NCBI GenBank assembly: GCA_030019335.1
Contig: JASEET010000003.1
Coordinates: 152,242-201,034 of the forward strand
Length of the DNA: 48,793 nt
Source of the DNA: Candidatus Bathyarchaeia archaeon
GTDB lineage: Archaea; Thermoproteota; Bathyarchaeia; Bathyarchaeales; Bathycorpusculaceae
Reading direction: 5' to 3'
A program made the position numbers and the translations under genes. The notes beneath the pieces are model-generated. The model had not been told where the DNA came from and ran no database searches. It saw nothing but the letters and a program-made list of their open reading frames with translations. Shown piece by piece: positions 1 through 48,793 of this stretch; positions within the stretch are counted from its first letter, which is position 1; each line of letters starts with the position of its first letter.

Positions 1-87
1 TGAGAAGTCGCTAGAGATGTAACAACCCGTAAAGCCTTAACTCTTAAATATATTAGGGACCTCACGCAAAAATATGTTTAAAACTCG

Positions 88-1035
88 GTGAATACTTTGG
101 CGTCTCAACAGGTCATAATGGTTTCAAACCTAACCAAGTATTATGGAAACTTCAAAGCCCTAGACTCAGTTTCCTTCGCAGTCGGCAAAGGCTGGATTTA
201 TGGCTATCTCGGTCCGAACGGAGCGGGAAAAACAACCACCATAAGAACCATGCTTGGTCTCCTAAAACCAGATCAAGGTGAGGTTCAAATAGCAAGCGTC
301 AACCCAACAAAAGATCCGGTTCAAGCGCTTCAAAGCGTTGGATACGCCCCGGAGTTGCCAACCCTTCAAACCTTCTTCACCGGAATGCAGCTACTTGACT
401 TCATGGGTAGGATGTTTGGGTTGAATGCGCGGGATAGGAAGGAGGGAATTAAACAACTCCTTAATCTCGTTGGTTTAAAAGAATGGGGAGACAAGAAGAT
501 TGGAAAGTACAGTAAAGGAATGGTTCAGAGGCTGTCGGTGGCCCTAGCCCTCATCAACGACCCCACGGTTCTTATCATGGACGAACCTACGATCGGCATG
601 GACCCAGAAGCCACAGCCCACTTCAGAAACCTCTTCACAACTCTTTCAAAACAAGGCAAAACCGTTTTCATATCATCCCATCTCTTAGATGAAGTTCAAC
701 GAATCTGCACCCACGTAGGAATGATTAATAAGGGAAGGATGGTTTTTGACGGCCCAATAACGCAAGTGTTAGAAGCCTTCACTCAACAATGGGTCATAGA
801 AGCAGAACTGAAAGAAGTAACAAAAACAATAGTTTCAGCTCTCAAAAAACTAGACTACGTACAAGACGTGAAGACGGAGGGAAACAAGCTAAGAATAGAG
901 CTGAAGGAGAAGAAGGACTTGAGAGGCGAAATTTCCTCAGAAATCTTCAAGCGAAAAGGCGTGCTCCTAAGCTTAAATCTTCACAAGATTACTTTAGAGG
1001 ATGCCTATTTACGCGCCCTGAAAGGAGGTCAATAA
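88..1035 (+). CDS. ABC transporter ATP-binding protein (ABC-2 exporter type)
   Basis: This is the cytoplasmic ATPase of a two-part ABC exporter. All nucleotide-binding motifs are visible: Walker A GPNGAGKTT at about residues 42-50, signature YSKGMVQR at 141-148, Walker B VLIMDEPT at 161-168 and the H-loop SSHLL near 196. A C-terminal tail of about 90 residues follows, as is usual for DrrA/NatA-like ATPases. The start is a GTG. The permease gene follows after 2 bases, and its ribosome-binding site AAAGGAGGT lies in the last codons of this gene, so the two are cotranscribed. The exported substrate cannot be read from the sequence. Confidence 0.93.
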   Translation: MNTLASQQVIMVSNLTKYYGNFKALDSVSFAVGKGWIYGYLGPNGAGKTTTIRTMLGLLKPDQGEVQIASVNPTKDPVQALQSVGYAPELPTLQTFFTGMQLLDFMGRMFGLNARDRKEGIKQLLNLVGLKEWGDKKIGKYSKGMVQRLSVALALINDPTVLIMDEPTIGMDPEATAHFRNLFTTLSKQGKTVFISSHLLDEVQRICTHVGMINKGRMVFDGPITQVLEAFTQQWVIEAELKEVTKTIVSALKKLDYVQDVKTEGNKLRIELKEKKDLRGEISSEIFKRKGVLLSLNLHKITLEDAYLRALKGGQ

Positions 1036-1037
1036 AC

Positions 1038-1937
1038 ATGAGCGCCCTCCGGAGAATCACCGTCATCGTAGGCTACGAGTGGAGGAGAGCCCTAGCCAAG
1101 AAGTCGGTTCTCACCCTAATAATTCTAGCCATAGCAGTTCAAAGTTTGATACTGGCACTTTATTCTCGGTTTGCAGTGGACACTATGTTTTTGACAGAAG
1201 AGGTCAAACCTTTCATGTGGATTCTTGGAGTGTTACAGGGTCAAGGTCTTTTCGTCCAGTTGATTGCCATCATAATCGCCGGGAGCACAATGTCTGAAGA
1301 ATACGAACATGGAACAGCCGATATACTGCTCTCGAAACCCATCACGAAAGTTGAGTACTTGTCTGGGAAGTTTCTGGGCGGTTTTTCATTGCTAGCCTTA
1401 GTAGAGGCCCTAACAACCGTTGTAGGAGTCATTCTGGCGAGTTGGTTTTTTGGTCCCCAAAATGGTCTCCAGTATGTTCCACTCATATTTTTGGCGATCG
1501 TTTACTCAACTCTCATTTTCTTCTGTTTATCCTTCATGTTTAGCGAAGTCCTTAGAAGAAGCACTCTCACTATGCTAATTGCCCTCGTCATACTCGTTGC
1601 TTCATCAATCACAAGACAGCTCCTAGTCCAGCTCTACCTTACGACCGAAGAATATCTATACTTTTACCTAAGTAGAGGCATTCCAACATGGGGCGCAAAT
1701 TACTTCCCATCGCTTCTCATGAGGGAACTGATGACTATACCAAGCACCGTTTTTCTTAATTTGATTAATGACCCTTTAATACCCATTGAAGCGAGGATAA
1801 GAGGGGTTTCAGAGGCAATCTTGGTTAGGGAAGCTCTTCAACAGGCGGCAATAATTGTAGCAGTTTATGCCATAATTTTCATTCTGGTAGCTGTCTACAG
1901 ACTCCTCAAGTCAGATGTTACAAAGAAAACAGCTTAA
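1038..1937 (+). CDS. ABC-2 type permease, partner of the upstream ATPase
   Basis: An integral membrane protein of 299 residues with about six hydrophobic segments, beginning MSALRRITVIVGYEWRR, the usual N-terminus of ABC-2 permeases with a basic amphipathic stretch before the first membrane helix. I start it at the ATG at 1038 because AAAGGAGGT sits at 1021-1029 at good spacing; a longer open frame upstream is only a shadow of the ATPase gene. The motif MSEEYEHGTADILLSKPI after the second membrane segment is typical of the family. It should form the membrane channel used by the ATPase at 88-1035. Confidence 0.9.
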   Translation: MSALRRITVIVGYEWRRALAKKSVLTLIILAIAVQSLILALYSRFAVDTMFLTEEVKPFMWILGVLQGQGLFVQLIAIIIAGSTMSEEYEHGTADILLSKPITKVEYLSGKFLGGFSLLALVEALTTVVGVILASWFFGPQNGLQYVPLIFLAIVYSTLIFFCLSFMFSEVLRRSTLTMLIALVILVASSITRQLLVQLYLTTEEYLYFYLSRGIPTWGANYFPSLLMRELMTIPSTVFLNLINDPLIPIEARIRGVSEAILVREALQQAAIIVAVYAIIFILVAVYRLLKSDVTKKTA

Positions 1938-1961
1938 ACAACGAACTGTCTAATGTTCTTG

Positions 1962-2695
1962 TTACATTTCAGCCTTGAGTAAGAATTCTTCTGCGTTTTT
2001 GAGGGCTATCTTATGGAATACAAAGGTTACGACGACGGCTATAACTGCGCTTATGGAAACTGCGACGTAGAGGTCTATTTTTGGTAGTGGTACGGGAATG
2101 GTATGTACTCCATCGTAATTGCGTGTGGAAGGAGGGGAGAGAATATTGCCAACGCTAAGACTAAGCATAAGAGTACGTTAACGAAGGCCGTTAACGGTCT
2201 AACCATTCTAGGCCTTGGAGCTTCGGTGAAGTCGGCTCCCTTTATTCCTGCTCCGAGGGAAACTGCGCCTAAAGCGAAGATTAGCAGAATGGATTCTATC
2301 AACAATACTATGGCGATGTCTGGCGAAGGACGAGCGATTAGAACCCCAACAACGCCGCACATTAGCATTGCTATGCATGAAAAGATGGTTACAAAGGCGT
2401 ACTTACACTTGACTAGGCTGCGCGCGGTGATGGGTGAAGAAAAGAAAAGCCATACAGACCCGCCTTCCTCACCGATAATCATGGTGCCCAGCATAACAGC
2501 CATTAATGCCCCAGGTACAAGAAGTATCCAAGCGAGAAGGAACGGAGAACCCTCTGGCGCAACAGGTTCACCCAACATTCCCAAATACTGCATCAACGGC
2601 ATAAGTATGAAAATTAGGGGCATTATGAAAACGTACATGAGTTCCCGTCGTCTCGTAAAGACCTTACACCTTTCTATATACACGATTCTGATCAA
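1962..2695 (-). pseudogene. ABC-2 type permease, split by a one-base frameshift
   Basis: Two overlapping reading frames together give one ABC-2 permease. The first (2695 down to 2075) supplies the N-terminus and about five membrane segments and ends at TAG 2077-2075. The second frame carries the expected last membrane helix and the tail KNAEEFLLKAEM, ending at 1962. The span is 734 bases, one short of a whole number of codons. Adding one A to the A5 run (T5 at 2078-2082 on the + strand) joins the frames as YQKIDLYVAV. A one-base deletion, an assembly error or -1 slippage on the A run would all explain this. The start appears to be TTG at 2695. No ATPase lies beside it on the same strand. Confidence 0.75.
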
Positions 2696-2842
2696 CTCGT
2701 CTAGTTGAGCTATTAAAAGGCGCCATCCAAATTTTCATTTCTTGTCAATGATATTAGACCCAGCTCTAGGCTGCATCGATCAGTAAAGCCAAATAAAGTA
2801 TTAAATAAGTTATAAGTACACTGTTTCATCATAAACTGGTAA

Positions 2843-3739
2843 ATGAGAGGAACATCCTTGGAAACGGCAAATATTGTGGAAAAAGTCGGCTTTAACCTTC
2901 TAAAGCAAGCCGTGATCTATCTGCCCGAAGATGTTAAGCACGCACTGCAAAAAGCATATGCTGAGGAAACAAGTGAAGCAGGCAAAACCCAATTAAAAGC
3001 GATTCTGGACAATGTTGAACTCGCTGAGAGACATCAAGCTCCAATATGCCAAGACACGGGCACAATAATATTCTATGTTAAAGCTGGAGCTGGAGTGAAA
3101 AATCTTGACAAAATTGAAGAAACGTTAACAAAAGCAACGAGAAGAGCAACCGTGGAAGTTCCTCTTCGCCCAAATTCTGTTAATCCCTTCACACAGAAAA
3201 ACAGCGGAGACAACACTGGAAGGCTGATACCGTATATAAACTGGGAAATCGTGTCCGGAGACAGCATAGAATTAACCGTGATGCCAAAGGGCGGAGGCTC
3301 CGAAAACGTTTGCATCTCTGGAATGCTTGTTCCGGGAGAAGGAATAAAAGGGCTGAAAAAGTTCGTTGTGGACGCTGTGATAAGGGCTGGGGCAAAACCA
3401 TGTCCGCCAAACATTTTAGGCATCGGAATTGGGGGCGGAGCCGATATTTCCATAAAGCTAGCCAAAAAAGCCTTGCTGAGACCTTTAAACGAGCCTAATC
3501 CAGACCCGGAAATAGCAGAGCTTGAAAAGGAAATCTTCGAAGCTGTAAACATGACTGGAATTGGGCCTATGGGGTTGGGTGGAAAAACCACAGCGTTAGG
3601 CGTGCACATAGACTATGCATATAGACATCCAGCATCCTATCCAGCGGCTGTTGCTTTCCAATGCTGGGCTGCAAGAAGAGCAACCGCACGAATTAACTCA
3701 GCGGGGAAAGTTGAATATTTGACACATAGAATGTGGTGA
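2843..3739 (+). CDS. Fumarate hydratase (class I), alpha/N-terminal subunit
   Basis: Encodes the iron-sulfur subunit of two-subunit class I fumarase, which interconverts fumarate and malate in the cytoplasm. Three Cys in conserved settings are the expected ligands of the [4Fe-4S] cluster: PICQDTG (about residue 69), SENVCISGM (about 157) and AKPCPPNI (about 187). The length of 298 residues fits the stand-alone alpha subunit. The beta subunit starts 11 bases after the stop. The related two-subunit L-tartrate dehydratase (TtdA) has the same fold, so substrate choice is inferred from how common fumarase is in archaea. An AT-rich stretch at about 2795-2815 could hold the promoter. Confidence 0.92.
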   Translation: MRGTSLETANIVEKVGFNLLKQAVIYLPEDVKHALQKAYAEETSEAGKTQLKAILDNVELAERHQAPICQDTGTIIFYVKAGAGVKNLDKIEETLTKATRRATVEVPLRPNSVNPFTQKNSGDNTGRLIPYINWEIVSGDSIELTVMPKGGGSENVCISGMLVPGEGIKGLKKFVVDAVIRAGAKPCPPNILGIGIGGGADISIKLAKKALLRPLNEPNPDPEIAELEKEIFEAVNMTGIGPMGLGGKTTALGVHIDYAYRHPASYPAAVAFQCWAARRATARINSAGKVEYLTHRMW

Positions 3740-3750
3740 GGTGAAATAGG

Positions 3751-4356
3751 ATGGCTGTTTACAAATTTAAGACGCCTATCTCGGAGGAAGAAATTCGCAA
3801 ACTCAAGGTTAACGATGTGCTCTACATAACTGGAACTATGGTGACTGCCAGAGACCAAGCTCACAGAAGAGCCCTAGAACACTTTAAGCAAGGAAAAGCC
3901 TTGCCCATAAGCCTTGAAGGACTAGCAGTTTTCCACTGCGGTCCAGTGATGAAGAAGGAAGGAGAAAAATGGATTCCTGTGGCAGCAGGCCCGACAACAA
4001 GCACAAGAATGGATATTTTCGAGGATGAATTCATTAAAAACTTCAAAGTTCGGGTGATAATTGGCAAGGGTGGAATGGGTAGAAGAACAACTGAAGCCAT
4101 GGCAAAATACGGCGCTGTTTATGGTGCTTTCACGGGTGGAGCCGCAGTATTAGCCGCAAAAGCCATAAGAAGCGTTAGAACTGTCGAATGGTTTGATTTG
4201 GGAATGCCTGAAGCCATGTGGGTTCTGGAAGTTGAGGAATTTGGTCCATTAGCAATCGCTATTGACTCTCATGGAAACAACCTTTTCATGGAAGTTCAAA
4301 AGAAGGTTGAGGAAAACAAACAGAGAATCTATCAGAAACTTGGCTTGTCGCCATAG
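3751..4356 (+). CDS. Fumarate hydratase (class I), beta/C-terminal subunit
   Basis: The second subunit of class I fumarase, 201 residues, matching the C-terminal (swivel) domain of one-chain class I fumarases. Family landmarks are ISEEEIRKLKVNDVLYITG near the N-terminus, TGTMVTARDQAHRR at about 27-40, HCGPVM, AAGPTTSTRMD, and IGKGGMGRRT followed by the GAVYGAFTGGAA segment. It is read with the alpha subunit upstream and ends in TAG, followed by T-rich sequence (4368-4386) that could act as a terminator. Confidence 0.92.
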   Translation: MAVYKFKTPISEEEIRKLKVNDVLYITGTMVTARDQAHRRALEHFKQGKALPISLEGLAVFHCGPVMKKEGEKWIPVAAGPTTSTRMDIFEDEFIKNFKVRVIIGKGGMGRRTTEAMAKYGAVYGAFTGGAAVLAAKAIRSVRTVEWFDLGMPEAMWVLEVEEFGPLAIAIDSHGNNLFMEVQKKVEENKQRIYQKLGLSP

Positions 4357-4478
4357 TTTCAACACTATTTTTCTTTTTAATCTTTACGTTTGATTTCTGA
4401 TATCAAGTTTGGATTTTGTTTAATGTGTCAGAAGATTTAATATTCGATTTCTTATTCCATTAAAACGGGGCCAGAGCA

Positions 4479-4911
4479 ATGTTCAAAAATTTTAGGGACA
4501 AAATAACCCTTTCCGGAATCGTGGTGCTAGTGATAGGTGTAGTTCTTCTAATATTCACCTTCATAAGTGCTTATGGATTCTTAACTCAAAGCCTAGAGAT
4601 TATTGCTTCCAAAGATTTAGTGCAAACATTTGGCGAAGCATTGGCGCCTCTGATTGCAACATGCATACGTATAATGTATCTTGGAGTAATGGGATGGATA
4701 GGGTCGCTCTTAACCGTAAGAGGTGTGACATTAATCGCTCATGCACCTAAGATAGCGAAGGCTGTTCCGCAAAAACAAGCGGTAGCTAAACAAAAACCGC
4801 CACCCCCGGAAAATAAAGACTGAGCGGTCAAGAGAAGAAGCTAAACAACCAGAACCACAGCAGGAGCCGCCGCAAGAAGACAACTCTTCGCAACAATCAC
4901 CCGATTCCTAA
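4479..4911 (+). pseudogene. Small two-helix membrane protein, C-terminal tail frameshifted
   Basis: The intact frame (4479-4823) encodes 114 residues with two hydrophobic segments (about 13-37 and 59-80) and a basic, Pro-rich tail ending PPPPENKD before TGA. From 4819 the +1 frame continues openly to TAA at 4909-4911 as a Glu/Gln/Pro-rich stretch (TEREE-type, then QPEPQQEPPQ, ending QSPDS), just the composition expected for the rest of such a tail. The full span holds one base too many. This may be a real one-base insertion with a shortened but functional protein, or an assembly error. No family is recognised. It heads a three-gene membrane-protein cluster reaching 6166. Confidence 0.55.
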
Positions 4912-4944
4912 TTCACATGCAAAACTCTGAAAAAGGAATAAGTC

Positions 4945-5724
4945 ATGAGAATACCAATCCGAATCATAGGCATAGCCACAGCATTTTTCTGGATAATCCT
5001 AATTGTTTTTTCCGTTTCTGCAGCATATTCTGTTAAAGATTTACAGTTTGATTTTGGAGAGCCACAAATAGGCGTAACTTTGGACAATAAAATACTCTTT
5101 TCCCTACCAATAACTATTATTAACAAAGGCTACTACAACATAGGCTTCTTCAACGTAACAACGGAAGTTTCAGACAAAGAAGGCTTCACAATTACGCAGG
5201 GAACCACATTTATCCCTATTATAAAGAAAGGTGAAGGAATAACTACGACCCACAATGCGACAATAGATGTTAACGATTTGTTGCAGAGCAATCAAAACTA
5301 CCTGTTCAATAACACTGAACTGAAAATCCTTGAAGTAGTAAGCATGAGAATTGCTGAAGTGATTCCCGTTCAAGCCTCAACAAATCTTTCTATAGCTTGG
5401 GGTGCACCACTATACAACTTCACGTTAGGAGAAATCGAATACACAGTGTCTAACCAAACCCACTTAAGAGCTATCATTCCAATAAGTTTTGAGAATCACG
5501 CGTTCTTCGACTTAACTGGAAGCATTCAAATATGTATGTACAATAGCACTAACATGCTTGTGGATGAGGGACAAACCATCATCGAAGCTCGGCAAAACTC
5601 CCCTTACCGTGGCTATATAGAACTTTATGTTCTGACTGCAGAAATGACTGAAACTGGATGTTTTGAAGTCTATTTTCTAACTCCGTTTTTCAGTTATGGG
5701 CCTTTGGTGATTCCCTATGGTTGA
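4945..5724 (+). CDS. Membrane-anchored extracytoplasmic protein, unknown function
   Basis: A 259-residue protein with one N-terminal hydrophobic helix (about residues 5-26) acting as signal anchor, then a long domain rich in beta-forming residues and Asn-X-Ser/Thr sites, as in many archaeal cell-surface proteins of immunoglobulin-like build. I recognise no named family. Its stop overlaps the start of the next gene (5717) by eight bases, so the two are translationally coupled and likely form a membrane complex, possibly with the small protein at 4479. Confidence 0.7.
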   Translation: MRIPIRIIGIATAFFWIILIVFSVSAAYSVKDLQFDFGEPQIGVTLDNKILFSLPITIINKGYYNIGFFNVTTEVSDKEGFTITQGTTFIPIIKKGEGITTTHNATIDVNDLLQSNQNYLFNNTELKILEVVSMRIAEVIPVQASTNLSIAWGAPLYNFTLGEIEYTVSNQTHLRAIIPISFENHAFFDLTGSIQICMYNSTNMLVDEGQTIIEARQNSPYRGYIELYVLTAEMTETGCFEVYFLTPFFSYGPLVIPYG

Positions 5725-6166
5725 CGCGAATAAAGACTTTAAAAAACGCCTTCAGAAAATCACGTTTAAAGCCCTAAAAGCAACCCTAAAAGGGGTCTTT
5801 TTCTATGCAATTTACTTTGTTTTATCAATGTTTTTGGCTCCAATTTCAGAAATAGTTCCGGGTTTCCAGCGGATGGTTGAGACTTTCGTTATGGTATACA
5901 TTTTCTTAATCATTGTTGGAGAGCTAACTTCCGGAACGATTTTTCAACATTTTCTTAATGCGGCTAAGGCGTTGTTTGTGATTCTTTATTTGATTTTATC
6001 GTTCAAAGGTGGGATAATGGGCATAACCTTCCAAAATATAAACTTGATTGTTGACCTTCGCTTGTTTCTGATAATTGCCATGCTTCTCAGCTTATTGGGA
6101 TTCGCAAAATCTATACTTCAAGCAATAAACTTTCTAAACGAAAAGACAGAATATTCACACATCTAA
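5717..6166 (+). CDS. Four-helix integral membrane protein, unknown function
   Basis: Encodes 149 residues with four hydrophobic segments (about 26-46, 56-75, 83-103, 110-135) after a short basic N-terminus, so the N-terminus probably faces the cytoplasm. The ATG lies inside the last codons of the preceding gene. No catalytic motif is visible. Most likely it is the membrane partner of the surface protein encoded just upstream. Confidence 0.7.
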   Translation: MVDANKDFKKRLQKITFKALKATLKGVFFYAIYFVLSMFLAPISEIVPGFQRMVETFVMVYIFLIIVGELTSGTIFQHFLNAAKALFVILYLILSFKGGIMGITFQNINLIVDLRLFLIIAMLLSLLGFAKSILQAINFLNEKTEYSHI

Positions 6167-6178
6167 TTTTTTCATGTA

Positions 6179-6664
6179 TCATTTAAAAGGTAGTTTCCTG
6201 CTCATAACGTAAGCGTCTTCTCCGTCAGCATAGTAGCTTCGAATTGTGCGGGTGACTTGGAATCCTAACTTTTTATATAGGTTAATTGCTGTTGTGTTGG
6301 TTGCTCTAACTTCTAGAAAGCATTGTTTTGCATTGTATAGTTGCATGTTCTCCATAGCCCTTTTAATCAAGGCTTGTCCTATGCCTTTACCTCTGTGCTG
6401 GGGCAAAACAGCAACTGAGACTATATGTCCTTTCTTAATTAAGCCGCGAAAACCAAAATTTGATAAGCCTAGTTCATTGCGGCACATTATGTAGCCTACA
6501 ACCTCGCCGTCTTCCTCTGCTATGAGAAAGGTTTCAGGGAATCTGCGATGCAAATCCATGAAGAAGTAGTCTGTATAATTCTCTGGTAGACAAACACGGT
6601 TAATATATGTAACGCGTTTCAAGTCGTTTACATTGAACTTCCGCAGTATAAAGGTCTGCTGCAA
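6179..6664 (-). CDS. rimI: GNAT N-acetyltransferase, RimI/Ard1-like
   Basis: A 161-residue protein that should acetylate N-terminal amino groups of proteins using acetyl-CoA. It has the RimI/Ard1 layout: an N-terminal alpha1-alpha2 region with LPENYTDYFF near residue 30, the acetyl-CoA pyrophosphate-binding loop PQHRGKGIGQALI near residue 90, then ECFLEVRA-like strand (CFLEVRATN), INLYKKLGF and a C-terminal YADGEDAYVM, all hallmarks of archaeal Ard1. The likely start is TTG at 6664. It is convergent with the membrane cluster on the left, separated by about 12 bases. Confidence 0.9.
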   Translation of the reverse strand: MQQTFILRKFNVNDLKRVTYINRVCLPENYTDYFFMDLHRRFPETFLIAEEDGEVVGYIMCRNELGLSNFGFRGLIKKGHIVSVAVLPQHRGKGIGQALIKRAMENMQLYNAKQCFLEVRATNTTAINLYKKLGFQVTRTIRSYYADGEDAYVMSRKLPFK

Positions 6665-6766
6665 TTGTGTTTTCCCTTCCCACTCTGTCTTTAATATGAA
6701 TTTACGGTTAGGTTAACTCCCTTTCGTATTTAAAAGTACTACTTTTCAAATATGCCGTAAGCATTT

Positions 6767-8041
6767 TCACTCTTCTTTCGCTTTGACTTCGGGTAGTGTG
6801 GAGTTTCCATGGGGCATTACCCAGATTTTGGCTTTTTTTCCAACGACACTAAATGCTTCGTTTAAGGCGTCGTTTAACGCTCTCGCTGTTTTTAGTTTAA
6901 AAATGTTCGTGGCATAATAGTCTGGCATTGATGAAGCTAGGATTATCTGAACTTTTTGCAAGGCTTTCATTAAATAGTAGGCTTTATGTCCACCTAAAAC
7001 AAAATTGCGCTTAATCTCCCTTTCAGCGGCTTTTAAATCCTTGAACTTAACCATCCAGTCATAAAAGACTTGGTTTCCATGTCCTTCTGGGCATTCAGCT
7101 GCTAAAATTATTACGCCGCCGCGTTTAACCACTTCAAGGACGTTGTCAACGCCTTTGTAGGCTTGGAAAAGGTTTACATCCGCCGGATATCCACCAGGAC
7201 TAACAACAACTATGTCTGCTTTGCGGTCTATTGTTACTCGGTACATTTCGTCAACAAGTTTTGCTCCTTCATAAAATGCTTGTTCAAAATCGCCCGCGAA
7301 AGCCTTGACAACTTCGCCTTTACTGTTAATCACAACATTTAAAATGAAGTCTACTTTTGCAAGTTTTGCGGCTTCAACCATGTCCTCGTGGATTGGGTTT
7401 CCTTCCAAAACTCCAGTTTTGGCTTTCGGATGCAAAAGCATAACATGATTATGCTTTATCGTTTCTTCACCAGCAACAGCGGGTAAAACGCTTTTTCTTC
7501 CTCCGCCATAACCAGCATAATAGTGGAGGCATACGTCTCCTGTTAAGATTTTCACATCTGCCTCAGCGAAAACACGGTTTAAATAGACTTCTGTTCCATG
7601 TTTCCGAGTTTTACCTACATGAACCAAGTCTTGAGCATTGCAATCGTGGCTTATGGCTTTCACACGGTTAAGAACATTTTCACCCAACAATTTTTCAGCT
7701 TCTTCATGTGTAACAGCTCTGTGCGTGCCGCAACCAAAAATAACCGTTATGTTCTCATCTCTAACACCACCCATGTTCAATTCATCAAGTAATGGCGGAA
7801 CCATCAGGTGGCTTGGTGCGGGTCTGGTTGCATCATCCACAACTATTGCCACCTTATGTTCAGGCTTAACAATCGCACTTAAAGTTTTGGAGCCTATTGG
7901 CTCCCTTAAAGCCCTTTCAATCTCCGCCCTAGCATCTGGTACTCCAGGCTTCTCCCTCGGTTCAATGGAACCCAAAAAATTTCGCGTTGGAACTCTCACG
8001 CAAACCTCCGTTCTTCCATAAGGAAGCCAAACATCAACCAT
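6767..8041 (-). CDS. LarA-family (nickel-pincer) racemase/epimerase-like protein
   Basis: A 424-residue member of the LarA family (DUF2088 N-terminal domain). LarA-type enzymes use a nickel pincer nucleotide bound to a Lys to racemise or epimerise 2-hydroxyacids. Visible landmarks: VDDATRPAPS (about residues 71-80), GCGTHRAVTHEEAEKLLG, ISHDCN, and HYYAGYGGGRKSVLP, whose Lys is in the place of the cofactor-binding Lys. The C-terminal domain has PGGYPADVNLFQAYKG. LarB, LarC and LarE, which build the cofactor, are not in this window. The substrate is uncertain, as the family is now known to be diverse. Confidence 0.85.
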   Translation of the reverse strand: MVDVWLPYGRTEVCVRVPTRNFLGSIEPREKPGVPDARAEIERALREPIGSKTLSAIVKPEHKVAIVVDDATRPAPSHLMVPPLLDELNMGGVRDENITVIFGCGTHRAVTHEEAEKLLGENVLNRVKAISHDCNAQDLVHVGKTRKHGTEVYLNRVFAEADVKILTGDVCLHYYAGYGGGRKSVLPAVAGEETIKHNHVMLLHPKAKTGVLEGNPIHEDMVEAAKLAKVDFILNVVINSKGEVVKAFAGDFEQAFYEGAKLVDEMYRVTIDRKADIVVVSPGGYPADVNLFQAYKGVDNVLEVVKRGGVIILAAECPEGHGNQVFYDWMVKFKDLKAAEREIKRNFVLGGHKAYYLMKALQKVQIILASSMPDYYATNIFKLKTARALNDALNEAFSVVGKKAKIWVMPHGNSTLPEVKAKEE

Positions 8042-8145
8042 GAGACATCACTTGAATATGAAAACACGCAAACAGCAACTATTAAGCCTTATCGAAAAAA
8101 ACGTTATTTAGGAACACACTCTTGTATAATTCAATAAGTGGTTAA

Positions 8146-8352
8146 GTGAGCGTCATGGTCAGTAAGAATCAACTGAAGCTTGTGCTAGATAAACTGGACA
8201 CGGTTAGGCTTGAGCTTTTGAGGCTTAGAACAATGCTTCTGCCCGAGGAAAAGCTAAGTAAAGAAGAGGCAAGAAAACTCGAGGAAGCCCGAAAGGAAAT
8301 AACTCAAGGTTTAGGCATAAACATTGAAGAACTGGTTAAAGAGCTAGGCTGA
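8146..8352 (+). CDS. Small helical protein, antitoxin-like, no toxin partner
   Basis: A 68-residue, highly charged and almost wholly helical protein (LVLDKLDTVRLELLRLRTML, then KLSKEEARKLEEARKEI) ending GINIEELVKELG. This resembles small archaeal antitoxins of RelB-like or VapB-like type, which usually precede a RelE or PIN gene. No toxin follows; the next 380 bases hold no clear gene. The start could be GTG 8146 or ATG 8155. It appears to be an orphan antitoxin; functional assignment is inference. Confidence 0.6.
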   Translation: MSVMVSKNQLKLVLDKLDTVRLELLRLRTMLLPEEKLSKEEARKLEEARKEITQGLGINIEELVKELG

Positions 8353-8730
8353 TTACATATTGTTTCAAGTTATCATTTCTCAGAAAGCAAGAAAATCCTT
8401 AGGAAAGAAGTATCGCCAACTACAAACATGATCTAAACGTTTTCTGTTTTCTCTCTTGCAGTTAGACAAGGGTGCAGCGAAAAATTCTATGATAAGAATT
8501 TCCTGTAAAAGACGTAAAGGTCCCATGCGATGCCGTCGGAATGAAGAAAAATAAATCTAGTGCAGCATGAAACAACCCCAGATGCAAAATCGGGGACAAC
8601 ACCAAAGCAAACGTGCTCATCAGCGATTTATCCATGTGGATTCCTTTTTTTTGTTCTCTTTTCTGCCCTTAAACCTATGTTTCCACGTTAACTTAAGGTT
8701 TTCTAGCGAAACAAATCCAAAAGGAGGGAT
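8353..8730. other. Intergenic region without a recognisable gene
   Basis: About 380 bases downstream of the orphan antitoxin-like gene and downstream of the convergent methyltransferase. I looked for a toxin gene in all frames, for tRNA features and for C/D-box motifs and saw none that I could support. It contains a T8 run near 8646-8653, possibly terminating + strand transcripts. Confidence 0.4.
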
Positions 8731-9621
8731 TTAGTGTAGCAATGTTGGATCATTTTTTAGGTCTTTGGGCGATATCTTTCTCCTCGGCTCGGTTAGGAGT
8801 ATGACATGCGGCAATCCTGGTATTTTGTGTGTGCTGGGCGGGATTAGGTCCACGTCTTTGAAGAACAGCCATCCCATGGCAGACAACCCAGCCAAGTCCC
8901 AAAATCTATAGCCTAATGTGGCGGTCTCCTTGAATCTTGGAAGTGTGTATGTGGCCCTCTTAAACATGCCTCGCCTCTCGTCATATCCCACGTGGATTGT
9001 TGCAACAGTTAAACCTTCCTTTGATTCTCCCTCTACTAAAAAGTCTTTGTAGCCCACCTTGTAGAAAATATTGAATATTCTATCGGCTTCATTCATGGCC
9101 ATGACGCCGGAATCGCTTAGTAGATGACAAATTGCGGAGTAGGTTCTCGTCATCTCCCATGGATCTAAATGAGGAGTTGAAAGCCCCCACAACAATACTA
9201 CGTCATAATATTTCTCTCTACCCGGCATGACTTCATGTATTTTTGAAACTTCAGCAACCGTGGTTTCAGCCTCAACACCCTTGACTTCTTTGAGCCACTC
9301 ATGCACTAATTGTAAATCGCTTGACCTCACATCACTAACCGTAAGACTTACTTTTAAGTTTCTCAGCGCCAACGCCTTAGCCAAAGCAGCGCCAGCAATA
9401 CCAGAACCAGCCATAACATCCAACACCCGTGCGTATCCTTTGCGGCTCAAAAACTTAAAGAATTGATGATTGACTAACAGAAAATTAAACAGCTCAACGA
9501 TGTTAGCAAAACGAGCTTGTGCTTTAGACTCATCCGGCCTCATTGACCACGGAATAACTTCATAAAGTTTCTCTAAATCCACCAGTTCACCTATCCCATC
9601 TCGTTTCTCCCATTGAAGCAT
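8731..9621 (-). CDS. Class I SAM-dependent methyltransferase, substrate unknown
   Basis: A 296-residue protein with a Rossmann methyltransferase core: motif I VLDVMAGSGIAGAALAKAL at about residues 67-85, an acidic SVSDVRSSDL-like motif II (LTVSDVRSSD), and VVLLWGLSTPHLDPWEM in the position of motif IV. N-terminal helices (about 1-60) and a C-terminal extension of about 80 residues that ends basic flank the core. The unusual GAGSG-equivalent MAGSG is conserved enough to bind S-adenosylmethionine. No neighbouring gene gives a hint to its substrate. Confidence 0.8.
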   Translation of the reverse strand: MLQWEKRDGIGELVDLEKLYEVIPWSMRPDESKAQARFANIVELFNFLLVNHQFFKFLSRKGYARVLDVMAGSGIAGAALAKALALRNLKVSLTVSDVRSSDLQLVHEWLKEVKGVEAETTVAEVSKIHEVMPGREKYYDVVLLWGLSTPHLDPWEMTRTYSAICHLLSDSGVMAMNEADRIFNIFYKVGYKDFLVEGESKEGLTVATIHVGYDERRGMFKRATYTLPRFKETATLGYRFWDLAGLSAMGWLFFKDVDLIPPSTHKIPGLPHVILLTEPRRKISPKDLKNDPTLLH

Positions 9622-9652
9622 TTAAATGCTTTCGTGAGACACGTTTTCCTGC

Positions 9653-9927
9653 TCACGGCAAACCCTCTGCTGGATTACCAGCTTCTCCATATTTGAAGGT
9701 CACTAGCTTACATTTTTTGCATCGATAGGCTTCAACATTTGTTATGTGATAAGGATAGCCTCTGCTGACGATTCTTTCTCCGCCGAAAAGTCCCGTGAGA
9801 GACAAATTCTTGATTTTTTGTCGCTCCATGAAATCATCTTTGAAGCCACGTATCCCTTTTCCATTTTAGAACCGCATAGAGGACAAACCTCTATAGCTTT
9901 TTCCTCCGTCTTTTCAGCAGCTTTCAT
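9653..9927 (-). pseudogene. DUF6487-like zinc-ribbon protein, split by a one-base frameshift
   Basis: The first frame from ATG 9927 gives the N-terminal zinc knuckle VCPLCGSKMEKGYV and a WSDKK segment, then loses family resemblance and stops at 9742. In the -1 frame the expected rest is open: NLSLTGLFGGERIVSRGYPY, then NVEAYRCKKCKLVTFKYG with the second Cys pair, ending at TGA 9655-9653. The span is 275 bases, one short of 92 codons. One extra A in the A6 run (T6 at 9814-9819) restores a complete protein of about 91 residues. Either a genuine deletion, an assembly undercall or programmed slippage. The intact product would be a small four-Cys zinc-binding protein. Confidence 0.75.
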
Positions 9928-10329
9928 TTTTATTTCTCCTTTCCTTTTTCTTCTTTTGGTTTTATTTTAAGGTGGAGATTATAGATGCGATTAGCACCTT
10001 CCATACTCCATTACTTCGTTCTCTTTCTGCCCTTCAATTAGGGCTAGGCGAGAACACGCCCCCTAAGGCGAGTCCTCCTTGTTCGCCTTAAAATGTATCT
10101 ATGGACGTGTTAAAAAGTTTTGTCCTTAATTACATTTTTCTGTATAATTGTGGAGATAATGGAGACTTACTAATAAAATCCGTTGAAAATAGAGGTGAAA
10201 ACAAGAAGACAGCAGAAAACAAACAGAGCGTCTTGACATGCATTAAACAAATTCCAACAAAACCTACAAACAGCAGCACAAGTTCTTTAAAACCCAAACA
10301 CAATAATTATCAACCGTGAGGAACTGAAC
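9928..10329. other. Intergenic region with a short hairpin
   Basis: About 400 bases between the divergent zinc-ribbon gene and the hydrolase/pyrE operon. It holds a 7-bp perfect hairpin at 10065-10089 (listed separately). A 72-codon open frame at 10101-10319 has low-complexity, Asn/Lys/Thr-rich content and no recognisable start context; I do not call it. The promoter for the following operon is probably in the AT-rich 10260-10310 part. Confidence 0.4.
10065..10089. repeat. Perfect 7-bp inverted repeat (hairpin)
   Basis: AAGGCGA at 10065-10071 and TCGCCTT at 10083-10089 are exact reverse complements around an 11-base loop. A further AGGCGAG lies at 10046-10052. The local sequence is GC-rich compared with its surroundings. 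It may be a transcription-related hairpin or a decayed structured RNA; no function can be assigned. Confidence 0.4.
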
Positions 10330-11025
10330 ATGTCAATCGAAACAAAAACCCCTGAAAAAAACGAAATCCTATTTGTGTGGCTTAACCGCTACGCTGGAGT
10401 AACCATTAAAACCCCCACAAAAACACTAGTTATAGACCCCGTGGATGTTAAACCCCGAGATTTCAAAAACGTTGACGCTGTTTTAATCACCCATGAGCAC
10501 TATGACCATTTAGATCAATCAGTTGTTTCAGAAATCCATAAACTCACGCAATGCATGGTTGTGGCTGACCCCACATCTGCGAAAAGATTGCAGAACGTAA
10601 TTCCTCCAGAAAAATTGCATGAAATTCAACTTGGTTCAGAAGTGAAGTTCGGCGAAGTTTCTGTGAAAGCTGAAAATTGTAATCATCCACCAGCAGCCAC
10701 GCCTGTATCCTTCATAATTACAAGCAAGGACGGAGTCAAAGTTTTCCACACAGCAGACAGTTTACCATTTCCAGAGATGGTAGCCATAGGCAAAAGAGAA
10801 AAACTTGACGTTGTCTTTTGCACCGTGGGAATTGCGCCTGGCACCTCGCCTGAAACCGGTGTTGAAATTGCTAGGTTGACAAAGCCTAAAGTGGTTGTCC
10901 CCTATCATACTGGCTCAACGGCAGACTTAAAGAGGTTCGCCGAACTCCTCAAAAAGGAAATGCCAAATGTTACATGTTTAATTCCCGAGGTAGGTAAAAT
11001 TTATCAGGTTTCTAAGAGGACGTGA
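10330..11025 (+). CDS. Metal-dependent hydrolase, metallo-beta-lactamase fold (UPF0173-like)
   Basis: A 231-residue protein of the L-ascorbate-6-phosphate-lactonase-like/UPF0173 branch of metallo-beta-lactamase-fold hydrolases. The metal-binding motif THEHYDHLD (about residues 57-65) is complete; further ligands are in ENCNHPP (about 119), FHTADS (about 143) and VVPYHTG near the C-terminus. The fold binds two metal ions and hydrolyses an unknown phosphoester or lactone. The pyrE gene follows after four bases, with its ribosome-binding site in the last codons here, so the two form an operon. Confidence 0.88.
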   Translation: MSIETKTPEKNEILFVWLNRYAGVTIKTPTKTLVIDPVDVKPRDFKNVDAVLITHEHYDHLDQSVVSEIHKLTQCMVVADPTSAKRLQNVIPPEKLHEIQLGSEVKFGEVSVKAENCNHPPAATPVSFIITSKDGVKVFHTADSLPFPEMVAIGKREKLDVVFCTVGIAPGTSPETGVEIARLTKPKVVVPYHTGSTADLKRFAELLKKEMPNVTCLIPEVGKIYQVSKRT

Positions 11026-11029
11026 AACA

Positions 11030-11656
11030 TTGCCTATGGAAAAAAGCAGAGAAACCGTCAAAGTTGAGATTTGCAAAATTCTGAACAAAATAGGTGCCCT
11101 GCAATTCGGGGCCTTCAAACTTACAAGTGGAAAAATAAGCCCATACTACATAGACTTGAGGATAGTTCCAAGCTTTCCAGACGCCTTTCAAAAAGTCTGC
11201 AGTTTCTACGTGAAATTCATAAATGAAGAAATAGGAGTGAAAAACTTTGAGAGAATAGCTGGAATTCCAGTTGCTGGCATACCCTTTGCATCCCTAATTG
11301 CCTACAACTTGAAGAAACCATTTCTGTACGTTCGCAAAGGTGTGCGTCTCCATGGAAGACAGAGGAGAATAGAAGGAATTATTGCACCCGGAAACCGTGT
11401 TTTAGTAATCGACGACCTAATCACAACGGGTTTATCTCTGAAAGAAGCAGCGAAAGCCATAACGGCTGAAGGTGGAGTAACAACCGGTGCGGTAGTGCTT
11501 CTGGATAGGGAAGAAGGGGGAAGGGAAAAACTTGAGGAAAGTGGAATAAAACTTCATGCACTACTTAAGATGAGCGAAATAGCCGACAAACTATATGAAA
11601 TTGGGGCAATAGATGAAGCTCAATTGAAAACCATTTTGAAGCAAATTAAAAAATGA
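11030..11656 (+). CDS. pyrE: Orotate phosphoribosyltransferase
   Basis: Transfers phosphoribosyl from PRPP to orotate, giving OMP in pyrimidine synthesis. The PRPP-binding motif VLVIDDLITTGLS lies near residues 124-136, the flexible-loop region RKGVRLHGRQRRIEG at 103-117, and the N-terminal FKLTSGKISPYYIDLR is a family hallmark. Length 208 residues is normal. I favour the TTG start at 11030 over ATG 11036 because GAGGA at 11016-11020 has a nine-base spacer to the TTG. The adjacent hydrolase gene has no known link with pyrimidine synthesis. Confidence 0.93.
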   Translation: MPMEKSRETVKVEICKILNKIGALQFGAFKLTSGKISPYYIDLRIVPSFPDAFQKVCSFYVKFINEEIGVKNFERIAGIPVAGIPFASLIAYNLKKPFLYVRKGVRLHGRQRRIEGIIAPGNRVLVIDDLITTGLSLKEAAKAITAEGGVTTGAVVLLDREEGGREKLEESGIKLHALLKMSEIADKLYEIGAIDEAQLKTILKQIKK

Positions 11657-11678
11657 AAAGTAGCTGAAGTTTAGTGGT

Positions 11679-12239
11679 TTATTCATAGAACATGAGGTCC
11701 TGTTCCTCTAGTATCTCATGAAGCTTATGTACCGCGTCATAAACATCTTGTTCCTTTTTCGCTCCTGTGCAAACAAGTTTTCCACTTGCAAACAATAGTA
11801 TGACAACTTTGGGCTCACCCATCCTGTAAATTAATCCCGGGAACTGTTCAGGCTCATACATTGTTTTTCCAAGGGAATATGTTGCCTTTTCCAAGTCTAT
11901 TCTTCCACCTAAACTTGCAGAAGCAACTATATTTTGGATTTTTAGCTCCGGTTTGCCAATGATGATTATTCCACTCTTTTTTAGTTCCTTAATGACTTTC
12001 ATAACAGCTCTGCGTGCTTCCTTTTCCGACTTTGCTCCTGTGCAAACCATTTTCCCAGAATTAAAAATCAATGTGGCTGTCTTCGGCCTTTTCAGCCTAA
12101 ACACCAATCCAGGAAACTGTTCTGGACGATATTCAACCCCTGGAAAACCCTTCACAACAGCGTTTAAATCAACCTTCTGGTTTAAAGTGGCAGAAGCAAC
12201 AACATTTTCAATCTTTATTACGGCTTTAACCTTTGGCAT
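11679..12239 (-). CDS. tbp: TATA-binding protein
   Basis: The archaeal general transcription factor that binds the TATA box. Its 186 residues consist of two imperfect repeats of about 90: each has an IQNIVASA/IENVVASA strand, a Y-x-PEQFPGL-x-(Y/F)R segment and a FxSGKxVCTGAK(S/K)E segment. It ends in a short acidic tail (HEILEEQDLMFYE), as in other archaea. Its own promoter contains the palindromic TTTATAAA at 12276-12283, 37 bases upstream of the ATG. Confidence 0.97.
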   Translation of the reverse strand: MPKVKAVIKIENVVASATLNQKVDLNAVVKGFPGVEYRPEQFPGLVFRLKRPKTATLIFNSGKMVCTGAKSEKEARRAVMKVIKELKKSGIIIIGKPELKIQNIVASASLGGRIDLEKATYSLGKTMYEPEQFPGLIYRMGEPKVVILLFASGKLVCTGAKKEQDVYDAVHKLHEILEEQDLMFYE

Positions 12240-12275
12240 GAAATATCACTTGTTACAGTGAATGCTTAAATACCA

Positions 12276-12283
12276 TTTATAAA
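12276..12283 (-). promoter_or_regulatory. TATA box of the tbp gene (palindromic)
   Basis: TTTATAAA lies 37 bases upstream of the tbp start codon. A TSS about 25 bases downstream would give a leader of about 10 bases. Because the box is a perfect palindrome it could in principle also serve the opposite strand, where a decayed gene lies. Confidence 0.5.
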
Positions 12284-12479
12284 GCCTTAGGTCCACGAGG
12301 TGGCGACGTCTCCCGCAACTCCCCTTTTTTCTGTCTGGTTGGATGTTGGAGGTTCTGAATGGGTGAAATTGAGGTTTCTTGTTGGTGTTGTGCTGTGCAA
12401 AGGCAGGTGTGTGTTAAGGGTAGGGTTGTTGGTAGGTGGAGGCTGATTTGTTGCGTGTTTTGGATTGTGAAGAAAAGTT

Positions 12480-12824
12480 GTGTGGGATGCATGGCAGCGA
12501 GTCTTGTTTGGTTGGAAACTTGCGGGAGGACTACTCGTATACAGCATCTTCTTCGGGACAGCTAGAACCCTAACGGCTAAGGGTCAACTGAGCGTTGAAT
12601 CGATGGATTTGGTCAAGGACACAGAAGGCAACACGGTTTTCACAATAACCGTCAAGAACACGGGAAACAAACCGGCGACAGAGATAAAGGTGACGCTTGG
12701 CGATGAAGGCGCGCAGTCGATAACCGACGTTACCGCTGACCACCCATTTCAGCTTGGGCAAAGCGCAAAGCGGAGAGCTTTGAAAAGCGAAAAAAGAACA
12801 TTTAATCATCAAAGAGGGGACTAA
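12480..12824 (+). pseudogene. Remnant of a pilin/flagellin-like or surface beta-sandwich protein
   Basis: The frame 12540-12770 encodes a believable secreted beta domain: KGQLSVESMDLVKDTEGN, then TVFTITVKNTGNKPATEIKV, as found after the hydrophobic N-terminal helix of archaeal type IV pilin-like proteins. The part upstream (GWKLAGGLLVYSIFFGTAR) is a damaged version of the helix, without a recognisable class III signal peptide, and after HPFQLGQSAK the frame turns into basic low-quality sequence. I infer a truncated, inactive gene. The 240 bases between here and tbp contain only G/T-rich sequence with no supportable gene. Confidence 0.45.
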
Positions 12825-12962
12825 AGAACATTAACATGATTGTATAAACAGCGATTTTCACTTTAATTTGTCTCTCTCCACCTATCTAAAGTGTCGTTTC
12901 ACCAATTCTCTTTTATGAAGCCTAAAGACAAAAACATAATTTTTGCATGGAGACTACGCTAA

Positions 12963-13151
12963 ATGGTTAGAATCAAATGTAGGGTTTCTAGGAAACGGTA
13001 TCTCGGAAGCAAACAAACATACGAGTATGAACGCATGAGCTTGCATATCCCCCGCAGGTTTCACAAAATAGTTAAGCCCTTCCTTAAACAAGACCTGAAG
13101 ATGGATGTAACCGCAAAAGATGGCTCTCTAGTCATCACTCTAACCCCGTAA
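12963..13151 (+). CDS. Small AbrB-like protein, unknown function
   Basis: A basic 62-residue protein starting MVRIKCRVSRKRYLG. The second half (SLHIPRRFHKIVKPFL, then DLKMDVTAKDGSLVITLTP) resembles the swapped-hairpin half of AbrB/MazE-type DNA-binding proteins. GGAG at 12954-12957 region precedes the ATG. No toxin gene is adjacent, so it is not a clear antitoxin. A tight hairpin starts right after its stop codon. Confidence 0.6.
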   Translation: MVRIKCRVSRKRYLGSKQTYEYERMSLHIPRRFHKIVKPFLKQDLKMDVTAKDGSLVITLTP

Positions 13152-13268
13152 AAACGTTTCGGCACGCCGAAAACATCCCCTAAAAACAGGCTCAAAAAAC
13201 CTTCACACAGTTAAATTTTAACACGAAAACGCAAAAGTCACTTAAATATCTGCCCGCCGAAACGTTTT
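13151..13268. repeat. Perfect 13-bp inverted repeat bounding about 118 bp
   Basis: AAAACGTTTCGGC at 13151-13163 and GCCGAAACGTTTT at 13256-13268 are exact reverse complements, 92 bases apart. The left arm also folds locally: TTTCGG/CCGAAA around a CACG loop (13157-13172), directly after the stop of the small AbrB-like gene, where it could act in termination. The palindromic TTAAATTTTAA (13211-13221) lies between the arms. The arms resemble terminal repeats of a miniature element, or paired binding sites. Confidence 0.6.
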
Positions 13269-13363
13269 CTCGAAGGTTTTAGACTACAAAAACTTGTCTA
13301 TTAATGTAAATAGCCTCTTCTACACATTTTTCTTTTAACGGGCCATGCTGGTGAGAACGGTTT

Positions 13364-13759
13364 GTGAACAAGGGCGAGAGAAAGGGTGGAAGACTCTCAG
13401 TTTTCAAGGGCAGAGAAGCCAAACTTAATTATGCAATCTTCCACGTCTTCGCCCTCAAAGGCCCGCAGACAATCTACGACATACACAAAGAAGTAAAAAC
13501 CCGAAAAAGGCTCAGACACATCCGCTACGCAAGCGTCAACAAACGAGTAAGATCCCTAGAAAAATCAGGCTACATCAACAAAATAGGCACTAAGAAAACC
13601 AAAGCAGGCTTCGAAGCCTCTATATACGAACTAACCGCCAAAGCCTACTTGGCTGTACTATTAAGCCGAATAAACCTAGACTGCTTCATAGAAGAGGCAG
13701 AAGAAGACGCCTTACTTTCCGCTTTTGCAGCACTTTCCACAGCCGCAAAACTTTCATGA
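13364..13759 (+). CDS. Winged helix-turn-helix DNA-binding protein
   Basis: A 131-residue basic protein with a winged-helix domain: NYAIFHVFALKGPQTIYDIH (first helices), YASVNKRVRSLEKSGYI (recognition helix and wing start, about residues 65-81) and GFEASIYELT in the wing. The C-terminal part (LDCFIEEAEEDALLSAFAAL) is acidic and helical, perhaps for dimerisation. GTG start preceded by GGTGAG. It is likely a transcription regulator; its target is unknown, but the inverted repeat ending about 95 bases upstream is a candidate site. Confidence 0.75.
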   Translation: MNKGERKGGRLSVFKGREAKLNYAIFHVFALKGPQTIYDIHKEVKTRKRLRHIRYASVNKRVRSLEKSGYINKIGTKKTKAGFEASIYELTAKAYLAVLLSRINLDCFIEEAEEDALLSAFAALSTAAKLS

Positions 13760-13815
13760 GCAACTTTTTATGCATGCTCCAAACTTATTAGGAAGAGCCA
13801 CATTTCTATAGTACA

Positions 13816-14043
13816 GTGGTGTTGATGACGAAGGTTGTGCACCTCGACGAGAGTGACCGAAAACTCATCTTGGAAACCAGACAGAAGCTTGACGAGGTCA
13901 CAAAGCTTATGGAAGAACTTCTAGAAACGATTGAGATTTTAAGCGACCCAGAAATGATGGAAAACATCCGTGAGGGTCTAGAAGACATCAAAGCTGGAAG
14001 GGTTAAGGAGCTACACAGCCTTCTGAAGGAAGAAGCCCATTGA
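13816..14043 (+). CDS. RelB-like antitoxin
   Basis: A 75-residue acidic, helical protein (residues about 9-45 form a long helix, TRQKLDEVTKLMEELLETIE) ending in a short segment, GRVKELHSLLKEEAH, that would wrap around the toxin. Its stop overlaps the start of the RelE-type toxin in TTGA (14040-14043), the usual coupling for toxin-antitoxin pairs. GTG 13816 or the ATG at 13825 may be the start. Confidence 0.8.
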   Translation: MVLMTKVVHLDESDRKLILETRQKLDEVTKLMEELLETIEILSDPEMMENIREGLEDIKAGRVKELHSLLKEEAH

Positions 14044-14294
14044 CATATACTGTTCTCCTATCACGCCAAGCTGAAAAATTTTATAAAAAACTTAAGAAAA
14101 ATGTAAGAGCCAGAGTAAGAGAAGCCTTAATCATTTTAGAGAAACAACCCTACACAGGAAAACGGCTCCATGGAGAGTTAAAGGAAAACTACAGCATGCG
14201 AGTCGGAAAACTGAGAATCATCTACACAGTTTCAGAAAAGTACAAAACCATCTACATAATAGCCATAGGCCCGAGAAAAACGATTTACCAATAA
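14040..14294 (+). CDS. RelE/ParE-family toxin
   Basis: An 84-residue basic protein of the RelE superfamily, likely an mRNA interferase or gyrase poison held in check by the antitoxin just upstream. Landmarks: YTVLLSRQAEKFYKKL at the N-terminus, LEKQPYTGKRLHGEL in the middle, and YSMRVGKLRIIYTV with the conserved Arg pair, then IYIIAIGPRKTIY at the C-terminus. The TTG start overlaps the antitoxin stop. The module appears intact. Confidence 0.88.
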   Translation: MTYTVLLSRQAEKFYKKLKKNVRARVREALIILEKQPYTGKRLHGELKENYSMRVGKLRIIYTVSEKYKTIYIIAIGPRKTIYQ

Positions 14295-14302
14295 TCTCTC
14301 AC

Positions 14303-14557
14303 TCATTCTTTAATTTCTTTAAGAAGCTTTTTCAGTTTCGGATTATCCGCTGCAACCCACACTATCCTACGCTTATTGAAAACAATCTTGTTTGAAGCTT
14401 CCAAATACTCTAGAATCCTCTTAAAAGTCTGATACTGTGTTTTCCGCGGTAAAGACCTCCACAACTCCATTCGACTCGGATACTCCACAGCATCCTTTAT
14501 AGCCTTCTCAACCATAAGAATAGTATCCAACTTAGGCTCGTGAAGAACCCTGCTCAT
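14303..14557 (-). CDS. Small winged-helix-like protein
   Basis: An 84-residue basic protein: LDTILMVEKAIKDA, then PSRMELWRSLPRKTQYQTFK, RILEYLEASNKIVFNKRRIV and a Lys-rich end. The pattern (helix, helix, recognition helix, then a beta wing with INK/FNK-RRIVWVA) is that of small archaeal winged-helix proteins. I start it at ATG 14557, not at the longer frame's 14584, because a TATA box GTTTATATAATGG lies at 14588-14600 on this strand, leaving room for only the shorter form. It is convergent with the RelBE-type module. Confidence 0.65.
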   Translation of the reverse strand: MSRVLHEPKLDTILMVEKAIKDAVEYPSRMELWRSLPRKTQYQTFKRILEYLEASNKIVFNKRRIVWVAADNPKLKKLLKEIKE

Positions 14558-14587
14558 TCTAAACCACCACAATGGAATAAACACAAA

Positions 14588-14600
14588 CCATTATATAAAC
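14588..14600 (-). promoter_or_regulatory. TATA box for the winged-helix-like gene at 14303-14557
   Basis: GTTTATATAATGG on the minus strand, centred about 38 bases upstream of ATG 14557. With transcription starting about 25 bases downstream, the leader is about 10-13 bases. Confidence 0.55.
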
Positions 14601-14669
14601 TTATACAATTCTAAAAAAGAAACCTCCTCATTCCTCTCATTTAAACTAGTTTCAGATATGTCCGTTTTC

Positions 14670-14752
14670 AGATATTGTTCTTTGTTAAGCCCTGCAAAGA
14701 ACATTGTTCCTTACAGGCGTTCACAAGGAATACTGTTCCTTGCTGACGCCAG
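14670..14752. repeat. Three spaced copies of a TGTTC(C/T)TT motif, two of them near-palindromic
   Basis: Near 14676 TATTGTTCTTTG, near 14695 AAAGAACATTGTTCCTTA, and near 14727 CAAGGAATACTGTTCCTTGC. The last has a CAAGGAA/TTCCTTG inverted repeat around five bases. Spacing of the TGTTC cores is about 30 bases. They lie between two diverging promoters (winged-helix-like gene and whatever lies right), which suggests operators, but the regulator is unknown. The 380 bases of this region hold no gene I can support. Confidence 0.4.
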
Positions 14753-14964
14753 AAATCACTTAAACTTTCATAGTAACATAATGTAAGGTGAAAATTGTTT
14801 GGTCAATTTGGTTGAAGAATTGGGAAGTTTTGGAGGAGTATGCTGGGGACAAGCAGGGTTTCTATCAAGTTTTAGGCGATATTGAAGCTGTGGAAATCCG
14901 CGTAGCCATTGGCAGACTCGGCTTCAAGAAGGAATTCGAGAGCTTTTTCACGTTTTCCTTCTGT

Positions 14965-15585
14965 TCAGTTTCTCTGCTTGTAAAACACTGGAATAATGAA
15001 CTCTATGATTACTAGGATAATTATAAAAAAGAGTATTATGAATATTCCAGAAGAATTGCGCAGAAAAAGTGCAATATGCCCAACCCAAGGAATACGCAAA
15101 ATAACCTTACCAACCAAATGTTCCTTAGAAATCAACCATGAGTCATATTCGTCTTTGTCAGGTATTTCTGGCCATTTGTGTCTTCCGTTCCCATCGCCTT
15201 TGGTTCTAAGGTAGGTTATACCATTTCTCTCCTCTCTAGCTACTACTCTGTGCACGATTAATTCATCTTGACCCTTTGGTTTATGAAAAACGATTATGTC
15301 ACTGTTAGGATAGTTATCGTTGACGTCGTCTGCATCTACTCCTTGAACGATGATTAAGTCTCCTATGTGAAGTGTTTGCTCAAATGGATGGGACCATCCG
15401 TCACATTTCATACCCTGTACCGTACACATGCTGCCAGAGGCCACTGCTAACGCGGGATATTGTGTGTTTAACGCTAGTTGCGAGCCATACCAGAATCCGA
15501 AAACTATTGCTATCATTAGAACAATCATTATTGCGGTTTTGAAATACTCGTTTTCCCAGATTTGTTTAAGCTTTGCTACCGCCAA
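14965..15585 (-). CDS. Signal peptidase I, archaeal/ER type
   Basis: A membrane-bound serine protease that removes signal peptides from exported proteins. The 206 residues contain an N-terminal membrane helix (about 15-35), the catalytic Ser in ASGSMCTV (about 50-55), the second box with catalytic His in ELIVHRVV (about 108), the third box RTKGDGN (about 126) and a C-terminal membrane helix (about 180-202). His in place of Lys as general base marks the archaeal/eukaryotic Sec11 group. An insert, KCDGWSHPFEQTLHIG, follows the catalytic Ser. It is transcribed alone. Confidence 0.9.
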   Translation of the reverse strand: MAVAKLKQIWENEYFKTAIMIVLMIAIVFGFWYGSQLALNTQYPALAVASGSMCTVQGMKCDGWSHPFEQTLHIGDLIIVQGVDADDVNDNYPNSDIIVFHKPKGQDELIVHRVVAREERNGITYLRTKGDGNGRHKWPEIPDKDEYDSWLISKEHLVGKVILRIPWVGHIALFLRNSSGIFIILFFIIILVIIEFIIPVFYKQRN

Positions 15586-15693
15586 TGTTATATCCTCTTT
15601 AGGCTGAAATGTTCTTGTTGATTTAGGCTTCTCTGTTTTAAAACTTACCTCTTATTTTTCGAAAAATAAAAAGGGAAATTGTAGGCTGTGAGC

Positions 15694-15909
15694 CTAAAGC
15701 TCTATACTTTCTGTACCCAGTTTGGCTTTACTTACAACAGCCCTGAATTTTTTGCCGCATTTGGGGCATTCGTATATGCCAAAGATTGTTACTGTGATTC
15801 TCATTTTCTTGTCTGGAAATGGAGCGACAAGCTCCCATGTCTTATACGGGTCTTTTACGGGTGTTTCACATTCTGGGCAAAGGTTTTGTCTTGTTTGCTT
15901 TTTCGGCAT
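15694..15909 (-). CDS. Cren7-like chromatin protein with a zinc ribbon
   Basis: A 71-residue basic protein. It carries two CxxC pairs: LCPECETP (about residues 10-15) and YECPKCGKKF (about 48-53). Between and around them is a segment like the SH3-type barrel of Cren7: KTWELVAPFPDKKMRITVTI, compare the W-x-L-x-P and G-x-K-I-x-(I/L) pattern of crenarchaeal Cren7. The end KKFRAVVSKAKLG resembles the DNA-contacting strand. I infer a small DNA-binding, perhaps chromatin, protein stabilised by zinc. It lies 26 bases downstream of a paralogue (15936-16106). Confidence 0.65.
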   Translation of the reverse strand: MPKKQTRQNLCPECETPVKDPYKTWELVAPFPDKKMRITVTIFGIYECPKCGKKFRAVVSKAKLGTESIEL

Positions 15910-15935
15910 GGAGGTCGCCAGAATTTTCTAGCCGT

Positions 15936-16106
15936 CTATATCTTCTTTTTGCTCAGTACTTCTCGGAAGGTTTTCTTACAGTTTGGACAGTCGAAAAGTC
16001 CAATTTCTAGCTGCATTCTTTTGCCTGATTTGTCTGGGCGTCCAGCCATCTTCCATGTTTTTCTCGGTCTCGAAACTTCGGTTCTGCATTTTGGACATCT
16101 AGCCAT
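15936..16106 (-). CDS. Cren7-like zinc-ribbon protein, 56 aa paralogue
   Basis: A very short gene that is easy to miss. It reads MARCPKCRTEVSRPRKTWKM and continues with GKRMQLEIGLFDCPNCKKTF, ending VLSKKKI. The two CxxC pairs, the KTW motif, the beta segment before the second CxxC and the (T/K)FR(E/A)V(L/V)SK ending align position by position with the 71-residue protein encoded next (15694-15909). The region is open and strongly basic, and the pair forms a tandem on one strand, so duplication is likely. The predicted role is DNA binding. Confidence 0.7.
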   Translation of the reverse strand: MARCPKCRTEVSRPRKTWKMAGRPDKSGKRMQLEIGLFDCPNCKKTFREVLSKKKI

Positions 16107-16287
16107 TTAATTTCCTCCAATATGTTTCGATAACCATGTTTTCTAATGATGATAGATAAAAAACTTTCCATTGTTTTTGGGTAGAAAATCTTTCATTGAA
16201 CATCAAGTTTGAACATGTTTCATACAAAGAAAGATGTGTTGCTGCAAAAACTTTTAAGTTAAAGGCTAAAAAGGCATACGTAACTGG

Positions 16288-17718
16288 ATGGAATGGATTA
16301 TGGAAGAAGATTTGGCTTTATTTGCTGTTGAACATGCTTCTAAACTTGGCGCAGAATATGTTGACGCGAGGCTTGAAGACCATTACAACGAGCTTATAAT
16401 AGCTGCTAATGGTAAGGTTCAGCGTGGAGTCATCAATCGCAAGCGTGGAATAGGCATCAGAACATTGGTTAATGGTGCATGGGGTTTCCAGTCAACAACA
16501 GATTTAACTAAAAAAGGCATAAAACAAGCCACGGAAATTGCGTTCAAAGTGGGAAAAGCGTCAAGCAAACATGTTCCAACACCGGTTAAACTTGCACCAG
16601 CAAAAACCTACAAAACCTCATACAAAACTAAGGTAAAGGTTGACTTGGAAAACATGGCTTTCGAAGACAAATTAAAAGAGATAATCACTTGGGAGAAAAA
16701 GCTGCACACATCCAAGAAAATTGTTCGGGGACTTGCGGAATATACTGGAATAAAAATTCATAAAGTCTTTGTAAACAATGAGGGTGCAAACATTCGTTTT
16801 TTCAACTCGTTGGCATGGGTTTCATTGAAAGCTGATTCTAAGAAAGGCGATATGACGCAGTTTTATGAGAGAACTGTTGGGCATTCTGGAGGATACGAAA
16901 TATTTCAGAAGAATGACATGGAAAAAATAGGCTTAGAAGTTGGACGTAAAGCAGAAAGTCTGCTAAAAGCCAAAGCCGCTAAAACTGAAAAAGACGCCAC
17001 AGTTATCGTTGACAATGACTATGCGGCTCTGCTTGTTCATGAGATTGTTGGGCATCCAAGCGAAGCTGATAGAGTTCTCGGACGTGAAGCCGCTTGGGCT
17101 GGAACGACCTGGTGGGCTGGGAAAATCGGTGAGAAAATAGGCTCAGATTATCTCACAGCCTATGACGACCCCGCAATTCCAGGAACTTTAGGCTACTACC
17201 AATATGATGATGAAGGTGTGAAGGCTGAACGGAAGGTGCTTATTGAAAAAGGTGTTTTGAAGGGACATATGCATAGTCGTGAAACCGCCGCCATCTTCGG
17301 CGTTAAGCCCAATGCTGGGATGCGTGCAATCACTTTTGAGTATATTCCGTTGATACGCATGTCAAACACTTTCTTCGGAGAAGGAGACTGGAAAGAAGAA
17401 GAATTAATTAAAGAAACTAAGCATGGATACTTAATCTCTTGTATGCGGCATCCATCAATAGATGATAAACGCTACAACTGGACAATCAGCGCCCAAGAAG
17501 CCTACGAAATAAAAAACGGAGAATTAACGACACATTTAAGAGACGTAGCCTTAACATCCATAGCGCCTAAATTCTTCAAAAGCATAAGCGCTGTCACGAA
17601 AAAAGTTGAGATCTTGCCCTTGCCCGGATGTGGAAAAGGTGACCCAATGCAGGCGCTGTACGTTGGAAATGGTGGCCCGTACATTCGTGGAGTTGCCACA
17701 ATTTTGGGGGTGAAATAG
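16288..17718 (+). CDS. tldD: TldD metalloprotease subunit
   Basis: The catalytic subunit of the TldD/TldE heterodimeric metalloprotease, which degrades unfolded peptides and matures some peptide products. The zinc-binding motif HEIVGH is at about residues 251-256 (HEIVGHPSEAD), with the further ligand expected in the C-terminal half (SCMRHPS region and beyond). Length 476 is typical. The ATG at 16288 fits. An AT-rich element CTTTTAAG near 16250 may be the promoter. The stop TAG is followed after one base by tldE, so the two are cotranscribed. Confidence 0.93.
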   Translation: MEWIMEEDLALFAVEHASKLGAEYVDARLEDHYNELIIAANGKVQRGVINRKRGIGIRTLVNGAWGFQSTTDLTKKGIKQATEIAFKVGKASSKHVPTPVKLAPAKTYKTSYKTKVKVDLENMAFEDKLKEIITWEKKLHTSKKIVRGLAEYTGIKIHKVFVNNEGANIRFFNSLAWVSLKADSKKGDMTQFYERTVGHSGGYEIFQKNDMEKIGLEVGRKAESLLKAKAAKTEKDATVIVDNDYAALLVHEIVGHPSEADRVLGREAAWAGTTWWAGKIGEKIGSDYLTAYDDPAIPGTLGYYQYDDEGVKAERKVLIEKGVLKGHMHSRETAAIFGVKPNAGMRAITFEYIPLIRMSNTFFGEGDWKEEELIKETKHGYLISCMRHPSIDDKRYNWTISAQEAYEIKNGELTTHLRDVALTSIAPKFFKSISAVTKKVEILPLPGCGKGDPMQALYVGNGGPYIRGVATILGVK

Positions 17719-17719
17719 C

Positions 17720-19123
17720 ATGGCATCGATTTTAACAAGTTTGAAGGAAGCGGGAGATGCTATTCTAAAAATTGCTGAGAAGAAAGGGCTTGATGAAGCT
17801 GAGGCTTATTTGGTTTCAAATAAATTGCTTACCATACGTTTGGTTAACAACGCTGTTTTCGAATCCAAGGGCGTACATGACATAGGCGTTGGATTAAGGG
17901 TCATTAAGGGTAACATGTTAGGCTTCAGCTCAACAGCAGACCTTTCAAAGAAATCTTTGGAGAGACTTGTGGATGCGGCTGTATCTACGGCAAAAGCCAG
18001 AAAGCTGCCCTTCAAGTATTCTTTTCCAAAACTTGGGAAAATGCCGAAGGTTGCTGGAATCTATGACAAGAAGCTAGCTGAGCTTCCTTCTGAGAAGGCT
18101 GTTGAGCTTGCTTATGGCATGGTGGATGCATCAATGGCGCACAGTAAGAAAATCGTGGATAATGCTGGAGTGTTAAACGTTGTGAATTATGAAACTTTAG
18201 TGTTGAACAGTCATGAGGTTTCAGCTAAAAATATGGGAACTTTCTTTGAAGCCAGTTTAAGTGCAACTGCTAAGAATGGCAAAAATGTTTCTGAGGGTTC
18301 TGAAGCAACTGCTGGAAGAAGCATAAAAGAATTGAAACCCAAGAATATTGGAGAGAAAGCTGCGGAGATGGCTGTTTCTGGGCTGAAATCTCAAAAGTTA
18401 AAGGAAGACACCTATCCAGTCATTTTAGATTATGAACCAGCCGTAGGAGTACTTGGTTACATTTCTTACTTAGTAAGTCCTATGATTGCGAAGCTTTACT
18501 TCCCGTTGTTTCTGGACAAACTAGGCAAAAAAGTCGCAAGCTCACAGGTAACCTTAATCGATGACCCATTAATGCCTAAGGGTATAGGTTCAGCACCAGT
18601 GGATGATGAAGGAACACCATCGAAAAACCAAATTATAATCAATAAAGGATTTTTGAAAAAATTCGTTTATGACAGCTTTTACGGAGCAATCGACAAGAAA
18701 AAGACAACCGGAAACGCTGTTAGGGTATCGTTTGCTGTTGGAGTAAGCTCTTTTCCAGGCAAAAACTACAATGGCGAGCCGATTCCTTTTGCTAGGAACC
18801 CGTACTTTAAGCCTGGAAAGTGGAAGCGAGAGGAACTAATAGAAGAAACGAAGCAAGGTTTGCTTGTCCGCCGTTTCCATTACACTCGCTTGACGAATCC
18901 GACACGCGGAGACTTTACAAGTGTTTTGAGGATGGGACTCTACGCTGTGAAGAACGGTGAAATAGCTGATGCGTTAAAGAAGTCTAGACTTTTGGATAAT
19001 TTGCTGAATTTGCTGCGGAATGTGGATGCTGTTTCTGATAAGCTGGTCGTGGCTGGAAGCTGGGGAGACTACGCCCACACACCAGTGATAAGAACAAAAG
19101 CACATGTCGCACCAATAGACTAG
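17720..19123 (+). CDS. tldE: TldE/PmbA subunit
   Basis: The non-catalytic partner of TldD, 467 residues, with the same fold but lacking the HExxxH zinc motif, as expected for TldE/PmbA. Landmarks: LKVIKGNMLGFSSTADLS-like region near residue 65, PVILDYEPAVGVLGYI near 232, DDPLMPKGIGSAPVDDEGTP near 285 and the C-terminal LLRNVDAVSDKLVVAGSWG. It begins one base after the tldD stop. Ends in TAG, used here as an ordinary stop. Confidence 0.93.
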   Translation: MASILTSLKEAGDAILKIAEKKGLDEAEAYLVSNKLLTIRLVNNAVFESKGVHDIGVGLRVIKGNMLGFSSTADLSKKSLERLVDAAVSTAKARKLPFKYSFPKLGKMPKVAGIYDKKLAELPSEKAVELAYGMVDASMAHSKKIVDNAGVLNVVNYETLVLNSHEVSAKNMGTFFEASLSATAKNGKNVSEGSEATAGRSIKELKPKNIGEKAAEMAVSGLKSQKLKEDTYPVILDYEPAVGVLGYISYLVSPMIAKLYFPLFLDKLGKKVASSQVTLIDDPLMPKGIGSAPVDDEGTPSKNQIIINKGFLKKFVYDSFYGAIDKKKTTGNAVRVSFAVGVSSFPGKNYNGEPIPFARNPYFKPGKWKREELIEETKQGLLVRRFHYTRLTNPTRGDFTSVLRMGLYAVKNGEIADALKKSRLLDNLLNLLRNVDAVSDKLVVAGSWGDYAHTPVIRTKAHVAPID

Positions 19124-19293
19124 CCCTTTTCCTTATTCGCACCTTCACGTATTTCTATACCATTCATTTGCCAGTTCAAATTGAATTCTGACCAGCTTCT
19201 CTAAGCCACGGAGCAATTACACAAGAACCCTTCCAAAATGCTTTTACCCTAGCTTTTCCGCTGTATTCCTTAGCATTCGAGGTCAATCCAAAC

Positions 19294-22176
19294 TTGAAAG
19301 ACTCTTCGGAAAACGCTTTTGATTTGCTTGTTAAGCCAGTTCGAAGGCTGATTGAGAAGAGAGAGTTCTCAAAACCAACAAAGCCACAAGAGAAGGCTAT
19401 TCCAAAAATTCTTGAGGGAAAAAATGTTCTTCTTATTTCGCCTACAGCTACTGGCAAAACTGAGGCTGCTATTTTACCAGTTCTAAGCATGCTTCTTCAA
19501 GAACCACAAAGGATTCCGGGCATAAAGGTTTTGTATATTACGCCTTTACGAGCCTTAAACAGGGACATGCTTGAAAGACTTGAATGGTGGTGCAACAATC
19601 TAGACATAAAATTGGCTGTTAGGCACGGCGATACTGAAACGAAGGAGAGGACAAGACAATCCAGAAGTCCACCGACCATCTTAATCACGACTCCTGAGAC
19701 TTTGCAGGCTATATTGCCAGGCTGGATTCTGCGTCAGCACCTGCGGCATGTGCGCTGGGTAATAATTGATGAAGTGCATGAGATGGCTGACAGCAAGCGT
19801 GGTAGCCAGTTGTCCCTAGCTTTGGAAAGGCTTAGGTGGATTATTGGCAGAGACTTCCAGACGATAGGATTGTCCGCTACCATTGGTAGTCCAGAAAAAG
19901 TGGCTCAGTTTCTCGTCGGAAACAGTCGAAGCGTTGAAATTGTCCGCGTTCCAGTCGCAAGAATATCGAGGTTTAAAATAGTCTTTCCAAAACCCGAAGC
20001 CGAAGATTTAAGGCTTTCTTCAAGGCTTTATACGCATCCGGAAGTTGCTGCTAGACTACGGATAATCCGCGACTACATAAGCAAACGTAAATCTGTGCTT
20101 TTGTTCACGAACACGAGGGCAGTATCTGAAGTTTTGGCAAGCAGATTCAAGGTTTGGGACATGGATTTCCCAGTTTCCATACATCACGGCTCCCTTGCCA
20201 AGCCTTCCAGAATAGCTGCTGAAAGAGGACTAAAAAACGGCGAACTGAAAGGACTTGTCTGCACAAGCAGCCTCGAGTTAGGCATAGACATTGGACGCAT
20301 AGACCTAGTCATACAATACATGAGCCCAAGACAAGTTACGAGGCTGATACAGCGTGTAGGCCGAAGCGGACATAGAATTGGATGCATAGCCGAAGGAATA
20401 ATAGTCACAATGGATTCTGATGACACGTTGGAAGCTTTGGCAATAGCTAAAAAAGCCCTAAAAGAAGACCTTGAACCTGTTGAAATCCCCCCTAAGCCCT
20501 ACGACGCCTTAACACATCAAATTGCTGGTTTGCTTCTTATGAGGAGAAAGTGGCAATTCGATGAAATCTTGGGAATATTCCGAAACGCCTACCCATATAT
20601 GGACTTAACGATTGAAGACATTGAAAAAATCTTAAGATACATGCATCAACGTTTTCCACGTTTCACATGGGTGTCATTCGAAGATCAGGTGGCGCTAAAA
20701 CCGCGAGGGGCAAAAGCCCTTTTCGAATACTATTTTGGGAACTTATCCATGATACCGGACGAGAAACAATATCTGGTGGTTGACGAATCAAGCGACTCTG
20801 CGGTAGGAATATTAGACGAAGCCTTCATGGCTGAATACGGCAAACCGGGAATAAAATTCATCATCAGAGGAGCCGCATGGCGAATTCTACATGTTTCAGG
20901 AGAAAAAGTTCACGTGAAACCGGTTGACGACCCCACTGGGGCTATACCAAGCTGGATAGGCGAAGAAATTCCAGTGCCATTCGAAGTGGCGCAGGAAGTG
21001 GGCTCCATTAGAGGTTTTGTTGAAGAACAAATGAAGAACGGGCTTTCACCTGAAGAGATTGCTGATAAGTTAAATGGGCAATATCCGTCTGATAAAGACA
21101 CCATTTTACGTGCGTTAGCTGAAACAATAGAGCATGTGAACGATGGATTTCCAGTTCCTACAGACAAACGAATAATAGTCGAAGACTGGGAACAATTTGT
21201 CATAATTCATACCAACTTCGGTTCACTTACGAACAGAGCCTTAGCCCAATTGTTGGGTCAGTTGCTCTCTGAAAAAATCGGATACAGCATCGTAGTTCAA
21301 CATGACCCATACCGCATCTTCATACAGACAATGGGTGCTGCAAATGCGGACCAAATGGTCACGTTGTTTAACGAAATGCGAGCTATGTCAGATCAAGCAG
21401 TAAGAGACAGCCTAACAAGGGCAACCGTGAAAACAGGACTTTTCAAGCGAAGAATGATTCACGTAGCAAGACGTTTCGGAGCCCTAAAGAAATGGGCTGA
21501 CTTCAGCAGCGTGAGCCTCCAAAGACTGATAAAAAGCTTTGAGGGTACACCAATCTACGAAGAAGCTCTAAAAGAAGTGTTCACAAAGGATTTGGATTTG
21601 GAAAAACTTGTTTACGTTCTCGGAAAAATTCGAGAAGGCGAAATTCAAGTGCAGAAAATCGAAACTTACGGGAATGCAACTCCAGTTGCCCGTGTGGGCA
21701 TTGAACGGGTGAGCATGAAAACTGACTTGATTCCTCCTGAAAGGATGCGAGCCGTGTTAATAGAATCTGCAAAGGCACGATTACTTAATGAAACATGCAA
21801 TTTCGTGTGCACAAACTGTTGGGATTATATGGAAATGATATGTGTTAAAGACTTGCCGGACAAGCCAAAATGTCCAAGATGCGGCTCCGTAGCAATAGGG
21901 CTTCTTAAAATAGAAGAAGAAAAAGCTCTTCCCCTAATCGAAAAGAAGGGCGAAAAGTTAACCAAAGGTGAGGAGAAATTGCAGAGGTGGGCGTTGCAAA
22001 CGGCGCAGTTAATAGCGAGATATGGAAAACCTGCTGTTGTGGCATTATGCACCAGAAGAGTTCGGCCATCAGATGTTATAGGAGTCCTTAGAGAAGAACC
22101 TAAACTTAATGATAGATTTTATGAGTTGGTTCTTGAAGCTGAACGCAAAGCCATGAGCAAAAGATTCTGGCGATAA
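19294..22176 (+). CDS. lhr: Lhr-like ATP-dependent helicase
   Basis: A 960-residue superfamily 2 helicase of the archaeal Lhr type, acting in DNA repair and recombination. Motif I SPTATGKTEAA (about 49-59), motif Ia TPLRALN, motif II DEVHEM (DExH), motif III LSATIG, motif V LELGIDIG and motif VI QRVGRSGHRIG are all present, followed by a winged-helix and Lhr-specific C-terminal region. Near the end is a zinc-knuckle with two CxxC pairs (FVCTNCWDYMEMIC, then CPRCGS). The TTG start is chosen because GAGGT at 19279-19283 is well placed. No indels in nearly 2.9 kb. Confidence 0.92.
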   Translation: MKDSSENAFDLLVKPVRRLIEKREFSKPTKPQEKAIPKILEGKNVLLISPTATGKTEAAILPVLSMLLQEPQRIPGIKVLYITPLRALNRDMLERLEWWCNNLDIKLAVRHGDTETKERTRQSRSPPTILITTPETLQAILPGWILRQHLRHVRWVIIDEVHEMADSKRGSQLSLALERLRWIIGRDFQTIGLSATIGSPEKVAQFLVGNSRSVEIVRVPVARISRFKIVFPKPEAEDLRLSSRLYTHPEVAARLRIIRDYISKRKSVLLFTNTRAVSEVLASRFKVWDMDFPVSIHHGSLAKPSRIAAERGLKNGELKGLVCTSSLELGIDIGRIDLVIQYMSPRQVTRLIQRVGRSGHRIGCIAEGIIVTMDSDDTLEALAIAKKALKEDLEPVEIPPKPYDALTHQIAGLLLMRRKWQFDEILGIFRNAYPYMDLTIEDIEKILRYMHQRFPRFTWVSFEDQVALKPRGAKALFEYYFGNLSMIPDEKQYLVVDESSDSAVGILDEAFMAEYGKPGIKFIIRGAAWRILHVSGEKVHVKPVDDPTGAIPSWIGEEIPVPFEVAQEVGSIRGFVEEQMKNGLSPEEIADKLNGQYPSDKDTILRALAETIEHVNDGFPVPTDKRIIVEDWEQFVIIHTNFGSLTNRALAQLLGQLLSEKIGYSIVVQHDPYRIFIQTMGAANADQMVTLFNEMRAMSDQAVRDSLTRATVKTGLFKRRMIHVARRFGALKKWADFSSVSLQRLIKSFEGTPIYEEALKEVFTKDLDLEKLVYVLGKIREGEIQVQKIETYGNATPVARVGIERVSMKTDLIPPERMRAVLIESAKARLLNETCNFVCTNCWDYMEMICVKDLPDKPKCPRCGSVAIGLLKIEEEKALPLIEKKGEKLTKGEEKLQRWALQTAQLIARYGKPAVVALCTRRVRPSDVIGVLREEPKLNDRFYELVLEAERKAMSKRFWR

Positions 22177-22258
22177 CTAAAACTTACAATAACTTTTAAA
22201 TGAATGACCACCTTATTGTGCGTAAACATCTTATCACTTGTGTGAGGAGAAAAACAGC

Positions 22259-22582
22259 TTGGAAATAAGTCGGAAAAAACTGCGAGAAGAAGTGCTTAAA
22301 AGAATTAAATATGTTCAAACATGTGTTCTGGCAAGGGAAATGTGCTTACTTGTTCGCACAAACCGTGCTGTGTTAGACCCCAAAGATGTACATGACATAT
22401 GCCTTTCTATATCAAACCTTTGTAAAGAGACTGGATGTGAAGAGCCAAGTGAACTGTGCAGCAAAGCTGCGGAGGCAGTATTGACGGATGAAGGAAAATA
22501 CCTTGAACTATGTGCTCAAAGCTGCATGAAATGTGGAGAAGAAAGAAGACCAAAGCCTAAAAGAGCCACATATGTTGCTTAA
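22259..22582 (+). CDS. Cys-rich helical protein, copper-storage-protein-like (tentative)
   Basis: The start is taken as TTG 22259, since GAGGAGA at 22244-22250 lies eight bases before it. The roughly 107-residue product has about nine Cys in helices: QTCVLAREMCLLV, DICLSISNLCKETGC, PSELCSKAAE and YLELCAQSCMKCGEE. Pairs of Cys one helical turn apart, along four predicted helices, are the pattern of Csp-type copper-storage proteins (DUF326). The final CxxCxxC resembles their C-terminal copper entry side. Another metal or cluster role is possible. It ends with a basic tail RRPKPKRAT. Confidence 0.55.
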   Translation: MEISRKKLREEVLKRIKYVQTCVLAREMCLLVRTNRAVLDPKDVHDICLSISNLCKETGCEEPSELCSKAAEAVLTDEGKYLELCAQSCMKCGEERRPKPKRATYVA

Positions 22583-22711
22583 AATTGTGTAGAAAATCTT
22601 TAAAAGAACGAAACATCTGGTTAATCCAGAAATAATAGCCACGTGTGAACGGAGGCTCATGAGCTGTTTGTAGCACCTTATGTTCCAAGTCCGCTTCCAG
22701 TAATCCGTCAA

Positions 22712-23140
22712 ATGCTTATCCTCGCCGAATTAAAACCTGGAGAGGTTTTCTTCGACTTGGGTGCTGGAGACGGCAGAGCATTGATAATGGCTGCGAAGGA
22801 TTTTGGTGCCAGAGCTGTTGGCGTCGAATTAAGGGAAGACTTGGTGAAAAGGGCATTAAGCACCGTTTATGAGCATAGGCTTCAAGATAGAGTAACAGTA
22901 GTGAATGGTGATATGTTTAAAGTGGACCTGACTTCGGCGGATGTTGTTTTTCTATATTTAACAACGAGTGCAAATGAGAAGGTTAAGCCTAAACTTGAGA
23001 CTGAGCTTAAACATGGGGTTCGTGTGGTTTCTCATGATTATGAAATTATAGGGTGGAAACCAGTTAAGGTTAAGAATTTCTGCGAAAACCCGAAACTTGG
23101 ATATCCATCACACACGCTTTATTTATACAAGAAAGGATAA
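22712..23140 (+). CDS. Class I SAM-dependent methyltransferase
   Basis: Motif I FFDLGAGDGRALIMA (residues about 14-28), the acidic loop VGVELRED and VNGDMFKVD are typical of a Rossmann methyltransferase; DVVFLYLTTSANEKV occupies the motif IV region. Relatives normally begin with a Pro-Ser/Thr-Pro segment before motif I. Such a segment, LFVAPYVPSPLPVIRQ, is open in frame just upstream of ATG 22712, and GGAGG at 22651-22655 lies eight bases before CTG 22664. The true protein may therefore start at CTG 22664, or a base is missing near ATG 22659. The substrate may be a protein Lys. Confidence 0.8.
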   Translation: MLILAELKPGEVFFDLGAGDGRALIMAAKDFGARAVGVELREDLVKRALSTVYEHRLQDRVTVVNGDMFKVDLTSADVVFLYLTTSANEKVKPKLETELKHGVRVVSHDYEIIGWKPVKVKNFCENPKLGYPSHTLYLYKKG

Positions 23141-23150
23141 ACTTTCATAA

Positions 23151-23576
23151 GTGAAACTTATGTCACCCACTGCTTTCAAGACCTCTTTTAGAGTGTCATG
23201 GACAGACACTGACGCCGCACAAGTCGTGCATTTCTCCAACTATTTCAGATTTTTCGAGAGAACCGAAGAAGAATTCTATGGACATTTGGGCTTCAGCTTC
23301 AACGACTTTACGAATAAGGGAATTTGGCTTCCAAGGGTTGAATCCTTCTGCCAATTTAAAAGCCCAGCGAAATTCAACGACTTGCTCGAAGTAGAATTAA
23401 CGGTAGAGGAATTGAAGGAAAAATCCATAAAATACGGCTTCAAAATTTTCAATAAAGAATCAGCAGTTTTGTTGGCAAATGGTTACGTGGTAATTGTGGC
23501 AGCCGACAAGCAAACTGGGAAAGCCACACAAATTCCAAAGGATATTATGGAAAAGTTAAAGCCGTTTAGCAAATAG
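23151..23576 (+). CDS. Acyl-CoA thioesterase, hotdog fold (4HBT/YbgC-like)
   Basis: A 141-residue hotdog-fold protein. The catalytic Asp lies in WTDTDAAQVVHFSNYFRFFE (about residues 17-36), the 4-hydroxybenzoyl-CoA thioesterase/YbgC signature. Later strands (LPRVESFCQFKSPAKFND, then VELTVEELKEKSIKYGF) match the family. It should hydrolyse short or medium acyl-CoA esters. The likely start is GTG 23151 (or ATG 23160), 10 bases after the methyltransferase stop. Confidence 0.88.
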   Translation: MKLMSPTAFKTSFRVSWTDTDAAQVVHFSNYFRFFERTEEEFYGHLGFSFNDFTNKGIWLPRVESFCQFKSPAKFNDLLEVELTVEELKEKSIKYGFKIFNKESAVLLANGYVVIVAADKQTGKATQIPKDIMEKLKPFSK

Positions 23577-23622
23577 ATTTTATATAAGGCATTTAATTTT
23601 TGAAATTTAGGGTAGGGCTAAG

Positions 23623-24144
23623 TTGGCAGAGAGAATGCTATTTGTTCCATGGCGATACATTTCTGACTGGAAATGCATTGCATGCGGTAAGTGTTGCAAA
23701 GCCTACAGTGTCGTTTTAAGCTTTCCTGAATGGCTTAAAATCGTTAAAAACTATGGAGTTGATAAAACTGTTTCTGGCTTGGATAAGCTGTTCATAAAAA
23801 GAAGAAGCGACGGTTCATGCGTCTTCTCATACAACCTTTCAAACATGTATTTATGTGGACTGCAACGTATGAAGCCTAAAGCGTGTAAGCTCTGGCCTTT
23901 CCAAATTCTTAGCAAACCCAAATTTGGATATGTAAACGAGGCTGTGTACTATTATGGTGGAAATAAATTCTTCATATATGCAGATTCTACGTGTAGCGGT
24001 CTTAGATATGGAAAGCCAACATGGGAATTCACTAACTACACACTAAAAGAGTTTGTAGAAATTGCCTTAGGACGCCGTATTAATCAATCCAAGACAACCG
24101 CGAACATTAGATTTCTCCACCCCTATGCTCGGTTTATTATATGA
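23623..24144 (+). CDS. YkgJ-family metal- or iron-sulfur-binding protein (CxxCxxCC)
   Basis: A 173-residue protein with the YkgJ motif at WKCIACGKCCKAY (about residues 17-29), followed by CVFSYNLS, YLCGLQRMKPKACKLWPF and a later Cys in DSTCSGL, giving the usual eight-Cys set that binds zinc or an iron-sulfur cluster. The molecular role of the family is not established. TTG start. The next gene's promoter and operator lie directly after its stop. Confidence 0.82.
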   Translation: MAERMLFVPWRYISDWKCIACGKCCKAYSVVLSFPEWLKIVKNYGVDKTVSGLDKLFIKRRSDGSCVFSYNLSNMYLCGLQRMKPKACKLWPFQILSKPKFGYVNEAVYYYGGNKFFIYADSTCSGLRYGKPTWEFTNYTLKEFVEIALGRRINQSKTTANIRFLHPYARFII

Positions 24145-24168
24145 AAAAAAAGAGTTAGCTTTGTTTTC

Positions 24169-24196
24169 TATATCAGAAAAAGTTTATATATCAGAA
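24169..24196 (+). promoter_or_regulatory. TATA box overlapped by a direct repeat (probable operator)
   Basis: The ten-base sequence TATATCAGAA occurs at 24169-24178 and 24187-24196, 18 bases apart. The second copy overlaps a strong TATA box TTTATATA (24183-24190). The TTG start of the ArsR-type regulator gene is 43 bases downstream of the box. Binding here by that regulator would block TBP, giving autorepression of the operon to 27615. This is inference. Confidence 0.55.
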
Positions 24197-24232
24197 TTTC
24201 TTATATATGTGACTGCCGTTGAGGAGAGAGCT

Positions 24233-24553
24233 TTGAATGAGCTTGAAAGCAAAGAAATGGTGAAAATCTTGAAGGCATTAGCCAACCCAGTAAGATTGAA
24301 AATGATTGCTTCACTCTGCGAAAAACCCAAAAATGTTTACGCCTTAGCAAAGGAGCTTAAAATTCCATATCCACTAGCTTACCTTCACCTCGGCGGCTTG
24401 AAAAAACTGGGTTTGGTGAAAGAAATAAGGGAGGAAAAGAAAGTGGAAGGACTTCCAACAGTAAAATACTATGCACCTTCAGACTTTAACTTCGTTTTAA
24501 CTCCCGAAAACATTCAAAAGCTTTTTCAATGGAAAAAGGAGACGGACAAATAA
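24233..24553 (+). CDS. ArsR-type winged-helix regulator
   Basis: A 106-residue regulator beginning MNELESKEMVKILKALANPV. It shows the ArsR fold: VRLKMIASLCEKPKNVYALA, recognition helix YPLAYLHLGGLKKLGLV and a charged wing KEIREEKKVEGLPTVKYY. A longer frame starts at ATG 24125, but that would put the TATA box inside the gene; TTG 24233 has GAGGAGAG immediately upstream at the right distance and is preferred. The stop TAA overlaps the next start in TAATG. It likely controls this operon. Confidence 0.8.
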   Translation: MNELESKEMVKILKALANPVRLKMIASLCEKPKNVYALAKELKIPYPLAYLHLGGLKKLGLVKEIREEKKVEGLPTVKYYAPSDFNFVLTPENIQKLFQWKKETDK

Positions 24554-24879
24554 TGAGAACTTCTATTTTAACAGCGCTCTGCATAATACTTCTTGGTTTC
24601 GGAGTGCCCACCGTTTGCATATACTTTTCTGTATATCACGGATTCCACTTTATTATCGCGGGAATAATCTCTTTCTTAGCCCTAATAGTGGCCGGCATCC
24701 TAACAGTCATAGGTATAACCATCAGCAGCGAAGAAATCCCTCATGAAACGATTAAACCTTCAGAAAGAGAAAAACTAAACCTTTTGCGTGCTCATCAACG
24801 GGCAACCCTAGAGGAATTGGATGACATCCTTGACATACTTAAAGAAATCAGAGAATTGCTAAAGGCAGCACAAGAATAA
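24553..24879 (+). CDS. Small membrane protein with coiled-coil tail
   Basis: A 108-residue protein starting MRTSILTALCIILLGFGVPT, coupled to the regulator by a TAATG overlap. It has two hydrophobic segments (about 5-25 and 33-57) and a charged helical cytoplasmic tail, ending EELDDILDILKEIRELLKAA, likely a coiled coil. No family is recognised. The position between regulator and ABC exporter suggests a sensor or accessory role in the same membrane system. Confidence 0.7.
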   Translation: MRTSILTALCIILLGFGVPTVCIYFSVYHGFHFIIAGIISFLALIVAGILTVIGITISSEEIPHETIKPSEREKLNLLRAHQRATLEELDDILDILKEIRELLKAAQE

Positions 24880-24895
24880 TGGGGATGAGCTTAAG

Positions 24896-25027
24896 GTGAA
24901 GGAGCTGAAATACCTCAAGTTTTCCGATGAAACCGTCATAAAGGAAACTGAAAAGAGGCTTAAAGCGATGAAAAAGTTGCTGGCTGAAATACGAGATTTG
25001 CTGAAGACTGATGGAGGATTTGAATAA
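24896..25027 (+). CDS. 43-residue helical protein, similar to the tail of its neighbour
   Basis: Read from GTG 24896 as VKELKYLKFSDETV, then KETEKRLKAMKKLLAEIRDL and an acidic end GGFE. It looks like the coiled-coil tail of the membrane protein encoded just upstream (LKEIRELL against LAEIRDLL). It has no membrane segment. It is either a small soluble protein or a duplicated tail fragment. The ribosome-binding site of the next gene (AAGGAGG, 25027-25033) begins at its stop. Confidence 0.45.
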   Translation: MKELKYLKFSDETVIKETEKRLKAMKKLLAEIRDLLKTDGGFE

Positions 25028-25039
25028 GGAGGTAAGCAT

Positions 25040-25879
25040 ATGAGTGGAAAAGAAAGAATGAGGGAGTATGAGAAGATGCTTATTGAAACAGCTATTCCAA
25101 CCACACGTGTAAGTGGCTCTGGAAAAGTGCACATCGAAGGAATAGGCGACATCCGCATTTCTGGTTCGGGTTCCGTTTCATCGGAAGAAATAAAGATCAG
25201 TGGAAGCGGAAGCATACCCGGCGGAATAAAAGTTGGAAGGATAAGCTGTTCGGGCAGCGTCTCCATTGAAGGTAGTGCTGAAGCTGAAGAAATGTGTTTC
25301 TCTGGTTCCGCGTCGGTTGCGGGCGATGAAAAAGCAAAGAGCCTTTCTGCTTCAGGAAGTTTTTCCGTTGGCGGAGAAGTGAAAGGTTCCTTGATGAAGG
25401 TTGCAGGTTCATGCAAGGTTGGTAAAAAAGTTGAATTAGAGGACGCTTTGCGTGTGCATGGTTCATTGAAAGTTTTGGGCGACGTGAAAGCAAAAAACAC
25501 GGTGGAGCTTCACGGCAGATTTGATGTTAACGGAAAAATCATTACAGAAAACTTTGAGGCAGAATTAAACAGACTGGAATCGCATGTACGAAAAGGCATC
25601 GAAGCCGTCAATGTAAGTGTAAAGAAAAAGGGAGTTGAAGGCCTGGTGCTTTTTGGCATTCCAATTTTTGGCAGAATCCTCCGCAACGGCAAGTTCTACA
25701 CAACTGACATCGTTGCTAAAGGAAGAGTATACATGGAAAATGTTTGCTGTGACAATGTTTACGGAAGAGACGTGACTATAGGCGAAGGATGCGTCATTAA
25801 AGGAAAAGTGAAATATTTAGAATCCATTTCGGTTCATCCCAAAGCAAAACTCGCAAATCCTCCAGAAAAATCAAGCTGA
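25040..25879 (+). CDS. Bactofilin-like polymer-forming protein
   Basis: A 279-residue right-handed beta-helix protein. From about residue 25 it consists of short repeats with Gly-Ser turns: HIEGIGDIRISGSGSV, then IKISGSGSI, ISCSGSVSIEG, FSGSASVAG and LSASGSFSVGG, continuing with LHGRFDVNGKI. A second block near the C-terminus (VYGRDVTIGEGCVIKG) resembles bactofilin rungs. Between them is a helical insert of about 30 residues. AAGGAGG at 25027-25033 marks the ATG. Bactofilins form filaments on membranes; here it may scaffold the ABC exporter encoded next. Confidence 0.75.
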   Translation: MSGKERMREYEKMLIETAIPTTRVSGSGKVHIEGIGDIRISGSGSVSSEEIKISGSGSIPGGIKVGRISCSGSVSIEGSAEAEEMCFSGSASVAGDEKAKSLSASGSFSVGGEVKGSLMKVAGSCKVGKKVELEDALRVHGSLKVLGDVKAKNTVELHGRFDVNGKIITENFEAELNRLESHVRKGIEAVNVSVKKKGVEGLVLFGIPIFGRILRNGKFYTTDIVAKGRVYMENVCCDNVYGRDVTIGEGCVIKGKVKYLESISVHPKAKLANPPEKSS

Positions 25880-25966
25880 AAAGTGATCAGCCTTGTGCTC
25901 ACTTTACTCAGAAGCCTTAACTAAGGTGACCAGTCAAAACAGTGTAATAGAAGGAGGCTAAAATTG

Positions 25967-26878
25967 ATGGAAGCCGTGGAATCAATCAACCTCGTCAAGG
26001 TTTATCATAGCAAGGAAATTGTTGAGGCTTTGAAAGGCGTTAACATTTCTATCAGAAAAGGCGAGCTATACACACTACTGGGTCCAAATGGTGCAGGAAA
26101 AACAACCTTTCTGAGAATCATTTCCACTCAGCTCTTACCAACAAAAGGCGAAGCATACGTTTCAGGTTATGATGTTTTGACGCAACCTAACGAAGTGCGT
26201 AAGCACATAGCAGTGGTTCCACAGGACGTGGCTACGTACGGCAACTTCACACCTTGGGAATATTCTTACTATTTCTCGCTGCTTCGCGGCATGACTAAAC
26301 GAGAAGCAAAGGAAGCTGCTGAGAAGGCTTTGAAAGCTGTTGAACTTTGGGACTTGCGGAATCGAACATGTGCAACGCTTTCTGGCGGGGAGAAAAAACG
26401 GGCAATAATTGCGTCAGCGTTAGCCTCTAACTCGGATATTTTCATGCTTGACGAACCAACAAGCGGTTTAGACGCTGTGGCACGGAGAAATGTCTGGGCT
26501 GTTTTAAGGGGAATGGTTGAACAGGGCAAGACGATACTTTTAACAACACACATCATGGAAGAGGCTGAAATGGTTTCAGATAGGCTCGCAATAATACATG
26601 AGGGAACAGTGATTGCTGAAGGAACACCGGAACAAATTAAGCGTCTCGTAAAAGAGAAATTCCGAGTTGTTGTAGACGGCAACTTAAACAGTTTGGGCCT
26701 TGTGGAAAATAACAATCGAGTTGTAAAATTTGGTAGTAAATGGATAATCTATATTAAGGATGAAGATGAAGCCCTAGAAATTGTTGGAACCGCGTTAAAG
26801 AAAGGGTTGAGGGCTGAAACTGCGACTATCACACTTGAAGATGTATTTGTAAAACTGGTGGGAGGAGAAACTGATTGA
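25967..26878 (+). CDS. ABC transporter ATP-binding protein of the bactofilin operon
   Basis: Cytoplasmic ATPase of an ABC-2 exporter, 303 residues. Walker A GPNGAGKTT (about 40-48), Q-loop VVPQDVATYGN, signature LSGGEKKRAIIA (about 136), Walker B IFMLDEPTSGLD and H-loop TTHIMEEAE are complete. A C-terminal extension of about 80 residues with LEDVFVKLVGG closes it. I use ATG 25967; GGAGG at 25953-25957 is well placed. The permease gene overlaps its stop in TTGA. Confidence 0.92.
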   Translation: MEAVESINLVKVYHSKEIVEALKGVNISIRKGELYTLLGPNGAGKTTFLRIISTQLLPTKGEAYVSGYDVLTQPNEVRKHIAVVPQDVATYGNFTPWEYSYYFSLLRGMTKREAKEAAEKALKAVELWDLRNRTCATLSGGEKKRAIIASALASNSDIFMLDEPTSGLDAVARRNVWAVLRGMVEQGKTILLTTHIMEEAEMVSDRLAIIHEGTVIAEGTPEQIKRLVKEKFRVVVDGNLNSLGLVENNNRVVKFGSKWIIYIKDEDEALEIVGTALKKGLRAETATITLEDVFVKLVGGETD

Positions 26879-27615
26879 ACAGCAAAATTGTGAAGGATAT
26901 TTTGGTGATTGCTACGTTAAAATCCCTTCCAGACCTTAAGAGGCAGCCCTTGATGCTGACACTTATCGGATTAATAAGCGCCCTCCCATTATTCTTCATA
27001 ATCGTTTTCGGCGGACAGCTTAGTTATGGGCTTATAGGTGCAATGGTTGGAACTATAGGTTTCATTGGTTTGAATGCTGCAATTCAGGATATTACATGGG
27101 ATAGGTATGTAAAAATAAGACAGATCATAGTTGCCATGCCTGTGCACCCGCTCTCTTATGCCATTGGTATAGCTCTCGCCCCATTGATAATTTCAGCTCC
27201 AGGTGTACTATTTTTCACAGTGTTTGCTATATGGTTGGGTGCGCTAACATTTTCCTCTCTGCTTTGGTCAATTATCATTTTAATTCTATGTTGGGCGACA
27301 TTGAGCAGTTTAGGCTTCCTAATATCAACGCACCTTCAAAGGGCAAGCGTTTACACTTTAAATAATCTCTCGAACATTCTTGGTCTAGCCTTGGTGTTTC
27401 TACCACCAGTCTATTATCCAGAAGAAATGCTTGGTAGTTTCAGCTGGATAGCCATGCTGTTTCCAACATCGAACGCTACTGGTTTGATTCGGGTTTATTC
27501 AGGTTCGCTTGATGCATCCGTGATAATGATTGTTATACGATGGTTAATCCTTATAGCAACAACAATAGTTTGCGCTGTTGCAACCATCACTAAGGCAAGA
27601 TGGAGAGAAACTTAA
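26875..27615 (+). CDS. ABC-2 type permease of the bactofilin operon
   Basis: A 246-residue membrane protein with six hydrophobic segments (starting about residue 25). Landmarks are WDRYVKIRQIIVAMPVHPL between segments 2 and 3, the place where ABC-2 permeases touch their ATPase, and FPTSNATGLIRVYSG near the last segment. It starts at TTG 26875, overlapping the ATPase stop, so the two are translationally coupled. The transported compound is unknown. Confidence 0.88.
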   Translation: MNSKIVKDILVIATLKSLPDLKRQPLMLTLIGLISALPLFFIIVFGGQLSYGLIGAMVGTIGFIGLNAAIQDITWDRYVKIRQIIVAMPVHPLSYAIGIALAPLIISAPGVLFFTVFAIWLGALTFSSLLWSIIILILCWATLSSLGFLISTHLQRASVYTLNNLSNILGLALVFLPPVYYPEEMLGSFSWIAMLFPTSNATGLIRVYSGSLDASVIMIVIRWLILIATTIVCAVATITKARWRET

Positions 27616-27627
27616 AACTGGCGTATG

Positions 27628-29424
27628 TCATAAAGTTCGGATGGGGTATCTTTCATATTGCAATTCGTATAATTTGTGAAGTTTCTTAACAGTGTCTATG
27701 TCGTCAACTGTCTTATCTGTTCTAAACTTGACTATTTTGGGCACTCTTAAGGCGAAGCCGCTTGTGTATTCGTCTGTTTCTTGGATTTCCTGATATGTCG
27801 CCTCAACAACAATTGAAGGTTTTACAAAAACGCCTTCATCATCCTCGCTTGTTTTGGTTTTTTCAATTATTGTTCTAAGCGTATCCATTGTTTCTTCAGG
27901 TAGATTTGAAACTTTTCCAATGGTGTAGAGTTTCTTCTCCTTTGGGTCTCGAACCGCTAGCAGGAAGGATGAGTATAGGCCTGCACGTTTTCCTTTCCCG
28001 TATAGGGCTTTTACTATCGCGCAGTCTATTGTGTCGCGTTCTGGTTTAAGCTTAAGCCATGTGTGTGTTCTTCGTCCTATTTCGTAGGGTGCGTTCAAGT
28101 CTTTGACAACGATCCCTTCATACTTTTTCTTTAGTGCTTCTTCATAAAAACGCATCAACTCAACTTCACTTTGGCAGTCAAAGCCTTCGACAATGTATTC
28201 TGCTGGAACAACTTCTAGGAGATATTTGCGTCTTTCAGAAAGTGGAAGATTAAGGAGTTCTTGTCCATTCAAAAACAATATGTCGAAGGCTTTGATTATG
28301 ACTTTAACTTTTCTTCTTCTCTCTTCAAGTTCCTCTGATGAAAGTTTTCTGGGCACTGTTCTTTCAAGTAGCGTTTGGAATGGCAGTGGATTTCCCGCAT
28401 CGTCTATGGCTATCAATTCACTGTCAACAATGCAGCTTTGGGCGTTAAATTTCTGGGAGGTTTCAACTATTTCGGGCAGTGTTTGTGATTTTTCTATGCC
28501 TCTTCTTGAGAAAAGCCAAATCTGTGTTCCCCATCTGTGGATTTGGAGTCTGCTTCCGTCCAGTTTGTATTCTGCTCTTGCCGGATAAACAATTTTGTCG
28601 GGTTCATATAGATGAGCCAGTTGGGGTCCGATGAATTGTCCTGGTCGTATTTTGACTTCTGATAGTTTGAGGATGCCTTCTGATGCCAGTGTTATGCCTT
28701 CTGTTAGGCCCAATATTGCACATGCGTTTTCAATTAGTTCTGGTGGCACCTTGTAGGCTCTGGATGCGGCTCTGATAACTGTGCGTGTGTGGTAGCCAAG
28801 TTTTAAGTCTCCAAGCAAAAGCCTAACAACATATTTTGCCTCTGTTGGGGTGCTCACCCGCAGCAGGCTGGAAACATGAAGTTCGCGTTCTGTGATCTTT
28901 TTCAGTTTAGGCAGTAGCCTGATGGCTTCGTAGACTTCTTTCACTGTTAACTCGGAGTTTTTAGGTTTTTTGAGCAAGTAAGTGACTTCGCCGTGTTCTC
29001 CATAGTCTATGAGAAGCTTCTTAACTTCGCTTATTGGGACTCCTGTTGCTAGACTTATGCTTCTCTCTATCAAGCCGGGTCCAATTTTTAGGTTTTCCTC
29101 TGTAAACGTGCCTAAGGCAAAGCGAGCTTTAATCTCCAGTGTAAGCTCTGGTTTTTGGAAGAATTTTGTCAGTTCTGTTTCTTTCCCCTTTTTCCCACGT
29201 AGGACTGCTAGGCGTTCGTAGACATCCACTATTTTTGAGAATGGCATGCACTTTTTTAGCTCTATTCCTTCCATGTATAGGCGTATACGATGGTATGGTA
29301 TGCCCATTTTCCATTCTATTTGTTGGGGTGATAATCCAGCTTCAATTAGATTGAGTATTGCCCTTTTTGGGCTCCCGTAGATTTCAACCAGTTCCTTGAA
29401 TGAAGGCGGTTTTACTATTGACAT
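27628..29424 (-). CDS. lig: ATP-dependent DNA ligase
   Basis: Seals nicks in duplex DNA at replication and repair, using ATP. The protein of 598 residues has an N-terminal DNA-binding domain, the adenylation domain with the nucleophilic Lys in motif I AEYKLDGSRLQIH (Lys about 287), motif III (IVDSELIAID), motif IV KYEGIVVKD (about 440), motif V TWLKLKPE, and an OB-fold domain ending in PKIVKFRTDK (motif VI region). Length and motif order are normal for archaeal Lig. The upstream kaiC-like gene ends nine bases before the start. Confidence 0.95.
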   Translation of the reverse strand: MSIVKPPSFKELVEIYGSPKRAILNLIEAGLSPQQIEWKMGIPYHRIRLYMEGIELKKCMPFSKIVDVYERLAVLRGKKGKETELTKFFQKPELTLEIKARFALGTFTEENLKIGPGLIERSISLATGVPISEVKKLLIDYGEHGEVTYLLKKPKNSELTVKEVYEAIRLLPKLKKITERELHVSSLLRVSTPTEAKYVVRLLLGDLKLGYHTRTVIRAASRAYKVPPELIENACAILGLTEGITLASEGILKLSEVKIRPGQFIGPQLAHLYEPDKIVYPARAEYKLDGSRLQIHRWGTQIWLFSRRGIEKSQTLPEIVETSQKFNAQSCIVDSELIAIDDAGNPLPFQTLLERTVPRKLSSEELEERRRKVKVIIKAFDILFLNGQELLNLPLSERRKYLLEVVPAEYIVEGFDCQSEVELMRFYEEALKKKYEGIVVKDLNAPYEIGRRTHTWLKLKPERDTIDCAIVKALYGKGKRAGLYSSFLLAVRDPKEKKLYTIGKVSNLPEETMDTLRTIIEKTKTSEDDEGVFVKPSIVVEATYQEIQETDEYTSGFALRVPKIVKFRTDKTVDDIDTVKKLHKLYELQYERYPIRTL

Positions 29425-29433
29425 TTTGCTAGT

Positions 29434-30675
29434 TCACCAGGTTTTTGTCTCTTCCGATTTCGGTATAGGTTCTAATGCTTTCAGGAAGCCATCTGGTGTT
29501 ATGTCAACCTTTATTCTTCTCCTCTCAAAATTGCACATTCTACAGTCTAGGACTCGGGCGATGCGGACGAATTCTCCTCTGTTTGCTTCTAAGTCAACTT
29601 GCTGGTCTTGCCAGTAAACCCTTCCATAATCCACTATTATTGTGCCGTCTAGGTTGTGCGCTAAGCCCACGCCACCAGCCATCTCATAACTGTCCCAAAT
29701 CTCTCTACTTTTCTGGTTCACATACAAAGCTGTTACTCCGTGAACTTGATTGTATCTGGCTAGCTCCATGACGCGGTATTTTAGTGCTCCACGGTAGGCT
29801 TCAAGCACAGTCACAGAGTCAATTATGGCCAGTTCAATTTTCTCCTTTTCAGCAACATAACGGTAGGTTTCCGCAAAAGTGTTCCAATCCCGCAGTTCCG
29901 GATAAGCCACAGTATCAAGCACAAACAGATTTTCACGGATTTTATTCCAGTCCAAACCTAAAATGTCTGCCTTCTGCTTTAGGCGAGATTGCAAATCAAA
30001 ACGGGGAGTTGCACTTTTCCATGTGTCTTCAGCTGTTGCATAAAGCACTCTTTCGCCAGAAGCTGCCACTTTAACTGCTATTTCTTCGACAAGTATGGAT
30101 TTGCCAGCACCTGGCAAGCCTGTTATGGCGAATTGTCCGCATATTGGTATGCCGTTTAGGCTTTTTCCTTCTGGTGTTATGAAGAAGTGATCTATGAAGG
30201 TGCCTGTTGGAAAGCCTACTAAGGGTTTTTTGGCTTCTGGTGCTTCGTCTGGTCTTAAAACAAGCGAACTTAGTTTTTCTTCCTTTCTTTCTATTTTTGT
30301 TGTCATTGGTTTTGTTGCCAGTTCCCATTCGTCTGTTGGTTTTTTTGCGGTTTTCATTGCTTCTGCAAGGGTTTTTACCATGGCTTTCATGAGATTCTCA
30401 ACTTCTGGGGTTGTGGCTGCTTCTTCTACTGCAGGTGGCGGTGCTTTAGCTGCTGGAACCTGCGGTGGCGATGGAGTTGGAGCAGCAACCTCAGCTATAA
30501 GCGTCCACTGTTCCCCTCGCCGTTCAACAACACCCTTAGTCTTCAAAGATTGTAAAAGTGCATAAGCGGAGTTAGGTCCATATTTGGGTATGCCCAAACC
30601 TTCTGCTATTTCGTTAAGCGATGCTTTACTATCACGTTTTTTGAGAAATTCTACTATGTCTTTTTCTTCGACCAT
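29434..30675 (-). CDS. KaiC/RadA-like ATPase with N-terminal winged helix
   Basis: A RecA-fold ATPase of 413 residues. Residues 1-55 form a winged-helix domain (VEEKDIVEFLKKRDSKASLN, then LQSLKTKGVVERRGEQW), followed by a Pro/Ala-rich linker, then the ATPase: Walker A GLPGAGKSILVEE and Walker B IELAIIDSVT. A CRMCNFERRR segment near the end may bind metal. I start at ATG 30675; a longer frame begins at 30720, but CTTTATAG (30707-30714) is a promoter for this gene and would lie within it. Operon with DNA ligase suggests a repair or signalling role. Confidence 0.82.
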   Translation of the reverse strand: MVEEKDIVEFLKKRDSKASLNEIAEGLGIPKYGPNSAYALLQSLKTKGVVERRGEQWTLIAEVAAPTPSPPQVPAAKAPPPAVEEAATTPEVENLMKAMVKTLAEAMKTAKKPTDEWELATKPMTTKIERKEEKLSSLVLRPDEAPEAKKPLVGFPTGTFIDHFFITPEGKSLNGIPICGQFAITGLPGAGKSILVEEIAVKVAASGERVLYATAEDTWKSATPRFDLQSRLKQKADILGLDWNKIRENLFVLDTVAYPELRDWNTFAETYRYVAEKEKIELAIIDSVTVLEAYRGALKYRVMELARYNQVHGVTALYVNQKSREIWDSYEMAGGVGLAHNLDGTIIVDYGRVYWQDQQVDLEANRGEFVRIARVLDCRMCNFERRRIKVDITPDGFLKALEPIPKSEETKTW

Positions 30676-30706
30676 GGTTTTCCCAAGTTTAAATAGGCCT
30701 AGACAA

Positions 30707-30714
30707 CTATAAAG
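30707..30714 (-). promoter_or_regulatory. TATA box of the KaiC-like/ligase operon
   Basis: CTTTATAG on the minus strand, about 35 bases before ATG 30675. It decides between the 30675 and 30720 starts in favour of the first. Confidence 0.45.
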
Positions 30715-30840
30715 TTTCACGCTTTACCCTGCTTTTCCATGCTTTATAGCAGTTGCTTCCAGTATTACTCTACAAGAAAGTTTAAGAAACACAATGTTCT
30801 CTTTTTTCTAATTTGATCGTCTTCGAGGCGACTGTAAATC

Positions 30841-31650
30841 TTGAGAAAAAAGGTGCAGTACCTTGTGCGTGAAGGACAAGAGGGAAAAGATGAGGTTAAA
30901 CTTGCCCAAATTCTTAGCGAATGCTTTGATCCTGCGACTCCGCGACAAGTAAGACGATGGTTACGGCAAGCCAAGAAACATTCTGCGGGTTGGTCTAGAA
31001 TTTTTGTTGGCGAGGTAGATGGCGAGGTTGTAAGTAATGTCTCTGTGGAGTTAAAAGAGCTACATTTAGGCGAAGGTGTTTACGTGAAAACTGGTGGAAT
31101 TGGGGGTGTTTGCACATGCTCGGATTATAGGAGAAAAGGCATAATGACAAATCTGCTCCAGCAATGTCTTGTATACGTTAGAAATTCGGGTGTCTCAAAC
31201 TCTTCGCTTTACACTGGTCTTACGCTTCCAGCGCACAGGATTTATCAACGATTCGGCTTTTGCGACATAGAAACGTGGCCCGTGTACATCAGAGTTTTTG
31301 ATTTTGACTATGTTTTCCAAACATGGATAAGAGGTCTCAACCGTCACCTTAAATTCTCAAAAATTGCTCGGAGAACACTCCAAAATTGGAATCGTTCCGT
31401 GGTTTTTGAGCTTGGAGATGTAGGTGTGCAATCTTTTCGTTTCAAACATGGTAGTTTTCAAAGATTATCTAAGCCTCCTAAGTCTGCGGATATCGTTATA
31501 GCGACAAGTGTCGAGACATTGTTTCGCATAATGTGGGGTGCGATAAAATTTGAGGCTGCAATAAAAAAAGAAAAGATGCAAGTGAAGAAGGGTAGTGAAA
31601 CAGACCTACAAATGTTAAAGAAGATTTTGATTCGAATTTGGGATGAGTAA
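30841..31650 (+). CDS. GNAT acetyltransferase (Eis-like layout)
   Basis: A 269-residue protein with an N-terminal GNAT domain: VKTGGIGGVCTCSDYRRKGI is the acetyl-CoA loop region (about residues 79-98), then YTGLTLPAHRIYQRFGFCDI. The C-terminal half (about 150-269) has no catalytic motif and looks like the sterol-carrier-like domain of Eis-type enzymes. TTG start. The stop overlaps the ATG of a paralogous GNAT gene by eight bases; the two form a tandem. The acetyl acceptor is unknown. Confidence 0.8.
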   Translation: MRKKVQYLVREGQEGKDEVKLAQILSECFDPATPRQVRRWLRQAKKHSAGWSRIFVGEVDGEVVSNVSVELKELHLGEGVYVKTGGIGGVCTCSDYRRKGIMTNLLQQCLVYVRNSGVSNSSLYTGLTLPAHRIYQRFGFCDIETWPVYIRVFDFDYVFQTWIRGLNRHLKFSKIARRTLQNWNRSVVFELGDVGVQSFRFKHGSFQRLSKPPKSADIVIATSVETLFRIMWGAIKFEAAIKKEKMQVKKGSETDLQMLKKILIRIWDE

Positions 31651-32427
31651 AATGCAGTTTCAAATTAGACAAATGCAGCAAGGCGACGCGGAACAATTAC
31701 AGAGGATTTACCAATGCTTTGTTCTAAACTACGTGGGCCCTGTAGCGCGTGGTTTGAAGGTCTTTCGACGGATGGCAAGAAAGAAGGACAATCTCCGTTG
31801 GGTAGCCTTGGATGAGCAAGAAAAAATTGTAGGTTACATCTTATCCACTTACATGAAAGGAAAAAGGCTTGGAAGAATCAACGAAATCATAGTGGACCCA
31901 AACTACGATTTTGAAACCGTTGCATGTCTTCTTGTCGACAAAGTTTACAACATTTTTTGGAAAAGGGTGCAGCAGTCGTTCACGCAGCGTCTATCCGAAA
32001 CCCCCACTACCCGCAAATCTTTCCTAAACTAGGCTTTTTTGTTGTGGAAACTGACGGAGTTTTCATGTACACAATCACTGATGTTGCAAAGTTTCTCGAT
32101 GAAATTACACCCATCATGGTTAGTCGCCTTAAGAAAATGCAAGACTGGAATGGATGGTTGCAAATAAGCTGCAAGGGAGGCAGCAGATTTTTCAGAAAAG
32201 ACAGCGAAGATGTGCGGTCGTTCATGTGGACAAACTACGACGTAGACTGTAAAATCTCTTTAAAAACAGACATTCTCGCCAGCGTTCTTTTAGGCGTGGT
32301 TAATGCCCAGGAAGCATGGGCGGGAGGAATAATAAAAGTGGAAACCACGCTTAGCAAGGATAAGGTAAACGAGTTGTTAGTCGCTCTTTTTCCAAAGAAA
32401 CAGTTTTTAGCACTGGACTACTGGTAG
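31643..32427 (+). pseudogene. Second GNAT acetyltransferase, split by a one-base frameshift
   Basis: The first frame (31643-32032) carries an N-terminal GNAT segment (QIRQMQQGDAEQLQRIYQ, then GRINEIIVDPNYDFE). After VYNIF it turns to nonsense. The -1 frame carries the rest: LEKGAAVVHAASIRNPHY, PKLGFFVVETDGVFMYTI and a C-terminal domain ending FLALDYW at 32427. The span of 785 bases lacks one base; adding a T to T6 at 31953-31958 joins the frames as NIFLEKGAAV. The whole protein would have about 261 residues, like its neighbour at 30841. Decayed gene or homopolymer undercall. Confidence 0.78.
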
Positions 32428-32651
32428 CTCATGTGTCTATGTTTAAAAATAGAAAAAGGAAGTCTGCGGGAAACATTTCCAGTTTCAAGATAAGATTCAC
32501 GCTTTATCTGGTTCTGTCTTCCACTGAGTTGACAGCTCGGTTAAGTGCTGTTTTGTTTAACAAGGGGGATTTTCAATTGTTTAACAATTTAGGTTATAAG
32601 CATGAAAATGTAAAGGTTAAAGTTCTTGTTAGGCATGGCTGAGGTTAGCCT

Positions 32652-33434
32652 ATGGTTAAGCCTGAAATTGGTTTGTCTATGCTTTATTGTCTAGGCGAAA
32701 CTTTCCAGAAAATGACTGGACACCTTCACAAAGTGGAAACAATTTACATAGAGCTTGTTGATGAAGGCTTGCATGCGTTAAACAAGAGAAGAGTTCAAGT
32801 CTTGAAGGAGCTGGCTGATTCTTATGGCTTAAAATACATGGTGCACGCGCCTTTTGCAGACATAAACATAGCTTCACCTTCAAAACCACTGTTGAATGTC
32901 ATGCTAAAAAGACTGAAAAAATCCATAATCAACGCTGGTGCTTTAAACTGTCAAGTATGGGTTTTCCACCCAGGCTTAAAAACTGGCATAAGCATGTTTT
33001 ACCCAGGCATGGAATGGGTTCAAAACCTGAAAACTACACGCTTGCTGTTTAGGTTTGCAAGCGACCATGGCGTGGAAGTTGCCATAGAAAACGTGCCAGA
33101 ACCATACTCATTCATTATGAAAAGTGTTGAAGACTTCAAAAGATTCTACAATGAAGTTAACGAAGACATAGGCTTGGTTTTAGACATAGGACACGCAAAC
33201 ATCAACGGGCAAATAGAAAGTTTCCTAACGACTTTTGCAGATAAGATTGTGCACATGCATGCACATGACAATTATGGAAAAAGCGACCAACACCTAGGCA
33301 TAGGCCACGGAAACATTAACTGGAAGAAAACTGCAGTTTTAATCAAAAGTATTTCCTACAAAGGAACTGTTGTTGTGGAATCTATAGAACATGTTGAACA
33401 AAGTATGTCTAAACTAAAGAGGTTACTGGGTTAA
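32652..33434 (+). CDS. Sugar phosphate isomerase/epimerase, TIM barrel (AP endonuclease 2 family)
   Basis: A 260-residue (beta/alpha)8 protein of the xylose isomerase-like/EndoIV superfamily. Metal-ligand motifs are visible: MVHAPFADIN, WVFHPG, EVAIENVPEP (Glu), LVLDIGHANI (Asp, His), VHMHAHDNYG, HLGIGHGNINW and the terminal VVVESIE. The GHGNI motif followed by IE is typical of sugar isomerases of this group; endonuclease IV cannot be excluded but normally has more His ligands. The region just upstream (32428-32651) has no gene I can support. Confidence 0.82.
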   Translation: MVKPEIGLSMLYCLGETFQKMTGHLHKVETIYIELVDEGLHALNKRRVQVLKELADSYGLKYMVHAPFADINIASPSKPLLNVMLKRLKKSIINAGALNCQVWVFHPGLKTGISMFYPGMEWVQNLKTTRLLFRFASDHGVEVAIENVPEPYSFIMKSVEDFKRFYNEVNEDIGLVLDIGHANINGQIESFLTTFADKIVHMHAHDNYGKSDQHLGIGHGNINWKKTAVLIKSISYKGTVVVESIEHVEQSMSKLKRLLG

Positions 33435-33489
33435 GCTATTCTAAACGTATGCATCGTTAGAAGCATTTTCAGCCCACATTTTATAAAGA

Positions 33490-33498
33490 TTTATATGG
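33490..33498 (+). promoter_or_regulatory. TATA box of the VapBC module
   Basis: TTTATATGG lies 43 bases before the ATG of the AbrB-type antitoxin gene at 33533, in an otherwise AT-rich stretch that also contains TTTTATAAAG just upstream. Confidence 0.5.
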
Positions 33499-33532
33499 GT
33501 CTAAAACAAATAAAATCTATGGGTGCAGTGCG

Positions 33533-33754
33533 ATGGGAAAAACTAAAATAGACGAGAGAGGCAGAATTTTAATCCCCTCCAAAGAAAGGGAAAAACTCGG
33601 CCTTAAAGCCGGAACCGAATTTGAATTAATTGAAGAGAGTGGAGTGTTGCTTCTAAAACCTATTATCCCTAAGCCTATCAAGGTGCAGTCTAAAAAGGAC
33701 AAATGGGGTAAAGAAGCATTTTTGGATGCTGGAGAGGCAACTTTTGGTGAATAA
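33533..33754 (+). CDS. vapB: AbrB/MazE-type antitoxin (VapB)
   Basis: A 73-residue protein whose first 45 residues form the swapped-hairpin AbrB domain: KTKIDERGRILIPSKEREKL, then GLKAGTEFELIEESGVLLLK. The C-terminal region (KPIKVQSKKDKWGKEAFLDAG) would bind the toxin. It binds DNA and neutralises the PIN toxin encoded by the overlapping next gene. Confidence 0.88.
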   Translation: MGKTKIDERGRILIPSKEREKLGLKAGTEFELIEESGVLLLKPIIPKPIKVQSKKDKWGKEAFLDAGEATFGE

Positions 33755-34223
33755 AGAGAAAAAAGTGCTTGATGTTAACACATTGGCAATATTCTTCGTT
33801 GAAGATCACCCTGGGAACCAGTATGTTTCCTCCGTTGTCGAGGAAGGGTTAATGGGAGCGTTTATCCCGCTGATTATGGATATTCTTCCAGTTAGGGTAT
33901 ACTGGGTGATGACAAAGAAATGGGGTTGCGCAAAAAAGGAAAGCGCAGAAGCAATAAAACATTTCGTAAAAGAATACGACAGACCACAATATTGTTGCCT
34001 CAGCAGGCAAACGATAACAGAAAGCTTCAAACTGGCTGAAGAATTAAAGCATGACGTGTTCGACTGCGTTTATCTCGCGCTTGCACTGCAAGAAGGCGCA
34101 AGCGCAGTCATCACCACAGATACAGATTTTGAAAGACTCTGTAAACGCGTAAACCTCAATTACATAAATCCAGTTCCAACAGATATATTGAAACGCTTTA
34201 AAGAATGGAACCAAAACCTCTGA
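33747..34223 (+). CDS. vapC: PIN-domain ribonuclease toxin (VapC)
   Basis: A PIN-domain toxin of about 158 residues cutting RNA. Acidic active-site residues are visible: LDVNTLAIFF (first Asp), TESFKLAEEL (Glu region), HDVFDCVYLALAL (Asp) and ITTDTDFERL (Asp). I place the start at GTG 33747, overlapping the antitoxin gene's stop by eight bases; a longer frame from 33726 adds seven residues with no support. The module seems intact. Confidence 0.85.
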   Translation: MNKEKKVLDVNTLAIFFVEDHPGNQYVSSVVEEGLMGAFIPLIMDILPVRVYWVMTKKWGCAKKESAEAIKHFVKEYDRPQYCCLSRQTITESFKLAEELKHDVFDCVYLALALQEGASAVITTDTDFERLCKRVNLNYINPVPTDILKRFKEWNQNL

Positions 34224-34352
34224 CCAGATGCAGCATCAATTCACTGTTCATGGAAAAATGTTAGTTCCTCCTTTTTGAGAATTGGAATTGTTGTCATCAT
34301 TGTAACCAATATGAAGTCTTCCGTCAAAAATATCACGAATAATTTGCGGCTT

Positions 34353-35276
34353 TTATTTTTCTAGTAACGGTATTTCTATCTTCATGAAGTCTTCCGCCAC
34401 TTTCGTGTTTTTGAAGTTTTTCTGTGCTTGTTCTAAGAGTATGCTTGCATCGTCATATCTTGCACTAATATGCATTAAAATTAGCTGTTTCGCTTTTGCT
34501 TTTTTTGCGTTTTTGGCTGCTTGGCTTGGTGTTGAGTGACCGTCTTCTTCTGCCTTTTCAGCCAATTCATCATCTAAAGTGGCATCGTGAATGAGCAAGT
34601 CTGCACCAGCTGCAAACTTCACAAAGCCTTTAAAGGGTCTTGTGTCGCCCGTGTAGACTATTTTTCTTCCGGGTCTGGGCGGTCCAACAACTTGTTCGGG
34701 CTTTATAACTCGTCCGTCTGGTAGCTTTACCCTATGCCCATGCTGGAGTTTTGACCACTGGGGTCCTTCTGAAACGCCTAAGGCTTTGGCTTTTTCTGGA
34801 TAGAATTTTCCGGGTCTTGGCTTTTCCACTAGGGCATATGCCAAGCTTGGGATTACATGGTTTGCCAAAACCACTTTTATCGCATACTCTTCTTCTTTGC
34901 AGACAACGCTAGCCTCTTCTATCTCGTGAATTTCGACTGGAAAGGTTAAGACAAACTGCACAGTTTCTCTAATGGCTTCTATGAAACGTTTTATTCCTGG
35001 CGGTCCATAAACCTCAAGTTTTCTTTCTCGGTCAAGCAGAGCCATTGTTTGCATTAGTCCGGGCAAGCCTAAAACATGATCACCGTGCATGTGCGTAATA
35101 AAAATTTTCATTTTTCTATGGAAACCAGCTTTAGCCTTTATCATCTGTCTCTGCACGCCTTCGCCGCAGTCAAACATTATTTGCTCGCCCTTACGCTGTA
35201 TGAGGATGGCTGGTAAGCTTCTTTTAGGCGTTGGAACGCTCCCAGCAGTTCCTAGGAAAATCACACGCAAACTCAT
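34353..35276 (-). CDS. rnz: Ribonuclease Z
   Basis: Removes the 3' trailer of tRNA precursors. The 307-residue protein begins MSLRVIFLGTAGSVPTPKRS; I prefer ATG 35276 to the longer frame at 35294 because RNase Z proteins start at this strand. Metal ligands: THMHGDHVLGL (about residues 60-70), AYALVEKPRPGKFYPEKAKA exosite region, YTGDTRP (about 207), HDATLDDE and HMSARYDD-like HISARYDD near the C-terminus. It contains all seven usual ligands. Transcribed alone. Confidence 0.95.
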   Translation of the reverse strand: MSLRVIFLGTAGSVPTPKRSLPAILIQRKGEQIMFDCGEGVQRQMIKAKAGFHRKMKIFITHMHGDHVLGLPGLMQTMALLDRERKLEVYGPPGIKRFIEAIRETVQFVLTFPVEIHEIEEASVVCKEEEYAIKVVLANHVIPSLAYALVEKPRPGKFYPEKAKALGVSEGPQWSKLQHGHRVKLPDGRVIKPEQVVGPPRPGRKIVYTGDTRPFKGFVKFAAGADLLIHDATLDDELAEKAEEDGHSTPSQAAKNAKKAKAKQLILMHISARYDDASILLEQAQKNFKNTKVAEDFMKIEIPLLEK

Positions 35277-35467
35277 ACGTTTACACCTTTTCAAATGCAG
35301 TTATTGCTCTCGTTAGACTTCTATGAGCAACAATGTTATAGAAATGATTTTGTATATACTTGTTTATTGGTTTAGTAGTTGATGATTTCATCAAAAGGAT
35401 AATTAAGGAGTTGTTGAAAACGAGTTTCTATATTTTACTGCATAAAAGTTTTGAATTGAAAGCTAAG

Positions 35468-35811
35468 TCAACGCTCAAAATCGTTTAAGATTTTATCAAA
35501 TGAAGGTTTAAATTGGGAATATCCTTTTTGACCGTATCCCAGACTGCTCTTAAATCAACCCCAAAGTACTCGTGGATTAATTTATCTTTCATTCCAGCCA
35601 TGTCTCTCTAAGGTATCTGGGGATAGCGGTTCCTCACTGATTCTGGTATCTTTTTCACTGCCTCTCCAATAATTTCTATGGTTCTTATAATGGCATAGGT
35701 AGTTTTTCTATCTTTTACAAAATCATCGTAATCCATGCTTTTTACAAAACTCATGGCGTCATCCATGGCCTCGATTATGTCTTCTATATAATCTAAAAAT
35801 TCCTCTTTCAT
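35468..35811 (-). pseudogene. HepT-like toxin (HEPN) with an in-frame amber codon and frameshift
   Basis: The gene overlaps its nucleotidyltransferase partner in ATGA. It reads YIEDIIEAMDDAMSFVKSMD, then AIIRTIEIIGEAVKKIPESV and RYPQIP, then TAG (35610-35608), then continues in frame as [19 protein letters not shown]. HepT proteins have Trp (TGG) just where the TAG is. A further one-base loss near the end (AATTTAAAC) would restore the tail [12 protein letters not shown] ending at 35468. The HEPN active site R-X4-H reads K-DKLI-H here, so its Arg is also lost. I call it a decayed toxin. Confidence 0.75.
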
Positions 35812-36108
35812 ATGTTTACAACTTCTTTCAAGATATGTTTGCCTATCCTCGGCTTTAAGGCGCTTTTCATAACTAAATCTACTTTAACTCCAATAGAGTC
35901 GCTTAAACAATTTTCAAGCCCAATAAACTTCAAAGGGCTCACTGGCTCCTCGAACTCCACCAAAATATCAAGGTCGCTCTTTTCCTTTTCTTCCCCCTTT
36001 ATGTAAGAGCCGAAAATCCCCATAGTTTTCACTTTGAATTTTTCTTCTAACGATGGCTTTAATTTTTCTAATTTTTTCTTTCTTTATTTCCTCAAGATCC
36101 CTCATCAT
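35808..36108 (-). pseudogene. MNT-type nucleotidyltransferase antitoxin, one-base frameshift near the N-terminus
   Basis: The catalytic core is intact: MGIFGSYIKGEEKEKSDLDI with the GSx10DxD motif, then VKVDLVMKSALKPRIGKHIL. Upstream, ATG 36108 with GAGG in front starts MMRDLEEIKKEK, but the frame then shifts: the expected KLEKLKPSLEEKFKVK is in the other frame. Removing one A from the A6 run (T6 at 36072-36077) joins them. MNT proteins add AMP to their HepT toxin. With the partner broken as well, the module is probably dead, unless translation starts at an internal codon. Confidence 0.7.
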
Positions 36109-36261
36109 GTTTATCCTCTTTACTTAAGTTTATTATGGGTTAACCTCTTTTAAAAACTAGTGCCTCCCTAAACTCAAGCCTCTTCCTCACCAGATCCTCT
36201 ATGACTTGAAGTGGTCGGGGAAAAAATGTTACACCGAAGAAGATCGTCAACTCATCCTTGG

Positions 36262-37299
36262 CTAATTCTTAACGAAAACGGCGATTTCACGGGTAAGGCT
36301 TCGATGGACATAAACGAAGTGGGACTCTAAATGCTTATAGCCTAAGGCTGTGCCTATACGGCCAATATTCAATGTTTTTGGTGCAGCCATACAAACTCGT
36401 CGTCCCTTATCAAGCATGCCGTGAACACTGATTAAGACTTCCTCAATTATTTGTTTGGTGGTTCGCTTTAAGGTGGTTGCAGACCTACCGTAAGGCGGGT
36501 CAGTCACAACACAGTCAACCTTTGTTATTGGTAGGTTTCGTGCATCTGCAACAATAATGCCTTCAGGTTTAATGTTGAAATAGGCTAGGTTTTGAGTGGT
36601 TCCTTTCACCATGCGACGTTGAATATCCAAGCCTAAAACGCGACAGCCAGTAAGTGCAGCCTCGATGAGCGTGCTTCCGGTTCCGCAGAACGGGTCAAAT
36701 AATAATTCTTCAGCCTTAGGCTTGGCTAGGTTCACCATGCACCTCGCAAGTTTCGCTTGCATTGCCGAAGGATGGAAAAAAGGCTTTTTCTTTGGACGTC
36801 TTTCAACAAAGGATTTCGGCGGAATCTCAGCGAGTTTGACTCCAAAAATGAACTTTTCATCGGTTAGGACTCCAGTGAAGGTTTTATCCGGGTTTTTCAG
36901 GTTCACTTTTGTTTTTGTTGTTTTGTTTAGTACGAGTTCGCCGAGTTCTTTTTCAAGAGCCATTCCATCAATTTTTGAAGCGTGATTCTTTACATGTTTC
37001 ACACGCACTGCGAAGCTTTCCTTCTCTCCTAAAACTTCGTTTAGGCTTGTGGAACGTGTAGCCTTCACTATTTTGCTTGTTTCTGCTTCGCAACTGAATA
37101 ATTCTAATCCGCAAAGTCTTGTGAATGCTGCTCTACGCTTTACAGTTTCTACACAGTTTAAATCTGCTTCAAGTCTTAATAGTTGGTCGAGCTTTTCTAA
37201 CGTTTTAAAAGTGTAGCCTTCTGCTTCAAGTATCGTCTTTAATTCTGAAACTGGCAGAGTTTCATGCTCGCCAGAAAGCAGGAAGAAAAGTTTAGCCAC
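36262..37299 (-). CDS. tRNA (guanine-N2) methyltransferase, THUMP domain (Trm-G10/Trm11-like)
   Basis: A 345-residue enzyme with an N-terminal THUMP tRNA-binding domain (about 1-160) and a Rossmann methyltransferase. Motif I is LLFDPFCGTGSTLIEAALTG (about 201-220) and motif IV is VVTDPPYGRSATT (about 263-275), the DPPY form that methylates exocyclic amino groups. The domain order matches the archaeal enzyme making m2G/m22G at tRNA position 10. It starts 12 bases after prs, in the HMG-CoA reductase operon. Confidence 0.9.
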   Translation of the reverse strand: MAKLFFLLSGEHETLPVSELKTILEAEGYTFKTLEKLDQLLRLEADLNCVETVKRRAAFTRLCGLELFSCEAETSKIVKATRSTSLNEVLGEKESFAVRVKHVKNHASKIDGMALEKELGELVLNKTTKTKVNLKNPDKTFTGVLTDEKFIFGVKLAEIPPKSFVERRPKKKPFFHPSAMQAKLARCMVNLAKPKAEELLFDPFCGTGSTLIEAALTGCRVLGLDIQRRMVKGTTQNLAYFNIKPEGIIVADARNLPITKVDCVVTDPPYGRSATTLKRTTKQIIEEVLISVHGMLDKGRRVCMAAPKTLNIGRIGTALGYKHLESHFVYVHRSLTREIAVFVKN

Positions 37300-37311
37300 T
37301 TTTATGCTCCT

Positions 37312-38190
37312 TTACCGGGTTAACACTTTGCTTATTAATGGAGCGATGGAAACCTTGCTTACTGGGCTTGGAACGCTGTCCGTGCCGATTATCTCTTCAG
37401 CTCCATTTTCCAGAATTCTCTTTTGGGCGTCGCCCATAAGCAGCGGATGCACACAAGCTACATAAACCTTTTTTGCGCCATGCGCCTTCACAAGTTTTAA
37501 AGCCTTCGCCATGGTTCCACCACTGCTTATGATATCGTCAAATATTATCACATCCCGATTTTTAATCGGCAACTCCTTCTCTTCAAGTGTGACGCTTCCT
37601 GTTATTACATCTCTTTTTGTTGAAATGTAATCAAATCCACCCTTTAAAACGCTGTCAGCTTCTGTCGCCATGCTCAAAGCCTTTTTGCCGAGAGACAGCG
37701 AAACAGGATTGTCCCCTAAGCCTTTCGCTTTAAAATACTCTGCCAAAAGAGGAATAGCAGACAAATCTTCAACAAGAATTTTAAAAGTCTTCAATACCTT
37801 CGGATTGTGAGCGTTCACAGTTATTATCCTATTTACGCCACAGTCTTTAAGCAGTTTCACAATGGTTTTTATGCTGAAAACCTCACCTGGTAGAAATCGT
37901 TTGTCTTGACGACTATAGGCAAAGTATGGCACCACTGCTATTATGCTCTTTGCTTTCATGTCTAGAGCGTTGTCAGCCATGAGTAAAAGCTGGATAAGCC
38001 TTTGATCTTGGGGTGGACTTGTAGTTTGCACTATTACAACGTTTTCGTCTTGCAGAGTCTCTGCATCAAATCGGATGTATGATTCTCCGTCTGGAAAAGT
38101 TTTGAAAAATACTGGCACTGTTTCTGTATTTAAAAGCTTAGCTATCCTTTTACCTAACTCTTTTGATGCTGGTCCAGGTATTATCTTCAT
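37312..38190 (-). CDS. prs: Ribose-phosphate pyrophosphokinase (PRPP synthetase)
   Basis: Makes PRPP from ribose 5-phosphate and ATP, feeding nucleotide and His synthesis, including PyrE encoded at 11030. The 292 residues contain FPDGESYIRF, VQTTSPPQDQRLIQLLLM, the catalytic flexible-loop region YSRQDKRFLPGEVFSIK, NAHNPK and the PRPP-binding loop VIIFDDIISSGGTMAKAL (about 208-226). Archaeal length. Cotranscribed with the downstream tRNA methyltransferase gene and the upstream HMG-CoA reductase gene (29-base gap). Confidence 0.95.
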   Translation of the reverse strand: MKIIPGPASKELGKRIAKLLNTETVPVFFKTFPDGESYIRFDAETLQDENVVIVQTTSPPQDQRLIQLLLMADNALDMKAKSIIAVVPYFAYSRQDKRFLPGEVFSIKTIVKLLKDCGVNRIITVNAHNPKVLKTFKILVEDLSAIPLLAEYFKAKGLGDNPVSLSLGKKALSMATEADSVLKGGFDYISTKRDVITGSVTLEEKELPIKNRDVIIFDDIISSGGTMAKALKLVKAHGAKKVYVACVHPLLMGDAQKRILENGAEEIIGTDSVPSPVSKVSIAPLISKVLTR

Positions 38191-38219
38191 TTTCTCGCCG
38201 CTTTTAAAATGCGGTCGCC

Positions 38220-39503
38220 CTACCTTTTAGATTTTTCAATCGCTCTATACTGTTCTATTAGTTCTTTTGCCCTGTCCATGCGGATTTTGCGTTCCTCAAC
38301 CATTTTTTCAGCCACTACATCTATTAGTTCGCCTGTTGCGCCTGCTGCTATTGCTATGTTTCTTGCATGTAGCGACATGTGTCCGCGTTGTATTCCTTCA
38401 TGAGCCAAGGCTCTTAGAGCACCTAGGTTTTGGGCTAAGCCTACAGCTGCTAGAACTTCGGCAAATTCGTTGGCAGTTTTTACACCTAAGATTTTTAGTG
38501 CTATCTTCGCTATTGGATGTGTGCGGACGGCTCCGCCTATTAGGCCTACAGCCATTGGCAACTCAATTGAACCTACTAGGTCGCCGTTTTCGTTTTTCTC
38601 CCATGTTGAAAGCGTCGTGTAATGTCCGTTTCTGGTTGCGTATGCGTGGGCTCCAGCTTCTATTGCTCGGTGGTCGTTGCATGTTGCGATTATGACGGCT
38701 ATTATACCGTTTAGGATTCCCTTGTTGTGGGTAGCTGCCCGATATGGGTCTGCCGCTGCAAAAGCGCAAGCGTTTACTATGCCGTCTACTACTTCTTCTC
38801 CGCCAACAGTTTCTTTAGGCACTGTGCACCATGCCCTTGCTAGACGTTTTGTAGCTAAGTTAGAGATTATCCGCAGGTAGACGCGTCCGTCTGTTAGGCG
38901 TTCTATCATTGGAGCCACAGCCTCAGCCATAGTGTTTACAGCGTTGGCACCCATGGCATCACGGCAGTCCACGTGCAATTCTGTGATAAGCATTTGTCCT
39001 TGCGTTGTGTTGATTACTTTTGCGTCTAGGTCTTTTGCTCCGCCGCCGACAGAAACGAGCACAGGGTCCTGCTCATTTGCTTTCTTCAGAATTTCCTCTT
39101 TTGCTCGTATGACACGCATCCTCGCTGCATAGGGGTCTTTTACGCCTACGACTTGTATTTGTCCAATCATTATTGGCGGTGTGCTGCTTGTGTAGAAGCC
39201 TCCGCCTTCCCGTGCCATTTTCGCAGCGTAGCTTGCTGCTGCCACAACTGATGTTTCCTCAATAGCCATGGGAATTAGATAGTCACGTTTGTTTATGAGG
39301 AAGTTTACAGCTATGCCTAAAGGCATTGGTATGGCTCCGATGATGTTTTCTATCATGCGGTCGGCTAGGTCTAATGGTAAGGAGCCAGTATTCTGTAGTA
39401 AAGCGTATTCTTCATTGGTTAACTCGGCAAATTCTTTGACAAATTTTAGGCGTTCTTTTGGAGTGAGTTTATATAAGCCTGAAACCGAGGATGATTTAGT
39501 CAT
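38220..39503 (-). CDS. Hydroxymethylglutaryl-CoA reductase, class II type
   Basis: Reduces HMG-CoA to mevalonate, the committed step towards archaeal isoprenoid lipids. Of 427 residues: ENIIGAIPMPLGIAVNFLIN (substrate loop), EETSVVAAAS (catalytic Glu), DCRDAMGANAVNTMAE (dinucleotide-binding), ATHNKGILNGI (catalytic Lys) and a C-terminal RGHMSLHARNIA (catalytic His). ATHNKG and the overall length are features of class II enzymes, found mostly in bacteria and a minority of archaea; most archaea have class I. It heads an operon with prs and the tRNA methyltransferase gene. Confidence 0.92.
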   Translation of the reverse strand: MTKSSSVSGLYKLTPKERLKFVKEFAELTNEEYALLQNTGSLPLDLADRMIENIIGAIPMPLGIAVNFLINKRDYLIPMAIEETSVVAAASYAAKMAREGGGFYTSSTPPIMIGQIQVVGVKDPYAARMRVIRAKEEILKKANEQDPVLVSVGGGAKDLDAKVINTTQGQMLITELHVDCRDAMGANAVNTMAEAVAPMIERLTDGRVYLRIISNLATKRLARAWCTVPKETVGGEEVVDGIVNACAFAAADPYRAATHNKGILNGIIAVIIATCNDHRAIEAGAHAYATRNGHYTTLSTWEKNENGDLVGSIELPMAVGLIGGAVRTHPIAKIALKILGVKTANEFAEVLAAVGLAQNLGALRALAHEGIQRGHMSLHARNIAIAAGATGELIDVVAEKMVEERKIRMDRAKELIEQYRAIEKSKR

Positions 39504-39695
39504 GTGTTTTCACCATACATCTATTCTATTGTGCTTCCATTTATTATTAATGAAAGGTTTTCCAACTCCACTCTCATAAATGTTAACTTTTCGGTCATGT
39601 TTGGGCTTCCGTATTGCTCCAATTCCGTTTGTAAAACGTGAATATTGTTGACGCTTGTGGGTTTGTGGAGAATGTGGTATGAGTGGGGGAGGTTT

Positions 39696-40274
39696 TTATG
39701 TCCAGACATATCTTATGGTATAGTTAACTCCTTTTCTCTCTAGGCGTTCTGTCAAAATTTTTAGGTTTTCAACAGGGATCATTGCTACGCCTTTCCCAAC
39801 CTTGTATCCGCCCAACTTTTGTATGAGTCCATTGTATCTGTATCTGCCTTTGCCTCGTCCTTCGAGTTTATGGGTGAAGAGTACTCTTTCTTTTGGGTTA
39901 AGTTTTGCAGTGGTATAGGTTACGAGAGCGTAGGGTTTGTATGTTTGGGTTAGCAGTTTCTTTACCTCTTTGTTTGCATAGTATATTTTCCCATCTCGTA
40001 ATACTGATTCTCGAAGTGGTGATTTTTTAAACTCGTTGAGGGTTAGGGCTATAACTTGGAAGAATTGGTGGCTTTTGGCTGTTGTTTCGTACATCTTTTT
40101 GGAACCTTTGCTAAGCTTGTTTTTATCTTTGAAAATGACCAGTAGGTCAATGTCGCTTCCTTCATCATAGTCGCCTCTTGAGTAGCTGCCAAAAAGTACC
40201 ACGCCTAAGGTTCCATCTATTTCCTTTATTTTGGTGGCAATGTGTTCTATTTCCTCATAGACCGCTGATTTCAA
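39696..40274 (-). CDS. MNT-type nucleotidyltransferase with C-terminal extension
   Basis: A 192-residue protein. The minimal nucleotidyltransferase domain is at the N-terminus: GVVLFGSYSRGDYDEGSDID with GS and DxD (about residues 24-44). The C-terminal half (ALVTYTTAKLNPKERVLFTH, then basic GRGKGRYRYNG) is an extension seen in some archaeal members and might bind nucleic acid. It overlaps the upstream HEPN gene by 20 bases, so the two form an intact HEPN/MNT module, in contrast to the broken pair at 35468-36108. Confidence 0.78.
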   Translation of the reverse strand: MKSAVYEEIEHIATKIKEIDGTLGVVLFGSYSRGDYDEGSDIDLLVIFKDKNKLSKGSKKMYETTAKSHQFFQVIALTLNEFKKSPLRESVLRDGKIYYANKEVKKLLTQTYKPYALVTYTTAKLNPKERVLFTHKLEGRGKGRYRYNGLIQKLGGYKVGKGVAMIPVENLKILTERLERKGVNYTIRYVWT

Positions 40275-40629
40275 TCTTTTCCCTTCTACTTAATTCGCTT
40301 AAGCATCTCTTGAGGATGCCCAACGCCTTTTCAGCTCTTTCGCCGTTTAATCCTCCATATCCTAAGGCGCCATAAATGCCCCAAAGCTGTTCCCACATGT
40401 CCAATAGGTCTGGGTGATGTGTTTTGAGCCAATTTCGTCGGTTTTTATGGGCGGTTCTTGGGTGTTCATGAAAGTGTAGGCCTTCTTTAACTGAGCATGC
40501 TTCTATCATTTGCTCCAAGGCTCTTAGGACAAGAAGCCCTACATTTGAGAATCTTTGGTTTTTTAGCTCTTCCTGCGCGCCTTTTAAGTTTTCTTCGGCT
40601 ATACTTGCGTGATGTTTAACGTCGCTCAT
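40255..40629 (-). CDS. HEPN-domain protein, partner of the MNT gene
   Basis: A 124-residue all-helical protein: HHASIAEENLKGAQEELKNQ, FSNVGLLVLRALEQMIEACS and LLDMWEQLWGIYGALGYGGL, ending ALGILKRCLSELSRREKIEI. The helix pattern and the pairing with an MNT gene indicate HEPN. A classic R-X4-6-H motif is not obvious (RNWLKTH is a candidate), so RNase activity is uncertain. Its upstream AT-rich region (40640-40660) contains a TATA-like ATTTATAAA. Confidence 0.7.
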   Translation of the reverse strand: MSDVKHHASIAEENLKGAQEELKNQRFSNVGLLVLRALEQMIEACSVKEGLHFHEHPRTAHKNRRNWLKTHHPDLLDMWEQLWGIYGALGYGGLNGERAEKALGILKRCLSELSRREKIEISGL

Positions 40630-40716
40630 ATTTGTTAATAATTAACAATTATTTATAAAAACGTTGCTATAGAGGAACACTGACTGGGAGAATCTGAAAG
40701 GTGCTTTTTAATAAGT

Positions 40717-41157
40717 TTAGCTAAATTCATAGTTAGTTAATGTTTCTTTGATTGCGTCGATATTTAGAAAATGTGGGGTTATTAGAATATCGCCTCTTGT
40801 CATCGGATTTTTTAGTTGGGATTGTTCAATTCTTTCTGAGTTGTTTGTTGCTATTATTATTTTTTGTCCGAGAGCGTGTTTTATTCCTGTTTGGATTAAC
40901 GTGTTTATGTCGAGTTTTGATGTGTACCTGATTATTCTTGTTCTTACGTGGGGATGGTTGATCTTGTTTAGTTTCGTTGCCAACCATAGGAGATAGGCTC
41001 TTTTTTCTTCAGAATCATCTGTTACGATGAGTATTTCGCAGGTGCCTGGATATTGTTCTGAGAATTTGAAGCAGCTGTTTATTTGTTCGATTACTAGGAT
41101 TTGTTTGTTTTGAACTGGTAAAATGAATGTTATTGTGGGTTGCAGTTGATGTGCCAT
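40717..41157 (-). CDS. Short GT-A-like (glycosyltransferase family 2-like) protein
   Basis: A protein of about 146 residues whose first half resembles the nucleotide-binding half of family 2 glycosyltransferases: QPTITFILPVQNKQILVIEQ, then CEILIVTDDSEEKRA. The DxD motif and the acceptor domain are missing; the rest (KIIIATNNSERIEQ, then DILITPHFLNIDAI) is too short. It is either a degenerate paralogue of the polyprenol-phosphate transferase at 47321 or a truncated gene. I start it at ATG 41157. Confidence 0.5.
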   Translation of the reverse strand: MAHQLQPTITFILPVQNKQILVIEQINSCFKFSEQYPGTCEILIVTDDSEEKRAYLLWLATKLNKINHPHVRTRIIRYTSKLDINTLIQTGIKHALGQKIIIATNNSERIEQSQLKNPMTRGDILITPHFLNIDAIKETLTNYEFS

Positions 41158-41594
41158 GTGTATCATATTGTTTTTGGGTTTCGTTGTGTAAAAAGGGTAT
41201 TTCTTATGGGATATATATCGTATCGTGATATTTCATAGTTTTTTATGCAAGCAACATAATCAACGGTGAGCGTGTAAATTACATTATTTAAAGGTGATTA
41301 AGATTTGTTGAAGTGTATTTTGTGTTTTCATCATATTTTTCATTCTATATTTGTAATCCATTACGTTTATTTGTCACAATAGTTTAGTTTCAATAAAGAA
41401 TCGAGGTTGTCGAAATGGTGGATACGGCTTCTAGCGAAGCTTTGAATTCGATAGTAAATCTATTGGGAAAGCGCTTGCAGCATGTCCTAACTTCCGAGAG
41501 GTCAAAGTGGCTGGAGGAACTTTAGAGCTAACGGGAAAACACCATTTAGATAATCGACTTTGACTTTGTTAGGCTTATTGTATAACTGCATAAG
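41158..41594. other. AT-rich intergenic region with one 36-codon open frame
   Basis: About 440 bases at the left border of the toxin-antitoxin zone. One short frame at 41415-41525 reads MVDTASSEALNSIVNLLGKR and ends SKWLEEL, with GAGG eight bases before its ATG. It looks coding but I cannot place it in a family; it may be the N-terminus of a lost gene. Confidence 0.35.
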
Positions 41595-41595
41595 A

Positions 41596-41603
41596 TTTAT
41601 ATG
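41596..41603 (+). promoter_or_regulatory. TATA box of the ribbon-helix-helix gene
   Basis: TTTATATG at 41596-41603, with ATG 41635 32 bases further on, so the transcript is almost leaderless. This supports the 41635 start over a longer frame from 41605 that would begin at the box. Confidence 0.5.
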
Positions 41604-41634
41604 ATTGTATGCAGATATACGGTTTGGTGCTCGT

Positions 41635-41976
41635 ATGGTAGCTGAGGCTAAAGTTGTTAAGAGGGCTACAATTCCAGTTTCTCTTCCAATAAGTGTTGTA
41701 AAAAAGCTTGAGGAATTAAGGGGTAGGCTTGGGTATAGATCTAGAAATGATGTTATTAGGGAAGCTGTTAGAAGGTTTATCGAGGAGATGGAAGAGGCGA
41801 AGGTTCTTTATGTGAGAGATGTAACGGTTGAACAAGCTAAGAGGGAGATAGTCGAATACCTGAAACGTCATGGCTCTGCCTACGTAAGTGAAATGGCTGA
41901 AAGCTTGGGCGTTAACATCGAGTTAGCTTTTAAGGCTGTTGAGGAGCTTGAGAAGGAGGGGATTGTTGGGGAATGA
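41635..41976 (+). CDS. Ribbon-helix-helix regulator with C-terminal winged helix
   Basis: A 113-residue protein. Residues about 5-55 form a CopG/NikR-like ribbon-helix-helix domain: RATIPVSLPISVVKKLEELR, then YRSRNDVIREAVRRFIEEM. Residues 65-113 form a small winged helix: AKREIVEYLKRHGSAYVSEM, then ELAFKAVEELEKEGIVGE. The stop overlaps the next start in ATGA. The arrangement is like an antitoxin/regulator followed by its partner. Confidence 0.78.
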   Translation: MVAEAKVVKRATIPVSLPISVVKKLEELRGRLGYRSRNDVIREAVRRFIEEMEEAKVLYVRDVTVEQAKREIVEYLKRHGSAYVSEMAESLGVNIELAFKAVEELEKEGIVGE

Positions 41977-42152
41977 TTCTTAGGGGCGTAGGTGACGCTG
42001 TTGAGGGTGAAAAGCTTGTTGCCGTAGGGAGAAAAATATCTAAGCCCATAATCATACCTGCGACGGCTCGATATAGAGCGCAACAAGTTTACATATACGG
42101 GAACCCGGCCAAGTGCTACGTGGACAAACCCGTAAGAATTCTAAGGAAGTAA
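41973..42152 (+). CDS. 59-residue basic protein overlapping the ribbon-helix-helix gene
   Basis: Reads MILRGVGDAVEGEKLVAVGR, then KISKPIIIPATARYRAQQVY and ends with KPVRILRK. It starts in the ATGA overlap with the regulator gene, so it is surely translated with it. The QVYIYGNPAKCYVDKPVRIL part recalls small AbrB-like/DUF2080 proteins (GNSAKVYVPK-type motif), but I cannot assign it firmly. It may be the toxin or second regulator of a two-gene module. Confidence 0.6.
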   Translation: MILRGVGDAVEGEKLVAVGRKISKPIIIPATARYRAQQVYIYGNPAKCYVDKPVRILRK

Positions 42153-42336
42153 ACGAAACCTTTTTTGCAGTGAACTACCCCCAGCTAACGCAATGAGACT
42201 TCCCGTCGACAAGTTAAGAATTGATAGTTTGTTGATTTTCAGTAGGCACTATTAATTGGCTTGTGGAAACTAGACGCCTTCTCAGAAGCATCGCTAAGAC
42301 CTGGGCATGGGGGAAAGTGAAGTTTTCAAATGCTTT

Positions 42337-42477
42337 TTATTCTTTGTATAAGTATAGTTTTAGGGTTCGTTCATGAGTAGATGGATTTAGCTTTTGATAT
42401 GGCTGCTGGGTAGCTTTATTAGCATATTTTATGAGTTCTTCGAGTAAGTTTTTAAATAGCTCTTCCTCAGAGGGCAT
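42337..42477 (-). CDS. 46-residue helical protein, unknown
   Basis: Open frame from ATG 42477 reading MPSEEELFKNLLEELIKYAN and ending TLKLYLYKE. It diverges from the toxin gene at 42493 with only 15 bases between the starts. The amino acid pattern is amphipathic-helical. It may be a fragment or a small antitoxin-like protein. The rest of 42153-42336 shows nothing I can support. Confidence 0.35.
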   Translation of the reverse strand: MPSEEELFKNLLEELIKYANKATQQPYQKLNPSTHERTLKLYLYKE

Positions 42478-42492
42478 TCAAGATGAAGATGT

Positions 42493-42672
42493 ATGTCTAT
42501 CATCCTTGAGGAAACAGCTTATGACGGTAGAAAGGTGAGGTTAAGTGAGGTGCAGTGGCGTCACATACTTTTCTTTCATCCTGAGGTTGAAGGTGAGCAA
42601 GGGAAAATAATAACGAGTTACTTTACAGAAAGGGTGAGGAAAGGGGTGGTTCTTTGGAGAAGAATCAAATAG
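42493..42672 (+). pseudogene. PBECR-like toxin gene with an internal deletion
   Basis: The 59-codon frame joins two parts of a known archaeal toxin type found before DUF2283 antitoxins. The N-terminal part is KVRLSEVQWRHILFFHPEVE, where relatives have (L)SEEQWEHIxxRHPE. The C-terminal part is ITSYFTERVRKGVVLWRR. The middle third, present in the second copy at 47053-47160 (KYLAVVVKVLDGEGF), is missing after EGEQGK. ATG 42493; the stop lies inside the next gene. I infer an in-frame internal deletion and loss of activity. Confidence 0.6.
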
Positions 42673-42872
42673 TGATGAGCTACGATAGGGAGGCTGATGT
42701 GGTCTATATAAGCTTTGGCAAGCCTAGGAAGGCTGTTTCGGAGGAAATAGATTCCTACGTTGTGGTGAGGAGGGACCCAGAGACCAAGGAAATTCTAGGC
42801 GTAACCATAACTAACTTTTCTAAATACTTCGAAGTGAAAAAGCAGCTAAGTATAAAAGTGCCTGCATCATAG
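42654..42872 (+). CDS. DUF2283-family protein, probable antitoxin
   Basis: A 72-residue protein of the DUF2283 family: MSYDREADVVYISFGKPRKA, then VVVRRDPETKEILGVTITNF and SKYFEVKKQL. It starts at TTG 42654 within the toxin gene and overlaps its last 19 bases. Family members accompany RelE-like or PBECR-like toxins. The gene is intact although its toxin is internally deleted; an intact antitoxin outliving its toxin is the expected order of loss. Confidence 0.82.
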   Translation: MEKNQIVMSYDREADVVYISFGKPRKAVSEEIDSYVVVRRDPETKEILGVTITNFSKYFEVKKQLSIKVPAS

Positions 42873-42932
42873 GTAGAGCTTTAATGGATGGAGCTGGTGG
42901 ATAAAAGTCTCTGTTCAGGAAGCCTCGTATTC

Positions 42933-43290
42933 TCATAGTATCAACTGTAGCTTTTCTTTGCTGACGTATTCGATGGAAACACTGCCTAGTGGATACTTCT
43001 TCTCTATTTTCTCCACGAGTTTTCCAACATCTTCGTGGGAATCGATGACTTCCTGTTTGTAGATGGCTATAAACTTGCCGTCGTAAGTTTCGACTAGTTC
43101 ATCCTAATTCTTTTCGTCGGCTATCTCATCTTTTTCTTCTACGGCTTTTCTCTTTTCTTCAGAGAGTTCTGTAATGCTTATTTTAACGGGGAGACTCGAA
43201 CGCTATCTTCTTTTACTATGAGGATGCAGTTCTTTATTGGGATTTCAGCGGTCAATAAGTACTCGTTTCTTTTAGCTATATATGCCTCAC
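42933..43290 (-). pseudogene. DUF5678-like gene with frameshift and in-frame amber codon
   Basis: From about 43290 one frame reads AKRNEYLLTAEIPIKNCILI, then VKEDSVRVSPLK and stops. Adding one A to the A4 run (TTTT at 43181-43184) lets it go on as ISITELSEEKRKAVEEK. After DEKN comes TAG (43106-43104), then DELVETYDGKFIAIYKQEVI and YPLGSVSIEYVSKEKLQLIL in frame to TGA at 42933. DUF5678 relatives have KNWDELVEKYDGK, so TAG replaces Trp. No ATG is in place; an ATA lies where the start may have been. It seems a dead gene at the end of the toxin-antitoxin string. Confidence 0.6.
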
Positions 43291-43514
43291 GTTATAGAGT
43301 GTGACCCTTTTCTTATGCTTATTTATTATGTAGATAATCCTGTAACCTCCAATCCCTAGGCTCCATTTACCTGATAGCTCTCCTCGAAAGGGTTTTCCCA
43401 AACGAGGGTTAATTTCAAGCTTTCTAATAGCCGAACCAATTTTCTTTTCAGCTAGATATCGAGTTTATGGAAGTCTCTTTCGAAACTTCCAGTAACTTTG
43501 AGCCTATATTTCAC
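43276..43514 (-). pseudogene. RelE/ParE toxin remnant, one-base deletion
   Basis: Starts at GTG 43514, overlapping the stop of the VapC gene. It reads YRLKVTGSFERDFHKLDI, then TAG. In the -1 frame the rest is open: LAEKKIGSAIRKLEINPRLG, KPFRGELSGKWSLGIGGYRI and IYIINKHKKRVTLYNVRHI to TAG at 43276, with all landmarks of RelE (GELSGKWS, then GYRIIY). The span of 239 bases lacks one base near CTCGATATCTAG. The toxin is inactivated by one lesion. Confidence 0.75.
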
Positions 43515-43918
43515 TTTGTTTGGTTGGTGATATTGTTTAGTTTTGAAGCCTTGATGTATGGTGTGATCTTTTTTAACAGTTCGGCGTCTTCGGTTATGAG
43601 TGTTAGTTCTTTTGTTTTGGCGTAGTGCACGTATGACGCGTCGTAGAATGTTATTTTCAGTTTTGTTGCAGCGTCCAATATTTCTTCTTCGTTGCAGTTT
43701 ATTTGTATGATTTCCATTATGTTTAGGGTTTGTTTGATTAGTTTTGCGAGGCTTTTAAGTTCTTGATCGGTGACTTTTGCTTGTAGGGTGTAGTTTTTCC
43801 ATAGGATGTTTCCCATTTCGTATCTGGCTAGTTCTAGTGTGCAGTTTCCGACTAAGATTTCGATTTTGTTTTCTTTTATCGCTTTGAACATGGCTGATGA
43901 GTCGAATATGTATTTCAT
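43511..43918 (-). CDS. vapC: PIN-domain toxin (VapC)
   Basis: A 135-residue PIN ribonuclease. The acidic residues are at IFDSSAMFKAI (Asp, about 5), TLELARYEMGNILWKN (Glu), FYDASYVHYA (Asp, about 92) and LITEDAELLK (Asp). The start overlaps the VapB stop in ATGA; the stop overlaps a broken RelE gene in GTGA. Intact. Confidence 0.88.
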   Translation of the reverse strand: MKYIFDSSAMFKAIKENKIEILVGNCTLELARYEMGNILWKNYTLQAKVTDQELKSLAKLIKQTLNIMEIIQINCNEEEILDAATKLKITFYDASYVHYAKTKELTLITEDAELLKKITPYIKASKLNNITNQTK

Positions 43919-44145
43919 CTCTGTGTTCTGTCCTCTCTTATGCTTTTCACTATTTCTTCTACGCTTACTTTGTTGAGTACTGGTTTTAGTTTCTCTATGT
44001 CTTCCTTGAGTTTTTTGGCTTCTCTTCTTCTTATTTCGTCTTCTATGGCTTTTCGTAACAGTTTGGATGGTTTAATCTCTAACTGTTTCATTTTTTCTTT
44101 AAGTTCTTGCGGGATTTTCGTGGAGACAGTCGTATACTTACTCAA
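43915..44145 (-). CDS. vapB: VapB-type antitoxin
   Basis: A 76-residue protein. The N-terminus YTTVSTKIPQELKEKMKQLE and the helix PSKLLRKAIEDEIRRREAKK show a ribbon-helix-helix DNA-binding fold; the acidic/basic C-terminus (VSVEEIVKSIREDRTQR) would bind the PIN toxin encoded by the overlapping next gene. A palindromic CCAATTGG lies 8-16 bases upstream of the ATG region (44154-44161 part), a candidate operator. Confidence 0.85.
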   Translation of the reverse strand: MSKYTTVSTKIPQELKEKMKQLEIKPSKLLRKAIEDEIRRREAKKLKEDIEKLKPVLNKVSVEEIVKSIREDRTQR

Positions 44146-44257
44146 ATTCTCACCAATTGGTAATACTTAATTGGAGGAATAAAAGGTTTTCCTAAAAGTT
44201 TTCAACAAGTATAACTAAGGAAGTTTTCAGGTCTCATTATAGATTTGAGATTGCTTT

Positions 44258-44340
44258 CATCTTTCAACTTCTTTTTTTGAGGCTTCTTTAGCGGCTTTTG
44301 CCACAAGCTCCGTCAACAAGGCGGAGGATAAGAGTACATT
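44258..44340 (-). pseudogene. Short C-terminal remnant of an unidentified protein
   Basis: The minus strand reads ALLTELVAKAAKEASKKEVE and ends with TGA at 44258. Its composition is that of a helical protein tail, but no start or upstream domain exists before the PIN gene end at 44386. I list it as a fragment only. Confidence 0.25.
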
Positions 44341-44385
44341 ACACTTTCCCTGAACTTACTGATCATGAATACTATTGAAAGTATT

Positions 44386-44823
44386 TTAGCTCGGTAAGTC
44401 GAGTAACGAAGGAAATTCTTTAGCTGATTTCACTTTGTCAAAATCCGCATCAAAGGACAGAATATATGGAATGTTATTGTCTCGCATTATTATTACGCTC
44501 ACCCAATCGGTGAGTGATAAGGTTAGGTTGTCGTATTTTCTTAAGCAGGCTTTAGCGGAAGACAGTATTTGTGGAGTAGCTGAAATTGTTTCGATCTTGC
44601 CAGAATCTTGAATAGCTTCATCTACCTTTAACATATGGTTTCGTCTTTTTGTTGCGCTCCAAACAGCTGATATGGCCTCGTCAAGGATGTAGTCGGACGT
44701 ATAAAGCAACGATGCCCTTTCAAAAGCTTCCTTTAGCAACTTTAATCCAAGTTCGTGAAATTTGTCTCTTACATTGAATGCTGCTACGAAGACTGTTGTA
44801 TCTACGAAGAATTTTTCGGTTAT
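44386..44823 (-). CDS. PIN-domain protein lacking a normal start codon (ATA at the start site)
   Basis: The 145-codon frame is intact and has a full PIN active site: FFVDTTVFVAAFN (Asp), YILDEAISAVW (Glu), LTDWVSVII (Asp) and LSFDADFDKV (Asp). Only the start is wrong. The codon before TEKFFVDTT is ATA (44823-44821), with GAGGA well placed upstream. It overlaps the stop of the preceding gene as CGATAAC; if it were CGATGAC, it would be the classical ATGA overlap. A single G-to-A change explains it. The next possible start, TTG 44739, would remove the first catalytic Asp. AUA initiation is possible but unproven. Confidence 0.65.
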   Translation of the reverse strand: MTEKFFVDTTVFVAAFNVRDKFHELGLKLLKEAFERASLLYTSDYILDEAISAVWSATKRRNHMLKVDEAIQDSGKIETISATPQILSSAKACLRKYDNLTLSLTDWVSVIIMRDNNIPYILSFDADFDKVKSAKEFPSLLDLPS

Positions 44824-45319
44824 CGCGGAAATTCCTCGTCGAATTTTGAAGAATCAACCATAATGGATCCTCATCACACTTCGGTTCTTCTATTTTCTTT
44901 GCTTTAGTAATTAATTCGTTAAATAGCTTGATAATTCTATTTGCTCCCTTTGGATCGTTTTTATAAACGTATCCCTTCCTTGATCCGATTTGGCCTGGCG
45001 GATGCTCCTCAGAGTGTATCCAAGAGTTTCCATCGACGAGTAGGTAATGGTCTCTAACCTTCTTTTCTCCAAGGTATAGTTCGACCCCGTACGTCAATAG
45101 CTTGGTTATGATTCCAACAGATGACTGGTTTGCGTATACTCTGATCCGAACGCCTCGTTCATGAGTCTTTTTTGCAGCCATTCTTAAATCTAAGAACTTG
45201 AATGATCCGACTTCTCCTGCAATTATTAAAATGTCTTTCTTAGCAGATGACAGAAGTTCGGATGTGTGTCGCCTAAAATCTTCGTCAAGAGGAGACTGTT
45301 TTATCATAGTTTTTTGCAA
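44820..45319 (-). pseudogene. PLD-like protein paired with a PIN gene, one-base loss near its end
   Basis: The main frame from TTG 45319 gives a phospholipase-D-like fold: SSAKKDILIIAGEVGSFKFL, KKTHERGVRIRVYANQSS and VRDHYLLVDGNSWIHSEEH. The HKD motif reads HYLLVD, so the Lys is absent and catalysis is unlikely. After CDEDP the frame would read on into the PIN gene; the expected end MVDSSKFDEEFPR and TAA (44822-44820) is in the -1 frame, so one base is missing near 44858-44866. These proteins are thought to act as antitoxin/regulator for a PIN toxin. The unshifted version ends at 44720 instead. Confidence 0.65.
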
Positions 45320-45643
45320 GACTTCTCCCTCTTATGTGGTTAAAGTTTTTTAGCATACCAGTATAAAAGGTCACCGATAGGTCTGTGTTGAGAAAATTGT
45401 GTGGAATGAGCGAAAACTTCACTCTTTGAATAATGCATCCTTCGTTTATAATGCTGAGGGAGCTTCTTAATGACTTGCGTGTTGGAAGTGTTTGTTTTTA
45501 GAATACTTAGTTGCGATTGTTTTTGTTAAGATTTTCTTTTGTTGCAACAAAAAGTCATTATTTCGTTTTTTGTGAGATTTCTGCATCGCCGTCGTGCCTA
45601 CTGGTCTGTCGCATGGCGCAGTAAAGAAAGAAGGAGAGGTGTT
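45320..45643. other. Intergenic region, nothing recognised
   Basis: About 320 AT-rich bases upstream of the PLD-like gene. It should contain that gene's promoter (CATACCAGTATAAAAGG region at 45353-45370). I see no gene or structured RNA. Confidence 0.35.
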
Positions 45644-45793
45644 TTAATGTTTGCGTCTTTTGATGGTGATGGTTGTGGTTACGATTGCGGCTATGACTAG
45701 TGTGGCGATGCCGATCTAGGGTGCGAAGAGTTCGAAGTCGTTGAAGGCATGTTTATCAATCATGCTAAGAAGCGCGCTAGGGCTGAAATCATT
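45644..45793 (-). pseudogene. C-terminal fragment of a secreted/S-layer-like protein, with amber codon
   Basis: Downstream of the PIN gene at 45794 the minus strand reads SPSALLSMIDKHAFNDFELF, then AP, TAG (45718-45716), IGIATLVIAAIVTTTI and TIKRRKH before TAA. A short linker, one membrane helix and a basic tail is the usual end of archaeal surface proteins, and Trp after Pro is typical there, so the TAG again probably replaces TGG. Only about 45 codons remain. It has no start of its own. Confidence 0.45.
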
Positions 45794-46282
45794 CTAAACC
45801 AGTTTGTCCAATGCTTTCTGCGGGTCTTTCTCTATGTTTATGGCGGTTAGGCCTTCTTTTATGGCTGTCTGGATAAGCCTGTTATCTGCACTTAACAGTA
45901 GGTCACAACGAGCTTGTTTTGAGGTGGATATTTGAAGTGCGTCGGCTTCATATATGTGGCTTTTCAGTACGATGAGCCATGAGTCAATGAGGCATTTTGC
46001 GGTTATAGGCAGTATTTGGAGTGAGTGAAGTCGGGCCATTTTTATTGACTCTGAAATAAAGTCTGCTAGAGCTACCTTAAACATTTTCTCAGTAATTAAT
46101 CCCCTTGAAACATATCTGTCCAAAGCTCCGAGTGTCTCTCCTACGTTCCAAAGTGAAAATGTAAATTTTAATGTTCCAGTTTCGGCTTTTTGATACACTA
46201 TGTCAACGACTTCGGAGCCGGTCTCTTCAATGTACCTCTTCACGATGCTGCTTGAATCTAGATATATGAGCTTCGCGTTCAT
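45794..46282 (-). CDS. vapC: PIN-domain toxin (VapC)
   Basis: A 162-residue PIN protein: LIYLDSSSIVKRYIEETGSE (first Asp), FSLWNVGETLGALDRYVSRG (Glu), IYEADALQISTSK (Asp) and LLLSADNRLIQTA (Asp). This is the larger VapC type with motif YLDSSxIVKRY. It overlaps its antitoxin gene by 56 bases. Intact. Confidence 0.9.
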   Translation of the reverse strand: MNAKLIYLDSSSIVKRYIEETGSEVVDIVYQKAETGTLKFTFSLWNVGETLGALDRYVSRGLITEKMFKVALADFISESIKMARLHSLQILPITAKCLIDSWLIVLKSHIYEADALQISTSKQARCDLLLSADNRLIQTAIKEGLTAINIEKDPQKALDKLV

Positions 46283-46547
46283 CTCTCATCTCTCTAACGA
46301 TCTTTCCTGCTGATGTTCTGAGTTTAGGTCTTCTATTTTCAACATCCTTGATCGATGGGTAGATTTTGGCATCGAACCCCATGGCATCGGAAAAACTGTT
46401 TAGTAATTCTACGGCGTTAAAGCATTTGATGGCTTGTTCAACAGCGGAGCTGAGGTTTCTATGGCTTCCATATCTTGAGGATATGGTTTCCTTGAATTGG
46501 TTCCATACTTTCTCATTCACTATGATGGTTGTTTTAACCTTACTCAT
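46227..46547 (-). CDS. vapB: Antitoxin partner of the PIN toxin (ribbon-helix-helix-like)
   Basis: A 106-residue protein starting MSKVKTTIIVNEKVWNQFKE, a ribbon-helix-helix N-terminus, with SHRNLSSAVEQAIKCFNAVE as second helix. The C-terminal half (RPKLRTSAGKIVREMRDERE) is charged and would embrace the toxin. The unusually long overlap (56 bases) with vapC tightly couples translation. Confidence 0.82.
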   Translation of the reverse strand: MSKVKTTIIVNEKVWNQFKETISSRYGSHRNLSSAVEQAIKCFNAVELLNSFSDAMGFDAKIYPSIKDVENRRPKLRTSAGKIVREMRDEREAHISRFKQHREEVH

Positions 46548-46894
46548 ATAAGGTTCACCATATAGATGGTTCGCCGTCCTAACTTATAAGCCTTGCGCAT
46601 AGAAATTCGTAAGCCTTCGTTACGTATCGTAAGCGGCTGCAAAACATTAACAGATAGGCGGGAGTATGTGGAAAGCCGAGAGCCTAATCAAAGACCTTAA
46701 AGGAAGCGGGATGTGAGTCTATGTGAGTGCCTTGTTTCTGTGTGTATAGGAAATTGTTGTGTGATGTTGTGGTGTGAGCGGTTTAGACGGTTTGCCCATA
46801 TTATGGGTTAGAGGGTAAGCCTCTTTTGGTATTGATGCTATTGTTTGTCTTCGTTAAAAAATGGGAAAAAAGAGAGAAGGGAGGTTTGGCGACT
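46548..46894. other. Intergenic region with small coding fragment
   Basis: About 350 bases. A 16-codon frame MWKAESLIKDLKGSGM (46665-46715) resembles the start of a small nucleic-acid-binding protein but is cut off at once by TGA. The remainder is G/T-rich without supportable genes. Confidence 0.3.
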
Positions 46895-47040
46895 TTACGG
46901 GTCGTGTGGAGTTTTTTCGCTGATTGTGCCTAGACGTTCGACTATGCTCACTGTTAGGTGTGTTGGGTCTGCTGTTGGGTAACGTATCCTCAAGATGATG
47001 TCTGTGACTCCACGGTTCTCGGTTTGCAGGTATGTTTTTA
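46895..47040 (-). pseudogene. C-terminal fragment of a beta-rich protein
   Basis: The minus strand reads TYLQTENRGVTDIILRIRYP, then TADPTHLTVSIVERLGTISE and KTPHDP before TAA at 46895. It looks like one beta-sandwich domain end from a secreted or viral protein. It has no start; at its left edge (about 47040) it abuts the broken toxin copy on the other strand, so this is probably a recombination junction. Confidence 0.4.
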
Positions 47041-47052
47041 TCGTCTACACCC

Positions 47053-47190
47053 GTAGCTTCCAAGTATTTGGCTGTTGTAGTTAAAGTTCTGGATGGAGAA
47101 GGGTTTATAGTAACCAGTTACTTTACAGAAAGGGTGGTCCTTTGGAGAAGAATCAAATAGTGATGAGTTACTATAGGGATAGCGAAGGTC
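47053..47190 (+). pseudogene. Second copy of the PBECR-like toxin/DUF2283 module, fragment
   Basis: The + strand reads SKYLAVVVKVLDGEGFIVTS, then YFTERVVLWRRIK and TAG at 47158-47160. The last 75 bases are close to 42608-42690, including the overlapping antitoxin start (MEKNQIVMSY), but a 12-base in-frame block coding RKGV is absent and the antitoxin breaks off after about 10 codons. This copy keeps the middle part that the first copy lacks. Both are relics of one module type. Confidence 0.65.
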
Positions 47191-47320
47191 GATTTATGTT
47201 GCAACTTCTTTTTGTACTGCATTAACAGTTTCTGGCAATTTGATTGTATAGTTTTGAATGGGAGGTTCTGCAGAAAAGTTAAGATTGTAGGTTGCAAAAC
47301 AACGCATGAAAAGTGCGTTA

Positions 47321-48070
47321 TTAGTGTTTTCTTTTGAAGAGTTGTTCCCATAAGACTTTTAGGATGTATTTGGAAAAGGTGGCTATTTCGGTTAGGGTTA
47401 GCTTTGATTTTCCTTTCTTTCTGTTTTCGAAGACTATGGGTATTTCGGCTATTTTTGAGTTTTGAAGTTTTGCTTGTCTGATTGTTTCGATTTGGATTTC
47501 GTATGTTTGGCTATGTAGTTTTGGAAGTGCCATTTTGATGTATTCTTTGGAATAACATCTGAAGCCGCTTGTGAAGTCGTTTAGTGGAAGTTTAATTAGG
47601 ATGCGTGTTATTTTGTTAGCTGTTTTGCTTATTAGTAGTCGGGTGAGTTTCCAGCCTTTGACTTTTCCTTTTTTGCAGTATCTGCTTCCGATGACGAGGT
47701 CGTAGCCTTTTTTGGCGAGTTGTAGTAGTTTTGGAATGTCGTTGGGGTTGTGTGAGTAGTCGGCGTCCATGGTGATTATGTATTTGGGCGGTTTTGGTAG
47801 GGATAGAAGGAGGCGGAAGCCGTCTATTATTGCTGTTCCGAGTCCCATCTTGCGGGGTCTGTTTAATAAGATTATGTTTTTGTAGTTTTCTTTTAGCTTC
47901 TTGACGATGTTTTGGGTTCCGTCGGGACTTGAATCGTCTATGACCACTGACACGGAACTAAGCTTTAAATTTTCGATGGTGCGGATGATGTCTGCGATGT
48001 TTTCGGCTTCACAGTACGTTGGAAGGATTATTGCTACCTGTGGATTGGTTTTCATTCTCGCTTTGCTCAA
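47321..48070 (-). CDS. Polyprenol-phosphate mannosyltransferase-like glycosyltransferase (family 2)
   Basis: A 249-residue GT-A enzyme like dolichol-phosphate mannose synthase, which loads a sugar from a nucleotide donor onto dolichol phosphate for protein or lipid glycosylation. Landmarks: VAIILPTYCEAENIADIIRT (residues about 12-31), VVIDDSSPDGT, NRPRKMGLGTAIIDGF, ITMDADYSHNP with the metal-binding DAD, VIGSRYCKKGKVKGW, and NDFTSGFRCYSKEYI. It ends in a basic helix without extra membrane segments. ATG 48070 or 48055 may be the start. Confidence 0.9.
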   Translation of the reverse strand: MSKARMKTNPQVAIILPTYCEAENIADIIRTIENLKLSSVSVVIDDSSPDGTQNIVKKLKENYKNIILLNRPRKMGLGTAIIDGFRLLLSLPKPPKYIITMDADYSHNPNDIPKLLQLAKKGYDLVIGSRYCKKGKVKGWKLTRLLISKTANKITRILIKLPLNDFTSGFRCYSKEYIKMALPKLHSQTYEIQIETIRQAKLQNSKIAEIPIVFENRKKGKSKLTLTEIATFSKYILKVLWEQLFKRKH

Positions 48071-48327
48071 TGGTTCATCAGCCTGTTAATGAATGGTTAG
48101 TGTGTTTCCTTTACATATATCAAATTTTCTACGGTTCACTTGGAGAATTTTTGGCTGTCGTCGGATTTTACATTAAAAGTATTATAAAACGACTACGTGA
48201 TTTATTTAGCGCAGCTCAAAGATAAGTTTTATATTGTCTATGCATCAAAATGTGTCAATTGGTTAAGTTTACAGTTGACTAATGAGAGTGATTTAAAACG
48301 ATTGACGATGAGGAAAAATGTGGAAGG

Positions 48328-48561
48328 GTGAGCCAATTAAAGATGTCCTTTGTTAAGATTGAAAGGTATTTCATCAGGAATCTTGGGGCTTTGTTTATAA
48401 TTGTTTTTGATGTGCTTATCCTTACTTGCGCGTTTTTGCTTATTCAAGGGAATCCTCTGGTTGATAATATGGCGGTTTTTGCGTATTGTTTTTTGGTTGT
48501 TGGTGTTGTTTTACAGGCGGTTGGTTTTTTGAAGGATAAGAGATCAAGGAGCGAATCCTGA
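48328..48561 (+). CDS. Small membrane protein with two helices
   Basis: A 77-residue protein: a short basic start (KMSFVKIERYFIRNLG), two hydrophobic helices (about 19-40 and 48-66) and a charged end KDKRSRSES. GTG 48328 or ATG 48343 may be the start. It diverges from the glycosyltransferase gene; TTTTATAT near 48226-48233 is a possible promoter. No family recognised. Confidence 0.55.
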   Translation: MSQLKMSFVKIERYFIRNLGALFIIVFDVLILTCAFLLIQGNPLVDNMAVFAYCFLVVGVVLQAVGFLKDKRSRSES

Positions 48562-48613
48562 TGAAGAAAAGGGTTGGTATGCGAGGTGTTTAGAGAGGTT
48601 TTTGGTGGTAGGG

Positions 48614-48745
48614 ATGGTTAAGAGGAAGATGTTGGCTGCGGATGAGGGGTTGGCTGAGCAGATGGTGAGGATTGCTGAGGATAGGGGTCAGACGCTGTTT
48701 GGTTTGGTGAATGAGGTTTTGGAGCAGGCTGTGAGGGCAAGCTGA
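48614..48745 (+). CDS. 43-residue antitoxin-like protein
   Basis: Reads MVKRKMLAADEGLAEQMVRI, then AEDRGQTLFGLVNEVLEQAV and RAS. This is the N-terminal DNA-binding-like part of small archaeal proteins that normally continue for another 20-40 residues. Its TGA overlaps the ATG of the next gene in TGATG. It may be a natural short form or cut by a nonsense change. Confidence 0.45.
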   Translation: MVKRKMLAADEGLAEQMVRIAEDRGQTLFGLVNEVLEQAVRAS

Positions 48746-48793
48746 TGAAGCGAACCGTTCATCTTTCACCTGAACAGTTAAAGCAATTCTGGC
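48745..48793 (+). CDS. Start of a gene running off the right edge
   Basis: ATG 48745 overlaps the preceding stop; the visible part reads MKRTVHLSPEQLKQFW and is open to the end of the window. Given its coupling to an antitoxin-like gene it may be the second gene of a module. Too short to identify. Confidence 0.35.
   Translation, partial: MKRTVHLSPEQLKQFW

Follow-up and report, generated by a model that had tools for sequence, protein, structure and literature searches.

A conserved bactofilin gene cluster beside exchangeable transporters in Thermoproteota, a candidate membrane signaling and scaffold module

To our knowledge, membrane-damage sensing and repair in archaea of the crenarchaeal type are poorly known. 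In bacteria, operons encoding Toastrack proteins (DUF4097/DUF2154/DUF2807) also carry genes for SHOCT-like, HAAS/PadR-wHTH or GntR-HTH proteins and for ABC transporters, and these operons have been proposed to act in membrane-stress signaling coupled to transcription and transport (PMC11237479). A survey of PSP systems found the beta-helix partner to be sporadic in archaea and reported transfers of Toastrack to Euryarchaeota (PMC11237479). Bactofilins of bacteria typically possess an N-terminal membrane-targeting peptide or transmembrane (TM) segment (PMC12364344), while those of archaea are credited, by way of a secondary citation, with roles in the plasticity of cell shape (Curtis et al. 2024, as cited in PMC12364344).

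The window analyzed here, a stretch of 48,793 nucleotides from a Bathyarchaeia MAG of 1.64 Mb, carries six co-directional genes (24236–27615, + strand), preceded by a TATA box with which repeated and inverted half-sites overlap. They encode, in order, a winged-HTH regulator (wHTH), a two-TM coiled-coil protein (TMcc), a 43-aa microprotein (SM43), a bactofilin, an ABC ATPase, and an ABC permease. The initial annotation had named the same six ORFs in this order and on this strand, and once ORF starts were corrected by comparing homologues, both of the overlaps that it described were seen: TAATG joins the wHTH stop to the TMcc ATG at 24553, and TTGA places the TTG start of the permease at 26875 inside the TGA stop of the ATPase. 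AAGGAGG is located on the stop of the SM43 gene, and 87 bp separate the bactofilin and ATPase genes. The analysis supports the single regulated operon that had been proposed, and no published description was found in the literature, in agreement with the annotation; the unit formed by the first four genes is apparently undescribed.

The regulator (24236–24553, +) is a 105-aa ArsR/TrmB-like protein scoring 34.8 bits against PF01022 (cut-off 22), in line with the ArsR-type label it had been given. Its TTG start at 24236, preceded by the ribosome-binding site GAGGAGAG, was chosen by alignment; the alternative is a leaderless GTG at 24209. By profile and alignment the protein has an ArsR fold that lacks the marks of a metalloregulator, namely a Cys/His site and a qualifying NF033788 score: it reaches 40.4 bits against that model, below the cut-off of 55, and among the nine orthologues aligned no Cys is invariant, so that nothing points to a metal site conserved among them. 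A metal-resistance role read from the ArsR label was rejected for these two reasons. A role in defence was also rejected, since the PADLOC matches, to wHTH (Csa3-like) and ABC/AAA ATPase families, were all generic.

The promoter/operator region (24169–24208, +) comprises the TATA box TTTATATATC at 24183, a direct repeat TATATCAGAA at 24169 and 24187 that flanks and overlaps it as had been noted earlier, and, beside the direct repeat, a further element, the inverted repeat ATATATCAGA-ATT-TCTTATATAT at 24186–24208. An operator-like palindrome spans the distance from the TATA box to the predicted wHTH start. Alignment shows that 11 genomes, counting that of the window, keep the block 5' of their orthologues, and AT-rich boxes resembling it occur in more distant clades as well. 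A regulon search allowing up to three mismatches recovered a single occurrence of the site in the 1.64-Mb genome, and the wHTH is therefore considered a local regulator. It is probable, as first suggested, that the wHTH represses its own operon through the predicted operator.

TMcc (24553–24879, +) is a 108-aa protein that alignments and an AF2 model depict as a membrane hairpin with two TM helices followed by a cytosolic helix. The model (single-chain, as are all AF2 structures reported here) places helices at residues 2–28, 33–59, and 69–107 with a pLDDT of 85.9, and the cytosolic helix bears the motif RAHQRATLEELD...LKEIRELLK. Across 30 members no consistent Pfam or NCBIfam match was obtained. 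SM43 (24896–25027, +) is helical, has 21 homologues distributed phylum-wide, follows the consensus LKYxxLSDEEVEE..KRLxEMKxLLxEIRDxLK, and shows a dN/dS of 0.19 against the nearest relative. Similar microproteins of 39–50 aa occur across the core loci. The C-terminal helices of SM43 and TMcc match over 26 columns with an hhalign probability of 96%; at the sequence level, one C-terminal helix motif is shared by SM43 and the cytosolic coil of TMcc.

The 279-aa protein (25040–25879, +) scores 44.8 bits against PF04519 (DUF583; cut-off 27.9), and 24 of the 24 homologues aligned match that family at E<=0.01, so that the bactofilin identity first proposed stands. A failure of the protein to fold as a beta helix, which the initial annotation had listed as counting against its proposal, is not what is predicted: AF2 models a long all-beta repeat behind an N-terminal helix (pLDDT 88.9), and the Gly residues recur with a period of 17. 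By profile, the best PDB sequence matches are the bactofilins 6ria and 2n3d. A Foldseek search of the PDB with the model yielded generic beta-helix proteins only, with none at E<=0.001, and these matches were not counted as evidence for bactofilin specifically. The architecture consists of a conserved N-terminal helix, the 17-residue-repeat beta structure, and a conserved C-terminal segment. Compared with described bactofilins and archaeal halofilins, the beta region is longer and a conserved charged helix replaces the hydrophobic tether; this helix (residues 3–16, GKERMREYEKMLIE) contains no hydrophobic stretch, may make a weak amphipathic membrane contact, and persists even in homologues with a small beta part. 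A membrane-targeting segment is no requirement of the PF04519 family model. Also distinctive is the constant neighborhood of wHTH, TMcc, and SM43. The nucleotide-independent polymerization into filaments that marks bactofilins is putative for this protein.

What is conserved, as judged from gene neighborhoods, is a core of the first four genes: wHTH, TMcc, the microprotein, and bactofilin. A genome scan with the single 279-aa sequence gave zero confirmed relatives, short exact peptide patterns being too strict, and relatives were recovered instead by whole-genome searches and TMcc alignment. The core is present in 34 of 398 sampled Thermoproteota genomes (about 9%), its carriers belonging to Bathyarchaeia, Methanomethylicota, Thermofilales, and Caldivirga; there were 17 clear matches in 257 genomes of the class, and 12 of the 45 genomes of one order carry it. 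A scan of approximately 85,000 species genomes confirmed none outside Thermoproteota. All six genes are orthologous and in the same order in five genomes, the window included, so a gene order peculiar to one genome, which the initial annotation had named as counting against its proposal, is not what is seen. Core homologues appear in the same order in dozens of genomes whose neighborhoods were read, with TMcc adjoining wHTH in essentially every locus, and the four proteins are under purifying selection (dN/dS 0.13–0.20 against the nearest relative); the gene arrangement therefore reflects more than chance. Distances between the core proteins correlate (r 0.64–0.87), which is also expected from shared ancestry, and this covariation, being that of plain vertical descent, could be read as loose synteny among related archaea with no functional unit behind it. 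Such an explanation is highly improbable: core order is kept phylum-wide while both flanks change, and differ completely in G046, G052, Thermofilaceae, and Thermoproteales, and the core ORFs overlap or abut throughout. Some variation involves bactofilin itself. In four genomes of family f17 the short bactofilin is missing or reduced to a 60-aa remnant; a long paralogue (406–462 aa), considered as a candidate homologous system, stood apart from any TMcc/SM43 core at the loci read first but adjoins the core in three f17 genomes.

The last two genes of the window encode an ABC exporter, as had been claimed. The 303-aa ATPase (25967–26878, +; ATG start) scores 112 bits against PF00005, and the 246-aa permease (26875–27615, +) has about six TM segments by hydropathy and orthologues 55–70% identical beside the ATPase. 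In pairing a DrrA-like ATPase with a single ABC-2-like permease 3' of it, the locus recalls DrrAB-type exporters, but the scores fall below the TIGR01188 cut-off (250.3 against 312.45 bits) and that of ABC2_membrane_3 (19.2 against 31.6), and the pair is an accessory, exchangeable partner, one of several found beside the core. The locus might be an operon devoted to exporting a drug or lipid, in which bactofilin and the small proteins, as accessory subunits, localize the ABC exporter and the wHTH senses its substrate; the resemblance to DrrA, the tight coupling in the window through the TTGA overlap and the 87-bp gap, and ABC orthologues 3' of the core in G037, G033, G046, and G500 as well as the window would fit. 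We consider this unlikely, as the partner changes while the core stays. In the nearest relative (G031), whose core is 86–92% identical to that of the window, an OPT replaces the ABC genes; an MFS adjoins the core throughout f17 and in Culexmicrobium; most Thermofilaceae carry the core with no adjacent transporter; ABC genes lie upstream rather than downstream in Thermoproteales; and the ATPase is truncated in G002 and the ABC disrupted in G025, with the core intact in both. The filament protein dedicated to an ABC exporter that had been postulated is not supported, and by neighborhood bactofilin is tied to the regulator, TMcc, and SM43 rather than to the exporter.

Several of the exchange and truncation cases come from metagenome assemblies. 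Of 61 relatives sampled, 59 lack the OPT of G031. This OPT is 57% identical to one that adjoins the core in a genome of Methanomethylicota, and such an occurrence in another class makes a chimeric assembly an unlikely origin. The mid-gene junction at this exchange remains notable. In G052 the ABC proteins are far more distant (37% and 28% identity) than the core (61–69%), and because a search of 61 genomes recovered no closer relative of its permease, replacement is likely rather than fast divergence. Altogether, the core is accompanied by ABC transporters that vary in type and position, by an OPT, by an MFS, or by no transporter, with at least nine changes of partner type on the tree of core proteins. 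Of 14 contexts that are roughly independent, 9 have a co-directional transporter as neighbor, compared with a background of 17% for polytopic neighbors (354 genes), an excess with a binomial P of about 1e-4 for a context count made post hoc. It is this exchange beside a constant core that identifies the functional unit.

The reading that we moderately favor is an autoregulated, membrane-anchored scaffold and signaling module that would control whichever transporter adjoins it. TMcc would be anchored in the membrane with both ends cytosolic, SM43 would pair with its coil, and bactofilin, in which no hydrophobic tether is seen, would dock through its N-terminal helix and form a submembrane scaffold. 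Under membrane stress or substrate load this assembly might change and so relieve wHTH repression, yielding more of the module and of the adjacent transporter, in the window the ABC exporter. Membership in PF04519, the shape-plasticity roles cited above for archaeal bactofilins, and the occurrence of the core without transporters also invite a cytoskeletal explanation of the halofilin or bactofilin type, with a polymer shaping the membrane or envelope, TMcc and SM43 as anchors, and transporters as co-expressed bystanders. This is improbable: a dedicated wHTH with one genomic operator, patchy occurrence, and recurrent transporters of the same subfamilies are more in keeping with a conditional response than with housekeeping control of shape, and Thermoproteales retain the other three core proteins but just a small diverged beta protein (149–174 aa) weakly related to bactofilin.

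A conditional module of the kind we favor resembles Toastrack operons in having a beta scaffold presumed to be intracellular, a small helical partner linked to the membrane, a stand-alone wHTH, and, in some loci, an ABC ATPase and permease. The beta protein here is nonetheless a bactofilin, with a DUF2807 score of 14.2 bits (cut-off 24.2) and weak Toastrack-domain matches in few of its homologues (DUF2807 in 3 of 24, DUF4097 in 1 of 24); the regulator is ArsR/TrmB-like, neither TMcc nor SM43 matches a family named for those operons, and the core resides in Thermoproteota rather than in the Euryarchaeota to which Toastrack transfers were reported. Presence of a membrane-linked helical adaptor and a stand-alone wHTH (TMcc and wHTH) in one operon bears on a working like that of Toastrack/PSP-partner systems, not on membership, and our best reading, by analogy, is that the module may work like Toastrack/SHOCT/HAAS-wHTH operons with other protein families. 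About evenly balanced, in our judgment, is the broader proposal of a new Thermoproteota membrane signaling and scaffold system, in which a bactofilin polymer, an anchored hairpin, and the helix-mimicking SM43 would control a dedicated wHTH repressor and plug into ABC, OPT, or MFS transporters. Such a system would be the archaeal equivalent, built on bactofilin, of the Lia/Toastrack envelope-stress systems of bacteria. If true, bactofilins would extend from cell shape to regulated transport. The conserved module, with two proteins of no assigned family, one a 43-aa microprotein, is a testable candidate, and its carriers include the cultured genus Caldivirga and genomes related to Thermofilum. 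Many loci, those of Thermofilaceae above all, carry the core with no transporter beside it, so its principal role may be other than transport.

The six genes of the window operon (24236–27615, forward strand; G000:C33:152242–201034, from a 1.64-Mb genome) are all present as the initial annotation described them, along with both gene overlaps (TAATG, TTGA) and an AAGGAGG motif on the stop of the 43-aa gene. Comparison with orthologues revised three starts: those of the winged-HTH regulator (wHTH; TTG at 24236), the 108-aa coiled-coil membrane protein (TMcc; ATG at 24553) and the ABC ATPase (ATG at 25967). The first four genes, encoding wHTH, TMcc, a 43-aa helical protein (SM43) and a 279-aa bactofilin, are under purifying selection (dN/dS 0.13–0.20 against G031, the nearest relative of the window in the core tree, support 99/90), and it is this core, in conserved order, that is found in the neighbourhoods examined beyond close relatives. 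Directly upstream, at 23623–24144, lies a gene for a CxxCxxCC zinc/iron-chelating domain protein (PF03692), which is kept in most Bathyarchaeia orthologue loci and missing where the module occupies another location.

The search covered 61 genomes, the window’s own plus 60 relatives, and eight besides the window’s carry a same-context bactofilin orthologue, one at a locus cut by a contig end. The gene order is not unique to the window genome: the window, G037, G033, G046 and G500 share clear orthology across all six genes, and named relatives with module orthologues include Bathyarchaeota MAGs, which makes a Bathyarchaeia host likely. Different genes flank the module in G046 and G052, indicating that the unit is kept or moves regardless of its surroundings. 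Of 398 phylum genomes sampled, 34 carry TMcc, the core marker, which also turned up in named Thermofilum and Thermofilaceae, Caldivirga sp. MU80, Methanomethylicota, Culexmicrobium and Thermoprotei records; the all-species scan, which relied on a single short motif with a tblastn filter, may have overlooked divergent forms outside Thermoproteota. G002 (L035:2482–4099) and G033 (L036:2128–3725) encode a Yip1-domain protein (PF04893) and a TM-anchored beta-rich protein upstream of the operon, at a distance of a few genes; neither was found in the window.

The proposal that the bactofilin is dedicated to an ABC exporter was not borne out; rather, the transporter beside the core is exchangeable. 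In G031, an OPT-family gene (PF03169) replaces the ABC genes, with an in-frame junction roughly 28 codons into the ATPase; the OPT product is 57% identical to the core-adjacent OPT of G258 (Methanomethylicota) and has only one further, weak match among the 61 genomes. Between G052 and the window, the ABC pair is 37% and 28% identical and the core 61–69%. The ATPase gene is interrupted in G025, and in G002 (L035:7861–9850) it breaks off at codon 272 and the permease gene has been lost; small LysO-like membrane genes follow immediately there on the opposite strand. MFS genes of one subfamily (43–75% identity) come after the core in Culexmicrobium and archaeal family f17, and in family f7 an MFS gene of this same subfamily follows a long bactofilin gene. 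Two genomes have an ATPase and two permeases beside the core, one Thermofilales genome has a divergent ATPase, and in Thermoproteales the ATPase and permease lie upstream. At least nine changes of partner type are required on the core tree. A co-directional transporter occurs in 9 of 14 roughly independent contexts, defined post hoc and including one (L086) counted on its ATPase alone where the contig ends; for random genes, the share with a polytopic neighbour in the same direction is 17% (P about 1e-4).

The reported direct repeat TATATCAGAA at 24169 and 24187 was confirmed and forms part of a more extensive repeat set, which also contains an inverted repeat (24186–24208) running from the TATA box to where transcription is expected to begin. 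This putative operator block aligns upstream of orthologues in 11 genomes, the window’s included, and occurs once in the 1.64-Mb genome with up to three mismatches allowed. The adjacent regulator is an ArsR/TrmB-type wHTH (PF01022, 34.8 bits) with no conserved Cys. TMcc is predicted to comprise a pair of TM helices plus one helix of 39 residues; its termini are charged and the loop between the helices is uncharged, which would place both ends in the cytosol. Neither TMcc (30 homologues) nor SM43 (21 homologues) has a consistent Pfam match, and TMcc has none in NCBIfam. The C-terminal helix of TMcc matches that of SM43 (hhalign probability 96%, 26 columns); as both are coiled coils, the likeness could reflect convergence. 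In Thermoproteales (L087:4800–5456, L088:4771–5430, L092:5656–6312) the TMcc frame is open across the whole overlapping wHTH gene, about 217–227 codons, probably an effect of composition but possibly an extended TMcc form.

The bactofilin-like identity of the 279-aa protein holds, with Pfam bactofilin matched in all 24 homologues and Thermus and Caulobacter bactofilins as the best PDB sequence matches; its N-terminal helix is conserved and its glycine period is 17 residues. In Thermoproteales this position is occupied by a 149–174-aa protein that retains the N-terminus MAEKFDxYY, lacks a Pfam match and shows weak similarity to the C-terminal part of the bactofilin alignment. Four f17 genomes have no short bactofilin or only a 60-aa remnant, three of them with a long bactofilin gene nearby.

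We infer a model in which TMcc would act as a membrane anchor, SM43 as a soluble partner or competitor of the TMcc coil, and bactofilin as a sub-membrane scaffold docking via its N-terminal helix, such that changes in this assembly would release wHTH repression. We would guess that the signal is stress on the membrane or load on the transporter. Among published systems found, the nearest is the Toastrack set of the PSP survey, in which an intracellular beta-helix protein is joined by SHOCT/HAAS helical adaptors, a stand-alone wHTH and sometimes ABC genes (PMC11237479). The archaeal module would work like this set but is not a member, since its beta protein scores below the cut-off for the Toastrack domain. 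The open-access papers searched yielded no description linking bactofilin to archaeal operons, to Bathyarchaeia or to ABC gene neighbourhoods.

These archaea commonly carry a second, long bactofilin of 406–462 aa that has repeated VGG-containing rungs and is often encoded adjacent to a small wHTH gene (L039:4956–6176 in the window’s own genome, G000:C11; also L040, L041, L043, L133, L134 and L137). Finally, an ArsR-type wHTH and a short two-TM coiled-coil protein form a lone pair at L040:54–618, outside any bactofilin context, suggesting a wider archaeal family of wHTH–membrane coil pairs.
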